From positions 1 through 50,811 of the IMG/VR virus record IMGVR_UViG_3300020179_000049: DNA of 50,811 bases. One strand, written 5' to 3'. The DNA comes from a virus. The translations under genes and the position numbers were made by a program. The number at the start of each line of letters is the position of its first letter. Positions within the stretch are counted from its first letter, which is position 1. The notes beneath the pieces were generated by a model. It saw only the letters and a list, made by a program, of their open reading frames with translations. It was not told the origin of the DNA and did no database searches. This document shows, piece after piece, positions 1 through 50,811 of this stretch.

Positions 1-856
1 CTCCAGGAGGTCCTATAATAGCCACTAAGTTTGCATTTGCAGTATTTGGTGTTTTGTTTGCATCGATTATCGATATGGTCGCACGAGTGTAGTTATTACC
101 ACCAGAAATAATTGAAGTTCCTACGATATTGCCGCCATTCGCGGCGCTAGAATGAACATTTACTCGAATATTAGCGTCAGTACCGTCTCCACCCACAGTA
201 ATGATGTTTAAAAAGTTATTGTTGACATTAGCATTAAATCCTGCACCTGTGTTCGCAAGTTTTATAATATCAATACGACCGTTTCTAGCTGCAGCGGTAA
301 CATTATCCTCAACCACGACTGGCATATATTGATTCGTGAAGAACTTTTCTTTCAGCCCAGTAGGAATATTATACATATACTTCCATCGATATCCATCACC
401 AGTCTCAATAAACGGACTCTCTGGGAGCTGGCCACCAATATCTATCTCTGGCATAATTGTTGAGTTCGCGTTAGCATTATTGAATAAGCATTTAAAGACT
501 TGGTCTTTTGTATTGCGTGCATAAAATTTATTGTCATAAGTAATATTCGCTGTGTTTGCTTTAGCAAATAAATCTAAATCTTGAGTATACTCAGCGTAGA
601 TTGTTCCATTTGACCAATCGACTCTTGGAATAACGAGATTCATATCTGCTGCAGTGACACGTTTCATAGCCAACATATCATTCCAAACTGCATAAAATGC
701 ATTCGAGGATTCAGTTGCAGCTGGAACTGCATCACTATTTGGCCAAGAGTATTGACGACCAATCGTTACATATAAACTCGCCAAACTGGCAGAGACATAA
801 TACTCGAACGCTCGAGCATTGAAGGTTCCAAAATTTCTAGTAAATAATGATGACAT
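1..856 (-). CDS. 8: gp8-like baseplate wedge protein (C-terminus cut by window edge)
   Basis: Reading leftward from an ATG at 856, the frame is open to the window edge (285 codons seen). Around residue 150 it has a GYRWKYMYNIP segment, the sort of motif seen in T4-type gp8 wedge proteins, followed by a glycine/asparagine-rich beta-type region (VGGDGTD, ISGGNNYTRA). It lies directly downstream of the gp25-gp6-gp7 series, where T4-like phages place gp8. An SD-like GAGGAT precedes the start. The family call rests on this motif and on gene order. It could instead be another wedge or fiber-attachment protein. The C-terminus is outside the window. Confidence 0.6.
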   Translation of the reverse strand, partial: MSSLFTRNFGTFNARAFEYYVSASLASLYVTIGRQYSWPNSDAVPAATESSNAFYAVWNDMLAMKRVTAADMNLVIPRVDWSNGTIYAEYTQDLDLFAKANTANITYDNKFYARNTKDQVFKCLFNNANANSTIMPEIDIGGQLPESPFIETGDGYRWKYMYNIPTGLKEKFFTNQYMPVVVEDNVTAAARNGRIDIIKLANTGAGFNANVNNNFLNIITVGGDGTDANIRVNVHSSAANGGNIVGTSIISGGNNYTRATISIIDANKTPNTANANLVAIIGPPG

Positions 857-865
857 TTATTATCC

Positions 866-3800
866 TCAAGTTCTTATAATCTTATATTCAACGTTATTAA
901 ATTGCGGAATAACCTCGTATACAAGAGAAGGTACAGTTGGTTTTCCAAAATTTTGAGCATTTGTAGTATCAATCGTTAAATTAGTTGTGTTCGTTATCCC
1001 AGTGCTCGAGTTTACAGTAATCAAATTTCCAGTTATATCATTGATTGTTTTAAGAAGCGTCGTTCCATCAACCTTTAATCTAATTTTATCGTTGGTTGTG
1101 ATAAATTTTGCAACAACATTTGTATTACCGACGACTTTTATTATTGCATTACCGCTTTGAATATGCGCACGACCCTCTCCTATCAAAATACAAGGACTTT
1201 CAATATTTAGTGAGTTATTATTAGCAATTACAGTAATTGTTTTAGCAAATGATCTTGTTGCATTTGAAGAGTTTACTATAATTATGTCGTTTACATTTGC
1301 GATTACATCAAAGCTCTCTGCACCACCTATTACATTATTTGCCTCGTATGTAATTGAACAATTACCTATAAATGTGTTAGAAGGTACTACAATCGCATGG
1401 CTATTTGTATTTACGATTGGACCAGCAGTGTGAATAACTGGTACAACATGTATTGGAAGTAATTTTGTGCCTGTCGGGTGCGAAACATCGAAAATCGTTT
1501 TCTTGTATGTATCAAAGCTCTCTTCAGAAACTAACGAATACGAGAAATTATGGTATCGATCGCTGTCTTGCAATCGTTTTTCTGAACTTACATGTCCATC
1601 TGTATTTAAATAAAACCCATTAAAACGAATCAAACCATTCAAAAATTCAGCATTAGCCTTTGCTTTAGCATTTCCGTAAGATACTGGATAAGTTTTTCCA
1701 TATGCATTGGCATTAGCAGTCGCGATTCCAGTATTATGGATGTTAGAGAATATACCAATTTGATTGGCACGTGTTACCACAATATCACCTGCTGTTGGCG
1801 TTCCTGAATAATTGAATACACGAAGAACTGTATTTGATTCATATAATCCATCAACAATACCAGTAAACGTTCTAGCATTGTTTGGTCCTTGAAAAATTAC
1901 ATCATTTTCTTTTATACTAGAGATATTTGTTGTGTTACCAGAGATGAATAAATCAAAAATCTTTAATGAAACATTTGGTCTCAAGATGTAATCTGAACCA
2001 CGATCTATAAGAGTAAAATCAATGATTTCGCCTAAAAGACCCGCAGTAGCATTTATCTGCTCTCCATCACCAAGTAAATATGCTCGTAAAACAGCACCAC
2101 TTCCAGCTCCACCTACTGTAACTGTTGGAGCAACTGGATACCCTTCACCTCTATTCGATATCGCGATTGCAGTGATTGCGCCACCAGCCCCAACAGAGGA
2201 AACAGTTGCAGCAGCACCAAATCCTGTACCGCCGAATATTAATGGAGTGCTGACAGTGTATCCAGATCCACCGTTCTCAATCTCAATTTGTGCAATAACT
2301 CCCATACTTGAAATAACAGGTCGATTGTCTATTCTCAATGTCTTATTTAAAATGTTTAATTCATTAATATTAGTTTCAAATGGTCTGTCTAAAAATACAG
2401 TGCGTGTTGCGCCGTCATAATCTATAATTGTTCTAAATTGATGCTCTAGTTTTATTCTTCTTCTAGAATAAAAATCATTAATTGAAGAAAATTCTGATGA
2501 AAGTCTGAATGATGCATTAGATTTGTTATAACTGAAAAATTTACCAGGAGTGAGTGACACAAACCCAGAAATAGATAAATCACTTTCATATAACGATGCA
2601 ACGTTTAATAATGCAGGGGGATCGCTATCGAAATCTGCTCCTCCCGAAATAATTGTTGTAGTTTGAATTGGATATAAAGTCAATGTTTCATAATAAAATG
2701 CACCACCAACTCTAGAGTCAATCGATGTAGTTAGCATTAAGCTGCTTGTTGCATCTGGTGCTGTGGTAAGAGTAGAATTTGCGTTTAATTTTTTATCTGT
2801 CGCTGCAGCGCTGAAGGCAACGGTAACAGTTAAATGTTTAGAATTCGTTACAGAGGCAATAGTTCTTAATTCGCCATTAATCTCAATATCTTTGCCAGCT
2901 GTCAAATATGTGTAGAATCCAGGAACGCCAGCCGTAAAATCAGCAAAATTTTGATACGAAGTGTTTGCTTCAACATTTATACCAGAAATATTAACAGTTC
3001 CAATCAATGAGGTGTTTGAATTACATATTGCCATGTTATTCGCACCAATATAATCAGCTATAACGACCGCATTAATTTTTGCTCCAGTACCATCTGCTCC
3101 AGTGCCACTTACGATTCGTATCACATAATTATTATAAAAATCATTAGAGGAACTAATTGTAGGATTTGCAGCAATATTAATCGTTGTTTGTGTTGACCCT
3201 GCAGAAGTAGCAGTAAATAGTGTGGTTGGTGATGTATTGTCAAAATCAAAATGATTTTCGTATAGATAATTATTTGATTTAAATGTTATCGCGTCTGTAT
3301 TAAAGGGAATAGATATAATGTTTCCAGCAGCTGCAGTTGTATCAATGGCAGTTACAATTATATTTCCACCAGAGCCATTGCCCAAACCATCAAATGTTCC
3401 AGTTACTGGATTTGGTGTTATAATATCAACATATGTATTCGGGTATGTACTAAATCCATAGCCTTTTCTAATTATTGTTGTAGAATCTAATGAGGCTGTT
3501 GTCACATTACCGACAAGTGCAACTGCTTTTCTTTTTGTCAAAGAATTTAAATTTTGACCACCATTTATAACTACTGGGTCACCAGTTTGATATCGTTTAC
3601 CTCTTCGACGAGGATTAATTTTAAGGTTAGAAAGGCTTCCAATAATTTTTTCTCTAAAAAATTGTGCGTCTCCATTTTGATCGATATATGGAATTTCAAG
3701 AACCTCATTATTAAAAAATGCTCTTGTAACACTTGACACATAAATCTCATATATTTCTTTACTTGAAGAGACATCTATTGTCTTATAGGCTCGTTCTACA

Positions 3801-4306
3801 ATACATGATGCGCGCGATACCAAACCTGTTGCGCGTTGGTTTTTTAATTGTGTCAGAATTACACTAGAGTTTTCAGGCGATGATGTTAAACGAAATGCTT
3901 GTGGGAGAATCCATTTTCCGTCTGAAGCACGTAGGATTTGTAATTTTGGGAAAAAAATATCTAAATCTTTATTGTATAAAACACGAAAAAGGAATTTGAA
4001 CGAATCAGGTGTTCCCTTCTTTGTATAAAAATCTCTTGCAGCTTTTATAATTCTTTCTGTTGACAGTTCAGATTCTTCAGGGAAAGATGGTAGTATTTTG
4101 GTACGAAAATACTTTAAAAGATCACTACGGGTAAAATCCACATTGTAGTTATCTTCAAACGTTTTAAGTTCATAGATTGGCTTTCCTGGCTGCTCTAAAA
4201 ACTCATAATATTTTTCTATAAATTCAGCGAATACAGGATAATCTGAGCGAATAAACTCAGGAAGTTGTGAATTGATTAGTGTTGAAACTCTGTCTAAACT
4301 TGACAT
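866..4306 (-). CDS. 7: gp7-like baseplate wedge initiator protein
   Basis: 1146 aa, the largest gene here. The N-terminal ~120 residues (SQLPEFIRSDYPVFAEFIEK, then YYEFLEQPG and FYTKKGTPDSFKFLFRVLY) are the typical opening of gp7-type wedge proteins in marine T4-like phages. The rest is long beta-rich sequence with Gly-rich repeats such as IENGGSGYTVSTP and ISNRGEGYPVAPT near residues 690-760, and a pectin-lyase-like flavour. gp7 starts wedge assembly and contacts gp6, gp8, gp10 and gp53. It sits 1 nt after gp6, so the two are probably translationally coupled. Length is close to T4 gp7 (1032 aa). Assignment is by N-terminal pattern plus position. Confidence 0.8.
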   Translation of the reverse strand: MSSLDRVSTLINSQLPEFIRSDYPVFAEFIEKYYEFLEQPGKPIYELKTFEDNYNVDFTRSDLLKYFRTKILPSFPEESELSTERIIKAARDFYTKKGTPDSFKFLFRVLYNKDLDIFFPKLQILRASDGKWILPQAFRLTSSPENSSVILTQLKNQRATGLVSRASCIVERAYKTIDVSSSKEIYEIYVSSVTRAFFNNEVLEIPYIDQNGDAQFFREKIIGSLSNLKINPRRRGKRYQTGDPVVINGGQNLNSLTKRKAVALVGNVTTASLDSTTIIRKGYGFSTYPNTYVDIITPNPVTGTFDGLGNGSGGNIIVTAIDTTAAAGNIISIPFNTDAITFKSNNYLYENHFDFDNTSPTTLFTATSAGSTQTTINIAANPTISSSNDFYNNYVIRIVSGTGADGTGAKINAVVIADYIGANNMAICNSNTSLIGTVNISGINVEANTSYQNFADFTAGVPGFYTYLTAGKDIEINGELRTIASVTNSKHLTVTVAFSAAATDKKLNANSTLTTAPDATSSLMLTTSIDSRVGGAFYYETLTLYPIQTTTIISGGADFDSDPPALLNVASLYESDLSISGFVSLTPGKFFSYNKSNASFRLSSEFSSINDFYSRRRIKLEHQFRTIIDYDGATRTVFLDRPFETNINELNILNKTLRIDNRPVISSMGVIAQIEIENGGSGYTVSTPLIFGGTGFGAAATVSSVGAGGAITAIAISNRGEGYPVAPTVTVGGAGSGAVLRAYLLGDGEQINATAGLLGEIIDFTLIDRGSDYILRPNVSLKIFDLFISGNTTNISSIKENDVIFQGPNNARTFTGIVDGLYESNTVLRVFNYSGTPTAGDIVVTRANQIGIFSNIHNTGIATANANAYGKTYPVSYGNAKAKANAEFLNGLIRFNGFYLNTDGHVSSEKRLQDSDRYHNFSYSLVSEESFDTYKKTIFDVSHPTGTKLLPIHVVPVIHTAGPIVNTNSHAIVVPSNTFIGNCSITYEANNVIGGAESFDVIANVNDIIIVNSSNATRSFAKTITVIANNNSLNIESPCILIGEGRAHIQSGNAIIKVVGNTNVVAKFITTNDKIRLKVDGTTLLKTINDITGNLITVNSSTGITNTTNLTIDTTNAQNFGKPTVPSLVYEVIPQFNNVEYKIIRT

Positions 4307-4307
4307 G

Positions 4308-6383
4308 TTATGTCGCTTTTATAACTTCAATTGAAACTTGTGATTGATTTTCTATATCAAGTGTAATGATTGTGTTACGTTCTGAACTAAACAATGTATT
4401 TTTTGGTTTTGCAAAAAACTTTAAAGTTTTGAATGTGTCTTTGATATCAATCGGTTTAAATTGCGATAAAGTTATTACACCATTTATATAATCTATTGTT
4501 CCTGCATTATTTGAATAAACAATTTTTATATTATTATTGTCAAAATAAAATGATCGTAAAGTTCCTGTCGTATTTTGAATTAATGGTTTTAATATTATAT
4601 TTGGTAAAAGATTATTGTCTTGGTCATATGCTTTAATTACAGCAGTTGTATAGTCAGAACCTGGCTTTAAAATGTTCACAGCTGTAATTTTCTGGTTGGT
4701 GATAGTAGCAGTTATAGATGCACCAACGCCATCTCCGATTACATCTAATCTTGGAGTTTGAATCAATCCAGAGCCACCGAGAACTACCTGTACAGTAGAA
4801 ATACCTGTTGATGATAGTGGAACTTCTTCAAAATAAAACTCGCGAAGTATTCCGTCATTGTCATAAGCTGTATATGCAGGACTCGAGCTTATTCTATCTG
4901 CACCTGTTGAGCGTTTCAGCTCTGTATAAAATTTGATAGTATAATTTCTAGAAACATCTAAAACAGGGGTTAAACGTTTTTCAATTTTTACTTCAATGTC
5001 ATTACTCATGATAGATGGATGAGCCATATCAACCTCATGCATTAATCTAGAAACTTTGAAATATGAATTAAATTGATCAAGATTAGTATTTGCATAATTA
5101 TTAATGCGAGTTCGAATAAGAGTTGAGAGTTCTCCAGGTGTTAATGTTGTTGCTGTTGGATCATATGTTGCTCGTACATCTAAATTTAAAAAATTAAAAT
5201 CTGGATCAATAAATTCTGGTGTAACTGTGAGAATGCTAATTGGATTAATTATTTCATTTAAAATAAAATCTTTTTCAGATCTAGAGATTTCATACCCTGC
5301 TGCAGGTTTTGCAGAAATGAAAACTTTTCCATATACTGGTGGTAAATTTTCTTCACCGCCCCATACATTTACAGCTTCAAATGATGGATATCTTTGTTGA
5401 ATTAGAGCAATATAATCATTTTTTGTAACAGCGCGACCGTTTGATGCAAATGTTTTTGGTGCTAAATTTTTAATACTCTCTATTGTTTCGATTTCAGCAC
5501 CACCAACAGCAACTTGATCTACAACAATTGTTGCATTAGTTAAACCACCAACAGGACTTAATAATTTAAATGATGATGCTTTGTTTGCCTTTATTCCATT
5601 GCTAATTAAATATGTTACAATAACTAAATTACCATCATCAAGTTTTTTACCAATTATATCGTCTCCGAAATAAATTTTATAATTACCATTAGATATTTCG
5701 TTTAGAAAAAATACTTTGCTATTTGCAGTAAGAGAGGAGGTGTTGGAAGCGAATGTAAATGTTCGCTGAGAAAGGTCGCCTGCAGATGTTTGCACAATAA
5801 CCTCGAGTGTAGAGGTATCAATCTTTGAATCATTCAATGTAAATTCTTGTAGCGGATTAATTAGTTGGCTGTATACAAAAACTTGTGTAGATGGAGTTCC
5901 CTCAAAAATATTCAGGTCTGAGAATAAAAATTGATTATTCGCTTTCGAAACTGTAATTTCATCTAGATTTGTAAATGTATAGTTTACACCATCAAGAGCA
6001 GATGAAACAAATTGCGTAAATTTAGGCAATGTCAATGATGTGATGCTTCCAATACTTGGATTATTTGCTAATGTAAAACTTAAATCTATTCTTGCTCTAG
6101 AACTACGAGTTGAAGATGGCGTATAACCAAGCATTTTTGCATGAGAGATAACAGAGTCGCGAAGTGATGCCGTATCTAAAAATGATTCATTAGAAACCAT
6201 ATTCATATAAAATGACAGGTAATGTGTATTATATGACAATAGATCAATTAATTGAGATAATGCAGATCCCTCAAAGTCGTAATCTGAGAATGTATTTTGG
6301 GATCGTAAAAAATTCTTCAAACTTTCTTTAATTGTAAAGAAATCTGGATCAGAAATTATAAGTTTGCTTTCAACATTTGCCAT
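4308..6383 (-). CDS. 6: gp6 baseplate wedge subunit
   Basis: 691 aa (T4 gp6 is 660 aa). The N-terminus (IISDPDFFTIKESLKNFLRS, then DYDFEGSALSQLIDLLSYNT and SNESFLDTASLRDSV) is the conserved start of gp6 and baseplate-J relatives. The central GRAVTKNDYIALIQQRYPSF around residue 320 is the gp6/gpJ core element. gp6 forms the iris ring that joins the six wedges and drives baseplate opening. It is packed between gp25 (1 nt upstream) and gp7 (1 nt downstream), the standard inner-wedge order. A GGSGLIQTPRLDVIGDG stretch near residue 535 resembles the Gly-rich repeats of the gp7 gene. Confidence 0.93.
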   Translation of the reverse strand: MANVESKLIISDPDFFTIKESLKNFLRSQNTFSDYDFEGSALSQLIDLLSYNTHYLSFYMNMVSNESFLDTASLRDSVISHAKMLGYTPSSTRSSRARIDLSFTLANNPSIGSITSLTLPKFTQFVSSALDGVNYTFTNLDEITVSKANNQFLFSDLNIFEGTPSTQVFVYSQLINPLQEFTLNDSKIDTSTLEVIVQTSAGDLSQRTFTFASNTSSLTANSKVFFLNEISNGNYKIYFGDDIIGKKLDDGNLVIVTYLISNGIKANKASSFKLLSPVGGLTNATIVVDQVAVGGAEIETIESIKNLAPKTFASNGRAVTKNDYIALIQQRYPSFEAVNVWGGEENLPPVYGKVFISAKPAAGYEISRSEKDFILNEIINPISILTVTPEFIDPDFNFLNLDVRATYDPTATTLTPGELSTLIRTRINNYANTNLDQFNSYFKVSRLMHEVDMAHPSIMSNDIEVKIEKRLTPVLDVSRNYTIKFYTELKRSTGADRISSSPAYTAYDNDGILREFYFEEVPLSSTGISTVQVVLGGSGLIQTPRLDVIGDGVGASITATITNQKITAVNILKPGSDYTTAVIKAYDQDNNLLPNIILKPLIQNTTGTLRSFYFDNNNIKIVYSNNAGTIDYINGVITLSQFKPIDIKDTFKTLKFFAKPKNTLFSSERNTIITLDIENQSQVSIEVIKAT

Positions 6384-6384
6384 T

Positions 6385-6777
6385 TTATCTTAACCTTTGC
6401 AAGAATAAGCCTATACTGAACGGAGTTGCTATGTTTAGTAAAAAAAATCGAATAGTAACATCGAATCCATTATTTTGAAAATTTGGTTCGACATTGATTA
6501 AATCGATTTGTATTCTACGTTCAAAATTTTGAAGAGCATTAAGTATCTCATCTTTAATGTTAGAAGCTGTCATATCATCTAATGGTTCGAATAATAACGA
6601 ATATACTCCGCTACCAAATTTAGGGATAAAGCGGCGTTCTCCAAAATTAGTTAAAATTATATTTCTAACTGAACTACTAATCGCATGCTCGTTTAATTTT
6701 AGCGTAACATCTTTTTTTACTGGATGTTTACTAAAATTTAGATCTAAATCCGAAAAAATTCGAGTCTCTCGCTGCAT
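6385..6777 (-). CDS. 25: gp25 baseplate wedge subunit (GPW/gp25 family)
   Basis: 130 aa, the expected size for gp25 (T4 132 aa). It shows the family signature SSVRNIILTNFGERRFIPKF followed by GSGVYSLLFEPLDD, which places the conserved E-x-R motif (GERRF) in the hydrophobic core of the fold. gp25 holds the gp6-gp7 heterotrimer and nucleates sheath polymerisation. It is encoded 1 nt before gp6 and 21 nt after gp5, the standard order. Confidence 0.95.
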   Translation of the reverse strand: MQRETRIFSDLDLNFSKHPVKKDVTLKLNEHAISSSVRNIILTNFGERRFIPKFGSGVYSLLFEPLDDMTASNIKDEILNALQNFERRIQIDLINVEPNFQNNGFDVTIRFFLLNIATPFSIGLFLQRLR

Positions 6778-6798
6778 TTTTATTCCTCTATCCGTTAT

Positions 6799-9228
6799 TT
6801 AGGTCTTAGATGGACGAACAATTGTAACGATTGGACAACCTGCTGCAGTCACTATCGATACGTCTCCAATACGACCATCACCCAGATTTAATTGTGGATC
6901 AGGTGGTTGCACTGCTCCCACAAATCTTAATGCAGAGGCTATATTATCATACACAAAATTTACATGATCATTAGCCCATAAAACAACATCTCCAGCTCTT
7001 GCATCTTGTGGGTTCACACGAACAAACCGATAGTCGTCAATACGAAGTTCAACATCTCTCGAATATGGAGTTTGAACATATCGATATCCATTTTGTTTTA
7101 ATCCAAAATTAACGAATGCCATCGCCCAGTTAGTTTGATCGCTTAAAGTCCAATATTCTCGTGTGAACCCTAAATTTCTCCATAAATCGATTATATTATG
7201 ATTTGATGGTTGTATCACCTTTGATGTTTCAACTCCAGTTTCTCTCCAATAACCCTTTGATGCTAAATCAAGCTGCTTGTCCAGCCATTTTTTTATATCT
7301 GCTGTTTCGTTTAATACAATTATGCTCTTTCCAACAATATTTTTAAGTATACGATCGGAACCTGATTTCGGGGCTGGAGCAATGAATTGCTTAACATTTT
7401 TAAAGGCTGCTGGAAATTTATATGGGTCAGCTTGATACTTTTTCAAAATATTAGTATTTTCTTTATTAATTTCAGCTGAAAATCTTACAACTCGATCTGC
7501 CTCTAAAAACTTCTGAGATAAAGTAGGTGAACCACGTTTTACAATTGATGTTTGTGCTATTGATGTTCCTGTGTTGCTATGTGTTGCAGCCATAATTGTA
7601 GAGGTCTGTGCTATATCAAATTTAAGAGTGTTAGCCTTTATATTAAACGAATCAGCAACAGAAAAATTAACATTTCCGCTAATTTTTGCATTTAAATCGT
7701 TTTCTATTTGTAGATTACAGTTACCAACAATTCTAACGTTAGTGTTTGATTCTAATACGATATTGACCATACCTGCGACATATAAATGATCATCACTCAT
7801 AATAAGTTTATAATTATTTTTAACAATCTTCTCAACCTTTGTTCCGCTCGGATACCATTCAACAAAACTTCCTGCTCTATGTGCAATGTGTACACGCTCC
7901 ATAAGAGGTGTATCATCCATTTCAATAACATGCCCTGATTCAGTTTCTGTTACCTTATTAAATGGATATTCTGTAGAATTAATTGGATTGGGTTCAGCCC
8001 AAGATTCATCATTGGCGCCTAATGCATTTATCAAAGAACGTTCTCTAAATTTTTGAATAATTGTTTTATCGGTATTTGTTATCAAATCACTTAAAGTTGA
8101 TTTCCCTAGATCATCAACATTTGGATAATTTAATGACTTAGCGTCACTATCCTCTGATAAATTTGATTCAAAAACCTGTACCCCAACACCAGAGCCTGCG
8201 ACAGTCATTGGTGTTATATTTGTTAGAGTGTTTGCTCGAGCCGCGATTACTTCGCTTCTGGGGATCGATTTGAATAAATTTGCGGCAGCATGCGCTAAAC
8301 CATCTTCACTTCTGATATATTTTCCTGTTGATGATCTAAGCATGTCAGCACTTAGGAGTTGAGATGCACCAACAATATTGTTTGAAATAATAGCTGATTG
8401 AACACCCGACTTTCTGAAGTCTGTTTTGGTGCCCATATGATATGCATTAAGAGTCAGACCAGCTTTTTGTGTGGCATTAAGTGTATTCCAAACATTGCTC
8501 TCAATAGAAAACTCAGCGCGTTGTAATGATGAAATCACATCTAAATTTAATAGTGCTCGAGCCTGAACTTCAGTAATAGTTGTATTTGCGCCATTTAAAC
8601 CACGAATAATAATCGTATCATTATTAGGAATATCGATAAATCCTGTATTAATCTCGCTCTGAGTAAATTTATGACTATAACCAACAATGTTTTGCTGATC
8701 ATCAGTAAGTGATGGTTTTGCACTAAGAGAAAGTGGAAGATGTATGATAATATTATTGATTACTAATTCTATAATGCCAACGCCATCATTAACAATATTT
8801 CCACTTACATTTGTATAATATCCAGTTTTGGACTCAGGATAATCGATTGAAGATGGTTTTTGTGGTGAGTTACGAATTTGTTCAGCGTTTCTTAAATCAT
8901 TAAACCCAATATCTTCTATTTTAGGAAACTGATTAATTCCAGGTAAAACACCTAATATTGCTGGAGATTGACTATATGAACCATCAAGGTAAAATCCAAT
9001 TACATATTCACCTTCTTTGGGAGTTGAGAACGTTCCACTATTATTAATCGAATACACAGGAATAGCCCAAGGTAAATCCTCTGATGGAATGAGATTTAAA
9101 TCTGAAGTGTGTATTCCAAATATGCGAACACGACATCTCCCGAGTTTCTCAGGGTCATTTCTGTCTTCAACAACTCCAATCCACCATTGGAATCCATCTT
9201 GACCAATAAAATTTTTACGAATTTTCAT
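6799..9228 (-). CDS. 5: gp5-like baseplate hub spike with C-terminal CHAP/NlpC-like domain
   Basis: 809 aa. Residues 1-110 are the gp5/VgrG OB-fold (GFQWWIGVVEDRNDPEKLGR, later GEYVIGFYLDGSYSQSPAI). Around residues 430-540 there is a spike beta-helix region with short repeats (NTNVRIVGNCNLQIENDLN, AKISGNVNFSV). No T4-type lysozyme domain (E-D-T triad) is visible. Instead the last ~120 residues look like a CHAP/TIGR02594-type amidase fold (WAMAFVNFGLKQNGY, then ARAGDVVLWANDHVNF). The usual catalytic Cys of the WCAAF motif is Ala702 here, while the His of DHVNF (residue 755) is kept. gp5 pierces the outer membrane and normally degrades peptidoglycan. This copy may bind rather than cut. Confidence 0.85.
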   Translation of the reverse strand: MKIRKNFIGQDGFQWWIGVVEDRNDPEKLGRCRVRIFGIHTSDLNLIPSEDLPWAIPVYSINNSGTFSTPKEGEYVIGFYLDGSYSQSPAILGVLPGINQFPKIEDIGFNDLRNAEQIRNSPQKPSSIDYPESKTGYYTNVSGNIVNDGVGIIELVINNIIIHLPLSLSAKPSLTDDQQNIVGYSHKFTQSEINTGFIDIPNNDTIIIRGLNGANTTITEVQARALLNLDVISSLQRAEFSIESNVWNTLNATQKAGLTLNAYHMGTKTDFRKSGVQSAIISNNIVGASQLLSADMLRSSTGKYIRSEDGLAHAAANLFKSIPRSEVIAARANTLTNITPMTVAGSGVGVQVFESNLSEDSDAKSLNYPNVDDLGKSTLSDLITNTDKTIIQKFRERSLINALGANDESWAEPNPINSTEYPFNKVTETESGHVIEMDDTPLMERVHIAHRAGSFVEWYPSGTKVEKIVKNNYKLIMSDDHLYVAGMVNIVLESNTNVRIVGNCNLQIENDLNAKISGNVNFSVADSFNIKANTLKFDIAQTSTIMAATHSNTGTSIAQTSIVKRGSPTLSQKFLEADRVVRFSAEINKENTNILKKYQADPYKFPAAFKNVKQFIAPAPKSGSDRILKNIVGKSIIVLNETADIKKWLDKQLDLASKGYWRETGVETSKVIQPSNHNIIDLWRNLGFTREYWTLSDQTNWAMAFVNFGLKQNGYRYVQTPYSRDVELRIDDYRFVRVNPQDARAGDVVLWANDHVNFVYDNIASALRFVGAVQPPDPQLNLGDGRIGDVSIVTAAGCPIVTIVRPSKT

Positions 9229-10550
9229 GAGTTAATCGCTGTGCTCCAATTTGTATTAGTAATTGGATTTATACTGAAATCTATACTAGATGAATCTTTA
9301 CACAACTGCGCATAACAACAATATTTTGTATTTAATAATTGATGCCTTAATCCTGTTATTAGATATTTACCAGACAAATATTTGTCTTCATTTAAATTTT
9401 TAACCTCTGTACTGGCATCATTTGTTGGGATACTAATATAGACAATGTCTCCGACAGACAATGCACTATTACCAGGAATATCGATGTGCAATCGTGTATT
9501 GTTTAATAATGCGAGCCTAGAAGCTCTCATTAGCAGCCATCTATTCATAAGATCCTCTTGAAAAGCTGGAAACATTCGAATGTATCCAGATGCTTGGTCA
9601 ATAGATGTTCCCATTCGATTTTTAGCCAAATTATACGGCAAAAAATTGTTTAAGGTTTTATATCGACTCTGAGATATCGACATTGCTTCACCCTCAACAT
9701 TTCTATTCAATAAATCAAGTTTTATTAATTGGGAAAAAAATGCACCGTTACTAATGCTATCTAAAGCGTCAAACACTTGCCTAAATTCCATTTCATCTAA
9801 TTTATTTTGTTGTGATTGAATATTCTCAAAAGATTGCATATTTTTCGCAGAATAATATAATTTTGTTTTAGGTTGTTGTGAGTATATTGTGCTTAATGAT
9901 ATAAAATTATATCCATTAACACTCTCATAAAAGAAAAATCCTGGTGATAAGCCAGAGGTATCTAATGCAAAAGATGATATCCAATTTATTGCTTCCAACG
10001 GTCTTAAATTTGGAACTATAAGTGGATTTTTTTCAGGAGCAAGCAATAATGTCGATGCTTCTATATTTTTTGCTTGAAATTTTTTATTTGGAATTTTTAA
10101 GTAATCATTTGCGATATTAATTACAATATCAGATAATCTTGCTTCTTTGTAAGACCTTGATACAAAAACTTGCTGGCTTAACAAAAATTCTTCTGAGCAA
10201 AAATGAATTTTATATGTGGCGCTTGAAGTACCACGTAAACCATACTCACTTATTTTATATATTCGAAAAACTTTTTGAAATTTTATGTTACCTGGAGTTT
10301 TGAATACAATTGAAATAAACTCATTACCATACATATTTAATCGAGTAATAATTTCACTCGAATCAGTTATATATATATCACCATTCATAACATTATTAAA
10401 AAGGTCTTCATATATATTAAGTTCAGTAAAAATATAATCAATACCAATAGTGATTCCTGCAGAGTTAATAATTTTTAACTCATCGAGTATAAAATCGTAT
10501 GGTGAAAGCGCACCATCTACAGAGGATTCTCCACTTCCATTTATTACCAT
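9225..10550 (-). CDS. 27: gp27-like baseplate hub subunit
   Basis: 441 aa (T4 gp27 391 aa). It has the hub beta-barrel style start (SPYDFILDELKIINSAGITI, ELNIYEDLFNNVMNGDIYI) and a conserved internal RPLEAINWISSFAL near residue 185, typical of gp27/gpD-type hub proteins, whose trimer forms a pseudo-hexameric tube above the gp5 spike. The C-terminal portion (DIPGNSALSVGDIVYISIP, LSGKYLITGLRHQL) matches the second barrel found in these proteins. Its stop overlaps the gp5 start by 4 nt (ATGA), which supports the gp27-gp5 partnership. No gp27 name is certain without profile comparison. Confidence 0.75.
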   Translation of the reverse strand: MVINGSGESSVDGALSPYDFILDELKIINSAGITIGIDYIFTELNIYEDLFNNVMNGDIYITDSSEIITRLNMYGNEFISIVFKTPGNIKFQKVFRIYKISEYGLRGTSSATYKIHFCSEEFLLSQQVFVSRSYKEARLSDIVINIANDYLKIPNKKFQAKNIEASTLLLAPEKNPLIVPNLRPLEAINWISSFALDTSGLSPGFFFYESVNGYNFISLSTIYSQQPKTKLYYSAKNMQSFENIQSQQNKLDEMEFRQVFDALDSISNGAFFSQLIKLDLLNRNVEGEAMSISQSRYKTLNNFLPYNLAKNRMGTSIDQASGYIRMFPAFQEDLMNRWLLMRASRLALLNNTRLHIDIPGNSALSVGDIVYISIPTNDASTEVKNLNEDKYLSGKYLITGLRHQLLNTKYCCYAQLCKDSSSIDFSINPITNTNWSTAINS

Positions 10551-10551
10551 T

Positions 10552-11457
10552 TTATATTGCCGTCATTAATGATGAAAATTGATTCTCTATGGTGTTTATA
10601 ATGGAAGAATTTGGAATAATAATTTTACGTCTATTTTCATTTAATTCTAACTCATAATCATAAATTGACACTGGAGCGATTGTTGTGGACACAGTTAGAG
10701 TTGTATTACTTCCATCTATTGAACTTATCACATTAAAGGTATTAGAGTATGATGTATTTGTATTAATTGCAACAACATTTTTTGTTGCATAATTATATGA
10801 GTTTGCAGTCACTCTAAATTTTCTTGTCTCACTAAAACTTGGATTATCAGCTGTTCGACGCACCTCTGTTGCTTGGAAATGACTGGTTGTATTTGAAGCC
10901 CATTGATATCCATCTAAATTATTTGTAATACCAATAATTGAATGCGTTTGCGCCGAGGAAACTCCTGAAATATTTCTACTGTTTGCTAGCACTTGTGTAG
11001 GGAATTTAATTTGCAAAACTTTAGTACCAGAATTATATGCAACAACTTTTGCCTCCATTGTCGATTCGACATATGTAGATCCTTGAAATACGACTTCATC
11101 AACAGTATAATTTGAGGGATATGACTCAGTTGTGTTCAGACTAACAGTTAAAGATGCATATTTTTGTTTAATGTATTTTTCAAAATCAAAGGGACCCATT
11201 GCCCAATCAAATTGCGGATCAATAAGTTTATTGGCCAGTAAAATAATCCATTGTTTTTCTGGATCACCATACACTCGATGCGCTATTTGTTCTGGAGTTT
11301 CGCCGCCTTTTATCTCATACTTAAAGTATAAACTAGACTGTGTAATTACAGATTCTAAAAATTTTATACTTGTAGTAATATCAGGCACGATTTTTGCATC
11401 GTTACCTTCTTTATTAATCGAGTAAAATACTCGCGGAAATTTAGCAAAATATGACAT
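10552..11457 (-). CDS. 53: gp53 baseplate wedge subunit with LysM-like domain
   Basis: 301 aa, longer than T4 gp53 (196 aa). The first 100 residues carry the family core: KYEIKGGETPEQIAHRVYGD followed by PEKQWIILLANKLIDPQFDW, a LysM-like fold that clamps wedges together at the hub interface. Residues ~110-300 are a beta-rich extension (repeated Asn/Ser/Thr, ending QFSSLMTAI) absent from T4. The gene is in a tight run: its stop is 1 nt from the gp27-like gene and its ATG overlaps the gp48 stop by one base. The extension is common in aquatic T4-like phages, and its role is not known to me. Confidence 0.88.
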   Translation of the reverse strand: MSYFAKFPRVFYSINKEGNDAKIVPDITTSIKFLESVITQSSLYFKYEIKGGETPEQIAHRVYGDPEKQWIILLANKLIDPQFDWAMGPFDFEKYIKQKYASLTVSLNTTESYPSNYTVDEVVFQGSTYVESTMEAKVVAYNSGTKVLQIKFPTQVLANSRNISGVSSAQTHSIIGITNNLDGYQWASNTTSHFQATEVRRTADNPSFSETRKFRVTANSYNYATKNVVAINTNTSYSNTFNVISSIDGSNTTLTVSTTIAPVSIYDYELELNENRRKIIIPNSSIINTIENQFSSLMTAI

Positions 11458-12587
11458 TAGTATCCATTTTGAATATCCAATTTAGAAAGAATTATTGATT
11501 CCATAAACTCCATTGATAATCTAATCGAAACAGGTTGACCATCTCTAAATGTAGCGAAAGTTGGAGTATCAGCGGAATATTCAACTTGTACCGATGTTAA
11601 CATGCATGGTGCAATTCTAGGTAAGGCTGAATTTTCTTGAAACTTTCCAGTTACCTTTCTTCTTAAAAATTCTATTTCAAAAAGATTTGGTGGAACAAGA
11701 TATCTTGTTCCAGTTCCACCTGCCACTGGGTCGGAATCAACAGATTGACCTCTATCAGCACTCTCAGAATGCGAATGAAATCGAAAGGTTTTAATGATAT
11801 TTAAAAGTTCGTCAGATTCTTTTTGATTTCTTGGGACAAATGTGAATACAAACTGAAATCTTCTATTCTGACTTCCTCCATAAATCTGCTCGAGCATTGG
11901 ATTTAATGCATACCCAAGACCAGCTAAAAATGCTTCAGTAGGTCGTGTTCCAAATATACCAGCTCTACCAGCGAGCTCTGCAACTATTTCCGCCTCGGCT
12001 AAGTTTGGAACGTTAAGTGAAGGTGCTAAAGGATTCGCAGCTGTGAATAAACCCGCTCGTCCTGCTGCTTGATTTATTGAAATTGGTTGATAATCATGTC
12101 TATCTATATTAGTAACGAGTTCAGGCATGTATAGCAATATTGTGTTTTTTAAGTCTTTTGTTCTTTTTCCGTAACTAGCATCTTCAAGAGATGCACCAGG
12201 TGTTCCTCCACCTATAAAAGATAAACCAAATCTACCTAAAACAGCTAAATTTTCGATTGTCTCTGCACTGGTTCCTGGAGGAAGTCTAAGAAAAGCGAGC
12301 GCAGGGGGAGATGCAGCGATGCTACGAGATGCACCGAAGGTTGCAAAAGCAGCTGCATTCACAGGAAAATTTCTTCCATTCGAATTCAGATATTGCGATG
12401 GTGGTTGTTTTACTATTGGTGTTTCACTTACGACATTTAATTTTGCTTTATTCTGCGCATATACTTTAAATCGCACCGCATTTTTATACATCCCTGATTG
12501 GTCGCCTAACTCTTGAGGGAAATATAGATGTTTTCTATTGTTAATTTCACCATAGTCTCTTTCTAATCTTTGAGCATCTGTTGACAT
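11457..12587 (-). CDS. 48: gp48-like baseplate tail-tube cap protein
   Basis: 376 aa (T4 gp48 364 aa). It has the tail-tube-family core in the C-terminal half: NRRFQFVFTFVPRNQKESDE followed by IIKTFRFHSHSE, and a final section with NLFEIEFLRRK and SVQVEYSADTPTFATFRDGQ. This fold is shared by gp48, gp54 and the tube protein gp19, and forms rings between hub and tube. The first gene of the leftward baseplate block, it starts 20 nt from the divergent gp4 gene. gp48 is chosen over gp54 because a second tube-initiator-like gene (13592-14383) fits gp54 better by size. An AGGAAT motif precedes the ATG. Confidence 0.78.
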   Translation of the reverse strand: MSTDAQRLERDYGEINNRKHLYFPQELGDQSGMYKNAVRFKVYAQNKAKLNVVSETPIVKQPPSQYLNSNGRNFPVNAAAFATFGASRSIAASPPALAFLRLPPGTSAETIENLAVLGRFGLSFIGGGTPGASLEDASYGKRTKDLKNTILLYMPELVTNIDRHDYQPISINQAAGRAGLFTAANPLAPSLNVPNLAEAEIVAELAGRAGIFGTRPTEAFLAGLGYALNPMLEQIYGGSQNRRFQFVFTFVPRNQKESDELLNIIKTFRFHSHSESADRGQSVDSDPVAGGTGTRYLVPPNLFEIEFLRRKVTGKFQENSALPRIAPCMLTSVQVEYSADTPTFATFRDGQPVSIRLSMEFMESIILSKLDIQNGY

Positions 12588-12597
12588 TGAATATTCC

Positions 12598-12605
12598 TAT
12601 AAATA
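12598..12605 (+). promoter_or_regulatory. T4-type late promoter motif TATAAATA before gp4
   Basis: Exact T4 late consensus TATAAATA, one base before the first ATG of gp4. With T4 spacing, transcription would start at about 12611, inside the first codons. Either the transcript is essentially leaderless or the match is accidental. No good SD precedes gp4. It faces the plus-strand late operon 12607-16697, which otherwise lacks an obvious promoter. Confidence 0.5.
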
Positions 12606-12606
12606 A

Positions 12607-13044
12607 ATGATGGCTTACAGTGGTAAATTTAGTCCAAAAAACACTAAGAAATATTTAGGTGATCCCACGAATATCTGGTATAGGTCGTTATGGGAACGCC
12701 GAGTAATGGTGCATTTAGATGAAAACACTAGTGTAATTGGTTGGTCTAATGAAGAGATCGTTATTCCTTATTTATCGCCAGTCGACAATCGTTGGCATCG
12801 TTATTTTCCTGACTTTTATGTCAAAGTTCAGAACAAACAAGGGATGATAGAAAACTTAATATTAGAGGTTAAACCAAAAAGTCAAGCAATTCCGCCAAAG
12901 ATTAAAAACAAAGTTACAACACAGTATATTAAAGAGGTCGCCACGTGGGGTGTTAACGAAGCAAAGTGGAAGGCTGCACAAGAGTATTGTAAGGATAGAA
13001 ACTGGAGATTCGATCTAATTACTGAAGATCAATTAAGGATATAA
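12607..13044 (+). CDS. 4: gp4 head completion protein
   Basis: 145 aa (T4 gp4 150 aa). Family signature from the start: AYSGKFSPKNTKKYLGDPTN, IWYRSLWERRVMVHLDENTS, then HRYFPDFYVKV and LILEVKPKSQ. This is a TnsA/PD-(D/E)XK-like nuclease fold (YFPDF...LEVKPK supplies D and ExK), needed for joining filled heads to tails. The coding frame opens with ATG ATG at 12607/12610. The second ATG gives the family-typical MAYSGKF start and is equally likely. The stop overlaps the next start (TAATG), indicating coupling. First gene of the rightward operon. Confidence 0.93.
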   Translation: MMAYSGKFSPKNTKKYLGDPTNIWYRSLWERRVMVHLDENTSVIGWSNEEIVIPYLSPVDNRWHRYFPDFYVKVQNKQGMIENLILEVKPKSQAIPPKIKNKVTTQYIKEVATWGVNEAKWKAAQEYCKDRNWRFDLITEDQLRI

Positions 13045-13592
13045 TGGCAGCGCTTTTAGAAAAAATCACACGTGAGATGTCTAAAAAAGGCATCAAACCT
13101 CGAACTGAAGAAGCAAAATTATTTGCTCAACAAATGATTTCGAAGGCTTCGATTCCAATGAATCGATCAAATGTGCTAAACGATGCAAAACGTATTACGG
13201 CATTCGCAGCAGTTGGTCGTATGTTTATGTTTAGATACGATCCACTCACTAAAGAAAAACTTCCACAATGGGATGAGTTTCCTTTGGTGATTCCTACAAC
13301 AGTAACGGGCGATGGATTTACAGGTATAAATCTACACTTTTTAGATGTTGATAATCGTATATCTATCTTAGATGGGCTATCAATCTTTTTAAATAATGAT
13401 AAATATGATAATTCTACGAGATTTTTACTTTCATATGATTTACTTAAAACTATGAGTCGATTTTCTTCAATACGCGATTGCATTAGAAGGTATCTATACG
13501 ATCAAATGGTCTCTCCGTTGCTTTATGTCGAACCTAATAATTGGCAAACAGCAATATTTTTACCTGTAGCAAATATGAGGAGCTATGGTTGA
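13044..13592 (+). CDS. conserved T4-like phage protein, function unknown
   Basis: 182 aa, soluble, no membrane segment. It has a basic helical N-terminus (LLEKITREMSKKGIKPRTEE), then an aromatic-rich core (GRMFMFRYDPLTKEKLPQWD, TGDGFTGINLHFLDVDNRIS) that I have a general impression of in aquatic T4-like phages next to gp4. T4 itself places gp2 (DNA-end protector) and gp53 beside gp4, but I see no clear gp2 signature, so no name is given. Translationally coupled on both sides (TAATG upstream, TGATG downstream), so it is part of the head-tail completion operon and probably a virion or assembly protein. Confidence 0.7.
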   Translation: MAALLEKITREMSKKGIKPRTEEAKLFAQQMISKASIPMNRSNVLNDAKRITAFAAVGRMFMFRYDPLTKEKLPQWDEFPLVIPTTVTGDGFTGINLHFLDVDNRISILDGLSIFLNNDKYDNSTRFLLSYDLLKTMSRFSSIRDCIRRYLYDQMVSPLLYVEPNNWQTAIFLPVANMRSYG

Positions 13593-14383
13593 TGTCTCTA
13601 AACCCGAAAAAACTATTAAACATTAATAATTTTTTATCCGAGGTGCGAAAAAATGGATTCACTCGAGATAATAGAACTGTAGTTGCCATTCTCCCACCTG
13701 CAGAGTTACGAGACATATTTAAGTTCAAACTCCCATCATTATTTCGTAACGATTTTCTCACCTTTTATGCACAGTCTGCGGCTTTTCCTGGAGTCAAGTT
13801 AGGCACTCTTGCAACAAATTATGGTGGACCACTTATTGAATATGCGAGAAGCACAGATTATGACAATACACAAATTATGTTTATGCTTGACGACGAAATG
13901 AGACAAAAAACGTTTTTTGATGCATGGATGAATTTAGTAAACCCAAAAGAAAATAAATTTGATTTTCGTTATAGAGATGAATATATAGGTGAAATGTTAA
14001 TTTCTCAAGTATCCGAAACTGGAAAATATTATTCATATGCTGTAAAACTTTTTGAAGTTTTTCCAGTTGCTATGAATGAGATTCGTTCAGACTGGATTAA
14101 TGCTGGTGATGCATCTAGACTTGAAGTGAATTTTTCCTATCGATATTGGAAAAATTTAAGATCAGATAAATTCGAGAGAGATGATGCAGATGCTGATGAG
14201 ATATTAGAAAGAATCGATGTAATTGGAGAAAGAAAACCTGTAGAGGTTCTTGAAGGTATCGATGTGATCGGAAGAAGAAATGAATCTGAGATACTTGAAA
14301 GTATCGATGTGATCGGAAGAAGAAATCAATCTGAGATACTTGAAGGTATCAATGTGATTGGAAGAAGAAAAAAACGTACATAA
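13592..14383 (+). CDS. 54: gp54-like baseplate-tail tube initiator with C-terminal IDVIGRR repeats
   Basis: 263 aa from the ATG at 13592, chosen over an upstream in-frame ATG at 13541 because GAGGAG lies 10-13 nt before it and it overlaps the preceding stop (TGATG). Residues ~60-200 are a tube-type domain (AAFPGVKLGTLATNYGGPLI, FFDAWMNLVNPKENKFDFRY, RDEYIGEMLISQV, ending NFSYRYWKNL), as in gp54/gp19. After residue 200 the protein leaves the family and carries four ~15-aa repeats (EILESIDVIGRRNQS pattern) ending RRKKRT. The same motif recurs in the gene at 15327. gp54 starts tube polymerisation on the hub. Confidence 0.75.
   Translation: MSLNPKKLLNINNFLSEVRKNGFTRDNRTVVAILPPAELRDIFKFKLPSLFRNDFLTFYAQSAAFPGVKLGTLATNYGGPLIEYARSTDYDNTQIMFMLDDEMRQKTFFDAWMNLVNPKENKFDFRYRDEYIGEMLISQVSETGKYYSYAVKLFEVFPVAMNEIRSDWINAGDASRLEVNFSYRYWKNLRSDKFERDDADADEILERIDVIGERKPVEVLEGIDVIGRRNESEILESIDVIGRRNQSEILEGINVIGRRKKRT
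14200..14370 (+). repeat. four 45-bp units encoding IDVIGRR repeats
   Basis: In-frame tandem units at the 3' end of the gp54-like gene encode EILERIDVIGERKPV, EVLEGIDVIGRRNES, EILESIDVIGRRNQS and EILEGINVIGRRKKR. The last three are highly similar at DNA level, indicating recent tandem duplication. The peptide pattern E-x-[IV]-D-V-I-G-R-R resembles TonB boxes. Confidence 0.85.
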
Positions 14384-14412
14384 TAGATTATATTCATAAT
14401 ATGGAGTAAATT

Positions 14413-15135
14413 ATGCCATTACCAAAAATTGAATTGCCAACTTATAAATTAAGACTAAATTCATTAGAAAAAGAGATAACATTTAGACCCTTTGTCGTGA
14501 AAGAAGAAAAAATTCTTTTAATGGCATTGGAGTCTAATGATTATGAAAACAGTTTGGATGCGATCAAACAAATCATTCACAATTGTGTTTTAGATGAATT
14601 GAATGTCGATTTATTACCATTATATGAGATTGAATACTTGTTCTTAAATTTAAGAGCAAGATCTATTGGTGAAGTGGTTTCACTTCAATTTATTTGTGAG
14701 CATGTTAATGAAAATAATAAAACGTGTAAAGGGAAAATGGAACTAGATGTTGATTTATTAAAAGTTGCAATGGAACATAAACCATTCAGTAATAATATAA
14801 AATTAACTGATAGTGTTGGCATAAAATTGCGTTATCCGACATTTAATATTTCAAAAATTTTGATTGAAAAATCTGACACAAAAGATATGCCGATCGAAAT
14901 TCTTAAGGAGTGCACTGAATATCTCTATGATGAAGAACAAGTTTATAAATTGAATGAAATGTTAGAGAATGAATTTGAAAATTTTATTAATAATTTGACC
15001 ACTGATCAGTATAAAAAAATTAAAAATTTCTTTACAGAAATGCCCATGCTTCGTCACGAATCAACATTAGTTTGTAAAAAGTGTGGTAAAGAACACTTTA
15101 TCAAACTGGAGGGTCTCCTCGATTTTTTCGTATAA
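14413..15135 (+). CDS. 26: gp26-like baseplate hub / tail assembly chaperone-type protein
   Basis: 240 aa (T4 gp26 208 aa). Opening PLPKIELPTYKLRLNSLEKE, then RPFVVKEEKILLMALESNDY and EIEYLFLNLRARSIGEVVSL, are characteristic of the T4 baseplate gp26 family. It contains two metal-binding-like clusters: C-x-H...C near residues 95-110 (ICEHVNENNKTCKG) and CKKCGKEH close to the end. gp26 is required for hub assembly. The frame ends in GAT TTT TTC GTA TAA, and the T TTT TTC string one codon before the stop is a classic -1 slippery site leading into the gp51 frame. A GGAG SD precedes the ATG. Confidence 0.88.
   Translation: MPLPKIELPTYKLRLNSLEKEITFRPFVVKEEKILLMALESNDYENSLDAIKQIIHNCVLDELNVDLLPLYEIEYLFLNLRARSIGEVVSLQFICEHVNENNKTCKGKMELDVDLLKVAMEHKPFSNNIKLTDSVGIKLRYPTFNISKILIEKSDTKDMPIEILKECTEYLYDEEQVYKLNEMLENEFENFINNLTTDQYKKIKNFFTEMPMLRHESTLVCKKCGKEHFIKLEGLLDFFV
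15123..15129 (+). other. candidate -1 ribosomal frameshift site T TTT TTC
   Basis: The heptamer is in the correct X XXY YYZ phase relative to gp26 and lies one codon before its stop. Slipping back one base continues without interruption through CGT ATA AGC CTT CGT into the gp51 frame, giving a 304-aa gp26-gp51 fusion (239 + 65 residues). The -1 frame upstream of the gp51 ATG is open and protein-like (RISLRNEKLKSYY). Confidence 0.6.
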
Positions 15136-15167
15136 GCCTTCGTAATGAAAAATTGAAATCTTATTAT

Positions 15168-15326
15168 ATGACTAATTTTGCGTTGATGCAGTTTCATAAT
15201 TATTCTCTTACGGAACTTGAGCAAATGCTTCCGTGGGAAAGAGCAATGTATGTTTCTTTGATTGCAAATCAAGTGAAAGAAGAAAACGACAGAATACGAG
15301 AACGACAATTAAAGAGAAAAAAATAA
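15168..15326 (+). CDS. 51: gp51-like baseplate hub assembly protein
   Basis: 52 aa from ATG 15168: MTNFALMQFHNYSLTELEQM, then LPWERAMYVSLIANQVKEEN and a basic helical tail ending LKRKK. The FALMQFHNYSL...LPWER pattern is that of gp51-type hub assembly catalysts found after gp26. No convincing SD precedes this ATG, which fits production mainly as a -1 frameshift extension of gp26, as for lambda G/GT-type tail chaperones. The stop abuts the ATG of the next gene (TAAATGG). Confidence 0.75.
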   Translation: MTNFALMQFHNYSLTELEQMLPWERAMYVSLIANQVKEENDRIRERQLKRKK

Positions 15327-16697
15327 ATGGCATATACTCCAAGTATCGATACTCTACGTGGTAATTTTTCTAGTTTTGCTGCTAGAGGAGCAGAACCATC
15401 CTTTCGATTCTCACAACGATTTGGTGGTTTTCAGGGATCACTAGATGTGGCGCGACAATTTGGAGGTGAGCCAGATGATGCGATACGGAGAGCAGTTCCA
15501 GATTTTAGATCATTTGCCAATAAATTAAATAGAAGAGATGATGAGCCTATCGAACCTACTACAAATCCTACATTCACATCAAATAGTTTTGCTGAACTAG
15601 AAACAAAATCTGAACCAACGACATCAACTGTTCCACAAGATTTTTTGGACAACTTAACTGCATCTAAAAGTTATATAGAAAGAACTGAAAGTGATGATGG
15701 CTTATTAAATGCTGCTGCAACATTAAGAAGCACTGAAGATACAGCAGCAACCTTAGCACAAAATCCGTCATTTAGTCCAGCTCAAATCCAAGCAATTTTA
15801 GACAGAGCTCGTAATGCTTCTGGCTTTACAAGAATTACTTCAGGATTACGACAACCAAATCTAGATCGATCACTTATCGCTCCATTTCTGGGACAAGAAA
15901 TTATCGAAAGAATCGATGATGGTGAACGATCAATAATAACAGAACCTCAGCCTACATTATTACCTGAACCTGTTCCTGCACCCGAACCTGCATTATTACC
16001 TGAACCTGTTCCTGCACCCGAACCTGTCGCTCTCCCACAACCATTCATTCCATTTGTGCCACCAGCTCCAGCTGTTAGACCTGAGCCAACATTCACCAGA
16101 GCCTCTCGGAGAAGTTCCATGGATGATGAAGAAGAAATTGAATCAATAGATGTAATCGGTAGGCGTAATGCGGGTGGTGACGAGGAAATTGAATCAATAG
16201 ATATAATAGGCAAAGGTAGACGTGGTGTGGGTGGTGACGGGCAAATAGAATCAATAGATGTACAAGGATCTAGACTCTATGATCGTCCAGACAATCCATA
16301 TGAGAGATTTAAAGCACTATACGCTGATTTTTATACTGGTGGGCGAGGCGCAGAAACATTAAAAGAATTTAATCGTTTAGAGGATAGTGGCGAAATAGAT
16401 AAAATCGCATTAAATTCTAAACGACTTCGTCCAGTTTCTGATGAAAATTTAATGCGTAGTGACACTAATGCAATTATTAATGCCAAAAATGAAAAAGACT
16501 CTCTTATTAATGAAACACCATTTTATGAACGTAATAGTGATATGGGCAGAGGCACAACTGTGATTAATAATAACAGCACACAAATGCTTGCACCAAATTC
16601 CTCTGATGGTTCTAAAACTTCTAGAGTGTTTAGTGATGACAGCACATTCAATCGTCATGCCGCTGCTGATTTATTTCATCCAAATTACGGACCATAA
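15327..16697 (+). CDS. proline-rich repeat protein in tape-measure position, function unknown
   Basis: 456 aa, no transmembrane segment or long coiled coil. The N-terminus has low-complexity Phe/Arg-rich sequence (FSSFAARGAEPSFRFSQRFG). Residues ~205-250 are Pro/Glu/Ala-rich with a perfect 36-bp DNA repeat (LLPEPVPAPEPA twice). Residues ~268-318 carry three copies of the IESIDVIGRR motif shared with the gp54-like protein. The C-terminus is an Asn/Ser tail with TTVINNNSTQML and ends LFHPNYGP. It follows gp26/gp51, where lambda-type order would predict the tape measure, but it is shorter than T4 gp29 (590 aa) and does not look helical. A hub or tail-interior role is inference. Confidence 0.75.
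   Translation: MAYTPSIDTLRGNFSSFAARGAEPSFRFSQRFGGFQGSLDVARQFGGEPDDAIRRAVPDFRSFANKLNRRDDEPIEPTTNPTFTSNSFAELETKSEPTTSTVPQDFLDNLTASKSYIERTESDDGLLNAAATLRSTEDTAATLAQNPSFSPAQIQAILDRARNASGFTRITSGLRQPNLDRSLIAPFLGQEIIERIDDGERSIITEPQPTLLPEPVPAPEPALLPEPVPAPEPVALPQPFIPFVPPAPAVRPEPTFTRASRRSSMDDEEEIESIDVIGRRNAGGDEEIESIDIIGKGRRGVGGDGQIESIDVQGSRLYDRPDNPYERFKALYADFYTGGRGAETLKEFNRLEDSGEIDKIALNSKRLRPVSDENLMRSDTNAIINAKNEKDSLINETPFYERNSDMGRGTTVINNNSTQMLAPNSSDGSKTSRVFSDDSTFNRHAAADLFHPNYGP
15955..16026 (+). repeat. two perfect 36-bp tandem repeats (PEP-rich)
   Basis: Identical units at 15955-15990 and 15991-16026 encode ALLPEPVPAPEP-type sequence inside the 456-aa protein. Proline-rich PEPxPEP segments usually form extended rigid linkers, as in TonB itself. 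Confidence 0.9.
16131..16275 (+). repeat. three IESIDVIGRR-type motifs
   Basis: Encoded sequence EEIESIDVIGRRNAGG, EEIESIDIIGKGRRGV and QIESIDVQGSRLYDR, directly after the proline-rich linker. The same core occurs four times at the end of the gp54-like protein. The third copy (IESIDVQGSRL) is the closest to proteobacterial TonB-box sequences. Confidence 0.85.
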
Positions 16698-16722
16698 AAA
16701 AAGGCGCACCGAAGTGCGCCCG
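16698..16722 (-). terminator. Rho-independent terminator with UUCG loop (gp32)
   Basis: GGCGCAC/GTGCGCC stem (16703-16720). On the minus strand the loop is C(UUCG)G and is followed by seven T. It ends the leftward gp32 transcript and separates it from the convergent 456-aa gene, for which the hairpin may also serve, with a weaker tail. Confidence 0.88.
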
Positions 16723-16749
16723 AAAACATCTATAGTTTTCTGAATTGTA

Positions 16750-17649
16750 TTACTCTGCGGCAAGTTTCTCAAAAAATGCCATGTCATCGTCTTCAACAGT
16801 GACATCTTCAGCAGTAACCTTCTTTGCTGGAGCTGAACGAACGACAGGAGCATCTGCTTCTTCATCATCGATCTTCTTAGCAACAACTGCAGCAGATCCA
16901 CCAGCACCAAGCACACGCTCTAATTTTGCCTTTAATTCATCATATGACTTAAAATTATCAGGCTTTAAGAAGTCTTTGAGTGAATGTGTGGACTTCCAGA
17001 CCTTCTCAATTTGAGCATCATCACCAGCAAATAATGCAGCAGGAGAATCAAACTCCGACTTATCATAGTTGCGATAGCCTTCGACATTGCGAATCTTGAC
17101 CTTGAAGTTTGCACCCTTCCAGAAATCAAAAGGATTTAATGGAGTCTCATCAGCAAATTGTGGCTCTAGTTTCTCTTTGACCTTATCAAAGATTTTCTTA
17201 CCAAATTTGTAAAGGAAAACTTTTCCTTCATTCTGAGGACGCTTTGGATCAGAAACGACAAGAATATTGCTAATGTAAGTCAGCTTGCGCTTTTGCTTTC
17301 GCGCGATTTCTTTATTGGCTTCAATGCCAGAGTTCCAGAGAACTGTATTGTATTCAGAAACAGGATCATTCTTTCCAAGAGTTGTGAGAGAGTTCTCAAT
17401 GTACCAACCACCTGGACCTTGAAATCCATGCGACCAAACTTGTACCCATGGTAATCCATCTTCACCATCAACTGCTGGCGTATCAAGAAATCGAATCACT
17501 GCGTAACCATTTCCTGCAGCATCCACTTCAGGTTGCCAGAAACGATCATCAATATTTGATTTATTTGAGTTGCCAGAAGAAGAGGCTTCGACTGCTTTCT
17601 TTAATTTATCAAGAGATGAACCCTTGTTTTTTAGATTTGATAGACTCAT
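16750..17649 (-). CDS. 32: gp32 single-stranded DNA-binding protein
   Basis: 299 aa (T4 gp32 301 aa). Basic N-terminal cooperativity region (MSLSNLKNKGSSLDKLKKAV, LAST-like), OB-fold core (RFWQPEVDAAGNGYAVIRFL, VWSHGFQGPGGWYIENSLTT, KVFLYKFGKKIFDKVKEKL) and an acidic tail (DVTVEDDDMAFFEKLAAE) that would contact gp59 and polymerase. T4 uses His64 and three Cys to hold zinc. Here the His is kept (WSHGF) but the Cys positions read SLTTLGKNDPVSE, so the zinc site is absent. It coats ssDNA in replication, repair and recombination. It has its own promoter (17717-17745) and terminator. Confidence 0.96.
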   Translation of the reverse strand: MSLSNLKNKGSSLDKLKKAVEASSSGNSNKSNIDDRFWQPEVDAAGNGYAVIRFLDTPAVDGEDGLPWVQVWSHGFQGPGGWYIENSLTTLGKNDPVSEYNTVLWNSGIEANKEIARKQKRKLTYISNILVVSDPKRPQNEGKVFLYKFGKKIFDKVKEKLEPQFADETPLNPFDFWKGANFKVKIRNVEGYRNYDKSEFDSPAALFAGDDAQIEKVWKSTHSLKDFLKPDNFKSYDELKAKLERVLGAGGSAAVVAKKIDDEEADAPVVRSAPAKKVTAEDVTVEDDDMAFFEKLAAE

Positions 17650-17716
17650 ATGTATTACTCCGTATTGCGTTGTATTAAATGTATTTCGTCTTGTCCACTT
17701 TTTTCATTACCATATC

Positions 17717-17745
17717 ATTATATAGTATTTTCGTTACCAAGTAAA
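17717..17745 (-). promoter_or_regulatory. sigma70-type promoter for gp32
   Basis: TTTACT - 17 bp - TATAAT on the minus strand, lying across the 3' end of gp59 and 68 nt before the gp32 ATG. Same -35/-10 pair as the promoters at 26737, 37854 and (with TACAAT) 42978. Confidence 0.75.
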
Positions 17746-18323
17746 GTTTTCTTTGTCAAAGATTTGTACTTGTCAACGTTTACATTCAAGAATGCTCCGT
17801 ACTTACGAATCTTTCTTGATACTTTGGGATAGATGATATCATCAGAGATCTTCTTGTCCCAAATTCTTATAAAGTCAAAGATGTTATTTAAAATTACCAT
17901 CGTTTCAATTGTTATTTCTTTTTGCATAAATGCAATGAGTAATTTCGGAAACTGTCCATCATCAACTTTAAATAAATCATTGAAACTTTCTTTTGTTGCA
18001 ATTTTTTGCAAGTCCTCGACATAGACTTTGCTCATCGAATCTGTTCTTCGTCTCCAATCTCGATATGCTTGCTCAGCCTCCTCTTCAAGGAGTGACTTGG
18101 TCCAATTATCGTCGCGGTCAACAAAATTAGCCACCAGAAATGGAACCATTTCCTCGTCGCGATACTTGCGCGCAAGGCGGTGGAATAGAAATTTATCACG
18201 ACGTTTTTGAAACGCATCTACGGATATTCTCGTTTTACCATCATATTGAAAGAAGTTATATTGTTCTGAACTGAAATGCAATTTGATGGCTTGATATAAT
18301 CCGTAAAGATCATATCCATTCAT
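17718..18323 (-). CDS. 59: gp59 helicase loader
   Basis: 201 aa (T4 gp59 217 aa). Characteristic segments: MNGYDLYGLYQAIKLHFSSE, then FQKRRDKFLFHRLARKYRDE and MVPFLVANFVDRDDNW, and a helical C-terminal half. gp59 loads the gp41 helicase on gp32-covered forks. It sits between gp33 (4-nt overlap) and gp32, the same three-gene order as in T4. Its last codons contain the gp32 promoter. Confidence 0.92.
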   Translation of the reverse strand: MNGYDLYGLYQAIKLHFSSEQYNFFQYDGKTRISVDAFQKRRDKFLFHRLARKYRDEEMVPFLVANFVDRDDNWTKSLLEEEAEQAYRDWRRRTDSMSKVYVEDLQKIATKESFNDLFKVDDGQFPKLLIAFMQKEITIETMVILNNIFDFIRIWDKKISDDIIYPKVSRKIRKYGAFLNVNVDKYKSLTKKTLLGNENTI

Positions 18324-18541
18324 AACGGAAGTTTGCCACCTCTCGGAAGAAATCGCATTTCCATTGCCTCACCTTGTATAATACTTTTCAATGAGTCATT
18401 GATTAATGATGCAGCGACTTCAATTTCAAGATTATTTCGTTCACAGTAAGTTGTGATTGCATCCATGTGATCAATTCGTTTTTCGATTGCCATCTCCATG
18501 ATCATCATTGAGAAATTATTTTTTTCTTCTCGACTTGCCAT
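18320..18541 (-). CDS. 33: gp33 late transcription co-activator
   Basis: 73 aa from the ATG at 18541 (MASREEKNNF), chosen because it lies 1 nt after the GMP-reductase stop. An in-frame ATG at 18559 would overlap that gene. Family pattern: DHMDAITTYCERNNLEIEVA, ASLINDSLKSII and a C-terminal MRFLPRGGKLPL. gp33 bridges the RNA-polymerase flap to the sliding clamp and works with gp55 at TATAAATA late promoters. It is shorter than T4 gp33 (112 aa), as usual in aquatic relatives. Overlaps gp59 by 4 nt. Confidence 0.88.
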   Translation of the reverse strand: MASREEKNNFSMMIMEMAIEKRIDHMDAITTYCERNNLEIEVAASLINDSLKSIIQGEAMEMRFLPRGGKLPL

Positions 18542-18542
18542 T

Positions 18543-19568
18543 TCAGATCTCATACGCACTCAAGGAATTGTTCAACTGCTGAGTTACACGCACGAACGTT
18601 GTACGCTTACTCAAATGCTTCAATTCACTTGCTCCCACATAAGTACATGCCGAACGCAGACCACCAAGTATTTCTTGTAATGTTCTGCTTACCTCTCCAC
18701 GATATGGAATCTCAACAGTCTTGCCTTCGCTGGCTCGATAGTTAGCAACACCACCATTGTGTAAGTCCATTGCTGTATCTGAACTCATGCCGTAAAATCT
18801 ATTTGTTCCAAACACAGATGCGCCACCCTCTTTGTGACCCGCCAACATACCACCAAGCATCACAAAATCGGCTCCCGCAGCGAATGCCTTCACAACGTCT
18901 CCAGGAACGGTACACCCTCCATCCGCTATGATATGACCCTGAAGACCATGTGCTGCATCCGCGCACTCAATAACCGCACTCAACTGCGGATAGCCGATTC
19001 CTGTCATCTTGCGTGTTGTACACACTGATCCAGGACCAATACCAACTTTCACAATGTCAACACCAGATAGAATTAATTCCTCTGTCATTTCTGGTGTGAC
19101 AACATTACCTGCGATGAGAGTTACTGATGGATATTTGTCACGAAATTTCTTTACAAAATCTACAAACGCTTGTGTATAGCCATTCGCAACATCAATACAA
19201 ACTCTCATATGTATATGAAACATATCAGAGTGATAAACATTCTCAAACTTCTTTAGATCTGTGTCTGAAATACCCAAAGAGTAAACACTACTGTTCAATC
19301 TCAATGCAAAATGATTTAACAGATCTTGTTCAGAATAATGTTTGGTTACAGCAACTAAACACTTATGCTTGTTTAGTTCCTCTGCCATCTCGAGAGTGCC
19401 AACACCATCCATGTTTGCAGCAATAATTGGAACGCCAGACCACTCACCGCCATGTTTGAATTTAAATTTTCTATCGAGTTTCACTTCGCTTCGAGAAGCA
19501 AGAGTTGATCGCTTGGGTGTGATGAGTACATCTTTGTAGTCAAGTTTCACATCATCAAGTATTCTCAT
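18543..19568 (-). CDS. guaC: GMP reductase
   Basis: 341 aa, near E. coli GuaC (347 aa). IMPDH/GMPR TIM-barrel with [36 protein letters not shown], the catalytic-Cys loop [11 protein letters not shown] (Cys183) and the phosphate-binding [20 protein letters not shown]. There is no CBS insertion, as expected for GMPR rather than IMPDH. It converts GMP to IMP with NADPH, freeing guanine nucleotides into the adenine branch. It sits inside the replication block directly upstream of gp33/gp59/gp32 with 1-nt spacing, so it is co-expressed with DNA synthesis. A phage-carried guaC is unusual but the reading frame is intact. Confidence 0.93.
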
Positions 19569-19574
19569 ATAACC

Positions 19575-20201
19575 TCAAAGATAAAAAATATGATTGCCAA
19601 TCTGTTTTACTAAAACCTTCTGACTCGACCATGCAGGCTGAACATAGTCTGCATGAAAGTACATTGCATTCCCAATTATACCATATTTTTTCTTAGAAAT
19701 CAAAATGTTTTCGGCAATCTGCAAGGACTCACGCCACATACCACGACTGCGAATACCTTTCTTATCCTCACAGACCCAAGAGAATTGACAAGTGCCTTTT
19801 GTCTTTTGATAGACAACACCGCATACAGTTCTCGGAAACTGTCGACTCTTTACACGATTCATGGTGACTTCAGCAACGGCAATTTTGCCAGTGCGCGGTT
19901 CAGAACCTGCTTCGAAATAAATGTTCTTGGCAAGACATTCAACGTCTCGCATGACCTTTTGTTTTTGTTCGTAGGATAGTTCAAGAAATTCCATACGATT
20001 AGTCATGTCATTCATTTGAGCAATCAGAAGCGTATTGGCTTCTTGTTGTTTTTCTAGTTGCGCCATTGTTCGAGCATGCATATCAAACGGAACAAAGATT
20101 CCGAAAAATATGGCAGCTAATAAACCACCCCACAGCAAAAAGAAATTGTGATTGCGATCAAAGTACTTTTCTACATTACGAAGTGTGTCTACTGCATTCA
20201 T
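19575..20201 (-). CDS. membrane-anchored SleB-type cell wall hydrolase (endolysin)
   Basis: 208 aa. Start taken at 20201 (MNAVDTLRNVEKYF) because GGAGG lies 8 nt before it. An ATG at 20216 is also in frame. A single N-terminal membrane segment (HNFFLLWGGLLAAIFFGIFV) is followed by a short coiled stretch (QLEKQQEANTLLIAQMNDM) and a Hydrolase_2/SleB domain: CLAKNIYFEAGSEP with the catalytic Glu, IAVAEVTMNRV, FPRTVCGVVYQ, CQFSWVCEDKKG. This would cut peptidoglycan in the periplasm. The N-terminal anchor suggests export without a holin, as in signal-anchor endolysins. No holin is recognisable nearby. It starts 7 nt from guaC. Confidence 0.88.
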   Translation of the reverse strand: MNAVDTLRNVEKYFDRNHNFFLLWGGLLAAIFFGIFVPFDMHARTMAQLEKQQEANTLLIAQMNDMTNRMEFLELSYEQKQKVMRDVECLAKNIYFEAGSEPRTGKIAVAEVTMNRVKSRQFPRTVCGVVYQKTKGTCQFSWVCEDKKGIRSRGMWRESLQIAENILISKKKYGIIGNAMYFHADYVQPAWSSQKVLVKQIGNHIFYL

Positions 20202-20227
20202 GTTTGTTGCCTCCATTATTGCAGCGA

Positions 20228-20953
20228 TTACGATTTTACATTTATCATTGGAATGTATTTTTCGTAATCTTCTTCCTTATGGAGAGAGAGCATGAGTTCC
20301 TTTACATAAGGATAATTAATCACTTTGTATTTGTCTCGATTTAAAAACAAAAACAAAGAAAGAACTCGTTCAAAAACAAATAAAAAATTTACTCTCTCAC
20401 CGCCTCTGTGAGATGTCTTTTCATTGTACAAGAAATCCCACAACTCCTGATTTCGCTTACTGACATCAATAAGCGAATCAAAAAATCCCATCCAATCATC
20501 CCAAAACTTTCTATTTCCAATACAGTAGTTTGCATACAAAAAATAATTGATTGGATACTTCACATTTCTCATGTCTAGATCTATTCCCGTTTCTTTTAGA
20601 AACAGATTTATAAATCGCATCATGCCAGGATGTTGAGCCTCGCCTTCGGTGAAACAATTATCAAACGTGGCTGCAATTCCCAAATATGGATTGAAGTGAT
20701 AGACATCATACCCTGGATGACATTCAATCCAATCTTTAAAAACAGACCCTGATAAATTTCCTGTTTTTTCTTTCCAGCGCCAACTCACCATTCCCCAGTA
20801 GTCATCAGGTGTGGTAAACTGATACAACTTTTTATGAAGAGCATACTCCAGAAACTCTGGATCTTCATTCGCTGTATTGTCAAACGGTATGAATGCAGGA
20901 TCCAAAAACCGCACTTGATCTTTCTGAAAATAACACTGATAAATTTTAAGCAT
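20228..20953 (-). CDS. uncharacterised protein, possibly surface-glycan related
   Basis: 241 aa, soluble, rich in aromatic residues. Recognisable pattern: DDYWGMVSWRWKEKTGNLSG, IECHPGYDVYHFNPYLG, EGEAQHPGMMRFINLFLKE and RGGERVNFLFVFERVLSLF. I associate this W-G-x-x-S-W-R and DVYxFNP pattern with proteins encoded in polysaccharide and glycosyltransferase loci, but no catalytic motif can be named. It lies between the endolysin and a terminator hairpin, so it may begin a short late unit. The start is an ATG at 20953 with a weak upstream signal. Confidence 0.7.
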   Translation of the reverse strand: MLKIYQCYFQKDQVRFLDPAFIPFDNTANEDPEFLEYALHKKLYQFTTPDDYWGMVSWRWKEKTGNLSGSVFKDWIECHPGYDVYHFNPYLGIAATFDNCFTEGEAQHPGMMRFINLFLKETGIDLDMRNVKYPINYFLYANYCIGNRKFWDDWMGFFDSLIDVSKRNQELWDFLYNEKTSHRGGERVNFLFVFERVLSLFLFLNRDKYKVINYPYVKELMLSLHKEEDYEKYIPMINVKS

Positions 20954-20971
20954 AATTATTGCAGTGAAAAG

Positions 20972-21006
20972 AAGAGAATGGTGGTTCGCACCACCACTCT
21001 CTGACT
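20972..21006 (-). terminator. Terminator hairpin after the 80-aa gene
   Basis: On the minus strand TGGTGGT-GCGA-ACCACCA (GNRA loop), extended by AGAGA/TCTCT, then TTCTTTTC. It ends the transcript from the gene at 21017-21259 just before the gene at 20953. Confidence 0.75.
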
Positions 21007-21016
21007 CTATTAAGTC

Positions 21017-21259
21017 TTACAGGAACTGCTTATTTCCAGAAATAAAGTCATTGAGGCTAGTAGCCTTTGCAATTACTTCATTCTCTGAGAAATATTTTGG
21101 CAAAGTCGGAGCATGCGGTGGTTCTCTGCTAACAGTTATAGCAGCCTGAACCTCATTGTTCCATTGTTGCTCAAGAATGCTTCTTTCAGAATGATATTTT
21201 TCTGAAAGCATATCTTTTGCCAACTTAACTAATTCTAATCGAATTTCAAACGGTGTCAT
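21017..21259 (-). CDS. small conserved T4-like phage protein
   Basis: 80 aa from ATG 21259 (MTPFEIRLELVKLAKDMLSE), with GGAG 8 nt upstream. An apparent upstream extension to 21376 runs through the tmRNA and is rejected. Helical N-terminal half, then PPHAPTLPKYFSENEVIAKA and a C-terminal NKQFL. I recognise the opening as a common small protein of aquatic T4-like phages without known function. It is the first gene after the tmRNA hairpin and is followed by a terminator. Confidence 0.75.
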   Translation of the reverse strand: MTPFEIRLELVKLAKDMLSEKYHSERSILEQQWNNEVQAAITVSREPPHAPTLPKYFSENEVIAKATSLNDFISGNKQFL

Positions 21260-21299
21260 ATTCTTATCTCCTATGTGTGTTGTGTGTGTCATTATATAA

Positions 21300-21596
21300 A
21301 GAAGGGTGGGCTTTCGCCCACCGTCCTGACTCGTTCTGTTACCAAGTGAGTCAACTCTGGAAAACTTCAACTGCAATTAAGCAGCTAATGGAAGTTCCTG
21401 ATCGTAATATGCATCATTTGCATTTACAGTTTTTGCGCTGATTAAGTCAGTCGCCTCACTGGTTGCCGTCGGTTTATTACTTGCCCTGTCGAAGCCATTT
21501 CTTCCCCGTCAATTGGTGGAGAAGGTGGGAGTCGAACCCACGTCCAGAACACTTTTAGTCGTCAGTTTACAACCATTAATCAACTAAAAATTGTGG
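21300..21596 (-). ncRNA. ssrA: tmRNA, circularly permuted two-piece form
   Basis: On the minus strand the acceptor piece comes first (about 21596 to 21514): T-arm GTGGG-TTCGACT-CCCAC, acceptor strand CTTCTCC and encoded ACCA ending at 21514. Six bases later the coding piece begins at 21507 with GGGGAAGAAATGGCTTCGAC, whose first seven bases pair with CTTCTCC. The resume codon and tag (21421-21380) read ANDAYYDQELPLAA and end in TAA (21379-21377). The 3'-half-before-5'-half order is the permuted arrangement known from alphaproteobacteria, some betaproteobacteria and cyanobacteria. tmRNA rescues stalled ribosomes and tags products for proteolysis. The outer ends are estimates. Confidence 0.93.
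21305..21322 (-). terminator. Hairpin closing the tmRNA coding piece
   Basis: Minus-strand GGTGGGC-GAAA-GCCCACC followed by CTTCTTTATAT. It lies 55 nt after the tag stop codon, so it may be the 3' end of the tmRNA precursor and its terminator. Confidence 0.6.
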
Positions 21597-21734
21597 TTTA
21601 GATTGTTCACTTAATAATTTTTGCTGTTGTTCTAAATGCTTTTTATACTGTTCATTCGTCATTGCATGTAGACCAACACAAACACCAGTTGGGCTACGAC
21701 CACATCCACATTTAATTTCTTTTACCTCTGTCAT
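21576..21734 (-). CDS. tiny CDGSH-like cysteine/histidine protein
   Basis: 52 aa, ATG at 21734. MTEVKEIKCGCGRSPTGVCV then GLHAMTNEQYKKHLEQQQK. The spacing C9-x-C11-x7-C19-x3-H23 is close to the [2Fe-2S] CDGSH signature C-x-C-x2-S-x3-P-x-C-D-G-x-H (one residue shorter, DG replaced by VG). The C-terminal half is a short Gln-rich helix. Its 3' end overlaps the 5' end of the tmRNA acceptor piece by about 20 nt. Binding of Fe-S or zinc is inference. Confidence 0.7.
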   Translation of the reverse strand: MTEVKEIKCGCGRSPTGVCVGLHAMTNEQYKKHLEQQQKLLSEQSKPQFLVD

Positions 21735-21761
21735 CTTATCACCGTAACAAAGATAGTATAT

Positions 21762-22043
21762 TTAGTTGTAATTGTGATTTGAACTTTTCATAACGTTTAA
21801 ATCAACATTTACATTATCACATCGTGAAAAAAGATATCCTCGCGCCACAGACATTTCGGCGTTTGTTAAATATCCATCTTCATTTTTATCGGCACGATCG
21901 AAGAACGATTTTGAAACTGTACAGAATCGATTAATGTCTTCGAACGATACCTTCCCATCTCGATCAAAGTCATATTGTGATACACGATCGATCGCATATG
22001 CTGGAGTTGAAGCGAGCGCAAATGCTAGAATAATTGCTTTCAT
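21762..22043 (-). CDS. exported EF-hand calcium-binding protein
   Basis: 93 aa with a Sec signal peptide (MKAIILAFALASTPAYA, cleavage after AYA at residue 17) and two EF-hand loops: DFDRDGKVSFED (25-36) and DKNEDGYLTNAE (52-63), the second with the canonical final Glu. Two Cys (41 and 75) could form a disulphide in the periplasm. Small secreted EF-hand proteins are uncommon in phages. It could modulate the envelope or calcium-dependent lysis or adsorption steps. AAAGGAAA lies before the ATG. It is the last gene of a set of three exported or membrane proteins (22749-21762). Confidence 0.85.
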   Translation of the reverse strand: MKAIILAFALASTPAYAIDRVSQYDFDRDGKVSFEDINRFCTVSKSFFDRADKNEDGYLTNAEMSVARGYLFSRCDNVNVDLNVMKSSNHNYN

Positions 22044-22058
22044 TAATTAATTTTTCCT

Positions 22059-22166
22059 TTATAAAAAAATGTCGGTAAATGTGACGATTCCCCAAAACAA
22101 AAAAATGGTAAAAAGTGGAGCCAAAAAAAGTCCCCACTCTTTTAAAAATTGTATGAAATGGTCCAT
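22059..22166 (-). CDS. 35-aa single-pass membrane protein
   Basis: MDHFIQFLKEWGLFLAPLFT then IFLFWGIVTFTDIFL. Almost the whole peptide is one hydrophobic helix after a short amphipathic start. It fills the gap between the 54-aa gene and the EF-hand gene on the same strand. Size and topology would suit a holin-like or inhibitor peptide, but this is only a possibility. The SD is weak. Confidence 0.55.
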   Translation of the reverse strand: MDHFIQFLKEWGLFLAPLFTIFLFWGIVTFTDIFL

Positions 22167-22199
22167 TTGTAACTCTTGAAGAAAAAAGTATATAGTCAA

Positions 22200-22364
22200 T
22201 TATGCGACTATGTTGTATTCCTCGCGAAGAATTTTTTTGTATGGCTTTCCTTCCGCCATCAACTCATAAACGAGCAGTAAACGATCACGAAGTTCCCATC
22301 GACCAGCATGTTCAAGTTCTTCAATGATTACTTTGAGTTCATAATAATTAATTGGAAGGTCCAT
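22200..22364 (-). CDS. small helical protein, unknown
   Basis: 54 aa from the ATG at 22364 (MDLPINYYELKVIIEELEHA), picked because AGGA lies 8 nt before it. Two further in-frame ATGs lie upstream. Charged helices (GRWELRDRLLLVYELMAEGK) and a C-terminal EEYNIVA. It overlaps the end of the preceding gene by 17 nt. Confidence 0.65.
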   Translation of the reverse strand: MDLPINYYELKVIIEELEHAGRWELRDRLLLVYELMAEGKPYKKILREEYNIVA

Positions 22365-22749
22365 AATATCCATCCTCATAGGCTTCACGTTCAAGTTTAC
22401 GTTGTTGTTGTGAAAGACGATTTACACATCCACGAATCCATGCATCCCGAGTGTTACGGCGATCACTGTAATTGTAAGGAACTGTTCGACGGCAATAGTG
22501 GCGAAAGTCATACACGTCCATATTTAAAAAATCTCGACGATCTCTACGACTTAGTATGTTTTCTCCATAACGATAGCCAATAACCGCACCTAAAACACGT
22601 GCGGCTCTACGACCATCTCCGTCGCCAATACTGTTTCCGAGATAGTAGCCAGCAATCGCACCTAAAATTTGCTCTTCTGAATTTTGAGCGATTGCGATTG
22701 GTGTTAAAGTTATACCGATAGCGGCGGCAAGGGCAAGAGAAATTTTCAT
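22348..22749 (-). CDS. exported glycine-zipper protein
   Basis: 133 aa from ATG 22749 with AAAGGAG 8 nt upstream. Signal peptide MKISLALAAAIGITLTPIAI-AQ, then a glycine-zipper segment (ILGAIAGYYLGNSIGDGDGR, VLGAVIGYRYGENI) of the 17-kDa surface antigen / Gly-zipper 2TM type, and a basic C-terminus with two Cys (HYCRRTVPYNYS, WIRGCVNRLSQQQRK). The family usually sits in the outer membrane or periplasm. In a phage it may alter the envelope or exclude other phages (inference). A near-perfect promoter lies 32 nt upstream of the start. Confidence 0.85.
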   Translation of the reverse strand: MKISLALAAAIGITLTPIAIAQNSEEQILGAIAGYYLGNSIGDGDGRRAARVLGAVIGYRYGENILSRRDRRDFLNMDVYDFRHYCRRTVPYNYSDRRNTRDAWIRGCVNRLSQQQRKLEREAYEDGYYGPSN

Positions 22750-22780
22750 ATATGAATCTCCTTTCGATACTCGACATTCT

Positions 22781-22809
22781 ATTATAACGTTTCTAAGTGA
22801 CCAAGTCAA
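22781..22809 (-). promoter_or_regulatory. sigma70-type promoter TTGACT-N17-TATAAT
   Basis: Strongest promoter match in the window, on the minus strand inside the 3' end of the nuclease gene. It reads into the exported-protein cluster 22749-21762 and could continue to the tmRNA. Confidence 0.82.
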
Positions 22810-23497
22810 ACTTTTCTTGGTACGACTTTATATATTTAATCAACTCTTGCTTCCATGTAATCATCTCATTCTCTTTTATGATTAGAGTTTGACAAAAGTT
22901 AGCTGTATCAACACCAATCAGAATTATAATTTGATGCACAGGCAGTCCAGTCATCTCCGTAAACATATTGGCATAGGCTGTTCCTTGCATAAAATAGTTG
23001 CCGATATTTTCTTTCTTTTTAAGTTTTACAGAGGTCTTGAAGTCAATAACGGATAATGTTCCATTATACTCAGCAATACAGTCCACTGTGCCAGCCAATT
23101 CAAGTTCATTAGAGAACAGTTTAGTTTCGAGACAGTGAATATTGTTTACCTTCTTATCAAGTTCATCTTTCATACGCACGAAAAGAGATTTGACATTTGG
23201 TAGCATTTCATATCCAGAGATATCCTCATTGTAAAGATATTTCTCAATAACTTTGTGTACACTAGTTCCACGCGTGGTGGCTTTACGAGATATCTCATTT
23301 GCTTTTACATCGCCGACTCGCTTGCGCCATTCCATGATACCTTCCTTTCCGTAATCAGAAAGGACGGTGGTGACAGATGGGTAATGTTTGCCATTCGGCA
23401 TAACATACATTCGAGTCCCATTTACGTCTTCAGTTAGAAGTTTAGGGAAGTCATGATGAATATGATTAAACACTGGTTTCTTTTTCGTATTTCTCAA
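22793..23497 (-). CDS. PD-(D/E)XK (Cas4/RecB-like) exonuclease
   Basis: 234 aa. Motifs in order: PSVTTVLSDYGKEGIMEWRK, TTRGTSVHKVIEKYL (His of motif I), ELELAGTVDCIAEYNGTLSV with IDFKTSVK (GxxD...DxK catalytic core near residues 135-155), and MQGTAYANMFTEMTG (the Q-x3-Y motif). This is the phage PDDEXK_1 exonuclease found next to PhoH in marine T4-like phages, presumably acting on DNA ends in recombination or host DNA degradation. It overlaps PhoH by 32 nt. Confidence 0.9.
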   Translation of the reverse strand: MRNTKKKPVFNHIHHDFPKLLTEDVNGTRMYVMPNGKHYPSVTTVLSDYGKEGIMEWRKRVGDVKANEISRKATTRGTSVHKVIEKYLYNEDISGYEMLPNVKSLFVRMKDELDKKVNNIHCLETKLFSNELELAGTVDCIAEYNGTLSVIDFKTSVKLKKKENIGNYFMQGTAYANMFTEMTGLPVHQIIILIGVDTANFCQTLIIKENEMITWKQELIKYIKSYQEKFDLVT

Positions 23498-24212
23498 CAG
23501 CGATCAAGAAATCCTTGACCAAACTTGAGCGGACGATATCCTCTGTAGTAAATTCAATATTTGTAAATGCGTTCATCATCTTCGCAATCTCATGAAACTT
23601 TTTCATACCAGACTTGTCTTTGCTATTGCGATACAAGTCTGTCTGCTTATAGTCTCCACAAAAGATAATCTTCGAACGATAGCCCACTCGAGTCATTATA
23701 GTCGATAACTCTTCCCAGGTCAAGTTCTGACATTCATCTACAAGAATAACAGCATCGTCGAATGACATACCACGAATGAAACTTGTAGAGATGAACTCAA
23801 TTCGATTGCATTCCTTCAATGCATCATACGCATCGCGGCGACCGAAGAGTGTATGACAAATTTGCATATACGGCTGTTCGTAGAGGCTCATCTTTTCCTC
23901 TACGGATCCTGGAGTAAATCCAAGATCTCGTGATTGAACAGCGGAGCGAACAATAACCACACGATGAAAGGATGACGATCGATCAAGAACTTCTTCAATT
24001 GCTTTGTATAGTGCAATAAATGTCTTTCCAGTTCCTGCTGAACCGCAAAGCATTGTGAAGTAATCGCCACCTCTGTACGCTTCAAAGAACTTTGACTGAT
24101 TCGCAGTCAGTGGCTCGAACTTCTTTAACTCTGTTGCTTTGATGCGCGGTGGTTTCTTTTCAATCGGCTCAGAGAAAATAACATCAGTGCTTTCGTTTCT
24201 TTTTTTAGACAC
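23466..24212 (-). CDS. phoH: PhoH-like P-loop ATPase
   Basis: 248 aa. Walker A GSAGTGKT (57-64), R-x-A-V-Q-S-R-D-L-G-F-x-P-G segment (VRSAVQSRDLGFTPGSVEEK), Walker B AVILVDECQNL, and a sensor region IIFCGDYKQTD. PhoH is a phosphate-starvation-induced ATPase/nuclease in bacteria and a frequent auxiliary gene in aquatic phages. The window also has PstS and a porin, so a phosphate theme is present. No Pho box is evident upstream. Confidence 0.96.
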   Translation of the reverse strand: MSKKRNESTDVIFSEPIEKKPPRIKATELKKFEPLTANQSKFFEAYRGGDYFTMLCGSAGTGKTFIALYKAIEEVLDRSSSFHRVVIVRSAVQSRDLGFTPGSVEEKMSLYEQPYMQICHTLFGRRDAYDALKECNRIEFISTSFIRGMSFDDAVILVDECQNLTWEELSTIMTRVGYRSKIIFCGDYKQTDLYRNSKDKSGMKKFHEIAKMMNAFTNIEFTTEDIVRSSLVKDFLIAVEKYEKETSV

Positions 24213-24221
24213 AAGGTCGTC

Positions 24222-24536
24222 CTATTTTGGTTGAAGTACATTATGTTTCTTGAGAACTCTATCAGTTGAAACACGTTTATTGTCTTTCTTTAGAACCTTA
24301 TCAGCGAGTGGACTTCGAGGATTTTGTTCAGCAATCTTCGACATCACTTCTTTCCAAGTGTTGTCAGTTTTTTTGCCAGCAAAGTCTCCTGTGCCTGTGT
24401 AACTAAACAAAGGCGCATCACCGATGTATCTTTCGAGATGAGGATTTTTCTTTTTGAACTCATCATAGGCAGACATCGTCATGACATGCTCTTCGAGTTT
24501 CTTTGTTTTCTTATTGATAAATTCGTATGTCGGCAT
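24222..24536 (-). CDS. FmdB-like small protein without zinc cysteines
   Basis: 104 aa. It begins MPTYEFINKKTKKLEEHVMT, matching FmdB-type zinc ribbons (MPTYEYxCxxC) in its first six residues, but the four Cys are missing. The middle (AYDEFKKKNPHLERYIGDAP) and the basic C-terminus (DKVLKKDNKRVSTDRVLKKH) are common in T4-like aquatic phages. Role unknown. It lies between HAD phosphatase and PhoH on one transcript. Confidence 0.75.
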   Translation of the reverse strand: MPTYEFINKKTKKLEEHVMTMSAYDEFKKKNPHLERYIGDAPLFSYTGTGDFAGKKTDNTWKEVMSKIAEQNPRSPLADKVLKKDNKRVSTDRVLKKHNVLQPK

Positions 24537-24539
24537 AAT

Positions 24540-25157
24540 TCACCCAGTATATCGTTTTGATTTCCCATCTGGCTTTACTTGATTTGCGATAAATCGAATA
24601 TTTGGGAATTCATCTTGTAAAGACAAAAAATGATTTAGATTCTCTTCACTATCATCATGAAGACTTACATGAGAGAAATTTCCATTACTTAATTGCTGAC
24701 GAATGATATCAGTCTTTTTCTGCGCCACTGTACCTTCGCCTTTTATATTTCCTGCTCGATGCACATGAATGTTATCGATGTCGACGTTCTGTTTTCGAAA
24801 GGCATCTAAGAAACGATCTTTGTCATCGAAATCAGCACGTGCAGTATTGATGATTACTCGCCCACCAGTTTCTTTTGCACGATCATGCAGCCTTCGCATT
24901 TTTTCTAACATGCGTTTGATGGGCTCTGATTCAGTATCAAACTTCTCTGCAGAGCGAAATTCAGAATAATCGTACTCATGACCTTCAGGCAAGGTATGAG
25001 TATTGTATTCAGCATTTGAAAGAGTGTCGACTACTTGCCCGTCTTTCATCACACGCACTTTTGCTGTTGTGCGAAACAACGTATCATCCACATCAAAAAC
25101 GTGGAGACCCGAACCAATATTACGCTGCTCTTGTATAAAAGACATGAAATCTAGCAT
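24540..25157 (-). CDS. HAD-superfamily phosphatase
   Basis: 205 aa. Motif I HVFDVDDTLFRTTA (D21-x-D23), motif II in RVIINTAR, and motif III/IV K...SLHDDSEENLNHF. Cap-less compact HAD similar to the phosphatase half of T4 polynucleotide kinase or small nucleotidases. The substrate is unclear. A second ATG (MSFIQEQRN, 25145) is possible. The upstream codons TGG TAT AAA TAA create a TATAAATA string ending 2-3 nt before the start, probably coincidental. Confidence 0.8.
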   Translation of the reverse strand: MLDFMSFIQEQRNIGSGLHVFDVDDTLFRTTAKVRVMKDGQVVDTLSNAEYNTHTLPEGHEYDYSEFRSAEKFDTESEPIKRMLEKMRRLHDRAKETGGRVIINTARADFDDKDRFLDAFRKQNVDIDNIHVHRAGNIKGEGTVAQKKTDIIRQQLSNGNFSHVSLHDDSEENLNHFLSLQDEFPNIRFIANQVKPDGKSKRYTG

Positions 25158-25160
25158 ATC

Positions 25161-25709
25161 TTATTTATACCAAGGAGGAACCTCTCGATTCTTCCAAGTT
25201 GCGAATCGCTTCTTGTAGACTTGATAATAATTTTGATATGCTTGAATGCTATCTCCAGGAACCTTTACATCCTCGGGCATCGCTTGAGGTGGTTCAGCAA
25301 ATATACCATTCCGCACAATGTTATTCGGAGCAAAACTTAGATTCTGAATTACAAGAGAGGTCTTGTGCTGTTTGTCAGTCGTGCCACCGTAACGATGACG
25401 ATACTCCTGACAAAGTTCAGAGGCAAGATTCCAGAGCCACTGATAGTGTGAAAGATCTTTGCGAACCCAAACTGCTGAAGGATGATTCCAACTTACAGCA
25501 TGATAGACTTGGTCCTCGCGATGATCGTCCAACTTCCATCGATGAATCTTGCGACCATTCTTACTCTTGTTGAAATACTGAGTGCCGTCAAGAAGTCGAT
25601 GTGCTGTTGAGAGCAATTGCGCATACTCAACAATCATCTTTACGACATGCTTGTCGCAATGCTCTCGTGCGCAGATCTTTGTGTCGTAATGCAAATAAAA
25701 GATGTTCAT
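25161..25709 (-). CDS. conserved T4-like phage protein, unknown
   Basis: 182 aa. Strongly patterned: IFYLHYDTKICAREHCDKHV then VKMIVEYAQLLSTAHRLLDG, HRWKLDDHREDQVYHAVSWN HPSAVW, YQWLWNLASELCQEYRHRYG. This His/Asp/Trp-rich protein family is widespread in marine T4-like phages and some bacteria. I do not know a proven function. The conserved CDKHVVKM and WNHPSAVW motifs suggest an enzyme active site. Ends 3 nt before the HAD gene. Confidence 0.75.
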   Translation of the reverse strand: MNIFYLHYDTKICAREHCDKHVVKMIVEYAQLLSTAHRLLDGTQYFNKSKNGRKIHRWKLDDHREDQVYHAVSWNHPSAVWVRKDLSHYQWLWNLASELCQEYRHRYGGTTDKQHKTSLVIQNLSFAPNNIVRNGIFAEPPQAMPEDVKVPGDSIQAYQNYYQVYKKRFATWKNREVPPWYK

Positions 25710-25710
25710 A

Positions 25711-25974
25711 TTATGCTTCGTGATGTGTGATTAGACCTTGAGTCTGATAGTTGATAGTTCTATCTTTGCCATCCCAATATTCAACGATTGCTTCTTTCGC
25801 AAAATCTAAAGAGATGTATTGCCCAAGAATCAATTCTTCAATTGCTGATACTGGAATCTTCGCGCCCCAGATAGATGTGTATGCAAGATTGTACACCTGA
25901 CCGATTATCAAACCATTGTGTGCTTGATAATAGTATTGTACACCCTTGTCAATGTCACGCCATTCACGACGCAT
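25711..25974 (-). CDS. hypothetical protein
   Basis: 87 aa, acidic-neutral, aromatic-rich (REWRDIDKGVQYYYQAHNGL, IWGAKIPVSAIEELILGQYI). No motif recognised. One base away from the genes on both sides, so part of the same operon. Confidence 0.6.
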   Translation of the reverse strand: MRREWRDIDKGVQYYYQAHNGLIIGQVYNLAYTSIWGAKIPVSAIEELILGQYISLDFAKEAIVEYWDGKDRTINYQTQGLITHHEA

Positions 25975-26225
25975 TAGTTTAATCTACTAATTTTCGCGAC
26001 TTCGGAAAAGGATTTGATGTGATTGCGATTATCTGAAATAGAGTCGATCATCAAATTATACTCTTCCGCATCCAGGGTTGTCTTATAGATCATGAATGCA
26101 AGTTTGGTCATGATCGCAGCACATGCATAAGGACTGTATCCTTCATCTGTGAACTTACTTGTCAGACTAGCAAAAGAAATTTCCATTGCCATCAATTCTT
26201 CATCTGTGGTTTTAATCGTTGACAT
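25974..26225 (-). CDS. hypothetical protein
   Basis: 83 aa, helical (TDEELMAMEISFASLTSKFT, ACAAIMTKLAFMIYKTTLDA). The ATIMTKLAFMIYKT-like helix is amphipathic, not a membrane span. No known family. First gene after the terminator at 26243, so it needs read-through or an unseen promoter. Confidence 0.6.
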   Translation of the reverse strand: MSTIKTTDEELMAMEISFASLTSKFTDEGYSPYACAAIMTKLAFMIYKTTLDAEEYNLMIDSISDNRNHIKSFSEVAKISRLN

Positions 26226-26242
26226 TATTCACCTGTGAAAAA

Positions 26243-26266
26243 AAAGAGGGACCGAAGTCCCTCTTT
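26243..26266 (-). terminator. Rho-independent terminator with UUCG loop
   Basis: AAAGAGGGAC-CGAA-GTCCCTCTTT. On the minus strand the GAGGGAC(UUCG)GTCCCTC stem is followed by eight T. Ends the transcript of the 139-aa gene. Same loop design as at 16703 and 48734. Confidence 0.88.
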
Positions 26267-26278
26267 CGTGAGCGTGTC

Positions 26279-26698
26279 TTACTCTGAATACGATTCAGAG
26301 AGACCAAGTTCAGCCTTCAGAGACTCAAGATCGGAATCACCGATCTCCTCAACCTCTAAAGTCGGAACATCATCAACGACAGCCTTAGTCTTGCGACCGA
26401 CAGTGGTTTTGGTCTTGAAAACCGCAACCTTCGGTGCCTTCGGTGCCTTCACTGCCTTAGTCTTACCAATCATCTTGCTCGCAATTGCTGCGGCATTATG
26501 AAGTTGATAGGACTCAACCTTGCGACCATCACGAATAGTCTCGATATTAGCATTGCAGTCACGCTTCAATGCACAAATCAAAACCATCGCGGTCACAGGC
26601 TTGCAGCCCAAACGCTTTACGAGAGTCTCAAATCGGAACGGTTTGCCGTCCTTGAGCATCTCATACACCTCGATCATCTTACGAGTCGGATTAGCCAT
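26279..26698 (-). CDS. winged-helix DNA-binding protein with basic histone-like linker
   Basis: 139 aa. Residues 1-70 form an HTH-like domain (NPTRKMIEVYEMLKDGKPFR, FETLVKRLGCKPVTAMVLIC with DGRKVESYQL as wing). Residues 75-110 are Lys/Ala/Pro-rich (GKTKAVKAPKAPKVAVFKTK), like the tails of nucleoid proteins. The C-terminus is acidic (DVPTLEVEEIGDSDLESLKA). It could bind host or phage DNA to reprogramme transcription. It has its own promoter (26737) and terminator. Confidence 0.75.
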   Translation of the reverse strand: MANPTRKMIEVYEMLKDGKPFRFETLVKRLGCKPVTAMVLICALKRDCNANIETIRDGRKVESYQLHNAAAIASKMIGKTKAVKAPKAPKVAVFKTKTTVGRKTKAVVDDVPTLEVEEIGDSDLESLKAELGLSESYSE

Positions 26699-26736
26699 AA
26701 CAAATTACTCCTAACAATTAACAACGGACAATAACA

Positions 26737-26765
26737 ATTATACTACCAACAATGGCAAAAGTAAA
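26737..26765 (-). promoter_or_regulatory. sigma70-type promoter TTTACT-N17-TATAAT
   Basis: Minus strand, 39 nt before the ATG of the winged-helix gene. Same pair as upstream of gp32 and of the tRNA array. Confidence 0.75.
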
Positions 26766-26775
26766 CCACCAAGAA

Positions 26776-26985
26776 TTAGGCATTCGAGATTCGAATGTGC
26801 TCAGCCTGTTCCTTCACAAGCCACTCGCGCAGACGAGTCCATCGTGCTTTCTTGCCATCAGCCAAACTCTTGCGAGCCAGCACCACATCAACACGGACGA
26901 TCGCATCATCATGCTTCACCGCACCAGTTGAAACCAGAGTCTTGATGTCGCTGACACTTGCCAGCGTGAGATTCACAGTAGTCAT
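26776..26985 (-). CDS. hypothetical protein
   Basis: 69 aa. MTTVNLTLASVSDIKTLVST then a basic, Trp-containing C-terminal half (KKARWTRLREWLVKEQAEHI). Its start overlaps the last base of the 119-aa gene stop (coupled). No family recognised. It belongs to the early-type unit driven from 27351. Confidence 0.65.
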   Translation of the reverse strand: MTTVNLTLASVSDIKTLVSTGAVKHDDAIVRVDVVLARKSLADGKKARWTRLREWLVKEQAEHIRISNA

Positions 26986-27344
26986 TAGACCTCCACCAGA
27001 CCAAGAGTCTTATTCAGTTCAGCAATTTGCTCAGGAGTATACACGACTCCAACGCTCGCCTTTCGATAGTTTTTACGAGTCTGCTTTGGGCTCAGAGCCT
27101 TCATTCGCATATTCGCAAGTTTTGTTTCGAGCACAGCAATACGCTCCGCACGTTTCTGAATACGAGCAGCCTTACGCTTCTCTCGCTCAGCAGCACGAGC
27201 AGAACGATTCAACGCTCTTTCAGCAGCCGCAGCAAGGCGAAAATTCGCAACCTTCACTCGCAGTTCCTTTACACGCTCAAGAGTGTCCTTGAGTTCTTGA
27301 CGCGCATTGACCAGCGCGACTTGGCTTTGATTACTATTCATCAT
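26985..27344 (-). CDS. basic coiled-coil protein
   Basis: 119 aa. Heptad-like, Arg/Lys/Ala-rich helix over most of its length (ERVKELRVKVANFRLAAAAE, EREKRKAARIQKRAERIAVL), then ETKLANMRMKALSPKQTRK and a C-terminal TPEQIAELNKTLG. The segment RIAVLETKLANMRMKA resembles RIAKMEAKLAALKIKA in the next upstream gene, so the two are probably diverged paralogues. Possibly a nucleic-acid-binding takeover protein (inference). Confidence 0.7.
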   Translation of the reverse strand: MMNSNQSQVALVNARQELKDTLERVKELRVKVANFRLAAAAERALNRSARAAEREKRKAARIQKRAERIAVLETKLANMRMKALSPKQTRKNYRKASVGVVYTPEQIAELNKTLGLVEV

Positions 27345-27350
27345 ACAATT

Positions 27351-27412
27351 ATTATCCTATATTTCACTACAAAAGACAAGGAGAAAAAACCCTTATCAAT
27401 CAACAACTTACG
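27351..27412 (-). promoter_or_regulatory. early-type promoter with 33-bp conserved upstream block (copy 1)
   Basis: Core TTGTCT-N17-GATAAT (27379-27351). The adjoining 33 bp (27380-27412) contain TAAGTTGTTGATT...TTTTTTC at the same distance as in copies 2-4. The block overlaps the stop codon of the upstream coiled-coil gene. It drives 27344 leftwards. Confidence 0.78.
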
Positions 27413-27689
27413 CTGCCGCCTTGATTTTGAGAGCAGCGAGTTTTGCTTCCATCTTCGCAATTCGAGCATGCATGCTCTCGGCTTGCTTCCGAGCACGCAA
27501 CGCACGATTATCCTGCTTCACGAGTCGCGCAAACTTGCGCTCATCGGCGAGGACTTCCTGATGCATCTTGATATTCAGACGCGCCTGATTCATTGCGCGG
27601 CGAATCTTAAAAAGATCCTCGCGCAAACCTTTTATTACGTCGCGCTCGACCGAAATCATTTCACGACGTTGCTTCATTGTTAAACTCAT
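27408..27689 (-). CDS. basic coiled-coil protein, paralogue of neighbour
   Basis: 93 aa, almost entirely one charged helix (RREMISVERDVIKGLREDLF, RKFARLVKQDNRALRARKQA) ending RIAKMEAKLAALKIKAAA. It shares its C-terminal pattern with the 119-aa gene downstream. Both sit behind a copy of the same 33-bp promoter block, so gene and promoter were probably duplicated together. Confidence 0.7.
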   Translation of the reverse strand: MSLTMKQRREMISVERDVIKGLREDLFKIRRAMNQARLNIKMHQEVLADERKFARLVKQDNRALRARKQAESMHARIAKMEAKLAALKIKAAA

Positions 27690-27741
27690 ACAATTTTACC
27701 CTACTTCACTGGGCGAGATTAATTTCTCACCTTATACAATC

Positions 27742-27803
27742 ATTATACTACAAAACAATGCCAAGAACAATAGTAAAAACTCGAATAAAATCAACAACTT
27801 ACG
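27742..27803 (-). promoter_or_regulatory. early-type promoter with 33-bp conserved upstream block (copy 2)
   Basis: Core TTGTTC-N17-TATAAT (27770-27742), with block GTAAGTTGTTGATTTTATT...TTTTTAC (27803-27771) abutting the -35. Drives the 93-aa coiled-coil gene, whose ATG is at 27689. Confidence 0.8.
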
Positions 27804-27897
27804 ACACTCTCTCTCGCCGAGGAGAGAGGCTGGAGAGGAGGGTTGTTTTAGGGATTCCCGAGGGTAGGGATAGGGAGAGAGATCTCTCGAGTCGACT
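27804..27897. other. gap with hairpin and polylinker-like string
   Basis: No gene. It contains CTCTCTC-GCCGAG-GAGAGAG (perfect 7-bp hairpin, possible terminator without T-tract), purine-rich sequence, and a run where BglII, XhoI, SalI and XbaI recognition sequences overlap just before the stop of the glycosyltransferase gene. Base composition differs from the AT-rich surroundings. Confidence 0.6.
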
Positions 27898-28878
27898 CTA
27901 GAGGAAGACTTGCTGAAATTTCTGCATTATTTCAGTCGGAGAGAAAGGCTGTACGATCGATCGAAAGTCTTGCTTGGGTTGATCACGGAAATTAACGATC
28001 AGATCATAGAGAGTGTTTTCGCTATAAACCGTCTGAAACGATGAAAGCATATTCACGTGATTGCCATCGAATCCACCCTCCCAAGTCAGCACTGGTTTGT
28101 TATGAAATAGAAACTCGCAAATTGACAATCCAAACGACTCGCCTAAATTTCTTGCGTGTAACATCGCGTCACATGCATGAATAAAATTTGAAGTCATACT
28201 ACGATCAAACACGGGATTGATATGAATAACATTCGAGTGATTCATAAACTTTTCTGTGTTTAAAAATAAGAAAACAATATCATCGCGTTCTTGTAATATT
28301 CTTTGTATTGTTTGTTTAACAAATGGTAAGTCAAATGTATTGTATCCACCATGGCGACCAAATACTAATTTGTTTTTTGGAATGCCAATGACCTCACGCA
28401 AATCGATATTCGAATCTGGTAAATCTACAATGTATGGCACAAAGGGATAAACTGGTGCATTGTATCTCTTCGCAATGTTTTCAGAAAGCCACTGTGAGAT
28501 ATAAGCATACACATCACCATGTGGATCGTGATATTGAAAGACGCTGTGAACACAAAATTTTGTTGTGTTTACAATTGGAATGCGAACACCTTGTAGATCT
28601 ATTTTATGACCAGCACGTTGACTGTAGCATACGTCATATTTCGACGCAATCTCATTTAATTGTTGTTCAGAAGTATATTCTAAAACTTCAAATTCTTTCT
28701 TAAACTTATTAACTACATTCAGAACAGATCCCGTGTCAACACCAACAACAGGAACTGCAGAGTTATATACAATTACACTTTGATTGCCAAGAATACTCTG
28801 ATTGTATCTTGCATAATCGTAGACTGAATTGGTAGTGCCACGATAGTTTAATTGTTCACAATGAAAAAGGACTTTCAT
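27898..28878 (-). CDS. GT-B glycosyltransferase (family 4-like)
   Basis: 326 aa. Rossmann-type N-terminus MKVLFHCEQLNYRGTTNSVY, central PFVPYIVDLPDSN, nucleotide-binding region KLVFGRHGGYNTFDLPF and the donor-site E-x7-E motif (HARNLGESFGLSICEFL near residue 255). It would transfer sugars to phage DNA, virion glycans or host surface. It forms a group with the GT-A protein at 29186, the dehydrogenase at 30452 and UXS at 45924. The start overlaps the 72-aa gene stop (ATGA). The stop TAG lies in the odd string at 27890. Confidence 0.85.
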   Translation of the reverse strand: MKVLFHCEQLNYRGTTNSVYDYARYNQSILGNQSVIVYNSAVPVVGVDTGSVLNVVNKFKKEFEVLEYTSEQQLNEIASKYDVCYSQRAGHKIDLQGVRIPIVNTTKFCVHSVFQYHDPHGDVYAYISQWLSENIAKRYNAPVYPFVPYIVDLPDSNIDLREVIGIPKNKLVFGRHGGYNTFDLPFVKQTIQRILQERDDIVFLFLNTEKFMNHSNVIHINPVFDRSMTSNFIHACDAMLHARNLGESFGLSICEFLFHNKPVLTWEGGFDGNHVNMLSSFQTVYSENTLYDLIVNFRDQPKQDFRSIVQPFSPTEIMQKFQQVFL

Positions 28879-29093
28879 ATATCAAGTCGATACGAAATCT
28901 TCCACTGTTGTTCGACTGATGACTTGATTAGATGGCGTTCGGTTTCGCCAAAGTTGCGAGCATACACAGTTTTGCCACCGTCTGGGCTTTCATAAATTTT
29001 CGGAGGCACAGCACCATATTCTGAATGTGAGGTTCCGAATCCTACAGGTTGAATGGGAAATTCACTATCATAAAAAAGATCTAACTGTTTCAT
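28875..29093 (-). CDS. hypothetical protein
   Basis: 72 aa: MKQLDLFYDSEFPIQPVGFG, then YGAVPPKIYESPDGGKTVYA and a C-terminal VEQQWKISYRLDI. No recognised family. AAGGAGT precedes the ATG. Coupled to the glycosyltransferase and located directly after a tRNA gene. Confidence 0.65.
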   Translation of the reverse strand: MKQLDLFYDSEFPIQPVGFGTSHSEYGAVPPKIYESPDGGKTVYARNFGETERHLIKSSVEQQWKISYRLDI

Positions 29094-29106
29094 ACATACT
29101 CCTTAA

Positions 29107-29182
29107 ATTGGTAGCGGAGCCAGGAGTTGCACCTGGAATTGAGGATTATGAGTCCTCTGTGATGCTGTTTCACTACCCCGCA
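29107..29182 (-). tRNA. tRNA-Met-like (CAT), non-canonical elbow
   Basis: Anticodon stem GAGGA-CTCATAA-TCCTC, acceptor GCGGGG/CTCCGC and encoded ACCA. D-loop is only AACAGCA (no GG) and T-loop is TGCAACT instead of TTCRANY. Position 1-72 is a U-U mismatch, an initiator-like trait, but the initiator GGG/CCC stem is absent. Could be tRNA-Met or tRNA-Ile(CAU). Confidence 0.6.
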
Positions 29183-29185
29183 GTA

Positions 29186-29863
29186 TTAAATCGTAAATGT
29201 CTTCTCATGTCCAACACGAACATTTGGATTTACCCAAAGTTCAAAACCAGCCGCTCGAGCATCTAAGCAAAAGCCGACATCCTCGCTTGACATCTCTGTA
29301 ATCGTTTCGTTAATCTTTATTTCTCTGGGGGCGAACCAAGGATATGGAAGTTTCTCAAAAACACCATTCTTAATTAACACCCAACCAAATCCAATATAGT
29401 CAGCAACGAATGGGTTCTTCTTAATTTCAAAGTCCTTCACGCGAAGGAATTGAAAGAATCCGTTGCTCAGAAAGTATTTAGTATTCATTTTCTCAACCAC
29501 TGGAGTAAAGAAATTCCCTTTTGAATCTCCAGGTTGAGCATACCAGCCAGAGGCGATATCTTTATTCATTTCATACAATGCAAAGAAATCTTGCGTCTTA
29601 AATTGAATATCTGAATCAATCCACATCATGTAATCGTATTCTAATCCACCAAATGGTTTTTGATTCTTACCACGCATTAAATCTGCGCCAGCAACCATAC
29701 ATCTTGCAGCATTCACCATGCTTGAATACTTTTGACTAATTCGAACGATTGCGCCCATCTCACGCAATGCCATAATCAATTCAGTAAACGAGCAAAGAAA
29801 GTTACCAGAATATTCACGCCCTGGCAAACACATTACAATTGTTTTGTCTTTAATCTCTATCAC
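29186..29863 (-). CDS. GT-A type glycosyltransferase-like protein
   Basis: 225 aa. IVMCLPGREYSGNFLCSFTE, a QKYSSMVNAARCMVAGADL helix, and DYMMWIDSDIQFKTQDFFAL, which carries the DxD (DSD) metal/nucleotide-sugar motif. Late DVGFCLDARAAGFELWVNPN resembles the acceptor-side loop of GT2 enzymes. Small phage members of this family are common in T4-like aquatic phages. Substrate unknown. It lies between tRNA and HNH genes. Confidence 0.82.
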   Translation of the reverse strand: MIEIKDKTIVMCLPGREYSGNFLCSFTELIMALREMGAIVRISQKYSSMVNAARCMVAGADLMRGKNQKPFGGLEYDYMMWIDSDIQFKTQDFFALYEMNKDIASGWYAQPGDSKGNFFTPVVEKMNTKYFLSNGFFQFLRVKDFEIKKNPFVADYIGFGWVLIKNGVFEKLPYPWFAPREIKINETITEMSSEDVGFCLDARAAGFELWVNPNVRVGHEKTFTI

Positions 29864-29872
29864 CTAAATCAT

Positions 29873-30445
29873 CTATGCTGCTTTTCGCCAGACTCGACTA
29901 TGTTTCGGGATGCTGGCTTTTAAGTATTCCATTTGATCAGCAAGCACTCGACGATTTTTTAGAAGGATTCTTTCATGAACTGTCGGTGCATATGGAACAT
30001 ACAGAAGATGCATCTTTGATTCCTCTGGTGTTCGATTTCCTTTCTTATGATTGCAAGTGCGACAAGAAGTAACACAATTGGTCCACTGATTCGTGCCGCC
30101 ACGCGATTTTGGAATTACATGGTCGATGGTAAGTTGACTTGAACTAAACTCATCACCACAATATGCACAGATATGCCAATCGCGTGCATACAGCGTTGAG
30201 CGATCCGCAAATACTGTCGTTTGATTGTAAAATTTGTCACCAAGCAATGGACCTGAAACGCCAATGATGCAGGAGATATCGATGCGTGATTGCTCGCCAT
30301 GCTGATTGTGTCCACCGAGCATGGTTTTAATTTTTTCTCCCAATTCCCAGAGAACTTTATCCTTAGCATAATAACACGTTGCTAGTTCAAAGTTCACCCA
30401 GTCTTTGGGCATGCCGCCTTTATCTACAACTAATACTAAACTCAT
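29873..30445 (-). CDS. HNH endonuclease
   Basis: 190 aa. Zinc-supported HNH domain at residues ~90-150: CAYCGDEFSSSQLTIDHVIP, then KSRGGTNQWTNCVTSCRTCN and HKKGNRTPEE (CxxC...DH...N...CxxC...H). N-terminal ~80 residues are a separate region (ELATCYYAKDKVLWELGEKI). It may be a free-standing homing nuclease or a host-genome nuclease. Its position amid tRNA and sugar genes is typical of mobile HNH genes, but no intron boundary is seen. Confidence 0.9.
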   Translation of the reverse strand: MSLVLVVDKGGMPKDWVNFELATCYYAKDKVLWELGEKIKTMLGGHNQHGEQSRIDISCIIGVSGPLLGDKFYNQTTVFADRSTLYARDWHICAYCGDEFSSSQLTIDHVIPKSRGGTNQWTNCVTSCRTCNHKKGNRTPEESKMHLLYVPYAPTVHERILLKNRRVLADQMEYLKASIPKHSRVWRKAA

Positions 30446-30451
30446 AATGAT

Positions 30452-31297
30452 TTATTTATTCTCTACAACTTGAATCTTTTCAAATAAGTGTCCGCCTCGA
30501 AGATCATCATTTATATAAGTTGCTTCGGTGAGGAGCCATAATGTGGATTCATTTTCATCCGCAAAGTGCAATAATGCTGCAGTATCTTTTGGAAAGCAAG
30601 AACCGCCGAATCCATATTGGCCATCTGGTCCAGGAACTCTCCAATGTGTATGCCCGAGTCGTTTATCCAACACTGCAACCTCTGCAATGCGACCATATTC
30701 TACATCGACGCGATCGCAAAGTTTCTTAAATTCATTTGCAAAAATGACTTTCGTTGCAAGAAAACTATTCGCAAGATATTTAAACACTTCTGCTTCTTTA
30801 GTGGTGCGTTGAATCACATGCGAACGAGAGTCGACCTTCGAATTGAATTCGTAGTAAATTTGTGCCATGATCGTTCCGAGTCCAGTGTCGTCAGATCCCA
30901 AAATAATCAATGGTTGATGGCGAAAGTCATTGTATGCATTTGCTTCAGTGAGGAATTCAGGATTGAATCCAATCACCATTCGATGTAATTGCGCGAGGCG
31001 TTCAGTTGTTCCTGGAGTTACAGTTGACTTGATTACGACATATTTGCGGCGATCGATTTTTGCGATATCATCAATTACATTCTCAACGATACTTGTATCA
31101 CACTCACCACTCTCTTTCATTGGAGTTGGAACACAAACAAAGATAATTTCCGACCAATTTACGAATGATTCGAATGATTCATGTCCACGTTTACTTTCAT
31201 CGATGTCCCATGTTGAAACATTGAAGCAATCTTTAAAATTGTCAAACATTGCGCCACCAACAAAACCGCGACCAACAATACCAATATTATAACTCAT
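30452..31297 (-). CDS. UDP-glucose/GDP-mannose dehydrogenase-like protein, short form
   Basis: 281 aa from ATG 31297 (GGAGAG 7 nt upstream). A longer open frame to 31399 crosses a tRNA and is rejected. NAD-binding GIVGRGFVGGAM, central IKSTVTPGTTER and GFNPEFLTE, and catalytic loop GFGGSCFPKD (Cys234). Known UGD/GMD enzymes are 390-450 aa with a C-terminal UDP-binding domain. Here it ends ~45 residues after the catalytic Cys, so that domain is missing. It would oxidise UDP-glucose to UDP-glucuronate, the substrate of the UXS at 45924, if active. Confidence 0.88.
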   Translation of the reverse strand: MSYNIGIVGRGFVGGAMFDNFKDCFNVSTWDIDESKRGHESFESFVNWSEIIFVCVPTPMKESGECDTSIVENVIDDIAKIDRRKYVVIKSTVTPGTTERLAQLHRMVIGFNPEFLTEANAYNDFRHQPLIILGSDDTGLGTIMAQIYYEFNSKVDSRSHVIQRTTKEAEVFKYLANSFLATKVIFANEFKKLCDRVDVEYGRIAEVAVLDKRLGHTHWRVPGPDGQYGFGGSCFPKDTAALLHFADENESTLWLLTEATYINDDLRGGHLFEKIQVVENK

Positions 31298-31311
31298 AAC
31301 ACTCTCCATCT

Positions 31312-31395
31312 TGGTGCCCAGAAGAGGACTTGAACCTCCATGCCTTTCGGCAGTGGCTTCTAAGACCACCGTGTATACCATTCCACCATCTGGGC
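31312..31395 (-). tRNA. tRNA-Leu(TAG)
   Basis: GCCCAGA/TCTGGGC acceptor, long variable arm, anticodon loop CTTAGAA, T-loop TTCAAGT, encoded CCA. Reads CUA. Confidence 0.93.
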
Positions 31396-31403
31396 TCATT
31401 ATT

Positions 31404-31493
31404 TGGCGGAAGAGGTGAGATTCGAACTCACGGTCCCCGTTAAGAGACGACAGTTTTCAAGACTGTAGCAATCAACCACTCTGCCACCCTTCC
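31404..31493 (-). tRNA. tRNA-Ser(TGA)
   Basis: Acceptor GGAAGGG/CTCTTCC, anticodon loop CTTGAAA, long variable arm, T-loop TTCGAAT, encoded CCA. Its 5' end overlaps the 3' end of the 111-aa gene by 22 nt. Confidence 0.93.
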
Positions 31494-31807
31494 CGATTTA
31501 CTCTATTATATTCTTTTTTAACATATGAGTCAAGTGCTTGCAAAATTTTAAAGATTCTAAAATTTTGATTGTCTTTTGCTTCGATCATACACTCAATGCT
31601 ATAATTGTTTAAATGCGCAATCATGAGTGAATGCCCAATTTGTTTTTTACGAATACCCTCGAGTAATTTGCGATATTTATCTGCAAAAGCACACACATTT
31701 TCATTATGTGGTATTCCGCTTGATGATGCTCCTTTATTTTCCAAAGCATCACAGAGCATATCTACATATGATTGCAAATCTTCAAATCTCAATTTATTTT
31801 CTTTCAT
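31472..31807 (-). CDS. small conserved helical protein, unknown
   Basis: 111 aa. KLRFEDLQSYVDMLCDALEN, then NENVCAFADKYRKLLEGIRK and SYVKKEYNRVNREGWQSG. Mostly helical and charged. The last seven codons lie within the tRNA-Ser gene, so processing of that tRNA would cut the message after or during translation. Flanked by tRNA genes on both sides. Confidence 0.65.
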   Translation of the reverse strand: MKENKLRFEDLQSYVDMLCDALENKGASSSGIPHNENVCAFADKYRKLLEGIRKKQIGHSLMIAHLNNYSIECMIEAKDNQNFRIFKILQALDSYVKKEYNRVNREGWQSG

Positions 31808-31812
31808 ATAAT

Positions 31813-31886
31813 TGGAGCGGGATGCGAGAATCGAACTCGCGCGTGAACCTTGGCAAGGTTCCAGGCTACCATTACATCAATCCCGC
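31813..31886 (-). tRNA. tRNA-Gly(GCC)
   Basis: GCGGGAT/ATCCCGC acceptor, U discriminator typical for Gly, stem GAACC-TTGCCAA-GGTTC, T-loop TTCGATT, encoded CCA. Confidence 0.93.
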
Positions 31887-32464
31887 TAAGTTTGTCGTAT
31901 ATTGAATGCAATTGAAATTCTAGGCTCATCACTCATATTAGGCATGACTGAATGATAAATCCAAGCAGGAAACAAAAGAATCATACCATTCTTAGGTCTG
32001 TAAGTAACTTCTCTAAAAAATAAATTTGAAGCATTATTTGAAATATCTGGATAGTGATTCTGCGCAGATTCATTGTGGAAAACAATATTACCAGACTCAT
32101 CATTCGTAGATATGTACAATACACCAGAAAAAACAGATAGCGGATGTACATGTTTGTTGTTATGATGACCTCTGTAATTAACGTTTAGCCAACAATTATC
32201 TAAATCGAGTTTACAATTTGGACCAATAAATTTAGAAAATTCTTGAATTTTTTGACTAAGTATATCTCTTACAGGATTGAATTCATCATATTGATTTACA
32301 TATTGGTTTATATCAAAATTGTCACTTTGCCACCCGCCAACATTACTTAATTTTCTGCTGGGTTGCGTTTGTGAAATACTGATGCATCTTTTCGCTACAC
32401 TGTCAAAATTAAAAATAGTGTAGTCATACCAAATTGGAGTTGCAAACCATTTTTCTAGTTGCAT
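31886..32464 (-). CDS. 2OG-Fe(II) oxygenase (prolyl-hydroxylase-like)
   Basis: 192 aa. KWFATPIWYDYTIFNF opening, then LDNCWLNVNYRGHHNNKHVH with the metal His, PLSVFSGVLYISTND, and GMILLFPAWIYHSVMPNMSD followed by RISIAFNI (distal His and 2OG-binding Arg). This is the putative 2OG-Fe(II) oxygenase type common in marine T4-like phages, often proposed to act on host 2-oxoglutarate metabolism or on proteins and nucleic acids. The target is unknown. The stop abuts the tRNA-Gly 5' end. Confidence 0.9.
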   Translation of the reverse strand: MQLEKWFATPIWYDYTIFNFDSVAKRCISISQTQPSRKLSNVGGWQSDNFDINQYVNQYDEFNPVRDILSQKIQEFSKFIGPNCKLDLDNCWLNVNYRGHHNNKHVHPLSVFSGVLYISTNDESGNIVFHNESAQNHYPDISNNASNLFFREVTYRPKNGMILLFPAWIYHSVMPNMSDEPRISIAFNIRQT

Positions 32465-32487
32465 AATTTAAGTAAAAAAATATTTAG

Positions 32488-32563
32488 TGGCGCGAGTGGC
32501 AGGATTCGAACCTGCGACCCACAGCTTAGAAGGCTGTTGTTCTATCCTCTGAACTACACCCGC
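32488..32563 (-). tRNA. tRNA-Arg(TCT)
   Basis: GCGGGTG/CACTCGC acceptor, ACAGC-CTTCTAA-GCTGT anticodon arm, T-loop TTCGAAT, G discriminator, encoded CCA. Reads AGA. Confidence 0.93.
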
Positions 32564-32587
32564 ACAATTCACTTGAAGCACCAAAAA

Positions 32588-32661
32588 TGGAGCGGGATGA
32601 GAGAATCGAACTCTCGACCGAAGATTGGAAATCTGCTGTTTTACCATTAAACTAATCCCGC
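32588..32661 (-). tRNA. tRNA-Gly(TCC)
   Basis: GCGGGAT/ATCCCGC acceptor, loop TTTCCAA, T-loop TTCGATT, encoded CCA. One mismatch in the anticodon stem. Reads GGA. Confidence 0.92.
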
Positions 32662-32665
32662 ATTC

Positions 32666-32750
32666 TGGTGCGACTGGTCGGACTTGAACCGACATGGCTA
32701 ACGCCGACAGATTTTAAGTCTGTTGTGTATACCGATTCCACCACAGTCGC
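32666..32750 (-). tRNA. tRNA-Leu(TAA)
   Basis: GCGACTG/CAGTCGC acceptor, CAGA-CTTAAAA-TCTG anticodon arm, long variable arm, T-loop TTCAAGT, encoded CCA. Confidence 0.93.
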
Positions 32751-32755
32751 GAAAT

Positions 32756-33319
32756 TTACTCTAACGACTCTTTGATGGATTGGTAAACTTCGTATTGTTT
32801 CTCTGAAATAACTTCCCAAATGTTTTCATTCCACAAATCCCAGTATTGATCGCTCTCAGTTTCTTCATTGAGTTCACTGAGTTCAGGAACGGCTTCTTTC
32901 ATTGCTTCTGAGATTTCTTCATCATCCCATTCACAACCGTCGTACAATCCATCTTTGTTGATGAACCAGCAACCAAAGAAGTTGGGCATTTCATCTTCAT
33001 AAGTTACATAAGCAAGAACGTCAGGATCAACTTGCGCAATTTGTTCAACTAACCAGATTAGTCCATTTTGCGGATATGACCAAGCTGATGTGGTTTGAAA
33101 GCAATCTTCATCGCGTTCTTCGAAGTAACACCACTTTGGTCCTACGTTATCGCAGTTCCAATCGTACTTGTCAGTGACTTCTTTGTCAAGACCCCACATG
33201 TCACTGAACCATTCATAGTTTTTATCAGTGCGAATGCGAGAGTACAGTTCTTGCAATTTCGCAAGACCTGCTTCATTAATCTTTTCAAATCGAACATGAG
33301 TGTTTACATGATTTGCCAT
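32756..33319 (-). CDS. conserved acidic phage protein, unknown
   Basis: 187 aa, very acidic and Trp-rich. ANHVNTHVRFEKINEAGLAK opening resembles Api92/YubB-like ferredoxin-fold proteins. Then WFSDMWGLDKEVTDKYDWNC, VGPKWCYFEERDEDCFQ and FFGCWFINKDGLYDGCEWDD. The pattern of a small alpha/beta domain scanning Trp/Asp is common in T4-like phages. Its acidity could suggest DNA mimicry, but that is speculative. Located between tRNA clusters. Confidence 0.7.
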   Translation of the reverse strand: MANHVNTHVRFEKINEAGLAKLQELYSRIRTDKNYEWFSDMWGLDKEVTDKYDWNCDNVGPKWCYFEERDEDCFQTTSAWSYPQNGLIWLVEQIAQVDPDVLAYVTYEDEMPNFFGCWFINKDGLYDGCEWDDEEISEAMKEAVPELSELNEETESDQYWDLWNENIWEVISEKQYEVYQSIKESLE

Positions 33320-33327
33320 AATTTACC

Positions 33328-33489
33328 TCACGCAGGAACTGCGTATTCAGTCATCAAAAGTTTTCCATACTGTGCTTTTAAAAATTGATAGGCTTCAAAT
33401 GGATTAGACGCTTGAACATAAACCCAACCAAAACCAGAACCTGGTTCGTCTTTATAACGACACATGCACTTATAAGTTCTGACTTCCAT
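33328..33489 (-). CDS. small conserved protein (ASNPFEAYQFLK type)
   Basis: 53 aa from ATG 33489 with GGAGGA 6 nt upstream. The longer frame to 33546 runs through tRNA-Pro. EVRTYKCMCRYKDEPGSGFG then WVYVQASNPFEAYQFLKAQY. The VQASNPxEAxQFLKAxYG pattern is frequent in small proteins of aquatic T4-like phages. Function unknown. Confidence 0.75.
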   Translation of the reverse strand: MEVRTYKCMCRYKDEPGSGFGWVYVQASNPFEAYQFLKAQYGKLLMTEYAVPA

Positions 33490-33502
33490 GCTTCCTCCAA
33501 AA

Positions 33503-33579
33503 TGGTCGGAGTAGAGAGATTTGAACTCCCGACATCTTGCTCCCAAAGCAAGCGGTCTACCAGGCTGACCTATACTCCG
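33503..33579 (-). tRNA. tRNA-Pro(TGG)
   Basis: CGGAGTA/TACTCCG acceptor, CTTGC-TTTGGGA-GCAAG anticodon arm, T-loop TTCAAAT, encoded CCA. Confidence 0.94.
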
Positions 33580-33587
33580 ATTTTAAT

Positions 33588-33616
33588 ATCTTACTATATC
33601 TATGAACGAAAGTAAA
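33588..33616 (-). promoter_or_regulatory. sigma70-type promoter TTTACT-N17-TAAGAT
   Basis: Between tRNA-CAT and tRNA-Pro on the minus strand. It would start a transcript covering tRNA-Pro and the genes and tRNAs down to about 31300. Confidence 0.55.
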
Positions 33617-33617
33617 A

Positions 33618-33693
33618 TGGTGGGACCACTTGGATTTGAACCAAGAATCAACGAATTATGAGTTCGCTGCATTGACCGTTATGCTATAGTCCC
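33618..33693 (-). tRNA. tRNA-Met or tRNA-Ile2 (CAT)
   Basis: GGGACTA/TGGTCCC acceptor, CGAA-CTCATAA-TTCG anticodon arm, T-loop TTCAAAT, encoded CCA. Overlaps the last 10 nt of the kinase-adenylyltransferase gene. CAT tRNAs in T4-like phages are often tRNA-Ile with modified C34, which sequence alone cannot decide. Confidence 0.88.
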
Positions 33694-34448
33694 TGACGAA
33701 TCTTGGTCGCGCTAATGGCTTCGATTTCTGGCGGCAGATCAATCTTACTCACTGTCCAACCAACGTCACGACCATAAACAACATCAACAATATTTGGCAG
33801 AGGAACAATCTCATACTTGCCGCGATACTCGCGAAGTGCTTCGTGGATTTTATTCTCCACCATCCCAGTAGTAAATGGATTATTCGCACTCTGTGGCATA
33901 TCACGAATCGCAATGCAAACCTGACCATGTTTCTCGAGTGCCTTCACAAATAGTGCCTTGTGACCAGCATGAAATGGCTGATAGCGACCAATCATCAATG
34001 CAGTTGGTTTCGTATGATCAAATTCTAAATCCACAATTATATTGTAAAGATCGATTACAGTTTGATCGGCTTCTTCATATGATTCAACATCCCAAACTAA
34101 AAGATGCTGCGGCTTCTCAAACATTGCAGTTGTGTCTTCAAAATTACGAACTGGGGCGCACTTCATATACACTGAGAAGTCAGGATCAATAATATCGCGA
34201 TACTCTTGCTTCGGACACACGAAATCAAGAATGGCATACTTACCTTCTTGATGTGCATTCAATGCGGCATTGCGCATGCGCTCTGCCTGACGACGACGAC
34301 CTTCGTCTGAAAAGTCCCAATCGTTATATGTTTTGCGAAACTCATCACCATTGAAATGAATCGCTCGATCTCCGAAGAGATCTTTGAGTTTTTTTGCGAA
34401 TGTGGTTTTACCAGAACCTGGTAATCCAAATACTAATATTGTCTTCAT
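33684..34448 (-). CDS. fused P-loop kinase (APS-kinase-like) and nucleotidyltransferase (NMNAT-like)
   Basis: 254 aa, two domains. Residues 1-140: Walker A GLPGSGKT (8-15), HFNGDEFRKTYNDWDFSDEG and RRRQAERM, as in adenylylsulfate kinases and small P-loop kinases. Residues 150-254: cytidylyltransferase fold with GRYQPFHAGHKAL (HxGH-type, 154-166) and ISATKIR near the end (the ISxTxxR motif), closest to NMN adenylyltransferases. The order kinase then transferase is the reverse of NadR. It might serve NAD synthesis or a modified-nucleotide pathway. Overlaps a tRNA at its 3' end. Confidence 0.88.
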   Translation of the reverse strand: MKTILVFGLPGSGKTTFAKKLKDLFGDRAIHFNGDEFRKTYNDWDFSDEGRRRQAERMRNAALNAHQEGKYAILDFVCPKQEYRDIIDPDFSVYMKCAPVRNFEDTTAMFEKPQHLLVWDVESYEEADQTVIDLYNIIVDLEFDHTKPTALMIGRYQPFHAGHKALFVKALEKHGQVCIAIRDMPQSANNPFTTGMVENKIHEALREYRGKYEIVPLPNIVDVVYGRDVGWTVSKIDLPPEIEAISATKIRQGL

Positions 34449-34477
34449 ACACTTATTTCAACACCCATTTACACCCA

Positions 34478-35137
34478 TTATGTAATCTTGATCCAATGTC
34501 GATCTTGATTTGCAGTGACATCATTCATTGAAATTGGAAAACTTATGCTGAATCTTTTTGTTTTACTAGTTGCCCGATGATAAGTATTCATCGGAACAAA
34601 CACCGCATCACCAGATTGCAATACAACATCTATAATAGGTTCTTCGTTTAGAAACTGTACGATCCGATCACCAATAATATTGTCATCCCATATTTGAAAT
34701 TGCGTTTCACCTTCCATCTGCACAATTAAATTATGTGAACCATCCCAGTGAATTCCAAATCCAGAACTATCGTTTTCACTGATGTTAAAATATATGTGTG
34801 CATCTGCAGAACCACGTGGAAAAATACTCTCTAGTTGTTCACAAACTGCATTTATTTTTTTATTTGCGCGTGACGCATCTTGCAAATAACAATGATTCTG
34901 GCGTATCTCTGCATCTAAGAGAGATGGCGGATATGTGTTTACATCAGTTAACCAACTCTGAAGTTCCCACGTGTATTTCTTTTGATTGATCATTTTACAA
35001 CGATCATCATTTACAAATGGTCTGAGATTGAGAAGATTTTCTAGTTCCTGCCATGTAAAAAGTTTTTCAAATGCATTTTTAAAAAATGCAGGTTTGATTA
35101 ATTTGATCTCATCAATCACATCACTTTGAATATACAT
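34478..35137 (-). CDS. cupin/JmjC-like 2OG oxygenase
   Basis: 219 aa. N-terminal helical region (IKPAFFKNAFEKLFTWQELE) then a double-stranded beta-helix: SGFGIHWDGSHNLIVQMEGE with H-x-D, TQFQIWDDN, VVLQSGDAVFVPMNTYHRAT with the distal His, and FSISFPI. This is the Cupin_4/JmjC pattern of Fe(II)/2OG hydroxylases that modify ribosomal proteins or RNA. Substrate unknown. It is the second oxygenase in the tRNA-rich region (the first is at 31886). Confidence 0.85.
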   Translation of the reverse strand: MYIQSDVIDEIKLIKPAFFKNAFEKLFTWQELENLLNLRPFVNDDRCKMINQKKYTWELQSWLTDVNTYPPSLLDAEIRQNHCYLQDASRANKKINAVCEQLESIFPRGSADAHIYFNISENDSSGFGIHWDGSHNLIVQMEGETQFQIWDDNIIGDRIVQFLNEEPIIDVVLQSGDAVFVPMNTYHRATSKTKRFSISFPISMNDVTANQDRHWIKIT

Positions 35138-35195
35138 TTAATTTCTCTCATATTAGTTCTGCTACAAACTCTTGTAATAATTTATGATGCTCTTC

Positions 35196-35477
35196 TCAGA
35201 TGGTCACTGGATCAGGGAGTATAGGTACACGTTCAATCTCTGGCGCTTTTTCATTTTGTATGTTTTCTTCGAGCCATACAACACTTACAGTCGACTGACC
35301 ATTGTGCTCCGTGAATCGATAGCAACCCTTGCGAATTACCATACCATCAACAACTGCATAGACAAACTGACCTGAATGTTTTTGTGGGCAATCAGCTTTG
35401 AGAAAAATCATTCCCTCATTTCGCTGTTCGCCCTCCTGAACATGAACAATATCGGATTGTGGAATATCCATTAACAT
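35196..35477 (-). CDS. hypothetical protein
   Basis: 93 aa from ATG 35477 (AGAGGTG 6 nt upstream). MLMDIPQSDIVHVQEGEQRN, then QFVYAVVDGMVIRKGCYRFT and a Pro/acid tail (IERVPILPDPVTI). Beta-rich, no known family. Lies between tRNA-Asp copy 1 and the oxygenase gene. Confidence 0.65.
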   Translation of the reverse strand: MLMDIPQSDIVHVQEGEQRNEGMIFLKADCPQKHSGQFVYAVVDGMVIRKGCYRFTEHNGQSTVSVVWLEENIQNEKAPEIERVPILPDPVTI

Positions 35478-35494
35478 ATTTAGCACCTCTTAGA

Positions 35495-35571
35495 TGGCGA
35501 CTCGGATGGGACTTGAACCCACGACCTCATGCGTGACAGGCATGTGAACTAACCAACTGTTCTACCGAGCC
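35495..35571 (-). tRNA. tRNA-Asp(GTC), copy 1
   Basis: GGCTCGG/CCGAGTC acceptor, CATGC-CTGTCAC-GCATG anticodon arm, T-loop TTCAAGT, encoded CCA. Identical over its full 77 nt to the gene at 36394. Confidence 0.94.
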
Positions 35572-35576
35572 ATGAT

Positions 35577-35653
35577 TGGTGGGACAAGATGGATTCGAAC
35601 CATCGACCTCAGTCTTATCAGGACTGTGCGCTAACCAACTGTGCCATTGTCCC
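35577..35653 (-). tRNA. tRNA-Ile(GAT)
   Basis: GGGACAA/TTGTCCC acceptor, CAGTC-CTGATAA-GACTG anticodon arm, T-loop TTCGAAT, encoded CCA. Confidence 0.94.
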
Positions 35654-35657
35654 GAAA

Positions 35658-35732
35658 TGGAGTTGCGGACTGGACTCGCACCAGCATAAAAGAGTTTTGC
35701 AGACTCTTGCATAACTTTTCTGCCACCGCAAC
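35658..35732 (-). tRNA. tRNA-Cys(GCA), non-canonical elbow
   Basis: GTTGCGG/CCGCAAC acceptor, AGAGT-CTGCAAA-ACTCT anticodon arm, U discriminator typical for Cys, encoded CCA. D-loop GAAAAGTTA has no GG and T-loop is TGCGAGT, so standard D-loop/T-loop contacts are lost. Confidence 0.85.
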
Positions 35733-35733
35733 A

Positions 35734-35809
35734 TGGTAGCAACGGTCAGACTCGAACTGACGATAAATTCCGTATGAAGGAAGTGCATTTGCCACTATGC
35801 TACGTTGCT
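35734..35809 (-). tRNA. tRNA-Met (CAT)
   Basis: AGCAACG/CGTTGCT acceptor, loop TTCATAC, T-loop TTCGAGT, encoded CCA. Third CAT tRNA of the array. Methionine versus isoleucine-2 identity is uncertain. Confidence 0.85.
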
Positions 35810-35810
35810 G

Positions 35811-36350
35811 CTATTCTTTATCTAAATTTAATTTAGAATATTTTCCAGTTTGTCTGATAACACGCACTTGACTTGGATGTGTAATCATATAACTTGTTGA
35901 ACCTTTATCTTCTCTCGCATTCTTGTATGATACAGTTTGAATGTCATTCTCACGCAATGCTTTGACAACATGTTGATTAGTTAATTCATCGCCAAGTTTT
36001 TCATGCTCGTTTCTTTGAGAGTCAGTTATATGACCTGCTCTGTGCAATGCATAACTGATGGTTTGTGGATTATGATCTTCACCATCATCTTCTATTTCGG
36101 CAATATTTCCAAGTTTAATTTTAGCAGCATAATGATAGATTTTGGAAGGATCGAGATCATACGGCTCACCTTCTTCATCAAAATATTCATCACGTGTTTT
36201 GATAATTTCTCTTGCAGCCTGTCTCGTCCCAAAATGACTCAATGGTTTAAATTTCTTAAACTTAAATGGTGACAAATGATGTACAATCTCGCTCTCATCT
36301 TCTTGAGCATCGCGTGTGGATTCATCTAGATATTGTAGAAAAGATAGCAT
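35811..36350 (-). CDS. ADP-ribosyltransferase-like protein
   Basis: 179 aa. Near residue 25 HHLSPFKFKKFKPLSHFGTR resembles the YHGTxxxFxxF(D) start of ART-fold domains in phage polyvalent proteins. IYHYAAKIKLGNIAEIED follows, and the C-terminal NAREDKGSTSYMITHPSQVR resembles their closing N...G-S-x-S-Y-x-V-x-x-P-x-Q-(I/V) motif. Such domains ADP-ribosylate host proteins, as T4 Alt/ModA/ModB do. H26/27, a Tyr of YHY and the final Gln would be candidate catalytic positions (H-Y-x). The family call is by eye only. Confidence 0.6.
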   Translation of the reverse strand: MLSFLQYLDESTRDAQEDESEIVHHLSPFKFKKFKPLSHFGTRQAAREIIKTRDEYFDEEGEPYDLDPSKIYHYAAKIKLGNIAEIEDDGEDHNPQTISYALHRAGHITDSQRNEHEKLGDELTNQHVVKALRENDIQTVSYKNAREDKGSTSYMITHPSQVRVIRQTGKYSKLNLDKE

Positions 36351-36393
36351 CTTGTACTCCGTTTTAATATTTATTAAACGAAAACAATTTAAA

Positions 36394-36470
36394 TGGCGAC
36401 TCGGATGGGACTTGAACCCACGACCTCATGCGTGACAGGCATGTGAACTAACCAACTGTTCTACCGAGCC
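36394..36470 (-). tRNA. tRNA-Asp(GTC), copy 2
   Basis: Same 77-nt sequence as 35495-35571, with unrelated flanks. A recent duplication or gene conversion is the simplest cause. Confidence 0.94.
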
Positions 36471-36475
36471 ATATT

Positions 36476-36567
36476 TGGCGGAGACGGTTGGATTTGAACC
36501 AACGGTCAGGATTACTCCCGACGACAAGTTAGCAACCTGCTGCTTTAGACCACTCAGCCACGTCTCC
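36476..36567 (-). tRNA. tRNA-Ser(GCT)
   Basis: GGAGACG/CGTCTCC acceptor, loop TTGCTAA, long variable arm, T-loop TTCAAAT, encoded CCA. Confidence 0.93.
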
Positions 36568-36574
36568 GTAAACT

Positions 36575-36660
36575 TGGTGGGAAAGGAAGGATTCGAACCT
36601 ACTCAGCCGATGGCGCCAGATTTACAGTCTGGTGTGACTCTCCAACTTCACCGCTTGCCC
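36575..36660 (-). tRNA. tRNA-Tyr(GTA)
   Basis: CCAGA-CTGTAAA-TCTGG anticodon arm, long variable arm, T-loop TTCGAAT, encoded CCA. One mismatch in the acceptor stem. Confidence 0.92.
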
Positions 36661-36669
36661 ACATTTAAT

Positions 36670-36743
36670 TGGTTGAGGGACATGGATTCGAACCACGATA
36701 AGCAGGATCAAAACCTGCTGTCCTACCTTTAGACGATCCCTCA
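36670..36743 (-). tRNA. tRNA-Gln(TTG)
   Basis: TGAGGGA/TCCCTCA acceptor, CAGG-TTTTGAT-CCTG anticodon arm, T-loop TTCGAAT, encoded CCA. Confidence 0.93.
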
Positions 36744-36751
36744 AAAAAAGT

Positions 36752-36826
36752 GCAGGATGAGATAGTTGGGTTTGCTCACTCTAGGCGTCCGATGGAGGCA
36801 ATACATTACTGCTTGCCACATCCTGC
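36752..36826 (-). ncRNA. structured tRNA-sized element A, no anticodon arm
   Basis: 75 nt closed by a perfect GCAGGAT/ATCCTGC stem, with an internal GGCAA...TTGCC hairpin. It sits between tRNA-Gln and tRNA-Val at normal tRNA spacing. No canonical anticodon or T-arm can be drawn on either strand, and no CCA is encoded (minus strand continues ACTTTTTTT). May be a decayed tRNA, part of a larger RNA, or a small terminator-like RNA. Confidence 0.45.
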
Positions 36827-36831
36827 GAAAT

Positions 36832-36906
36832 TGGTGCGCGATGAGAGGGTCGAACTCCCGACATTCGCCGTGTAAAGGCGACACTCTACCACTGAGTTAA
36901 TCGCGC
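36832..36906 (-). tRNA. tRNA-Val(TAC)
   Basis: GCGCGAT/ATCGCGC acceptor, TCGCC-TTTACAC-GGCGA anticodon arm, T-loop TTCGACC, encoded CCA. Confidence 0.93.
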
Positions 36907-37117
36907 AGATGCTTCTCCCTGCTGGTGGTCGCTTTATCCACTTCACAACACAGGGAGATTTTCGTATTGCCAACGACCGTTCGGTTAGACGGCAGTATTT
37001 CTACTGGGCTTCATTGACTCATCTGCGTTGCCGCAGTAAGGTGTTGCCAAACCACCCATGCTTGTCACAGCATTTCTTTATCGTCTGGGTCAGACTAGCC
37101 ACTAACAATGGCGCGTT
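36907..37117 (-). ncRNA. structured non-coding element B between tRNA-Val and tRNA-Ala
   Basis: 211 nt without a credible gene but full of helices: TCTCCCTG/CAGGGAGA (36914-36921 with 36951-36958), CTGCG-GCAA-CGCAG (37023-37036) and CAGTA-GAAA-TACTG (36993-37006), both GNRA-capped on the minus strand, GCAGATG/CATCTGC long-range (36905-36911 with 37020-37026), ATGCT/AGCAT and GTCTG/CAGAC hairpins. The density of GNRA loops argues for a functional RNA transcribed with the tRNAs. Confidence 0.5.
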
Positions 37118-37191
37118 TGGTGGAGGATGAGAGAATCGAACTCTCACGAAGACCTTGCAAAGGTCCCAGGCTCCCATTACATCAATCCCCC
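37118..37191 (-). tRNA. tRNA-Ala(TGC)
   Basis: GGGGGAT/ATCCTCC acceptor, GGACC-TTTGCAA-GGTCT anticodon arm, T-loop TTCGATT, encoded CCA. Confidence 0.93.
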
Positions 37192-37398
37192 AAAAAGGCG
37201 TGGGCTATCGTTCACATTTTTTGCTACTAGATTATTCTCAGTCATACCCCCACGCAGCATGACCCAGACTGTTAGACCTCATAGACCGTCATAGCGATAC
37301 CCATACAGACAAACTCTCTCGCTATCGCAATGTTTTCGGAGCAGTGACGCTCGCCTAATTAATTTGCCCTATAAACATTGTAAAGGTCGGGCATAAAA
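37192..37398 (-). ncRNA. structured non-coding element C between tRNA-Ala and tRNA-Asn
   Basis: 207 nt, no credible gene. Helices include GCGTGGG/CCCACGC (37198-37204 with 37249-37255), GCGATA/TATCGC, GAGC/GCTC and GCCC/GGGC pairs. On the minus strand the last helix is followed by TTTTT just before tRNA-Ala. Could be a domain of the same large RNA as elements A, B and D. Confidence 0.45.
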
Positions 37399-37473
37399 TG
37401 GCTGGCATGGGTGGGATCGAACCACCGACAGGCTGATTAACAGTCAGCTGATCTACCGCTGATCTACATGCCA
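37399..37473 (-). tRNA. tRNA-Asn(GTT)
   Basis: TGGCATG/CATGCCA acceptor, GCTGA-CTGTTAA-TCAGC anticodon arm, T-loop TTCGATC, G discriminator, encoded CCA. Confidence 0.94.
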
Positions 37474-37479
37474 ATAAAA

Positions 37480-37553
37480 TGGTAGGACCAGAGGGAATCG
37501 AACCCTCGTCGAAGGATTAAAAGTCCTATGCTAGACCTTCCAGCTATGGTCCC
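37480..37553 (-). tRNA. tRNA-Lys(TTT)
   Basis: GGGACCA/TGGTCCT acceptor, AGGA-CTTTTAA-TCCT anticodon arm, T-loop TTCGATT, encoded CCA. Confidence 0.93.
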
Positions 37554-37560
37554 AAAAATA

Positions 37561-37635
37561 TGGTGAACCCAAGGGAATTCGAATCCCTATTGCAGCCGTG
37601 AAAGGGCTGAGTCCTAACCGTTAGACGATGGGTCC
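37561..37635 (-). tRNA. tRNA-Glu(TTC)
   Basis: GGACCCA/TGGGTTC acceptor, CAGCC-CTTTCAC-GGCTG anticodon arm, T-loop TTCGAAT, encoded CCA. Confidence 0.93.
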
Positions 37636-37641
37636 ATAAAT

Positions 37642-37716
37642 TGGTGCCTCAGAAGAGATTCGAACTCCCAACCTGCGGTTTACAAAACCGCTGCACTACC
37701 GTTGTGCTACCGAGGC
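37642..37716 (-). tRNA. tRNA-Thr(TGT)
   Basis: GCCTCGG/CTGAGGC acceptor, GCGGT-TTTGTAA-ACCGC anticodon arm, T-loop TTCGAAT, encoded CCA. First intact tRNA after the array promoter and element D. Confidence 0.93.
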
Positions 37717-37850
37717 AATGGTGATACTCTGCCCCTGACCCCGCAGAATATCGATGACCTCCCGCGCAAGACTATGCACTTTAAGGTCTTACCCAACAAT
37801 CACATAATTTTAAAAAGCAAGAGCAATCGCTGTGGACGCTCCATCATTCA
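37717..37850 (-). ncRNA. structured non-coding element D at the head of the tRNA transcript
   Basis: 134 nt between the array promoter and tRNA-Thr. It holds a 9-bp hairpin ATATTCTGC/GCAGAGTAT (37724-37732 with 37743-37751, loop GGGGTCAGGG on the minus strand), GACCT/AGGTC and GAGC/GCTC helices, and ends ATCACCA at 37719, just where a tRNA-like 3' end would fall. No cloverleaf fits. As the first transcribed segment it could be a leader or a separate RNA. Confidence 0.45.
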
Positions 37851-37853
37851 ATC

Positions 37854-37882
37854 ATTATACTATACAAGATTGATTAAGTAAA
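37854..37882 (-). promoter_or_regulatory. sigma70-type promoter of the main tRNA array
   Basis: TTTACT-N17-TATAAT on the minus strand, directly upstream of element D and 8 tRNAs in close succession. Same core sequence as the gp32 and 26737 promoters. Confidence 0.8.
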
Positions 37883-38046
37883 TGTAAAAAAATCGTTGTA
37901 AAACAAAAACTTAGAAAGATCGCTGTTTTCGATGCGGGAGGGGGAATTCATATGCATCTTGGGATCATAATCCTACCAAAAGAATGTTTGGGCGTCGCGA
38001 ATCACGCAAGAATTCTCAATAATTATATAGTACAATTTATAAAAAC
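37883..38046. other. intergenic region with hairpins, no gene seen
   Basis: No open frame of note. It contains GATGC/GCATC, GGAT-CATA-ATCC and GCGT/ACGC pairings, plus overlapping EcoRI, NdeI and NsiI recognition sequences at 37944-37957. A minus-strand TATAAT occurs near 38021-38026 without a good -35. It separates the tRNA array from the next gene block. Confidence 0.5.
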
Positions 38047-38205
38047 TCAAATCTCTCGAATTGCTTTTATGCTTACATAACACATAAACAAAACGAAACC
38101 TGTCGCAATCCAACCTACGATTGTTCCACGATTGTGCACTCCAATCCATGCAACATAAATCAACAATATAGCATCGAGTATCAACGATAAAATTACATTA
38201 CGCAT
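38047..38205 (-). CDS. 52-aa membrane protein
   Basis: MRNVILSLILDAILLIYVAW, IGVHNRGTIVGWIATG, then a second hydrophobic helix FVLFMCYVSIKAIREI. Two transmembrane helices with a short basic loop (HNRGT). It overlaps the stop of the 62-aa gene by 8 nt. The downstream boundary is given to within 1 nt. Function unknown. A holin-like or envelope role is possible only by size. Confidence 0.55.
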   Translation of the reverse strand: MRNVILSLILDAILLIYVAWIGVHNRGTIVGWIATGFVLFMCYVSIKAIREI

Positions 38206-38386
38206 ATTCAGAGATCCGATCGAGACGCTTCATTGGAAAAGCACACTTGCCTTGCTTACGCATCTTCGATTGATAGTCTGTTGTACAATCAAAACAGATG
38301 TCAAGATCCTTTCCGTTCTTCACTGTTTGTAATTCCTGCTTATAGACTTTCCATTGAAAGTCATTGAAACATGCTGGCTTTTCCAT
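38198..38386 (-). CDS. small Cys-rich conserved protein
   Basis: 62 aa. MEKPACFNDFQWKVYKQELQ then LDICFDCTTDYQSKMRKQGK and CAFPMKRLDRI. Four Cys (C6, C31-x2-C34, C48) could bind one zinc. The ACFNDFQWKVYK...CFDCT pattern recurs in aquatic T4-like phages. Role unknown. Confidence 0.72.
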   Translation of the reverse strand: MEKPACFNDFQWKVYKQELQTVKNGKDLDICFDCTTDYQSKMRKQGKCAFPMKRLDRISEYA

Positions 38387-38409
38387 TAGAATTTATACCT
38401 AATCTCTTG

Positions 38410-38691
38410 TTATGGATTATTCGCAAAAATATTGCGATCAATTGTGGCGCTGTGTTCATGCACAAGACTCTCAAACTGCTTGAACAGTTTGTCAAACTTG
38501 GCTTGATAAAGAGCTTCGATTCCCATCAGCATGTTTGCAATCTTATCTTCTCGATTAGGCTCGATAGGAGCATCAAGTAGATATTCACTTACAGTTCGAA
38601 TATCATCTGTGACACGCCAGCATTCCATAATCTGCTGCTCGAAATCAAATCGATCGAACTTCTTACGAATTGGCTCATCAATCGTTGTCAT
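38410..38691 (-). CDS. conserved T4-like phage protein, unknown
   Basis: 93 aa from ATG 38691 (GGAG 8 nt upstream). An ATG at 38703 is in frame. RKKFDRFDFEQQIMECWRVT, IANMLMGIEALYQAKFDKLF and KQFESLVHE. The FDFEQQIMxCWxVTxDI pattern is widespread in aquatic T4-like phages. Helical, soluble, function unknown. Confidence 0.75.
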   Translation of the reverse strand: MTTIDEPIRKKFDRFDFEQQIMECWRVTDDIRTVSEYLLDAPIEPNREDKIANMLMGIEALYQAKFDKLFKQFESLVHEHSATIDRNIFANNP

Positions 38692-38736
38692 TATTTTCTC
38701 CATAATATTTCTATTTCTTATCTTGAAAGTTTCATT

Positions 38737-39144
38737 CTAAAACATCTTAGCATGTTCTTTTATCATCAGTAACATATTGTATGCGCCGCTGCGTCTATTC
38801 ATACTCAATATATTACCTAGATCAAGATCAATCATAAGATTACGATCATTTTCAATTATCTCTTTGGCTGTACTATCTGAATAGATATCACTTACCAGTG
38901 CAACTGTGCCTTTAACAATCATTGCATCACTGTCACTAAAATATTTTATCAAACCTTCTTCAAGTTTAGGTACAAGCCACACCTGACTCATACATCCCCT
39001 CACCTTAAAAGTATCTAATCTGTATTCCTCTGGAAATGGTTTTGCTTTACGAGCTATATCAATTAAGAATCTATATCGTTCAGTGTTATCATTAAAAGTG
39101 CTGAGTATATTCTGATACTGTTTAATTTTATCATTTATATTCAT
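38737..39144 (-). CDS. sufE: SufE-like sulfur acceptor protein
   Basis: 135 aa from ATG 39144 (MNINDKIKQYQNILSTF). A longer frame to 39231 lacks family similarity at its start. SufE fold: NDNTERYRFLIDIARKAKPF, RLDTFKVRGCMSQVWLVPKL with the active Cys at residue 51 (same number as E. coli SufE), MIVKGTVALVSDIYSDSTAK, and the closing LSMNRRSGAYNMLLMIKEHA. SufE takes sulfur from the SufS desulfurase for Fe-S assembly. No SufS or SufBCD gene is present, so it would act on the host system. Length matches E. coli SufE (138 aa). Confidence 0.93.
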   Translation of the reverse strand: MNINDKIKQYQNILSTFNDNTERYRFLIDIARKAKPFPEEYRLDTFKVRGCMSQVWLVPKLEEGLIKYFSDSDAMIVKGTVALVSDIYSDSTAKEIIENDRNLMIDLDLGNILSMNRRSGAYNMLLMIKEHAKMF

Positions 39145-39208
39145 ATGTAAGTGTCTACTAATGTACCCACATACCCTAAAATAATTAGAAGTGTCAAAAA
39201 ATCTTTCA

Positions 39209-39406
39209 TCATGTATAATCACCAGAATCAACTAGTTGTGACTCAACTGATGGATGTTCGTATGTGTGTTTGTGTCCGCAATGAGGGCAGAAAAGTTTTC
39301 TTGGTTTCCACTCAGATCCAATCGAACTAATGCTCCACCAATTCTTACAAGAATCACAGGTGAAGTGCCAGATTGTCTCTGGTGTCATGCGAACAAGATC
39401 ACTCAT
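39209..39406 (-). CDS. zinc-ribbon protein
   Basis: 65 aa from ATG 39406, overlapping the stop of the upstream 38-aa gene (ATGA). MSDLVRMTPETIWHFTCDSC, KNWWSISSIGSEWKPRKLFC, PHCGHKH: two C-x2-C knuckles separated by ~22 residues form one zinc ribbon. The opening MTPExIWHFTCxxC is common in T4-like aquatic phages. Possibly a transcription or replication accessory. Confidence 0.8.
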   Translation of the reverse strand: MSDLVRMTPETIWHFTCDSCKNWWSISSIGSEWKPRKLFCPHCGHKHTYEHPSVESQLVDSGDYT

Positions 39407-39519
39407 TGAATCATCTCTAATAGCCAACCATGATAGAATCCATGAGCGACTATCAACGGAATTGTAGAATGTAGTACGATTACAATAACTGCTACCAATG
39501 CACCCTTATCAATTTTCAT
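39403..39519 (-). CDS. 38-aa single-pass membrane protein
   Basis: MKIDKGALVAVIVIVLHSTI PLIVAHGFYHGWLLEMIQ, one hydrophobic helix with a charged start. An upstream in-frame ATG at 39531 would add four residues. Its stop overlaps the zinc-ribbon start, and its start overlaps the end of the preceding gene, so it is embedded in the operon. Function unknown. Confidence 0.55.
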   Translation of the reverse strand: MKIDKGALVAVIVIVLHSTIPLIVAHGFYHGWLLEMIQ

Positions 39520-39739
39520 AATTTTCACCATAATATTTCAAGACAGTCTTGAATGCATCGATGTGTCGCTTAATTTCAGCAATGTCTTTCTTCTTGTTTG
39601 TGTCAAAGACAGCAATGCCAGTTCCAGCCTTGCGATTCTCGAGATCAACTTCAAGATTCTCAAGAATGCTCTTCATCGCGCAAGTTGTGATTCCATCAAT
39701 CGTATCCCAATCAAGTTCAATTGTAATCTTCTTGTTCAT
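39509..39739 (-). CDS. small conserved protein
   Basis: 76 aa from ATG 39739, overlapping the upstream stop (TGATG). NKKITIELDWDTIDGITTCA, MKSILENLEVDLENRKAGTG, ending YYGENYEN. A beta strand followed by helices; many phages carry such ITIxLDxxxxDxI proteins, function unknown. The longer frame to 39820 lies inside the next gene. Confidence 0.7.
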   Translation of the reverse strand: MNKKITIELDWDTIDGITTCAMKSILENLEVDLENRKAGTGIAVFDTNKKKDIAEIKRHIDAFKTVLKYYGENYEN

Positions 39740-39966
39740 CACTCTACTCCAAAATGTTTTCGCACATAATGACCAGGCGGTTCCCATTGGTGCGAGTTCA
39801 TAGTAGCGATATCCGCACATTCCTTCACAATCAACTGTGCGAACTTTTGTAAATCTTCTGCTCTGGGATACCTAAAATCGCAATCAACAACATTGCTTTC
39901 ATTTGTGATCCAATTATAGTATTTCAATCCAGCCTGATCAGCCAGTGTACGGATTCGTTCGTTCAT
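39739..39966 (-). CDS. conserved phage protein (MNERIRxLA type)
   Basis: 75 aa. MNERIRTLADQAGLKYYNWI, then LQKFAQLIVKECADIATMNS. The MNERIxxLAxQA...FAxLIVxECxxIA pattern is one of the commonest small phage proteins, always near nucleotide or takeover genes, with no proven function. Overlaps the neighbours on both sides. Confidence 0.8.
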   Translation of the reverse strand: MNERIRTLADQAGLKYYNWITNESNVVDCDFRYPRAEDLQKFAQLIVKECADIATMNSHQWEPPGHYVRKHFGVE

Positions 39967-40328
39967 CACACTACCCCATAAGTCTGCACAGTTTCGCGAA
40001 TCCAGAACGCAGCATCATCGGACTCAGAATCCCAAGAAGAATCTTCATCATACTGACGCAACAATTGCTTTGTCGTTTGCAAATCATCCAAGTAATCGCG
40101 ACCGAACTGCGCAAGACGACCTTGAACATCTTTGCATGCAAAGTCTGAATCCCAATCGAACTCAGCCTGAAATGCGTCGCAATGATCACAAGAACCAAAT
40201 GCGCCTTGTACCCAGCCACGCTGACCTTGATATTCTACCAAGGCTATCCATGAGCCTTGCCAATCGCCAAAATGCTCATACGCGATTACTCGCGCACCAG
40301 CAGCCTCTAGTGCCTCTTGATATGACAT
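39966..40328 (-). CDS. conserved phage protein, unknown
   Basis: 120 aa. MSYQEALEAAGARVIAYEHF, WIALVEYQGQRGWVQGAFGS, CDHCDAFQAEFDWDSDF. The G-S-C-x2-C-D-A-F-x-A-E-F motif with nearby Cys and Asp is recurrent in phage genomes. Strongly acidic in the second half. No role known to me. Confidence 0.72.
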   Translation of the reverse strand: MSYQEALEAAGARVIAYEHFGDWQGSWIALVEYQGQRGWVQGAFGSCDHCDAFQAEFDWDSDFACKDVQGRLAQFGRDYLDDLQTTKQLLRQYDEDSSWDSESDDAAFWIRETVQTYGVV

Positions 40329-40732
40329 TATCTTTTACTCACAGCACCTATGTGCTTACAATCTTTCCTAAACTCAAAACCCTTACAAGTGCAAGTATAT
40401 TTACCATCGATGCGCTGAACAAGATAAACTCTCTTGCCATCTTCGCTCTTGACCTTCCATGCTTTCTTGTCAGTGGCAACTTGTGAAGCATCACCAACTA
40501 TGTATTCAATTTTTACAATGTGATGAGACTTCGCATTGAACTCTGAAACTGGATGATCGGGTGCACCAGTCTTTACAGCAAACATGAACGGATCACGAAA
40601 GATTGACTGAACTACCAAACCCTCACGCGTGTGTGTGACATAGTTATCATCTTTGCCACGATACGCATAGGTGTTCGGATACATTGTTGTAACACGAACG
40701 CGAGAACCAATTTTGGGAACGGCAACAGTCAT
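40328..40732 (-). CDS. SWIM zinc-finger protein
   Basis: 134 aa from ATG 40732 (MTVAVPKIGSRVRVTTMYPN). N-terminal SH3/KOW-like beta region (GSRVRVTT...YVTHTREGLV). C-terminal SWIM finger YTCTCKGFEFRKDCKHIGAV (C-x-C-x7-C-x-H), a DNA- or protein-binding zinc motif seen in transposase, Sws1 and helicase partners. It may link DNA and a repair or recombination protein. Coupled to its neighbours. Confidence 0.82.
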   Translation of the reverse strand: MTVAVPKIGSRVRVTTMYPNTYAYRGKDDNYVTHTREGLVVQSIFRDPFMFAVKTGAPDHPVSEFNAKSHHIVKIEYIVGDASQVATDKKAWKVKSEDGKRVYLVQRIDGKYTCTCKGFEFRKDCKHIGAVSKR

Positions 40733-40733
40733 A

Positions 40734-41048
40734 TTACAATCCAACCCATCGATGATCTTTGTAAGATTCAGTATTCAGCACATTGCCGCGAATAAAATTC
40801 TTCGCAGGTTGTGCCCAGGAAGCAGCCTTGAGAATGTCGCCATACTTCCAGCCATCGTGCTCCTTGACGCAAATAAAACTATGCACCGAAGGAGAATTCC
40901 AACTAGTCATGACAACCTTCAAAAACTTGCGACCCTTCACATAACTGATAGAATATCCGCCACTAGAACCAGTGGAATTATAGTTTGCTGTGAGATGATC
41001 AGCATACTTGTGAAGAGCCATATCAAAATCATGATTTTCAAATAACAT
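40734..41048 (-). CDS. hypothetical protein
   Basis: 104 aa. NHDFDMALHKYADHLTANYN, YSISYVKGRKFLKVVMTSWN, ICVKEHDGWKYGDILKAASW. Alpha/beta pattern; no recognised family, though similar small proteins occur in T4-like phages. First gene downstream of promoter copy 3 (41078). Confidence 0.68.
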   Translation of the reverse strand: MLFENHDFDMALHKYADHLTANYNSTGSSGGYSISYVKGRKFLKVVMTSWNSPSVHSFICVKEHDGWKYGDILKAASWAQPAKNFIRGNVLNTESYKDHRWVGL

Positions 41049-41077
41049 TAGAGTTTCCTTTCACTTTCCATACTATT

Positions 41078-41139
41078 ATTATCGCTGAAAACAGCAACAA
41101 TTACAACAGGAAAAAGTGTAATAGAATCAATAACTTATG
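41078..41139 (-). promoter_or_regulatory. early-type promoter with 33-bp conserved upstream block (copy 3)
   Basis: Core TTGTAA-N17-GATAAT (41106-41078), and block ATAAGTTATTGATTCTATT...TTTTTCC (41139-41107) in the same register as the other copies. Lies 30 nt before the 104-aa gene. Confidence 0.8.
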
Positions 41140-41144
41140 TGCGC

Positions 41145-41333
41145 TTATCGACGATCGTCGAAATTGGGATCTGAGAACCAGTCCTCTTCCTCTAGGATAT
41201 CATCACTCAATGGGTCAACATTTCGATTGAACCTCCAGCGAGATTCATCTTTGAGTCGGCGTTGCTTTAGAATTCCATTTTCGCGATTATGATTTTTTTT
41301 CTCGCGATACTCATACTTCTTTTTTGCAGACAT
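41145..41333 (-). CDS. small charged protein
   Basis: 62 aa, highly charged: SAKKKYEYREKKNHNRENGI, LKQRRLKDESRWRFNRNVDP, then an acidic tail LSDDILEEEDWFSDPNFDDR. Basic half plus acidic half. No family. It directly follows the metalloprotease gene. Confidence 0.62.
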   Translation of the reverse strand: MSAKKKYEYREKKNHNRENGILKQRRLKDESRWRFNRNVDPLSDDILEEEDWFSDPNFDDRR

Positions 41334-41334
41334 G

Positions 41335-41868
41335 TTATGAACTTAATCGTTCCTCTTTCAGTTTTTTCACAAACAAACGATACAAACCCCACTCGCGACC
41401 ATAGGCTTCAATTTCCCATGGACTTTCATAGTAAGATTCCTCGTCATCATTGTAAGAACCATCAAAGATGATTCCTTTGTATCGAACACCGCCATCCTTG
41501 TAATCAAAGACCTCGTTGTTCAGATATTGTTTCACATGAGTAAGTTCATGCCCAAGATCAATAAGAATATTCTTGAGGCGCGTGATTGGTTTCTTTGCTT
41601 TTTTGTTTAGATTTTTTTGATCCAGAACAACTGTGAACTTTTTACGATTTTGTTCATCAACGCCATCATAAGTACACCATGCTTTATACTTCTTCAAATC
41701 GAGAAGATCAGCGGCATCTTTGATTTCTTGCTCACCGAGAATCTTAATTGTGATTCTGGATTTACGTTGCACTCCTGCACGCACAAGTTTGCTAAGAACA
41801 AATTTTGAATACTTGCGAACCATCGCAAGATCCTTTTGACGTAGATAGTTGCTCGTTACAGAGATCAT
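41335..41868 (-). CDS. zincin-type metalloprotease-like protein
   Basis: 177 aa. Catalytic helix LIDLGHELTHVKQYLNNEVF contains HExxH (HELTH), and SPWEIEAYGREWGLYRLF supplies a downstream Glu (E-x2-A-x-G), as in gluzincin-like and SprT-type proteases. The N-terminal half is basic (LSKLVRAGVQRKSRITIKIL). Possibly processes a phage or host protein. Substrate unknown. Confidence 0.85.
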   Translation of the reverse strand: MISVTSNYLRQKDLAMVRKYSKFVLSKLVRAGVQRKSRITIKILGEQEIKDAADLLDLKKYKAWCTYDGVDEQNRKKFTVVLDQKNLNKKAKKPITRLKNILIDLGHELTHVKQYLNNEVFDYKDGGVRYKGIIFDGSYNDDEESYYESPWEIEAYGREWGLYRLFVKKLKEERLSS

Positions 41869-41869
41869 A

Positions 41870-42970
41870 TTACTCCACTCTCAGTAGAATTGTATCCTTA
41901 TTGATACGACCGTTCAACTCACTGGGCTTTGAGTTTATCTCGCCCATAACCTTACGCAATACAACTTTGCCTCCCTCCAAGACTCTCGCGAGCACCTCCT
42001 TGGGCTTTCGGAGTTTCTTAGAGATCGACTCACTGTATTTATAGTTTTCAATGCTCGATCCTTTTACAGAGAGTCCTGCAGCGTCTTTTGCAGAATAGAC
42101 TCCGAGCCTCCGTGTCTTTATATTGTAAACCCACAATTGCTGCGATCCCATGATCTTTACAGGATCGATCGAGACCAACTTGTTCTCAGTATCGTCTTTC
42201 TTGAATTTAAGTCGAGCGACCTTTTTATCGAAAGAAACGGGCTTCTTCTTGCGCGGTTTCCGAGCAGCATTCTTGTTCGAAGCCAACTTCTCAGCATCAG
42301 TTGTAATCGCAGTAAAGAATTTCGCAGCCTCGATCATCTCTTTGCGAGGACGCGGATACGATTCTTTTACATACTCATCCTTGGACTCGATGATCGCGAT
42401 CCAGTCTTTCGCACGTTGGCGAAAGTATTCTGCGATCTTCGAAGCATGCATTGGCTTTACTTCGTTCTCGACCATCCAGGTGTATGGTATGAATTCTTCT
42501 CCATCTTGTTTGTGCCAAACGTCGTCAAACTTGCCTTCAAGTTCCATGACGAAATAGTCGACTTTGGATTGAACTCGGTCTTGAATCGAGATGACGTTGC
42601 TTGTGTCAACGACTGCTGTTGTAAGATTCTTCTCTGTGACAATTTTGTCCAAGCGATCTCGAAAGGCATGCATGCGCTCCTCAAAGGTTGCAAATGATGT
42701 ATCTGGAATCCATGCACCACGACTGAGGCATCGCGCCAACCAACCGTCAACAATGTTCCAAGAAAGATTGAGACTCGGCACTGCCTGTTTTTGTAGATCC
42801 GTGATCTGATTGTTCTTGCTCAGATATTCAATCAGATACTTTCGTGCATCTTTGGAGTCTTTGTGATGATTGTACCACTGAAACGCATGCACCAAATCAA
42901 ATTGACTGCAAGGACCAGTGCGCCTTTCCCAGATCGGTTCGGGAACGACCTTTGGTATGTACTTAGCCAT
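41870..42970 (-). CDS. conserved phage protein, unknown
   Basis: 366 aa. N-terminal half: FDLVHAFQWYNHHKDSKDAR and LSRGAWIPDTSFATFEERMH; middle with coiled, basic linker (NKNAARKPRKKKPVSFDKKV) and KLVSIDPVKIMGSQQLWVYN; C-terminal IKTRRLGVYSAKDAAGLSVK and beta-rich end. The C-terminal module resembles a DNA- or protein-binding domain, and WVYNIKTRRLGVYSA is recurrent in T4-like aquatic phages. No function known. Preceded by a TTTACT-N17-TACAAT promoter. Confidence 0.75.
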   Translation of the reverse strand: MAKYIPKVVPEPIWERRTGPCSQFDLVHAFQWYNHHKDSKDARKYLIEYLSKNNQITDLQKQAVPSLNLSWNIVDGWLARCLSRGAWIPDTSFATFEERMHAFRDRLDKIVTEKNLTTAVVDTSNVISIQDRVQSKVDYFVMELEGKFDDVWHKQDGEEFIPYTWMVENEVKPMHASKIAEYFRQRAKDWIAIIESKDEYVKESYPRPRKEMIEAAKFFTAITTDAEKLASNKNAARKPRKKKPVSFDKKVARLKFKKDDTENKLVSIDPVKIMGSQQLWVYNIKTRRLGVYSAKDAAGLSVKGSSIENYKYSESISKKLRKPKEVLARVLEGGKVVLRKVMGEINSKPSELNGRINKDTILLRVE

Positions 42971-42977
42971 AATTAAT

Positions 42978-43006
42978 ATTGTATCTCAGTTTTTTACAAA
43001 AGTAAA
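42978..43006 (-). promoter_or_regulatory. sigma70-type promoter TTTACT-N17-TACAAT
   Basis: Minus strand, 8 nt before the ATG of the 366-aa gene if the -10 is 42978-42983, so the leader is very short or the real start is later. The extended sequence AAACTTTACTT also occurs at the gp32 promoter. Confidence 0.55.
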
Positions 43007-43016
43007 GTTTGAATTG

Positions 43017-43220
43017 TTACTCGGTGATAATGTCGGTGCTTTCGTCACCGTCTATATTGGTAATCTCTTCGACCCACCTTATTTTCTCTTGCTCGTGGTA
43101 AAGGACGAGCGCCTTCTTGCGATTTTTAGTCGTAAGTATAAGTTTGTTACCCCTAACTCTCTCTCCTGTAATCGGGTGATTGACTCGGGCGTTTTCGTAA
43201 ACTTCGAAATATATCTTCAT
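43017..43220 (-). CDS. small conserved protein, unknown
   Basis: 67 aa. MKIYFEVYENARVNHPITGE, RVRGNKLILTTKNRKKALVL, YHEQEKIRWVEEI. A basic beta-strand-rich domain with an acidic tail (NIDGDESTDIITE). Only gene between promoter copy 4 and the next promoter, so expressed early (inference). Confidence 0.65.
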   Translation of the reverse strand: MKIYFEVYENARVNHPITGERVRGNKLILTTKNRKKALVLYHEQEKIRWVEEITNIDGDESTDIITE

Positions 43221-43226
43221 ACAATC

Positions 43227-43288
43227 ATTATATACTAGAAGCGAATTAAACGCAATAGAAAAAACTCTAATAAAATCAATAACTTACG
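43227..43288 (-). promoter_or_regulatory. early-type promoter with 33-bp conserved upstream block (copy 4)
   Basis: Core TTGCGT-N17-TATAAT (43255-43227), and block GTAAGTTATTGATTTTATT...TTTTTTC (43288-43256). Best-conserved copy. Drives the 67-aa gene. Confidence 0.82.
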
Positions 43289-43300
43289 ACAGGCACAAAA

Positions 43301-43320
43301 AAGGGGACTTTCGTCCCCTT
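43301..43320 (-). terminator. Rho-independent terminator of the porin gene
   Basis: Minus strand GGGGAC-GAAA-GTCCCC (43303-43318) followed by TTTTTTG, 28 nt after the porin stop. Confidence 0.88.
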
Positions 43321-43347
43321 CTTCGTATTTCTAGTTTCGATTAGAAA

Positions 43348-44319
43348 TTAGAACGCAAATACAAGATCGACCATGAGTCGCTTGTAATCGGTTTTGGCTG
43401 CACCAACCTCTACATCAAAGAGACTGCCGCGAACCTTCCAACTATCCGTGAGCCCATAGGCTGCGCGAATGGCTGTACCGTCATGAAGTGCTGCTTCACC
43501 ACCAAAATCACTATCAGTCCAAACGGCTGATAGAGCATTGGCTTCTGCATCTTGCTTCAATACGCTGACTTCCCAGTCACCTGCTTTCTTTGCATTTCCA
43601 AAAGTAACACCATAAGCAGTTGCTTTATCAAGGGTTTTAGCCTCATCGTTGGTTACTTGTTCAACAAAAACTTTCACTGGAAGACCAGCGACTTCTTTTG
43701 CTGCTGACAAGCCAAGTACGAGTTGATCGAACTTTTCAGTTCTGTTTGCTAGAACAACTTCTTGATTCAACATTGCAGCAGAAGCAGCAACATCAAGACC
43801 TAGAAGATTCTTTGCATAACCAACTTGTAAACCAGCGAGATCGCTGTCTTTTGCTGTTGCGCCTTCAACTAATTTTAGTTTAAATGCACTGGCTACAAGA
43901 CCGCTATCATGCTTCACAGCAACTGCTAATCCCTCTGGCTTAATGTCGTTGTCGAAGAACAACGCATCAGATACCCAAGGACGATTCATTTTGCCAAGTG
44001 TTAACTTTGCAAATGGCGTTGCTGCATATTCAACATATGCCAAATTGAGATCCACATCCTTCAATGAATTTCCTGCGCCCATGTCATTCCAACCTGACTT
44101 GAGTGTACCAGTGCGAACACCGAATACAACTTTTGTCTTGTCGTCAATCTTGGCGTCTGCTTTTAAAACAGCACGGAAACGATCACGATTTGAGTCGACT
44201 GGACCAACTTCAAGAGCATCACTACGATACCCAAAGTCGCCACTCCACTTCACATCAGCAGCTTGCGCCACTGAGAACATTGCACTCAAAATAACAGATG
44301 CTAGAATTGCTTTACGCAT
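43348..44319 (-). CDS. outer-membrane porin
   Basis: 323 aa. Signal peptide MRKAILASVILSAMFSVAQA-AD. Mature protein is made of alternating strands (VKWSGDFGYRSDALEVG, NLAYVEYAATPFAKLTLGKM, KDSDLAGLQVGYAKNLLGLD) and ends in Phe (KRLMVDLVFAF), the C-terminal signal for the BAM machine. Size and pattern fit Gram-negative putative porins (Porin_5-like). It lies 29 nt downstream of pstS and shares its transcript, suggesting phosphate or anion entry during infection, or replacement of a host porin used as receptor. Phage-encoded porins are rare. Confidence 0.9.
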   Translation of the reverse strand: MRKAILASVILSAMFSVAQAADVKWSGDFGYRSDALEVGPVDSNRDRFRAVLKADAKIDDKTKVVFGVRTGTLKSGWNDMGAGNSLKDVDLNLAYVEYAATPFAKLTLGKMNRPWVSDALFFDNDIKPEGLAVAVKHDSGLVASAFKLKLVEGATAKDSDLAGLQVGYAKNLLGLDVAASAAMLNQEVVLANRTEKFDQLVLGLSAAKEVAGLPVKVFVEQVTNDEAKTLDKATAYGVTFGNAKKAGDWEVSVLKQDAEANALSAVWTDSDFGGEAALHDGTAIRAAYGLTDSWKVRGSLFDVEVGAAKTDYKRLMVDLVFAF

Positions 44320-44348
44320 ATCATATACTCCTTTTGTACACCGCGAAA

Positions 44349-45347
44349 TTACGGCTTAAAGTTTTTCATGACTTTAACATCATTTCTTGTTTGAGCAAGA
44401 TCTGACTTGTCAAGAGAAACTAAACCACGGTCTGAAAGATAACCTTCTTCACCAATGGCTTTGTTACTCACATACTCTTCCATAAATTCTTTTAGACCAG
44501 GAATTACACCAATGTGCTGCTTCTTGAAGTAAACGAATAAAGGTCGAGCCGCAGTATATTTAGCACTAGAGATTGTTCCGAAGGATGGAGCAATACCGTC
44601 GATTTTCAATGCTTTGACACGATCTTTGTTCTCATCCAAGAATGAATATCCAAAAATACCAAGAGTATTTTTATTTGCAATTAATTTTTGAACAATCAAA
44701 TTGTCATTCTCACCTGCTTCAATATAAACTCCATCTTCACGAATTGTGTGGCACTGCTTTTTGTTTTCAAATGGACAACCTTCTTCCATAAACAATTCGT
44801 GAAATGAATCTCTTGTGCCAGAAGTTGGTGGTGGTCCAAGAACTTCAATCTTAATTGCTGGCAATGTTGCATCAACATCCTTCCAAGTTTTATTTGGATT
44901 CGCAATTAATTTTCCAGAAGCATCTGGAATTTGTTTTGCAAGTGCTAACCAAACTTGATTCTTTGTGAGCGATGAAATCGCACCAGACTTTGCATCAGCA
45001 ATTGTTAAACCATCGTAGCCAATTTTGATTTCGACGATTTCATTGACGCCATTCTTTACGCAAGTCTCAAACTCGCCTTTCTTCATTGCGCGTGATGCAT
45101 TTACAGCATCTGGAAATTGTGGACCGACACCATTACAAAATAGTTTGATGCCACCACCTGTGCCTGTTGATTCAACTTTTGGTGCTTTAAATTTTCCTTG
45201 ACGACTAAGTTGTTCAGCAACAACAGTTGTAAATGGATATACGGTTGAAGATCCTACGATAGCAATCGTATCTCTAGATTGCGCATTGGCAAAATGAGAG
45301 AAAACAAGTAGGGAGAATGCAAATAGAACTGCGAGTTTAGATTTCAT
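44349..45347 (-). CDS. pstS: PstS phosphate-binding protein
   Basis: 332 aa. Signal peptide MKSKLAVLFAFSLLVFSHFA-NA. Binding motifs: IAIVGSSTVYPFTTVVAEQL, KVESTGTGGGIKLFC, ASRAMKKGEFE, and PPPTSGTRDSFHELF, all contacting phosphate in PstS. Two Cys pairs may form disulphides. It would feed the host PstCAB transporter. Preceded by a 9-bp hairpin that contains its ribosome binding site, and followed by a porin gene and terminator. Confidence 0.96.
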   Translation of the reverse strand: MKSKLAVLFAFSLLVFSHFANAQSRDTIAIVGSSTVYPFTTVVAEQLSRQGKFKAPKVESTGTGGGIKLFCNGVGPQFPDAVNASRAMKKGEFETCVKNGVNEIVEIKIGYDGLTIADAKSGAISSLTKNQVWLALAKQIPDASGKLIANPNKTWKDVDATLPAIKIEVLGPPPTSGTRDSFHELFMEEGCPFENKKQCHTIREDGVYIEAGENDNLIVQKLIANKNTLGIFGYSFLDENKDRVKALKIDGIAPSFGTISSAKYTAARPLFVYFKKQHIGVIPGLKEFMEEYVSNKAIGEEGYLSDRGLVSLDKSDLAQTRNDVKVMKNFKP

Positions 45348-45350
45348 TGA

Positions 45351-45375
45351 CTGACTCCTTTAGGTTAGGAGTCAG
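45351..45375 (-). promoter_or_regulatory. pstS leader hairpin sequestering the ribosome binding site
   Basis: Perfect 9-bp inverted repeat CTGACTCCT / AGGAGTCAG with a 7-nt loop. On the minus strand AGGAG, the SD for the ATG at 45347 (7-nt spacing), is inside the 3' arm. As a closed helix it blocks translation, so opening (by temperature, protein, RNA or the ribosome) would be needed. Confidence 0.75.
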
Positions 45376-45546
45376 TATATAGAGAAAAGTCGTTTCGAAA
45401 TTATTTCTTAGAAGTCTCGGTTCATCTATCGTCACACATTACGCACTGTGTCCTAGATTCCTAATTTACAAAAGCAGCCATCGCTGTGCGACAAACCGTA
45501 CACCGAAAGGTAGGGTGGCTGGTTGTGTATTTAGTATTTTATCTCA
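45376..45546 (-). other. non-coding leader/terminator region between the 125-aa gene and pstS
   Basis: No gene. A long stem with arms CAGCCA/TGGCTG (45475-45480, 45516-45521) encloses ACC-TTTC-GGT and is followed on the minus strand by CTTTTGT, a possible terminator of the 125-aa gene. A TATATA -10-like sequence lies near 45379. No clear Pho box was found. Confidence 0.5.
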
Positions 45547-45924
45547 TCAAATCTTCGCGAGAATGGGTTTCAAAACAGTGCTTGAAACATCTAAATTTTC
45601 ACATGTAACTCGAATCATCTTTTTTATTGTTTTCTTTGGAACACATCCATCTTTAATCATGAGTCCATTATATCCAGCGTTTGCATAATTATTAATAAAG
45701 TTTTTTACATCTCCAATGTATGCTTTCATAAATTGCAACGTGTTCTCAGGTTCACTTGGCTTATATGTAAAAATATTATACTTGAATGAGCCCATTTCTT
45801 CGTTAACTGGAATATTAATAGAAGAAAATTTATAAACTGTAGTATCACATTCTATTTTATTATCGGTTGAATGTATCAATCCCCATAGTGCGCCATCAAC
45901 CTCGTTCAATTCTTTTTCGGTCAT
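45547..45924 (-). CDS. hypothetical protein
   Basis: 125 aa. MTEKELNEVDGALWGLIHST, then VYKFSSINIPVNEEMGSFKY and NGLMIKDGCVPKKTIKKMIR. No motif recognised. One-base overlap with the UXS stop. Function unknown. Confidence 0.62.
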   Translation of the reverse strand: MTEKELNEVDGALWGLIHSTDNKIECDTTVYKFSSINIPVNEEMGSFKYNIFTYKPSEPENTLQFMKAYIGDVKNFINNYANAGYNGLMIKDGCVPKKTIKKMIRVTCENLDVSSTVLKPILAKI

Positions 45925-46865
45925 TACACACTCCTAAAATATTCGATAGTTTTATCTAAACCCTCCGACAATGAAACTTTTGGTTCCCAATAAAGTTTCT
46001 CTTTAGCGTTTGTAATATCTGGCTTGCGTTGTTTTGGATCATCAATTGCTGAAGCAAGATTAATCTTATAACCTTTATTTATCTTTTTAATAATTATAGA
46101 TGCTAGTTCATCAACAGTGAATTCTCCTGGATTACCAAGATTAAATGGTCCAACTTCTTTCGAATTGGAAAATTTTATGATTCCATCAATAAGATCATCA
46201 ATGTACTGGAAACTTCGTGTTTGAGTTCCATCACCATAAATTTCTAGAGCTGCATTAGCAAGAGCAGCGACGATAAAGTTAGAGACAACTCTCCCATCGT
46301 CCTTTGCCATTCGAGGTCCGTAAGTGTTGAATATGCGGAATACACCAGTGTCGACATTATGCTTTCTCCTGTAATCAAAAAATAAAGTCTCAGCAGCACG
46401 TTTCCCTTCATCATAGCATGCGCGAGGACCAATTGGATTTACATTACCATGGTAAATCTCTGGTTGTGGATGTACCTCTGGATCACCATACACTTCTGAC
46501 GTTGATGCTTGCACAACACGTGCCTTTGTTTTGCGAGCAATTTCTAAAACATTTCGAGCACCCAATACACATGTCATCATTGTGGCAATCGGATCGCGCT
46601 GGTAATGCACAGGTGAAGCAGGACAGGCAAGATTATAAATTACATCAAGTGCACGAATCGAAAAGGCATCAACGAATTGATCACTTGTAACATCAAGTTC
46701 ATATAAACGAATATTACGATGTTTAATTACACTTTCAAGATTCTTTACTGTTCCTGTATAAAAATTATCTACACAATAAACTTTATTTTTATCGTTCTCT
46801 AATAATTTTTCTACCAAATGACTACCAACAAATCCTGCAGCACCAGTCACTAAAATATTCTTCAT
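45924..46865 (-). CDS. UDP-glucuronate decarboxylase (UDP-xylose synthase)
   Basis: 313 aa from ATG 46865 (overlaps the resolvase stop, ATGA). SDR fold: GAAGFVGSHLVEKLL for NAD, ACPASPVHYQRDPIATMMTC, STSEVYGDPEVHPQPE, catalytic YDEGK, RIFNTYGPRMAKDDGRVVSN and GDGTQTRSFQYIDDLIDGI, the signature set of UXS enzymes. Converts UDP-glucuronate to UDP-xylose. With the dehydrogenase at 30452 it would make UDP-xylose from UDP-glucose for the phage glycosyltransferases. Phage UXS genes are not common. Confidence 0.93.
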   Translation of the reverse strand: MKNILVTGAAGFVGSHLVEKLLENDKNKVYCVDNFYTGTVKNLESVIKHRNIRLYELDVTSDQFVDAFSIRALDVIYNLACPASPVHYQRDPIATMMTCVLGARNVLEIARKTKARVVQASTSEVYGDPEVHPQPEIYHGNVNPIGPRACYDEGKRAAETLFFDYRRKHNVDTGVFRIFNTYGPRMAKDDGRVVSNFIVAALANAALEIYGDGTQTRSFQYIDDLIDGIIKFSNSKEVGPFNLGNPGEFTVDELASIIIKKINKGYKINLASAIDDPKQRKPDITNAKEKLYWEPKVSLSEGLDKTIEYFRSV

Positions 46866-47437
46866 ACAGATTCCTTTTTGTTTGATTTTTCTTGCATGTA
46901 TCGAGCAATATACCAAGAATCAACTATGTCTGTGGTTGGCGATCCAAGTTTTGTGGTGGGTGATATGATCTTATGTAGATCTATAAATGTCTCAGCCAAA
47001 AATGCTTCATACATCTTTTCTTTTGTTGCATTACCCTTTCCTGTAGCAAATTTTTTAATCACGGTTGGTGCGACTGTGAAGAATCGATAGTTATTTTTGT
47101 GCAAGAGATACTTTAGTATACCGCAGTTCTCTGCTAAATTAAACACTTTTCCTTTAGAACCAAACGAATAATCTTCAATTAAAATTACAATCTCTTTCTT
47201 ATCAAAGTCTGCAAGAATGGTAAGCACCCATTCAGCAATATTTTCATATCTTTCTTGGTCGGTTAGGTATTCGTCATGCCCTTCACCAAGAATATTATGA
47301 AACTTACCTTGGACTGTTTTACGATCGTTTAGATAGTAAAAGAATGAGTTTGAGAATGTTTTGTCGCGACTAACGCAAATACATGGAGATGTTAGACTGT
47401 AATCAATGCCAACGACGATCATCTTCGTCATCTTCAT
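46862..47437 (-). CDS. RuvC-like Holliday junction resolvase
   Basis: 191 aa. RNase H-like core: VVGIDYSLTSPCICV (first Asp), IVILIEDYSFGSKGKVFNLA with the central Glu/Asp, LAENCGILKYLL, APTVIKKFATGKGNATKEKM and a final SPTTDIVDSWYIARY (last Asp). This is the phage RuvC-type family that resolves branched DNA before packaging, the role of T4 gp49. The start could be 47437 or internal ATGs at 47431/47422. It overlaps the zinc-ribbon gene by 35 nt. Confidence 0.9.
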   Translation of the reverse strand: MKMTKMIVVGIDYSLTSPCICVSRDKTFSNSFFYYLNDRKTVQGKFHNILGEGHDEYLTDQERYENIAEWVLTILADFDKKEIVILIEDYSFGSKGKVFNLAENCGILKYLLHKNNYRFFTVAPTVIKKFATGKGNATKEKMYEAFLAETFIDLHKIISPTTKLGSPTTDIVDSWYIARYMQEKSNKKESV

Positions 47438-47621
47438 TTAATTCTTCTTCACTTATATCATAATTATCATCTTCATCATTAAAGTTCAATTCTTCTTTCT
47501 CATTATCATAGTAATCACCGCAAAATGGGCAATGACTTGGCGAATAACTTACTTCATCGTCTTCAAAAGACAATGCGAACATAGATCCACAATTATCACA
47601 GGTTAATTTTAAATCAGGCAT
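47403..47621 (-). CDS. zinc-ribbon protein with acidic tail
   Basis: 72 aa from ATG 47621. LKLTCDNCGSMFALSFEDDE, then SPSHCPFCGDYYDNEKEEL: two C-x2-C pairs form a zinc ribbon. The last 30 residues are nearly all Asp/Glu/Asn (DEDDNYDISEEELNEDDEDD), ending RRWH. Common in T4-like aquatic phages. Possibly contacts basic proteins such as polymerase or histone-like host factors. Confidence 0.8.
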   Translation of the reverse strand: MPDLKLTCDNCGSMFALSFEDDEVSYSPSHCPFCGDYYDNEKEELNFNDEDDNYDISEEELNEDDEDDRRWH

Positions 47622-47962
47622 CACACACTCCTAGTGACTGCTATAATTTTTTCAATTTGTTTCTCAATTATAGATTTTCTATTTGGCCAATTAATGATTG
47701 GTTTCTCAGGGTTCTTCATTAGATTATATAGCAATGGTAAAATCAATGCTTCGAGTTCTTTAAGTTTCGCTTTGTTTTTCTCTTCCATCGCTTTAATTAG
47801 AGCAGATTGAAGTGTTTGTTCTTGAGCATCTAGTAATGAATCGATTTTATTTTGCAATACAAGAAGTTGATCATTATTTGCCGCAGGTGCTACCATGGGT
47901 TTTATGATTGGCTCTTCAGATTCAAAACTGAACCCGAAATCAAAATCGTTTTCTATACTCAT
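47621..47962 (-). CDS. conserved phage protein, unknown
   Basis: 113 aa. DFDFGFSFESEEP opening, a coiled helix (LLVLQNKIDSLLDAQEQTLQ, ALIKAMEEKNKAKLKELEAL) and a C-terminal KPIINWPNRKSIIEKQIEKI motif. The WPNRxxIIxxQIxKI pattern is widespread in aquatic T4-like phages. May be a small DNA-metabolism accessory, placed beside the resolvase. Confidence 0.75.
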   Translation of the reverse strand: MSIENDFDFGFSFESEEPIIKPMVAPAANNDQLLVLQNKIDSLLDAQEQTLQSALIKAMEEKNKAKLKELEALILPLLYNLMKNPEKPIINWPNRKSIIEKQIEKIIAVTRSV

Positions 47963-48516
47963 TTACCTTCCTCTGCTGAGAACCATTGAGTTTGTCTATT
48001 TAAAAAATTTGGCCAACCTTGTTCTTTGTCTACAAAGGATCTATCTTCAATTAAAACATGATTAGTTGGTTGTGCTGTGTATCTACCATTCTCAAGTTCG
48101 ATAAAGTAGAATTCTTTTCCTTGCTCTGGTTCTGCACTGAATGGATCGCCAACAGGGACTGCAGTAAACAGATACATTCCGCGATGTTCTTGACCATTTT
48201 GTAGTTTAACTTTGCAATTCATATTTAATAAGAAAGGATATTCAATAGTAGAAAACTGCCATCCATAGCAATCCCATGTCGCAGCTTGACTCGGAGTCCA
48301 TGTTTCAATTGCTGTATTTTTATAAGCAAGTTGATGAAGAGGAACATTACGATATACTGCACCACACTCGAGCATCACATGGCATCCCCATGCTCTTCCA
48401 GGATAAGAGGTCAATCCAAACCATACGCCACGCATCCAATCATGTTTACCAATTGCATTTGGCTGAATCCAAACATATTTGTGAGTCGGTAATGATCCTG
48501 CATGAGTGTATAACAT
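47959..48516 (-). CDS. conserved phage protein, unknown
   Basis: 185 aa, Trp-rich. KYVWIQPNAIGKHDWMRGVW, GLTSYPGRAWGCHVMLECGA, VYRNVPLHQLAY. Middle WDCYGWQFSTIEYPFLLNM and HRGMYLFTAVPVGDPFSAEP. This family recurs in T4-like aquatic phages and bacteria; the R-A-W-G-C-H-V-M-L-E-C-G core looks like an enzymatic or binding site, but no function is known to me. Coupled to the next gene by a 4-nt overlap. Confidence 0.75.
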   Translation of the reverse strand: MLYTHAGSLPTHKYVWIQPNAIGKHDWMRGVWFGLTSYPGRAWGCHVMLECGAVYRNVPLHQLAYKNTAIETWTPSQAATWDCYGWQFSTIEYPFLLNMNCKVKLQNGQEHRGMYLFTAVPVGDPFSAEPEQGKEFYFIELENGRYTAQPTNHVLIEDRSFVDKEQGWPNFLNRQTQWFSAEEGK

Positions 48517-48517
48517 A

Positions 48518-48709
48518 TTACCTCTTCAAAAATTTAATTACTGCAAGTGTATGTCGATATGCATGAGCAAGTCCATTTTCTTTCCACGATGAAATAAAAA
48601 TGAGCGGCATGTAGCGATATCTTCGCCATGTTGTGCGCAATGACTGGAATAGTCGATTCCTGTGCTGCATTGTACTCCACTCGATTGAATTGTCATTTAA
48701 ATATGCCAT
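48518..48709 (-). CDS. small basic hypothetical protein
   Basis: 63 aa: NDNSIEWSTMQHRNRLFQSL, RTTWRRYRYMPLIFISSWKE, HAYRHTLAVIKFLKR. Strongly basic with a short hydrophobic run (MPLIFISSW). Only small gene between the RNR terminator and the 185-aa gene. Coding status is likely but not sure. Confidence 0.55.
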   Translation of the reverse strand: MAYLNDNSIEWSTMQHRNRLFQSLRTTWRRYRYMPLIFISSWKENGLAHAYRHTLAVIKFLKR

Positions 48710-48730
48710 AGGTTTATATAGTTAAAATGA

Positions 48731-48754
48731 AAAGAGGGACCGAAGTCCTCTTCT
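48731..48754 (-). terminator. terminator of the RNR gene with UUCG loop
   Basis: AGAGG-AC(UUCG)GT-CCTCT stem with one bulged base, followed on the minus strand by TTTTCATTTT, 17 nt after the RNR stop. Confidence 0.8.
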
Positions 48755-48770
48755 GAATTTATTTTTTATC

Positions 48771-50657
48771 TCAAATTTCACATACACCCGCAGAACATGC
48801 AAGTTCTTTTGCTGAGGTTGTGGTATCAGTTTCTTCCATAAACTCAATCCAATTAATGTTAGCGTTTTGAAGTTCAAGAAGTTCATTATACTTCGCCTCA
48901 TCAATTTCTTCGTATGGCGCCTGACGATATGAGCCATTATCGCGTGGAAGGAAAGAAACTCCAGACAGTACTGAAATATTCTTATACACCCATGCGCCAA
49001 CCTCTAGCCACTCATCATCACCAACATATACGGTAATTGATGGTTTGTGCTCGCACCAATGATCCTGATAAAGTTTCCAAAGTTCTAACTGCTCGATCGC
49101 AGTCATATCATTGCGAGTAACCGAGTTCTTTGGTGCCTTCATGGGGAAACTAAACACCCAGTTTGATTTACTATAGAAATCTTCTTCAGCCTTATATCCC
49201 TTATCAATCATAAACTTTGCAAGAGGATCTTTCATATCTGCTCTTACACGACGAATATAGTATTGTGCATAACGTGGATGAATGCCTGATGCAGTATCAA
49301 CTAACTGAGATACAGTGCCTGATGGTTTTACACAAGTAATTGCTGCTGATACTGGAACATTAAGAATATCAGCGAATTCTTTATTCACTTCAACACAATG
49401 TGCGCGAATCGCGTCGAGTGCATCTGCAAGTTTCTGTGATGGTTTGTTTAATAATTTACTATCGCAAATACCTGTAAGCGAAACACCTAATAGTCTTTCT
49501 TCATCGCAGTTATTCTTCCACTTCTTATTGATGTAGCGGAAATCTGTAAGCGTTGATTGTAATGTGCCGATGATTGTAGCAAGACGTGCTTTGCGCTTTA
49601 ATGATTCAACGTCATCGTTTGCGCGAACAACGATCTCAGAAAGATTACAAAACTCAAATGGACGCAAAATAATTTCAGAGCAAGGATTCGTGCCGAACTC
49701 ATGATTCGGATCACGACGACCATTCTTCATTGCAACTGCCTTCGAAGCAGCGCGTGAAAAAATACCACGCTCTCCAGACTTTGACATATAGAGAGCATGC
49801 CATTCATTCATGAATGTTTCCATCTCAACTTTTTTATCATACACTGCTGATATGTTTGCCAACGCTCTTTGTCCGTTATGCGTCCACCAATCTCCCGACT
49901 TTGCGTGGCGCAAATGGTCATCGTTGAGATCGGTAAGAGAAATGAGAGCACTACGGCGAACACCACCACAAACAACAATATCTGCAATCTTACATACAAT
50001 GTCATGACACTCCAACGTTGATAGTTTCCTACCACGCGCCTTTGTAAAGATATTGAGAGTGAATTTAAAAAGATCAACTAATGGTTCTGGTCCACTCGCA
50101 CGACCACCAAAAGTTTTGAGACGTTCACCTGCTGGACGAACCTTGCTTACATCCCACTTTGGAATCTTTCCAGTGTAAAGCAGCGAAAGAATCTCACGAT
50201 ATGCTGATGCCCAACCAATCTTACTATCAGCAACAACGATTGTTGTATCTGTATCATGTAATTCTTCTGGCACTTCAGGAAGTTTATTTGTATACTTTGA
50301 CTCTACAGAAAAGCCAACGCCTGTTCCGCACATAAGCACATACATGATCTCATCAAATGCTTTGACGTTATCAATGGCGACATAGGAGCAATTATATCCA
50401 GCCACTTGATCTTTTTCCAAAGCAGGACCAGCAGTCATTAAACAACGCATTGATGGCATGATCTCAAGACCTAGAATGGCTTCGCGCAATTCTTCCCAAG
50501 GAACTTTCTTATTGTTGTTTGTCTTCTCTTGGAAGAATTTTATATAACGATCCACAGTTTCATCCCATGTCTCGCGACGACCGAGTTCATCATTAAAACG
50601 AGCGTAACGAGAGATGTGAATAAAATCTTGATAAATGCTTGGAAGTCTAGTTGTCAT
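48771..50657 (-). CDS. nrdJ: adenosylcobalamin-dependent ribonucleoside-triphosphate reductase (class II)
   Basis: 628 aa from ATG 50657 with AAGGAG 7 nt upstream. A longer frame to 50741 overlaps thyX and is rejected. Monomeric RTPR pattern: AGYNCSYVAIDNVKAFDEIM, CGTGVGFSVESKYTN, FGGRASGPEPL, VCGGVRRSALISLTDL, the radical-site GTNPCSEIILRPFEFCNL, CVKPSGTVSQLVDTASGIHP, and a C-terminal redox Cys pair (ACSAGVCEI). It makes dNTPs from NTPs with B12 and needs no oxygen. The host must supply adenosylcobalamin. It follows thyX by 14 nt. Confidence 0.95.
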   Translation of the reverse strand: MTTRLPSIYQDFIHISRYARFNDELGRRETWDETVDRYIKFFQEKTNNNKKVPWEELREAILGLEIMPSMRCLMTAGPALEKDQVAGYNCSYVAIDNVKAFDEIMYVLMCGTGVGFSVESKYTNKLPEVPEELHDTDTTIVVADSKIGWASAYREILSLLYTGKIPKWDVSKVRPAGERLKTFGGRASGPEPLVDLFKFTLNIFTKARGRKLSTLECHDIVCKIADIVVCGGVRRSALISLTDLNDDHLRHAKSGDWWTHNGQRALANISAVYDKKVEMETFMNEWHALYMSKSGERGIFSRAASKAVAMKNGRRDPNHEFGTNPCSEIILRPFEFCNLSEIVVRANDDVESLKRKARLATIIGTLQSTLTDFRYINKKWKNNCDEERLLGVSLTGICDSKLLNKPSQKLADALDAIRAHCVEVNKEFADILNVPVSAAITCVKPSGTVSQLVDTASGIHPRYAQYYIRRVRADMKDPLAKFMIDKGYKAEEDFYSKSNWVFSFPMKAPKNSVTRNDMTAIEQLELWKLYQDHWCEHKPSITVYVGDDEWLEVGAWVYKNISVLSGVSFLPRDNGSYRQAPYEEIDEAKYNELLELQNANINWIEFMEETDTTTSAKELACSAGVCEI

Positions 50658-50670
50658 CTCTTGCTCCTTA

Positions 50671-50811
50671 TTATTCTTGTGCGATGAATTGTGTAGAAAG
50701 TGGGAAAACTTCAGCGATAACCTTTGCGCATTCTTTCGCAATGTCTACATGCTCTAATTGTGTGCCATTACCGCTTCGGAGTTGTATATAGTGAATCCAT
50801 GATCTCAATGT
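50671..50811 (-). CDS. thyX: ThyX flavin-dependent thymidylate synthase (C-terminus only)
   Basis: Only the last ~46 codons are inside the window. The frame reads LRSWIHYIQLRSGNGTQLEH then VDIAKECAKVIAEVFPLSTQ FIAQE, the family's closing region (L-R-x-W-x-H-Y-x-x-L-R...Q-x-E-H). ThyX makes dTMP from dUMP using FAD and methylene-THF. The RHR substrate motif lies outside. The TAA stop at 50673-50671 lies 14 nt before RNR, so the two form a nucleotide operon. Confidence 0.85.
   Translation of the reverse strand, partial: TLRSWIHYIQLRSGNGTQLEHVDIAKECAKVIAEVFPLSTQFIAQE

Follow-up and report, generated by a model that had tools for sequence, protein, structure and literature searches.

A recurrent short motif with partial likeness to TonB boxes on tube-base proteins of uncultured freshwater T4-like phages

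Two open questions about T4-like phages are raised by a tail locus in which one short motif recurs on separate proteins: which contacts hold the tube-base complex together, and what meets the tip of the tube in the periplasm ahead of DNA passage through the inner membrane. In T4, the tube grows on a platform of gp48 and gp54, and gp29 is incorporated into the baseplate in an unfolded state (PMC3004832). We analysed this locus in a 50,811-nt stretch of DNA (the window), positions 1 to 50,811 of IMG/VR virus record IMGVR_UViG_3300020179_000049, which derives from an uncultured virus. The T4-like tail genes of the window comprise gp53-like, gp48-like (minus strand), gp4-like and gp2-like genes, a tube-fold protein, a gp26-like protein, a frame in the gp51 position and a 456-aa orphan (Table 1).

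Table 1. Tail features of the window relevant to the repeated motif
Feature	Position	Strand	Evidence or detail
gp48-like tail-tube cap protein	11457..12587	-	PHROG 230, E 1.7e-47; PF11091
gp54-like tail-tube-fold protein (baseplate-tube junction / tube initiator)	13541..14383	+	PHROG 45 tail tube, E 3.9e-26
Four C-terminal motif copies in gp54-like protein: ILERIDVIGERK, VLEGIDVIGRRN, ILESIDVIGRRN, ILEGINVIGRRK	14201..14371	+	45 bp apart
gp26-like baseplate hub/chaperone protein	14413..15135	+	PF12322, E 6.1e-57; PHROG 150
Small frame in gp51 (hub assembly) position	15090..15326	+	Synteny with Mosig; frame also in relatives
456-aa motif-bearing orphan, last gene of the tail cluster	15327..16697	+	No family match
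Proline-rich linker of orphan	15951..16027	+	36-bp tandem duplication, 97% identical (recent)
Three motif copies in orphan: EIESIDVIGRRN, EIESIDIIGKGR, QIESIDVQGSRL	16134..16277	+	First codons 16134, 16185, 16242

The initial annotation had described four motif copies ending the gp54-like protein and three more following the proline-rich linker of the orphan, and both descriptions were borne out. Tandem Repeats Finder detected an array in gp54 with a 45-bp period and 3.9 copies; the four copies of this 15-residue unit make up the final 60 residues of the protein, their 12-residue units beginning at 14201, 14246, 14291 and 14336, and the orphan copies come after the linker at the codons listed in Table 1. 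The consensus of the motif was [ED]-x-[LI]-[ETD]-[SGE]-[IV]-[DTV]-V-x-G-[RTK]-[RT]. The gp26-like protein, which sits between both motif-bearing proteins of the window, is without it. A third motif protein, absent from the annotation, is gp48, which bears the repeats at its N-terminus in relatives. Comparison of gp48 N-termini across the clade found no repeats in that of the window, in which the segment RLE..KHLYFPQEL is a possible vestige of them.

Relatives were collected via gp26 and gp54, and the near clade consisted of 26 further IMG/VR contigs whose gp26 was 68-82% identical. The results showed gp54 repeats in every near-clade contig, with no exception, the C-terminal extension consisting of 3-5 motif copies. 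The orphan carried 2-4 copies wherever a contig reached far enough into the gene, and every relative whose gp48 was read had 2-4 copies at the N-terminus of that protein, the exceptions being the window and its sisters L095 and L051, whose lack of them looks like a loss; copy number per protein across the clade was 2-5. A 13-position motif matrix was then scanned over clade proteins totalling about 103,000 residues, a 108-kb contig included, and scores above 14 bits were confined to the three motif-bearing tail proteins, where 0.1 would be expected in a shuffled set; because these same repeats trained the matrix, what counts as informative is the absence of any other clade protein above 14 bits. 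In the same scan, the motif was not found in the wedge or hub proteins of the window. The clade is one of uncultured freshwater T4-like phages carrying a common motif on up to three tube-base proteins.

Beyond the near clade, no such array was present in the 51 next-nearest gp54-like loci, and more distant loci, with low-complexity sequence masked, gave no convincing repeat common to neighbouring tail genes. The consensus array had no match among phages by tblastn with the low-complexity filter on, and no convincing match in the PDB; the collection searched held no close cultured phage (best gp26 identity, 39%). Distant gp54 homologues also have C-terminal extensions beyond the tube domain, of unrelated sequence. 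The gp54-like protein of L028 (L028:1343-2140; 51% gp26 identity) ends in a repeat of its own, GGxWSxGPP x3, on a contig that lacks gp48 and whose end cuts the gene in the tape-measure position. Upstream of the tail genes, L123 (L123:947-2877) has a tandem run of five small paralogues (129-147 aa, mutual identity about 40-69%), which also occur in L075, L076 and L124.

The identity of the motif proteins was assessed by structure, profile and gene order. The gp54-like protein likely starts at the ATG at 13592, which overlaps the stop codon of gp2. The model of this protein, of modest confidence (pLDDT 51), best matched the KP1 baseplate-interface chain 9f4a_BQ and the T4 baseplate chain 5iv5_BG (Z 11-12, model residues 28-201), and its gene order, beside gp2 and gp26, is that of the tube initiator in Pelagibacter phage Mosig. 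With a tail-tube fold and a junction position, the protein is best read as gp54; since the fold is also found in gp19, the choice of gp54 over gp19 rests on position and chain size. Like T4 gp54, it has a C-terminal extension after the tube domain, but in the clade this extension is replaced by the motif copies. For the KP1 chain that aligns to the model, 295 residues are modelled at the tube/sheath interface (9f4a) versus 220 in the pre-assembled cup (9f4b). If both KP1 chains are gp54, as we read them, these lengths suggest that tails of this kind order upon tail assembly. The repeats themselves had pLDDT 30-46 in single-chain models, too uncertain for use. The gp48-like protein resembles T4 gp48 in matching PHROG 230 and T4_tail_cap, with the PF11091 match above the cut-off placing it in the T4 gp48 family; it differs in the N-terminal copies of relatives, which the window does not have.

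The orphan is located where related phages have a large tape-measure-like gene. Like T4 gp29 and other tape measures, it lies beside gp26/gp51 and has a size in their range, but it differs from them in sequence, in its mid-protein motif array and in a low-confidence model (pLDDT 48), mostly helical or disordered, without one long helix. PHROG, Pfam, phage tblastn and profile searches, including one against the 655-aa protein of Mosig, gave no match to a tape measure or any family. The tape-measure reading comes from gene position alone, and the orphan may not be one. In Mu, the C-terminus of the tape measure belongs to the sealed baseplate centre (PMC11915804).

Motif variants were found to change in parallel within genomes. 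In L018, L094 and L026, the majority of copies in the motif proteins were of the V-x-V-x-G-[TN] type (VTVTGTR type), and L095 and L051 had G to S in gp54 and orphan alike. With gp26 and gp54-core distance held constant, partial Mantel tests gave r 0.48 (p 0.004) for gp54 and gp48 and a marginal r 0.38 (p 0.05) for gp54 and the orphan, and gp48-orphan covariation was not beyond phylogeny (partial r -0.10), each over 8-12 genomes that represent fewer independent lineages. Parallel change beyond phylogeny is therefore suggestive, given the few independent lineages.

Based on the sequence comparisons, we tentatively favour the reading that the repeats are, quite possibly, a multivalent beta-strand tag that binds the tube-base proteins together. 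The short-linear-motif arrays would sit on flexible ends and linkers (the gp48-like N-terminus, the gp54-like C-terminus and the middle of the orphan), and each copy would act as a beta strand, pairing with other copies or with a single tail subunit common to all. As tube growth starts, many weak contacts could then tie the orphan and the two hexameric rings, of gp48 and of gp54, to one another, the arrays serving as a clade-specific adhesive that holds the axial tube-base complex. The initial annotation had offered, as an alternative to TonB, a tag linking the two proteins; this fits at least as well as TonB and explains both the parallel variation and the restriction of the motif to what are now three proteins. 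We prefer the tie to TonB because mutual binding predicts that several proteins carry more than one copy and that these change in parallel, and because some lineages do not keep the TonB likeness. Confinement of the motif to axial proteins is compatible both with a tie within the virion and with a periplasmic contact.

Several observations weigh against the tag. Pairing of the gp54 and orphan arrays through opposite charges was considered and not seen, the net charges of the two sets of repeats not being consistently opposed. Variation between gp48 and the orphan had no excess over phylogeny, the orphan has no detectable tape-measure homology, and the gp48 repeats are not essential in the window's subclade, which has none. 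A tail-only partner also leaves the TonB-box likeness unexplained. A motif that marks gp48, gp54 and the orphan and changes in parallel offers a handle on which of these parts touch.

The likeness to TonB boxes was measured against 40 TonB-dependent receptors, picked by plug domain from eight bacterial genomes. An unguided expectation-maximisation motif finder, run on the receptor N-termini before the plug, yielded a matrix reading L-[DE]-x-[VI]-x-V-T-G-S-R, on which most real boxes score roughly 10-25. The phage repeats had a median of 9.6, compared with 0.5 for other phage peptides of equal hydrophobic/glycine pattern (G fixed), and 48% of repeats reached at least 10 bits, compared with 2% of the pattern-matched peptides. 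Some phage copies equalled real boxes (LESITVTGRRR, 20.8 bits; LEEVVVSGTRQ, 19.9 bits), and LDTIDVAGRRS was found in a real receptor. The likeness was strong in L005, L087 and L018, moderate in the window (copies 0.3-13.5, those of gp54 3.7-9.2) and absent in the gp54 copies of L095 and L051 (about -4 to -15). The proposed TonB-box shape was partly supported: the repeats as a set lie far above pattern-matched peptides, but the copies of the window are mediocre and the gp54 copies of its sisters negative. Common descent of the repeats from one motif means that coincidence is fairly put at about 2%, one draw at roughly 1 in 50, instead of at the nominal p value. Scanning bacterial genomes for [LF][DE]xIDVxGRR returned at least 80 loci; among the matches listed, one was recognised by eye as a TonB-dependent receptor and many others looked like chance frames, and this form alone is not diagnostic of such receptors. 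The Pro-Glu pattern of the orphan linker, previously likened to TonB, is confined to part of the clade, and without conservation that argument falls.

Functional TonB boxes are a rather unlikely but still live explanation of these sequences. On contraction of the sheath, the capped tube with gp48, gp54 and the tape measure would be carried into the periplasm, where many box strands would pair with host TonB at its C-terminal domain and the tube would dock on the energised ExbB/ExbD/TonB complex or jam it. Group B colicins use TonB boxes, and the phage motif shares with the boxes of receptors and these colicins the residues and spacing of L-[DE]-x-[IV]-x-V-x-G-x-R as well as a short strand in a flexible segment of proteins reaching the periplasm. 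The parallel variation could track host TonB. In T4, gp48 and gp54 ride the tube tip into the periplasm on contraction, and a spike fragment binds PpiD, an inner-membrane-anchored periplasmic chaperone (PMC7600766). Against these points stand the single ancestral motif and the scores that are weak or negative in some lineages. The motif is also multiple and C-terminal or internal, on tail-tube proteins without plug or barrel: the repeats end the tube protein, start the cap protein or sit mid-orphan, whereas the box of a receptor is found N-terminally in the mature protein, directly ahead of the plug domain, and to our knowledge is single. No plug domain (PF07715) was found in the window, its hub protein is without the motif, and the literature yielded no published TonB-box tail protein. 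That a periplasm-entering tail part bears dozens of TonB boxes, with the tube docking on or drawing force from TonB-ExbB-ExbD, is an unlikely proposal; were TonB the partner, a contractile tail would be drawing on the host energy system by a new route.

It is also quite improbable, judged from the same comparisons, that the repeats bind neither TonB nor one another but another host factor, such as a protein of the inner membrane or a periplasmic chaperone, or else a phage assembly chaperone particular to the clade. The PpiD contact in T4 offers a precedent, and the motif is restricted to proteins delivered with the tube; however, no candidate partner was found, and the TonB likeness would then be coincidental.

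Functionless low-complexity tandem duplication, copied between neighbouring genes, would account for the period-45 array, for its varying copy number and for the 36-bp repeat in the adjacent orphan linker, the latter recent where the motif copies are old. Within gp54, copies shared codons at 0.56 of identical residues versus 0.40 expected. Between genes, however, codon agreement at identical residues was 0.43-0.49 versus 0.40-0.42 expected from codon usage, and window gp54 and orphan copies had up to 10/12 residues in common yet only 4/10 codons there. Near-expectation agreement indicates that the between-gene likeness is no recent copy and was kept as protein; on this codon evidence it represents old divergence and appears to be maintained by selection. 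The I, V and G positions were retained in three proteins that are not homologous and between genomes that have diverged strongly, and gp48 lies on the strand opposite to gp54, two genes away. Functionless duplication is already disfavoured and, in our judgement, very improbable.

Sheath arms exchange beta strands with each other, and the gp54/gp48 arrays might likewise touch the first sheath ring or wedge, with the orphan as an outer baseplate component and not a tape measure. The gp54-size KP1 chain, with more residues in the structure that includes tube and sheath, and an orphan without tape-measure homology, would agree with this, but gp48 and gp54 depart with the tube on contraction (PMC7600766) and the wedge and hub proteins of the window bear no motif, which makes it the most improbable of the readings. 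Prohead-protease sites were rejected by eye: at the E-S or E-G step, the orphan copies do not retain the hydrophobic P3 residue of T4 gp21 sites.

A TonB-dependent receptor is encoded by the 108-kb relative L127 (L127:9793-12294; PF00593, E 3e-36; PF07715, E 3.4e-13). It has a signal peptide, the TonB box EPLEEVTITSIRD, a plug and a barrel, and adjoins a calcineurin-like phosphoesterase (metallophosphatase; 8991-9764). Its box was the sole hit of the tail-motif matrix above 12 bits outside the trio in full contigs, with 0.65 expected by chance, and the receptor is not counted as evidence on the tail motif. The closest bacterial relatives found were only 32-34% identical in both bacterial classes searched, which pointed to neither as the host class, and the receptor may be a nutrient-uptake gene. 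In the window, a putative porin (PF16930; 43348-44319) and a PstS-type PBP-like periplasmic binding protein (PF12849; 44349-45347) adjoin on the minus strand and are possibly a phage phosphate-uptake pair. The window also encodes 23 tRNA genes at 29-38 kb and a tmRNA with tag ANDAYYDQELPLAA (21286-21606, minus strand), a gene also present in Mosig.

Follow-up and report, generated by a model that had tools for sequence, protein, structure and literature searches.

A circularly permuted two-piece tmRNA with a six-nucleotide junction in a T4-like phage record

The tmRNA frees stalled ribosomes and marks the incomplete protein for degradation. Two-piece forms encoded by phages were described together with Methylophilales phage Melnitz in 2022, when a count over phage genomes gave 53 two-piece cases, 50 being aquatic (PMC9004378), and a tmRNA database of 2025 holds 79 phage sequences (PMC11915505). 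The gene considered here lies on the minus strand of the window, by which we mean the whole 50,811-nucleotide stretch of DNA analysed, and adds one more example to the known two-piece phage tmRNAs rather than a new type. It occupies positions 21574-21305(-) and is circularly permuted, the acceptor half coming first, followed by CCA, six nucleotides and the coding half. Taken together, the sequence comparisons below indicate that it is very probably a functional phage-encoded two-piece tmRNA of betaproteobacterial structural type, inherited with the T4-like phage group.

With ARAGORN, a permuted tmRNA bearing the tag ANDAYYDQELPLAA is predicted at 21286-21606(-). The Rfam model for permuted tmRNA, RF04321, aligns at 21574-21377(-) over its entire length (model positions 1-213 of 213; 142.9 bits against a gathering threshold of 47; E = 3.4e-28), as does the betaproteobacterial tmRNA model, RF01850, at 21643-21300(-) (positions 1-331 of 331; 127.8 bits, gathering threshold 84). 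The original prediction was of a permuted two-piece tmRNA with a 6-nt junction and a tag ending in LAA, with a covariance-model search named as its check. Both halves do align, to full-length models and above threshold, and the three calls bear the prediction out, with CCA and GGGG where it had placed them and the LAA ending present in the ARAGORN tag. The acceptor-first order it described also stands, but the subtype is betaproteobacterial and not alphaproteobacterial: the top subtype model is RF01850, and the remaining members of the clan score below it.

The pair G3.U70 is the identity element recognised by alanyl-tRNA synthetase. The window tmRNA has this pair along with A73 and an encoded CCA, all alanine acceptor features, and G3.U70 and A73 are invariant in 15 sequences. 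The tag frame begins at an alanine resume codon and ends with a stop. The parts of the gene and its immediate surroundings are as follows.

21514-21574 (-): acceptor piece, first in the gene, comprising the P2 5' strand, T-arm, acceptor-stem 3' strand, A73 and CCA; its 5' end is taken from the covariance model and, given a conserved TAAT just before it, the piece may begin a few bases earlier
21516-21514 (-): CCA
21508-21513 (-): six-base junction ATTGAC, separating CCA from GGGG; its removal is predicted
21507-21504 (-): GGGG opening the coding half
21501-21507 (-): acceptor-stem 5' strand GGGGAAG, pairing with CTTCTCC at 21524-21518, G3.U70 included, and covarying
21525-21541 (-): T-arm GTGGG-TTCGACT-CCCAC, from the covariance model and covariation
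21461-21465 (-): P2 3' strand within the coding piece, CAACC, pairing with GGTTG at 21574-21570 of the acceptor piece
21435-21460 (-): PK1-like hairpin and pseudoknot preceding the tag, helices 6 and 7 of the alignment
21377-21421 (-): tag frame ANDAYYDQELPLAA plus TAA, with resume codon GCA
21327-21353 (-): 3' hairpin TGACTC...GAGTCA, its pairing kept with other bases in relatives
21305-21322 (-): terminator-like hairpin GGTGGGCGAAAGCCCACC, then CTTCTTT, closing the gene at its 3' end
21576-21734 (-): 52-aa ORF upstream; its stop codon finishes a single base ahead of the acceptor piece
21017-21259 (-): downstream 80-aa ORF, kept after the tmRNA in relatives L026, L027, L018 and L019

A second terminator-like hairpin, with GGTGGTGCGAACCACCA, is found at 21002-20973(-) of the window. 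A near-identical terminator directly follows the tmRNA in L010, L014, L016 and others, and terminators seem to have been exchanged between positions.

Conservation of the structure was assessed in an alignment of 15 relatives, covering the acceptor stem, T-stem, P1/P2 helices and PK1, in which 97.3% of cells are paired. Two-sided changes fall in 15 pairs and 46 cells, against 13.3 cells in shuffles and at most five in slid controls, though these counts come from related sequences and hence are not independent events. None of 500 shuffles reaches the observed covariation (score 0.276 compared with 0.120 in shuffles), and sliding the pairing partners cuts the paired cells to around 50% or less. 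The two halves pair with one another across the junction, with covariation in helices 1, 2, 3 and 5. The acceptor stem is 100% paired in four versions (AA/UU, GU/AC, AU/AU and AC/GU), and so is P2 (helix 1), which shows UA-AU and GC-AU swaps: GGTTG/CAACC in the window is matched by GGTAG/CTACC and GATAG/CTATC in relatives. The covariance-model scores and the covariation among the 15 relatives exclude a chance match, and, judged by these substitutions, the RNA is of a working type.

The tag is conserved at its ends, starting with AND or ANE and finishing with LAA in 14 of the 15 sequences (MAA in L104), while its middle differs among relatives and its leucine and alanine codons change silently. 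It is very unlikely that the gene is a defunct copy taken over from a bacterial host, when compensatory changes, silent changes in the codons of the tag end and a conserved position in diverged phages all show ongoing selection. A different possibility is that the RNA alters tagging or serves as a decoy, mainly displacing the host tmRNA or titrating SmpB and so shifting which proteins are degraded, rather than supplying extra rescue capacity. The diversity of tag middles across the window's clade would suit such a role, for which there is a precedent in phage DS6A, whose form consisting only of the tRNA-like domain inhibits host tmRNA (PMC4131195, PMC11915505). We nevertheless regard this as improbable, because the RNA retains its whole tag frame, the ends of the tag being conserved, together with PK1 and the terminator, none of which a pure decoy would need.

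The genomic setting bears on the reading of the gene as a functional tmRNA belonging to the phage. The 50.8-kb IMG/VR record is that of a T4-like phage, encoding baseplate wedge and hub, a gp32-like SSB, PhoH, a gp59-like helicase loader, an exonuclease and 23 tRNAs, in keeping with the earlier claim that the tmRNA is phage-encoded. Its place, close to genes for lysis and replication, is conserved across T4-like relatives with approximately 23-90% protein identity: small ORFs flank it on one side, while the opposite side carries an endolysin-like gene, a phrog_9582 dehydrogenase, the gp59-like loader and gp32. The same place and the same neighbours in diverged relatives indicate that the tmRNA belongs to the phage group and is not a stray capture. 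A bacterial tmRNA misassembled into a viral record might be entertained, the record being metagenomic and 50.8 kb long, but independent viral contigs carry this gene between the same phage neighbours, which already contradicts misassembly, and we consider it scarcely credible. A search for plasmid-borne tmRNA found none.

The 52-aa ORF is retained near the tmRNA in most relatives, so read-through transcription from this ORF into the tmRNA is probable in the window. Sigma-70-like promoter matches near the window tmRNA are close to chance level. In some of the 16 relatives inspected (L005, L008, L016 and L018), the acceptor half is preceded at a distance of 17-18 bases by AATAAATA, a sequence resembling the T4 late promoter TATAAATA, and the upstream sequence there differs from that of the window; transcription starting at AATAAATA may set the 5' end of the acceptor piece in these phages. 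By protein similarity, the nearest isolates are cyanophages for gp32 and Melnitz, pelagiphages and BUCT-ZZ01 for gp6, which does not settle the host. Elsewhere in the window, 45476-45520(-) matches the Rfam cis-regulatory COG2908 RNA (RF02939) with 65.3 bits against a threshold of 58.7.

The 6-nt junction had been singled out as a special feature, a view that comparison does not support: many relatives, and distant lineages too, have junctions of 4-6 nt, and those of cyanophage isolates measure 4-5 nt after A73. Using degenerate patterns over public viral contigs that allowed junctions of up to 61 nt, we gathered 106 permuted tmRNA loci, the window's included. Among them are 61 distinct junctions, with lengths from 4 nt to the 61 nt that is the upper limit of the pattern. 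Junctions of 12 nt or fewer, down to 4 nt, are present at 32 of the 106 loci (19 of the 61 distinct junctions), and the short ones are spread over several separate branches of the tree; junctions of 4-8 nt are found in 17 viral loci that are kin to the window tmRNA. Six bases are thus unexceptional among phages. A strict pattern for junctions of 0-12 nt, run without a positive control there, gave zero matches in 84,980 bacterial and archaeal genomes. The last two bases of the junction are A and then a pyrimidine in 47 of the 61 (taken singly, 51 have A at -2 and 54 have a pyrimidine at -1), as counted over distinct junctions of any length and uncorrected for kinship. Such an ending is what a shared cleavage site would predict, and it agrees with RNase P cutting ahead of G1 at any junction length.

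Within the window's clade, the junction takes one of two forms between the same flanks, either a bare 4-6 nt or 44-52 nt containing a hairpin. In close relatives this hairpin reads AUGCC-nn-CACCUC-UGCA-GNRA-UGUA-C-GUG-nn-GGC, with the tetraloop variants GCAA, GAAA, GUAA and GCGA, all GNRA, and compensatory changes at stem positions 7-32 and 8-31, although its conservation outside the tetraloop and these pairs is partly imposed by the search pattern. It is present in about 53 phage tmRNA junctions. Coordinates of three copies are listed here, the last of them beside a tRNA-Ala.

L020 6045-6095 (-): hairpin example, in a 51-nt junction
L138 about 1805-1855 (+): hairpin example
L015 4452-4493 (-): hairpin example, directly after tRNA-Ala CCA

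The same hairpin comes immediately after the CCA end of tRNA-Ala in L015, L182 and L186, lies some 125 bases after tRNA-Ala in two more phages (L174 and L178) and is found downstream of a tmRNA in another two (L141 and L168), so that all the copies detected lie downstream of RNAs that accept alanine. The hairpin has no match among Rfam families, and we have met no earlier description of this part in a limited literature search. The window holds no copy, the best match with filters off having an E-value of 1.4, and a search of 12 named phage records, run without a positive control, likewise found none.

On the core tree, hairpin and bare junctions are interleaved within the window's clade, which points to repeated loss, gain or recombination of the hairpin. 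Interchangeable junction states of this kind explain the tiny junction of the window: on the evidence of the tree the part evolves freely, and its short form is either derived or one of two alternating states. The hairpin itself may be a hitherto undescribed RNA element linked to alanine-accepting RNAs. More tentatively, the junction could be viewed as an exchangeable module, left bare at 4-6 nt or else filled by a conserved GNRA hairpin that also occurs downstream of phage tRNA-Ala, this hairpin being an undescribed element tied to the maturation or regulation of alanine-accepting RNAs and dispensed with in the window phage; we hold this to be possible, if doubtful.

How the two halves come to be cut has an ordinary candidate answer. 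The trimming of tails back to CCA by 3' exonucleases is an established part of tRNA maturation. Here the tmRNA would be co-transcribed with the small upstream ORF, and host RNase P would cut before GGGG, the predicted substrate being a closed 10-nt acceptor loop made up of ACCA and the six junction bases; 3' exonucleases would then trim the six trailing bases to expose CCA. With RNase P cleavage and exonuclease trimming, one endonucleolytic cut at the junction would suffice. Permuted tRNA genes offer a parallel, with intervening sequences of 1 to 74 bp, including a 1-nt case in an archaeon and 7-nt ones in an alga that does process its permuted pre-tRNAs (PMC3978253, a review). Short loops of this size are therefore no barrier in principle.

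The alternative that the tiny junction is specialised, reflecting either phage-specific maturation, for example by a phage nuclease, or a tmRNA kept as one uncut molecule, finds some encouragement in the recurrence of 4-6 nt within the window's clade and in a polynucleotide-kinase-like protein encoded by the record. Against this, junctions within the clade alternate between lengths of 4-6 and 44-52 nt while the flanks stay the same, the algal and archaeal tRNA genes just mentioned also have very short spacers, and an uncut molecule would have its CCA within a closed loop, leaving no free end for charging. We think specialisation of either kind distinctly improbable.

Following maturation by RNase P and exonucleases, tmRNA biology suggests that host AlaRS would charge the acceptor piece and host SmpB would carry the charged tmRNA to stalled ribosomes. 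No phage SmpB was found in 13 records, namely the window and 12 related ones, in a search whose control was detected in 10 genomes, so that the SmpB of the host would be needed. The tag, ending in LAA, would direct the released protein to ClpXP-type proteases, and the benefit to the phage may lie in the recycling of ribosomes while host RNA is being degraded. Such loci could serve to test how bacterial RNase P and exonucleases separate the halves, and what minimal spacer they need.

Among described systems, Melnitz resembles the window in having a two-piece tmRNA in a T4-like aquatic phage (PMC9004378), and is among its nearest isolates by gp6, at 39.5% identity. Its tmRNA is, however, of alphaproteobacterial type, with a 142-nt junction and a glutamine riboswitch downstream, compared with the betaproteobacterial type and 6 nt of the window, where an Rfam search did not find the riboswitch (RF01739). 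Synechococcus phages S-SSM7 and S-CAM1 also have permuted tmRNAs, and their junctions, 4 and 5 nt after A73, are short like the window's, but these RNAs are of cyanobacterial type, do not encode CCA and carry other tags. The DS6A type, limited to the tRNA-like domain and lacking a tag region, differs from the window tmRNA in that the latter has a tag frame.

Stenotrophomonas phages DLP_6 and Moby share with the window both the permuted arrangement and the betaproteobacterial type, and the tag of DLP_6, ANDDSFAPMAIAA, is similar to ANDDSFTPMALAA from the window's clade, but their junctions extend 31 and 71 nt after CCA rather than six. In several of these deposited genomes, genes for a 'hypothetical protein' overlie the tmRNA (S-SSM7, GU071098.1 21009-21227; S-CAM1, KU686192 to KU686196; Moby, MN095772.1 68236-68349), and these ORFs are probably spurious. 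Two-piece tmRNAs of betaproteobacterial type are found in Synechococcus phage BUCT-ZZ01 (L130; S. elongatus) as well as in Stenotrophomonas phages (L127 and L128), which shows that the type of a phage tmRNA need not follow its host and does not give the host away. Finally, the window tmRNA shares with the RF04321 and RF01850 consensus the order of the halves, the acceptor stem with G3.U70, the T-arm, P2 and the tag frame; it differs in a junction of 6 nt where the model consensus has roughly 23-27 nt, and in being phage-encoded, with a phage ORF as its 5' flank.
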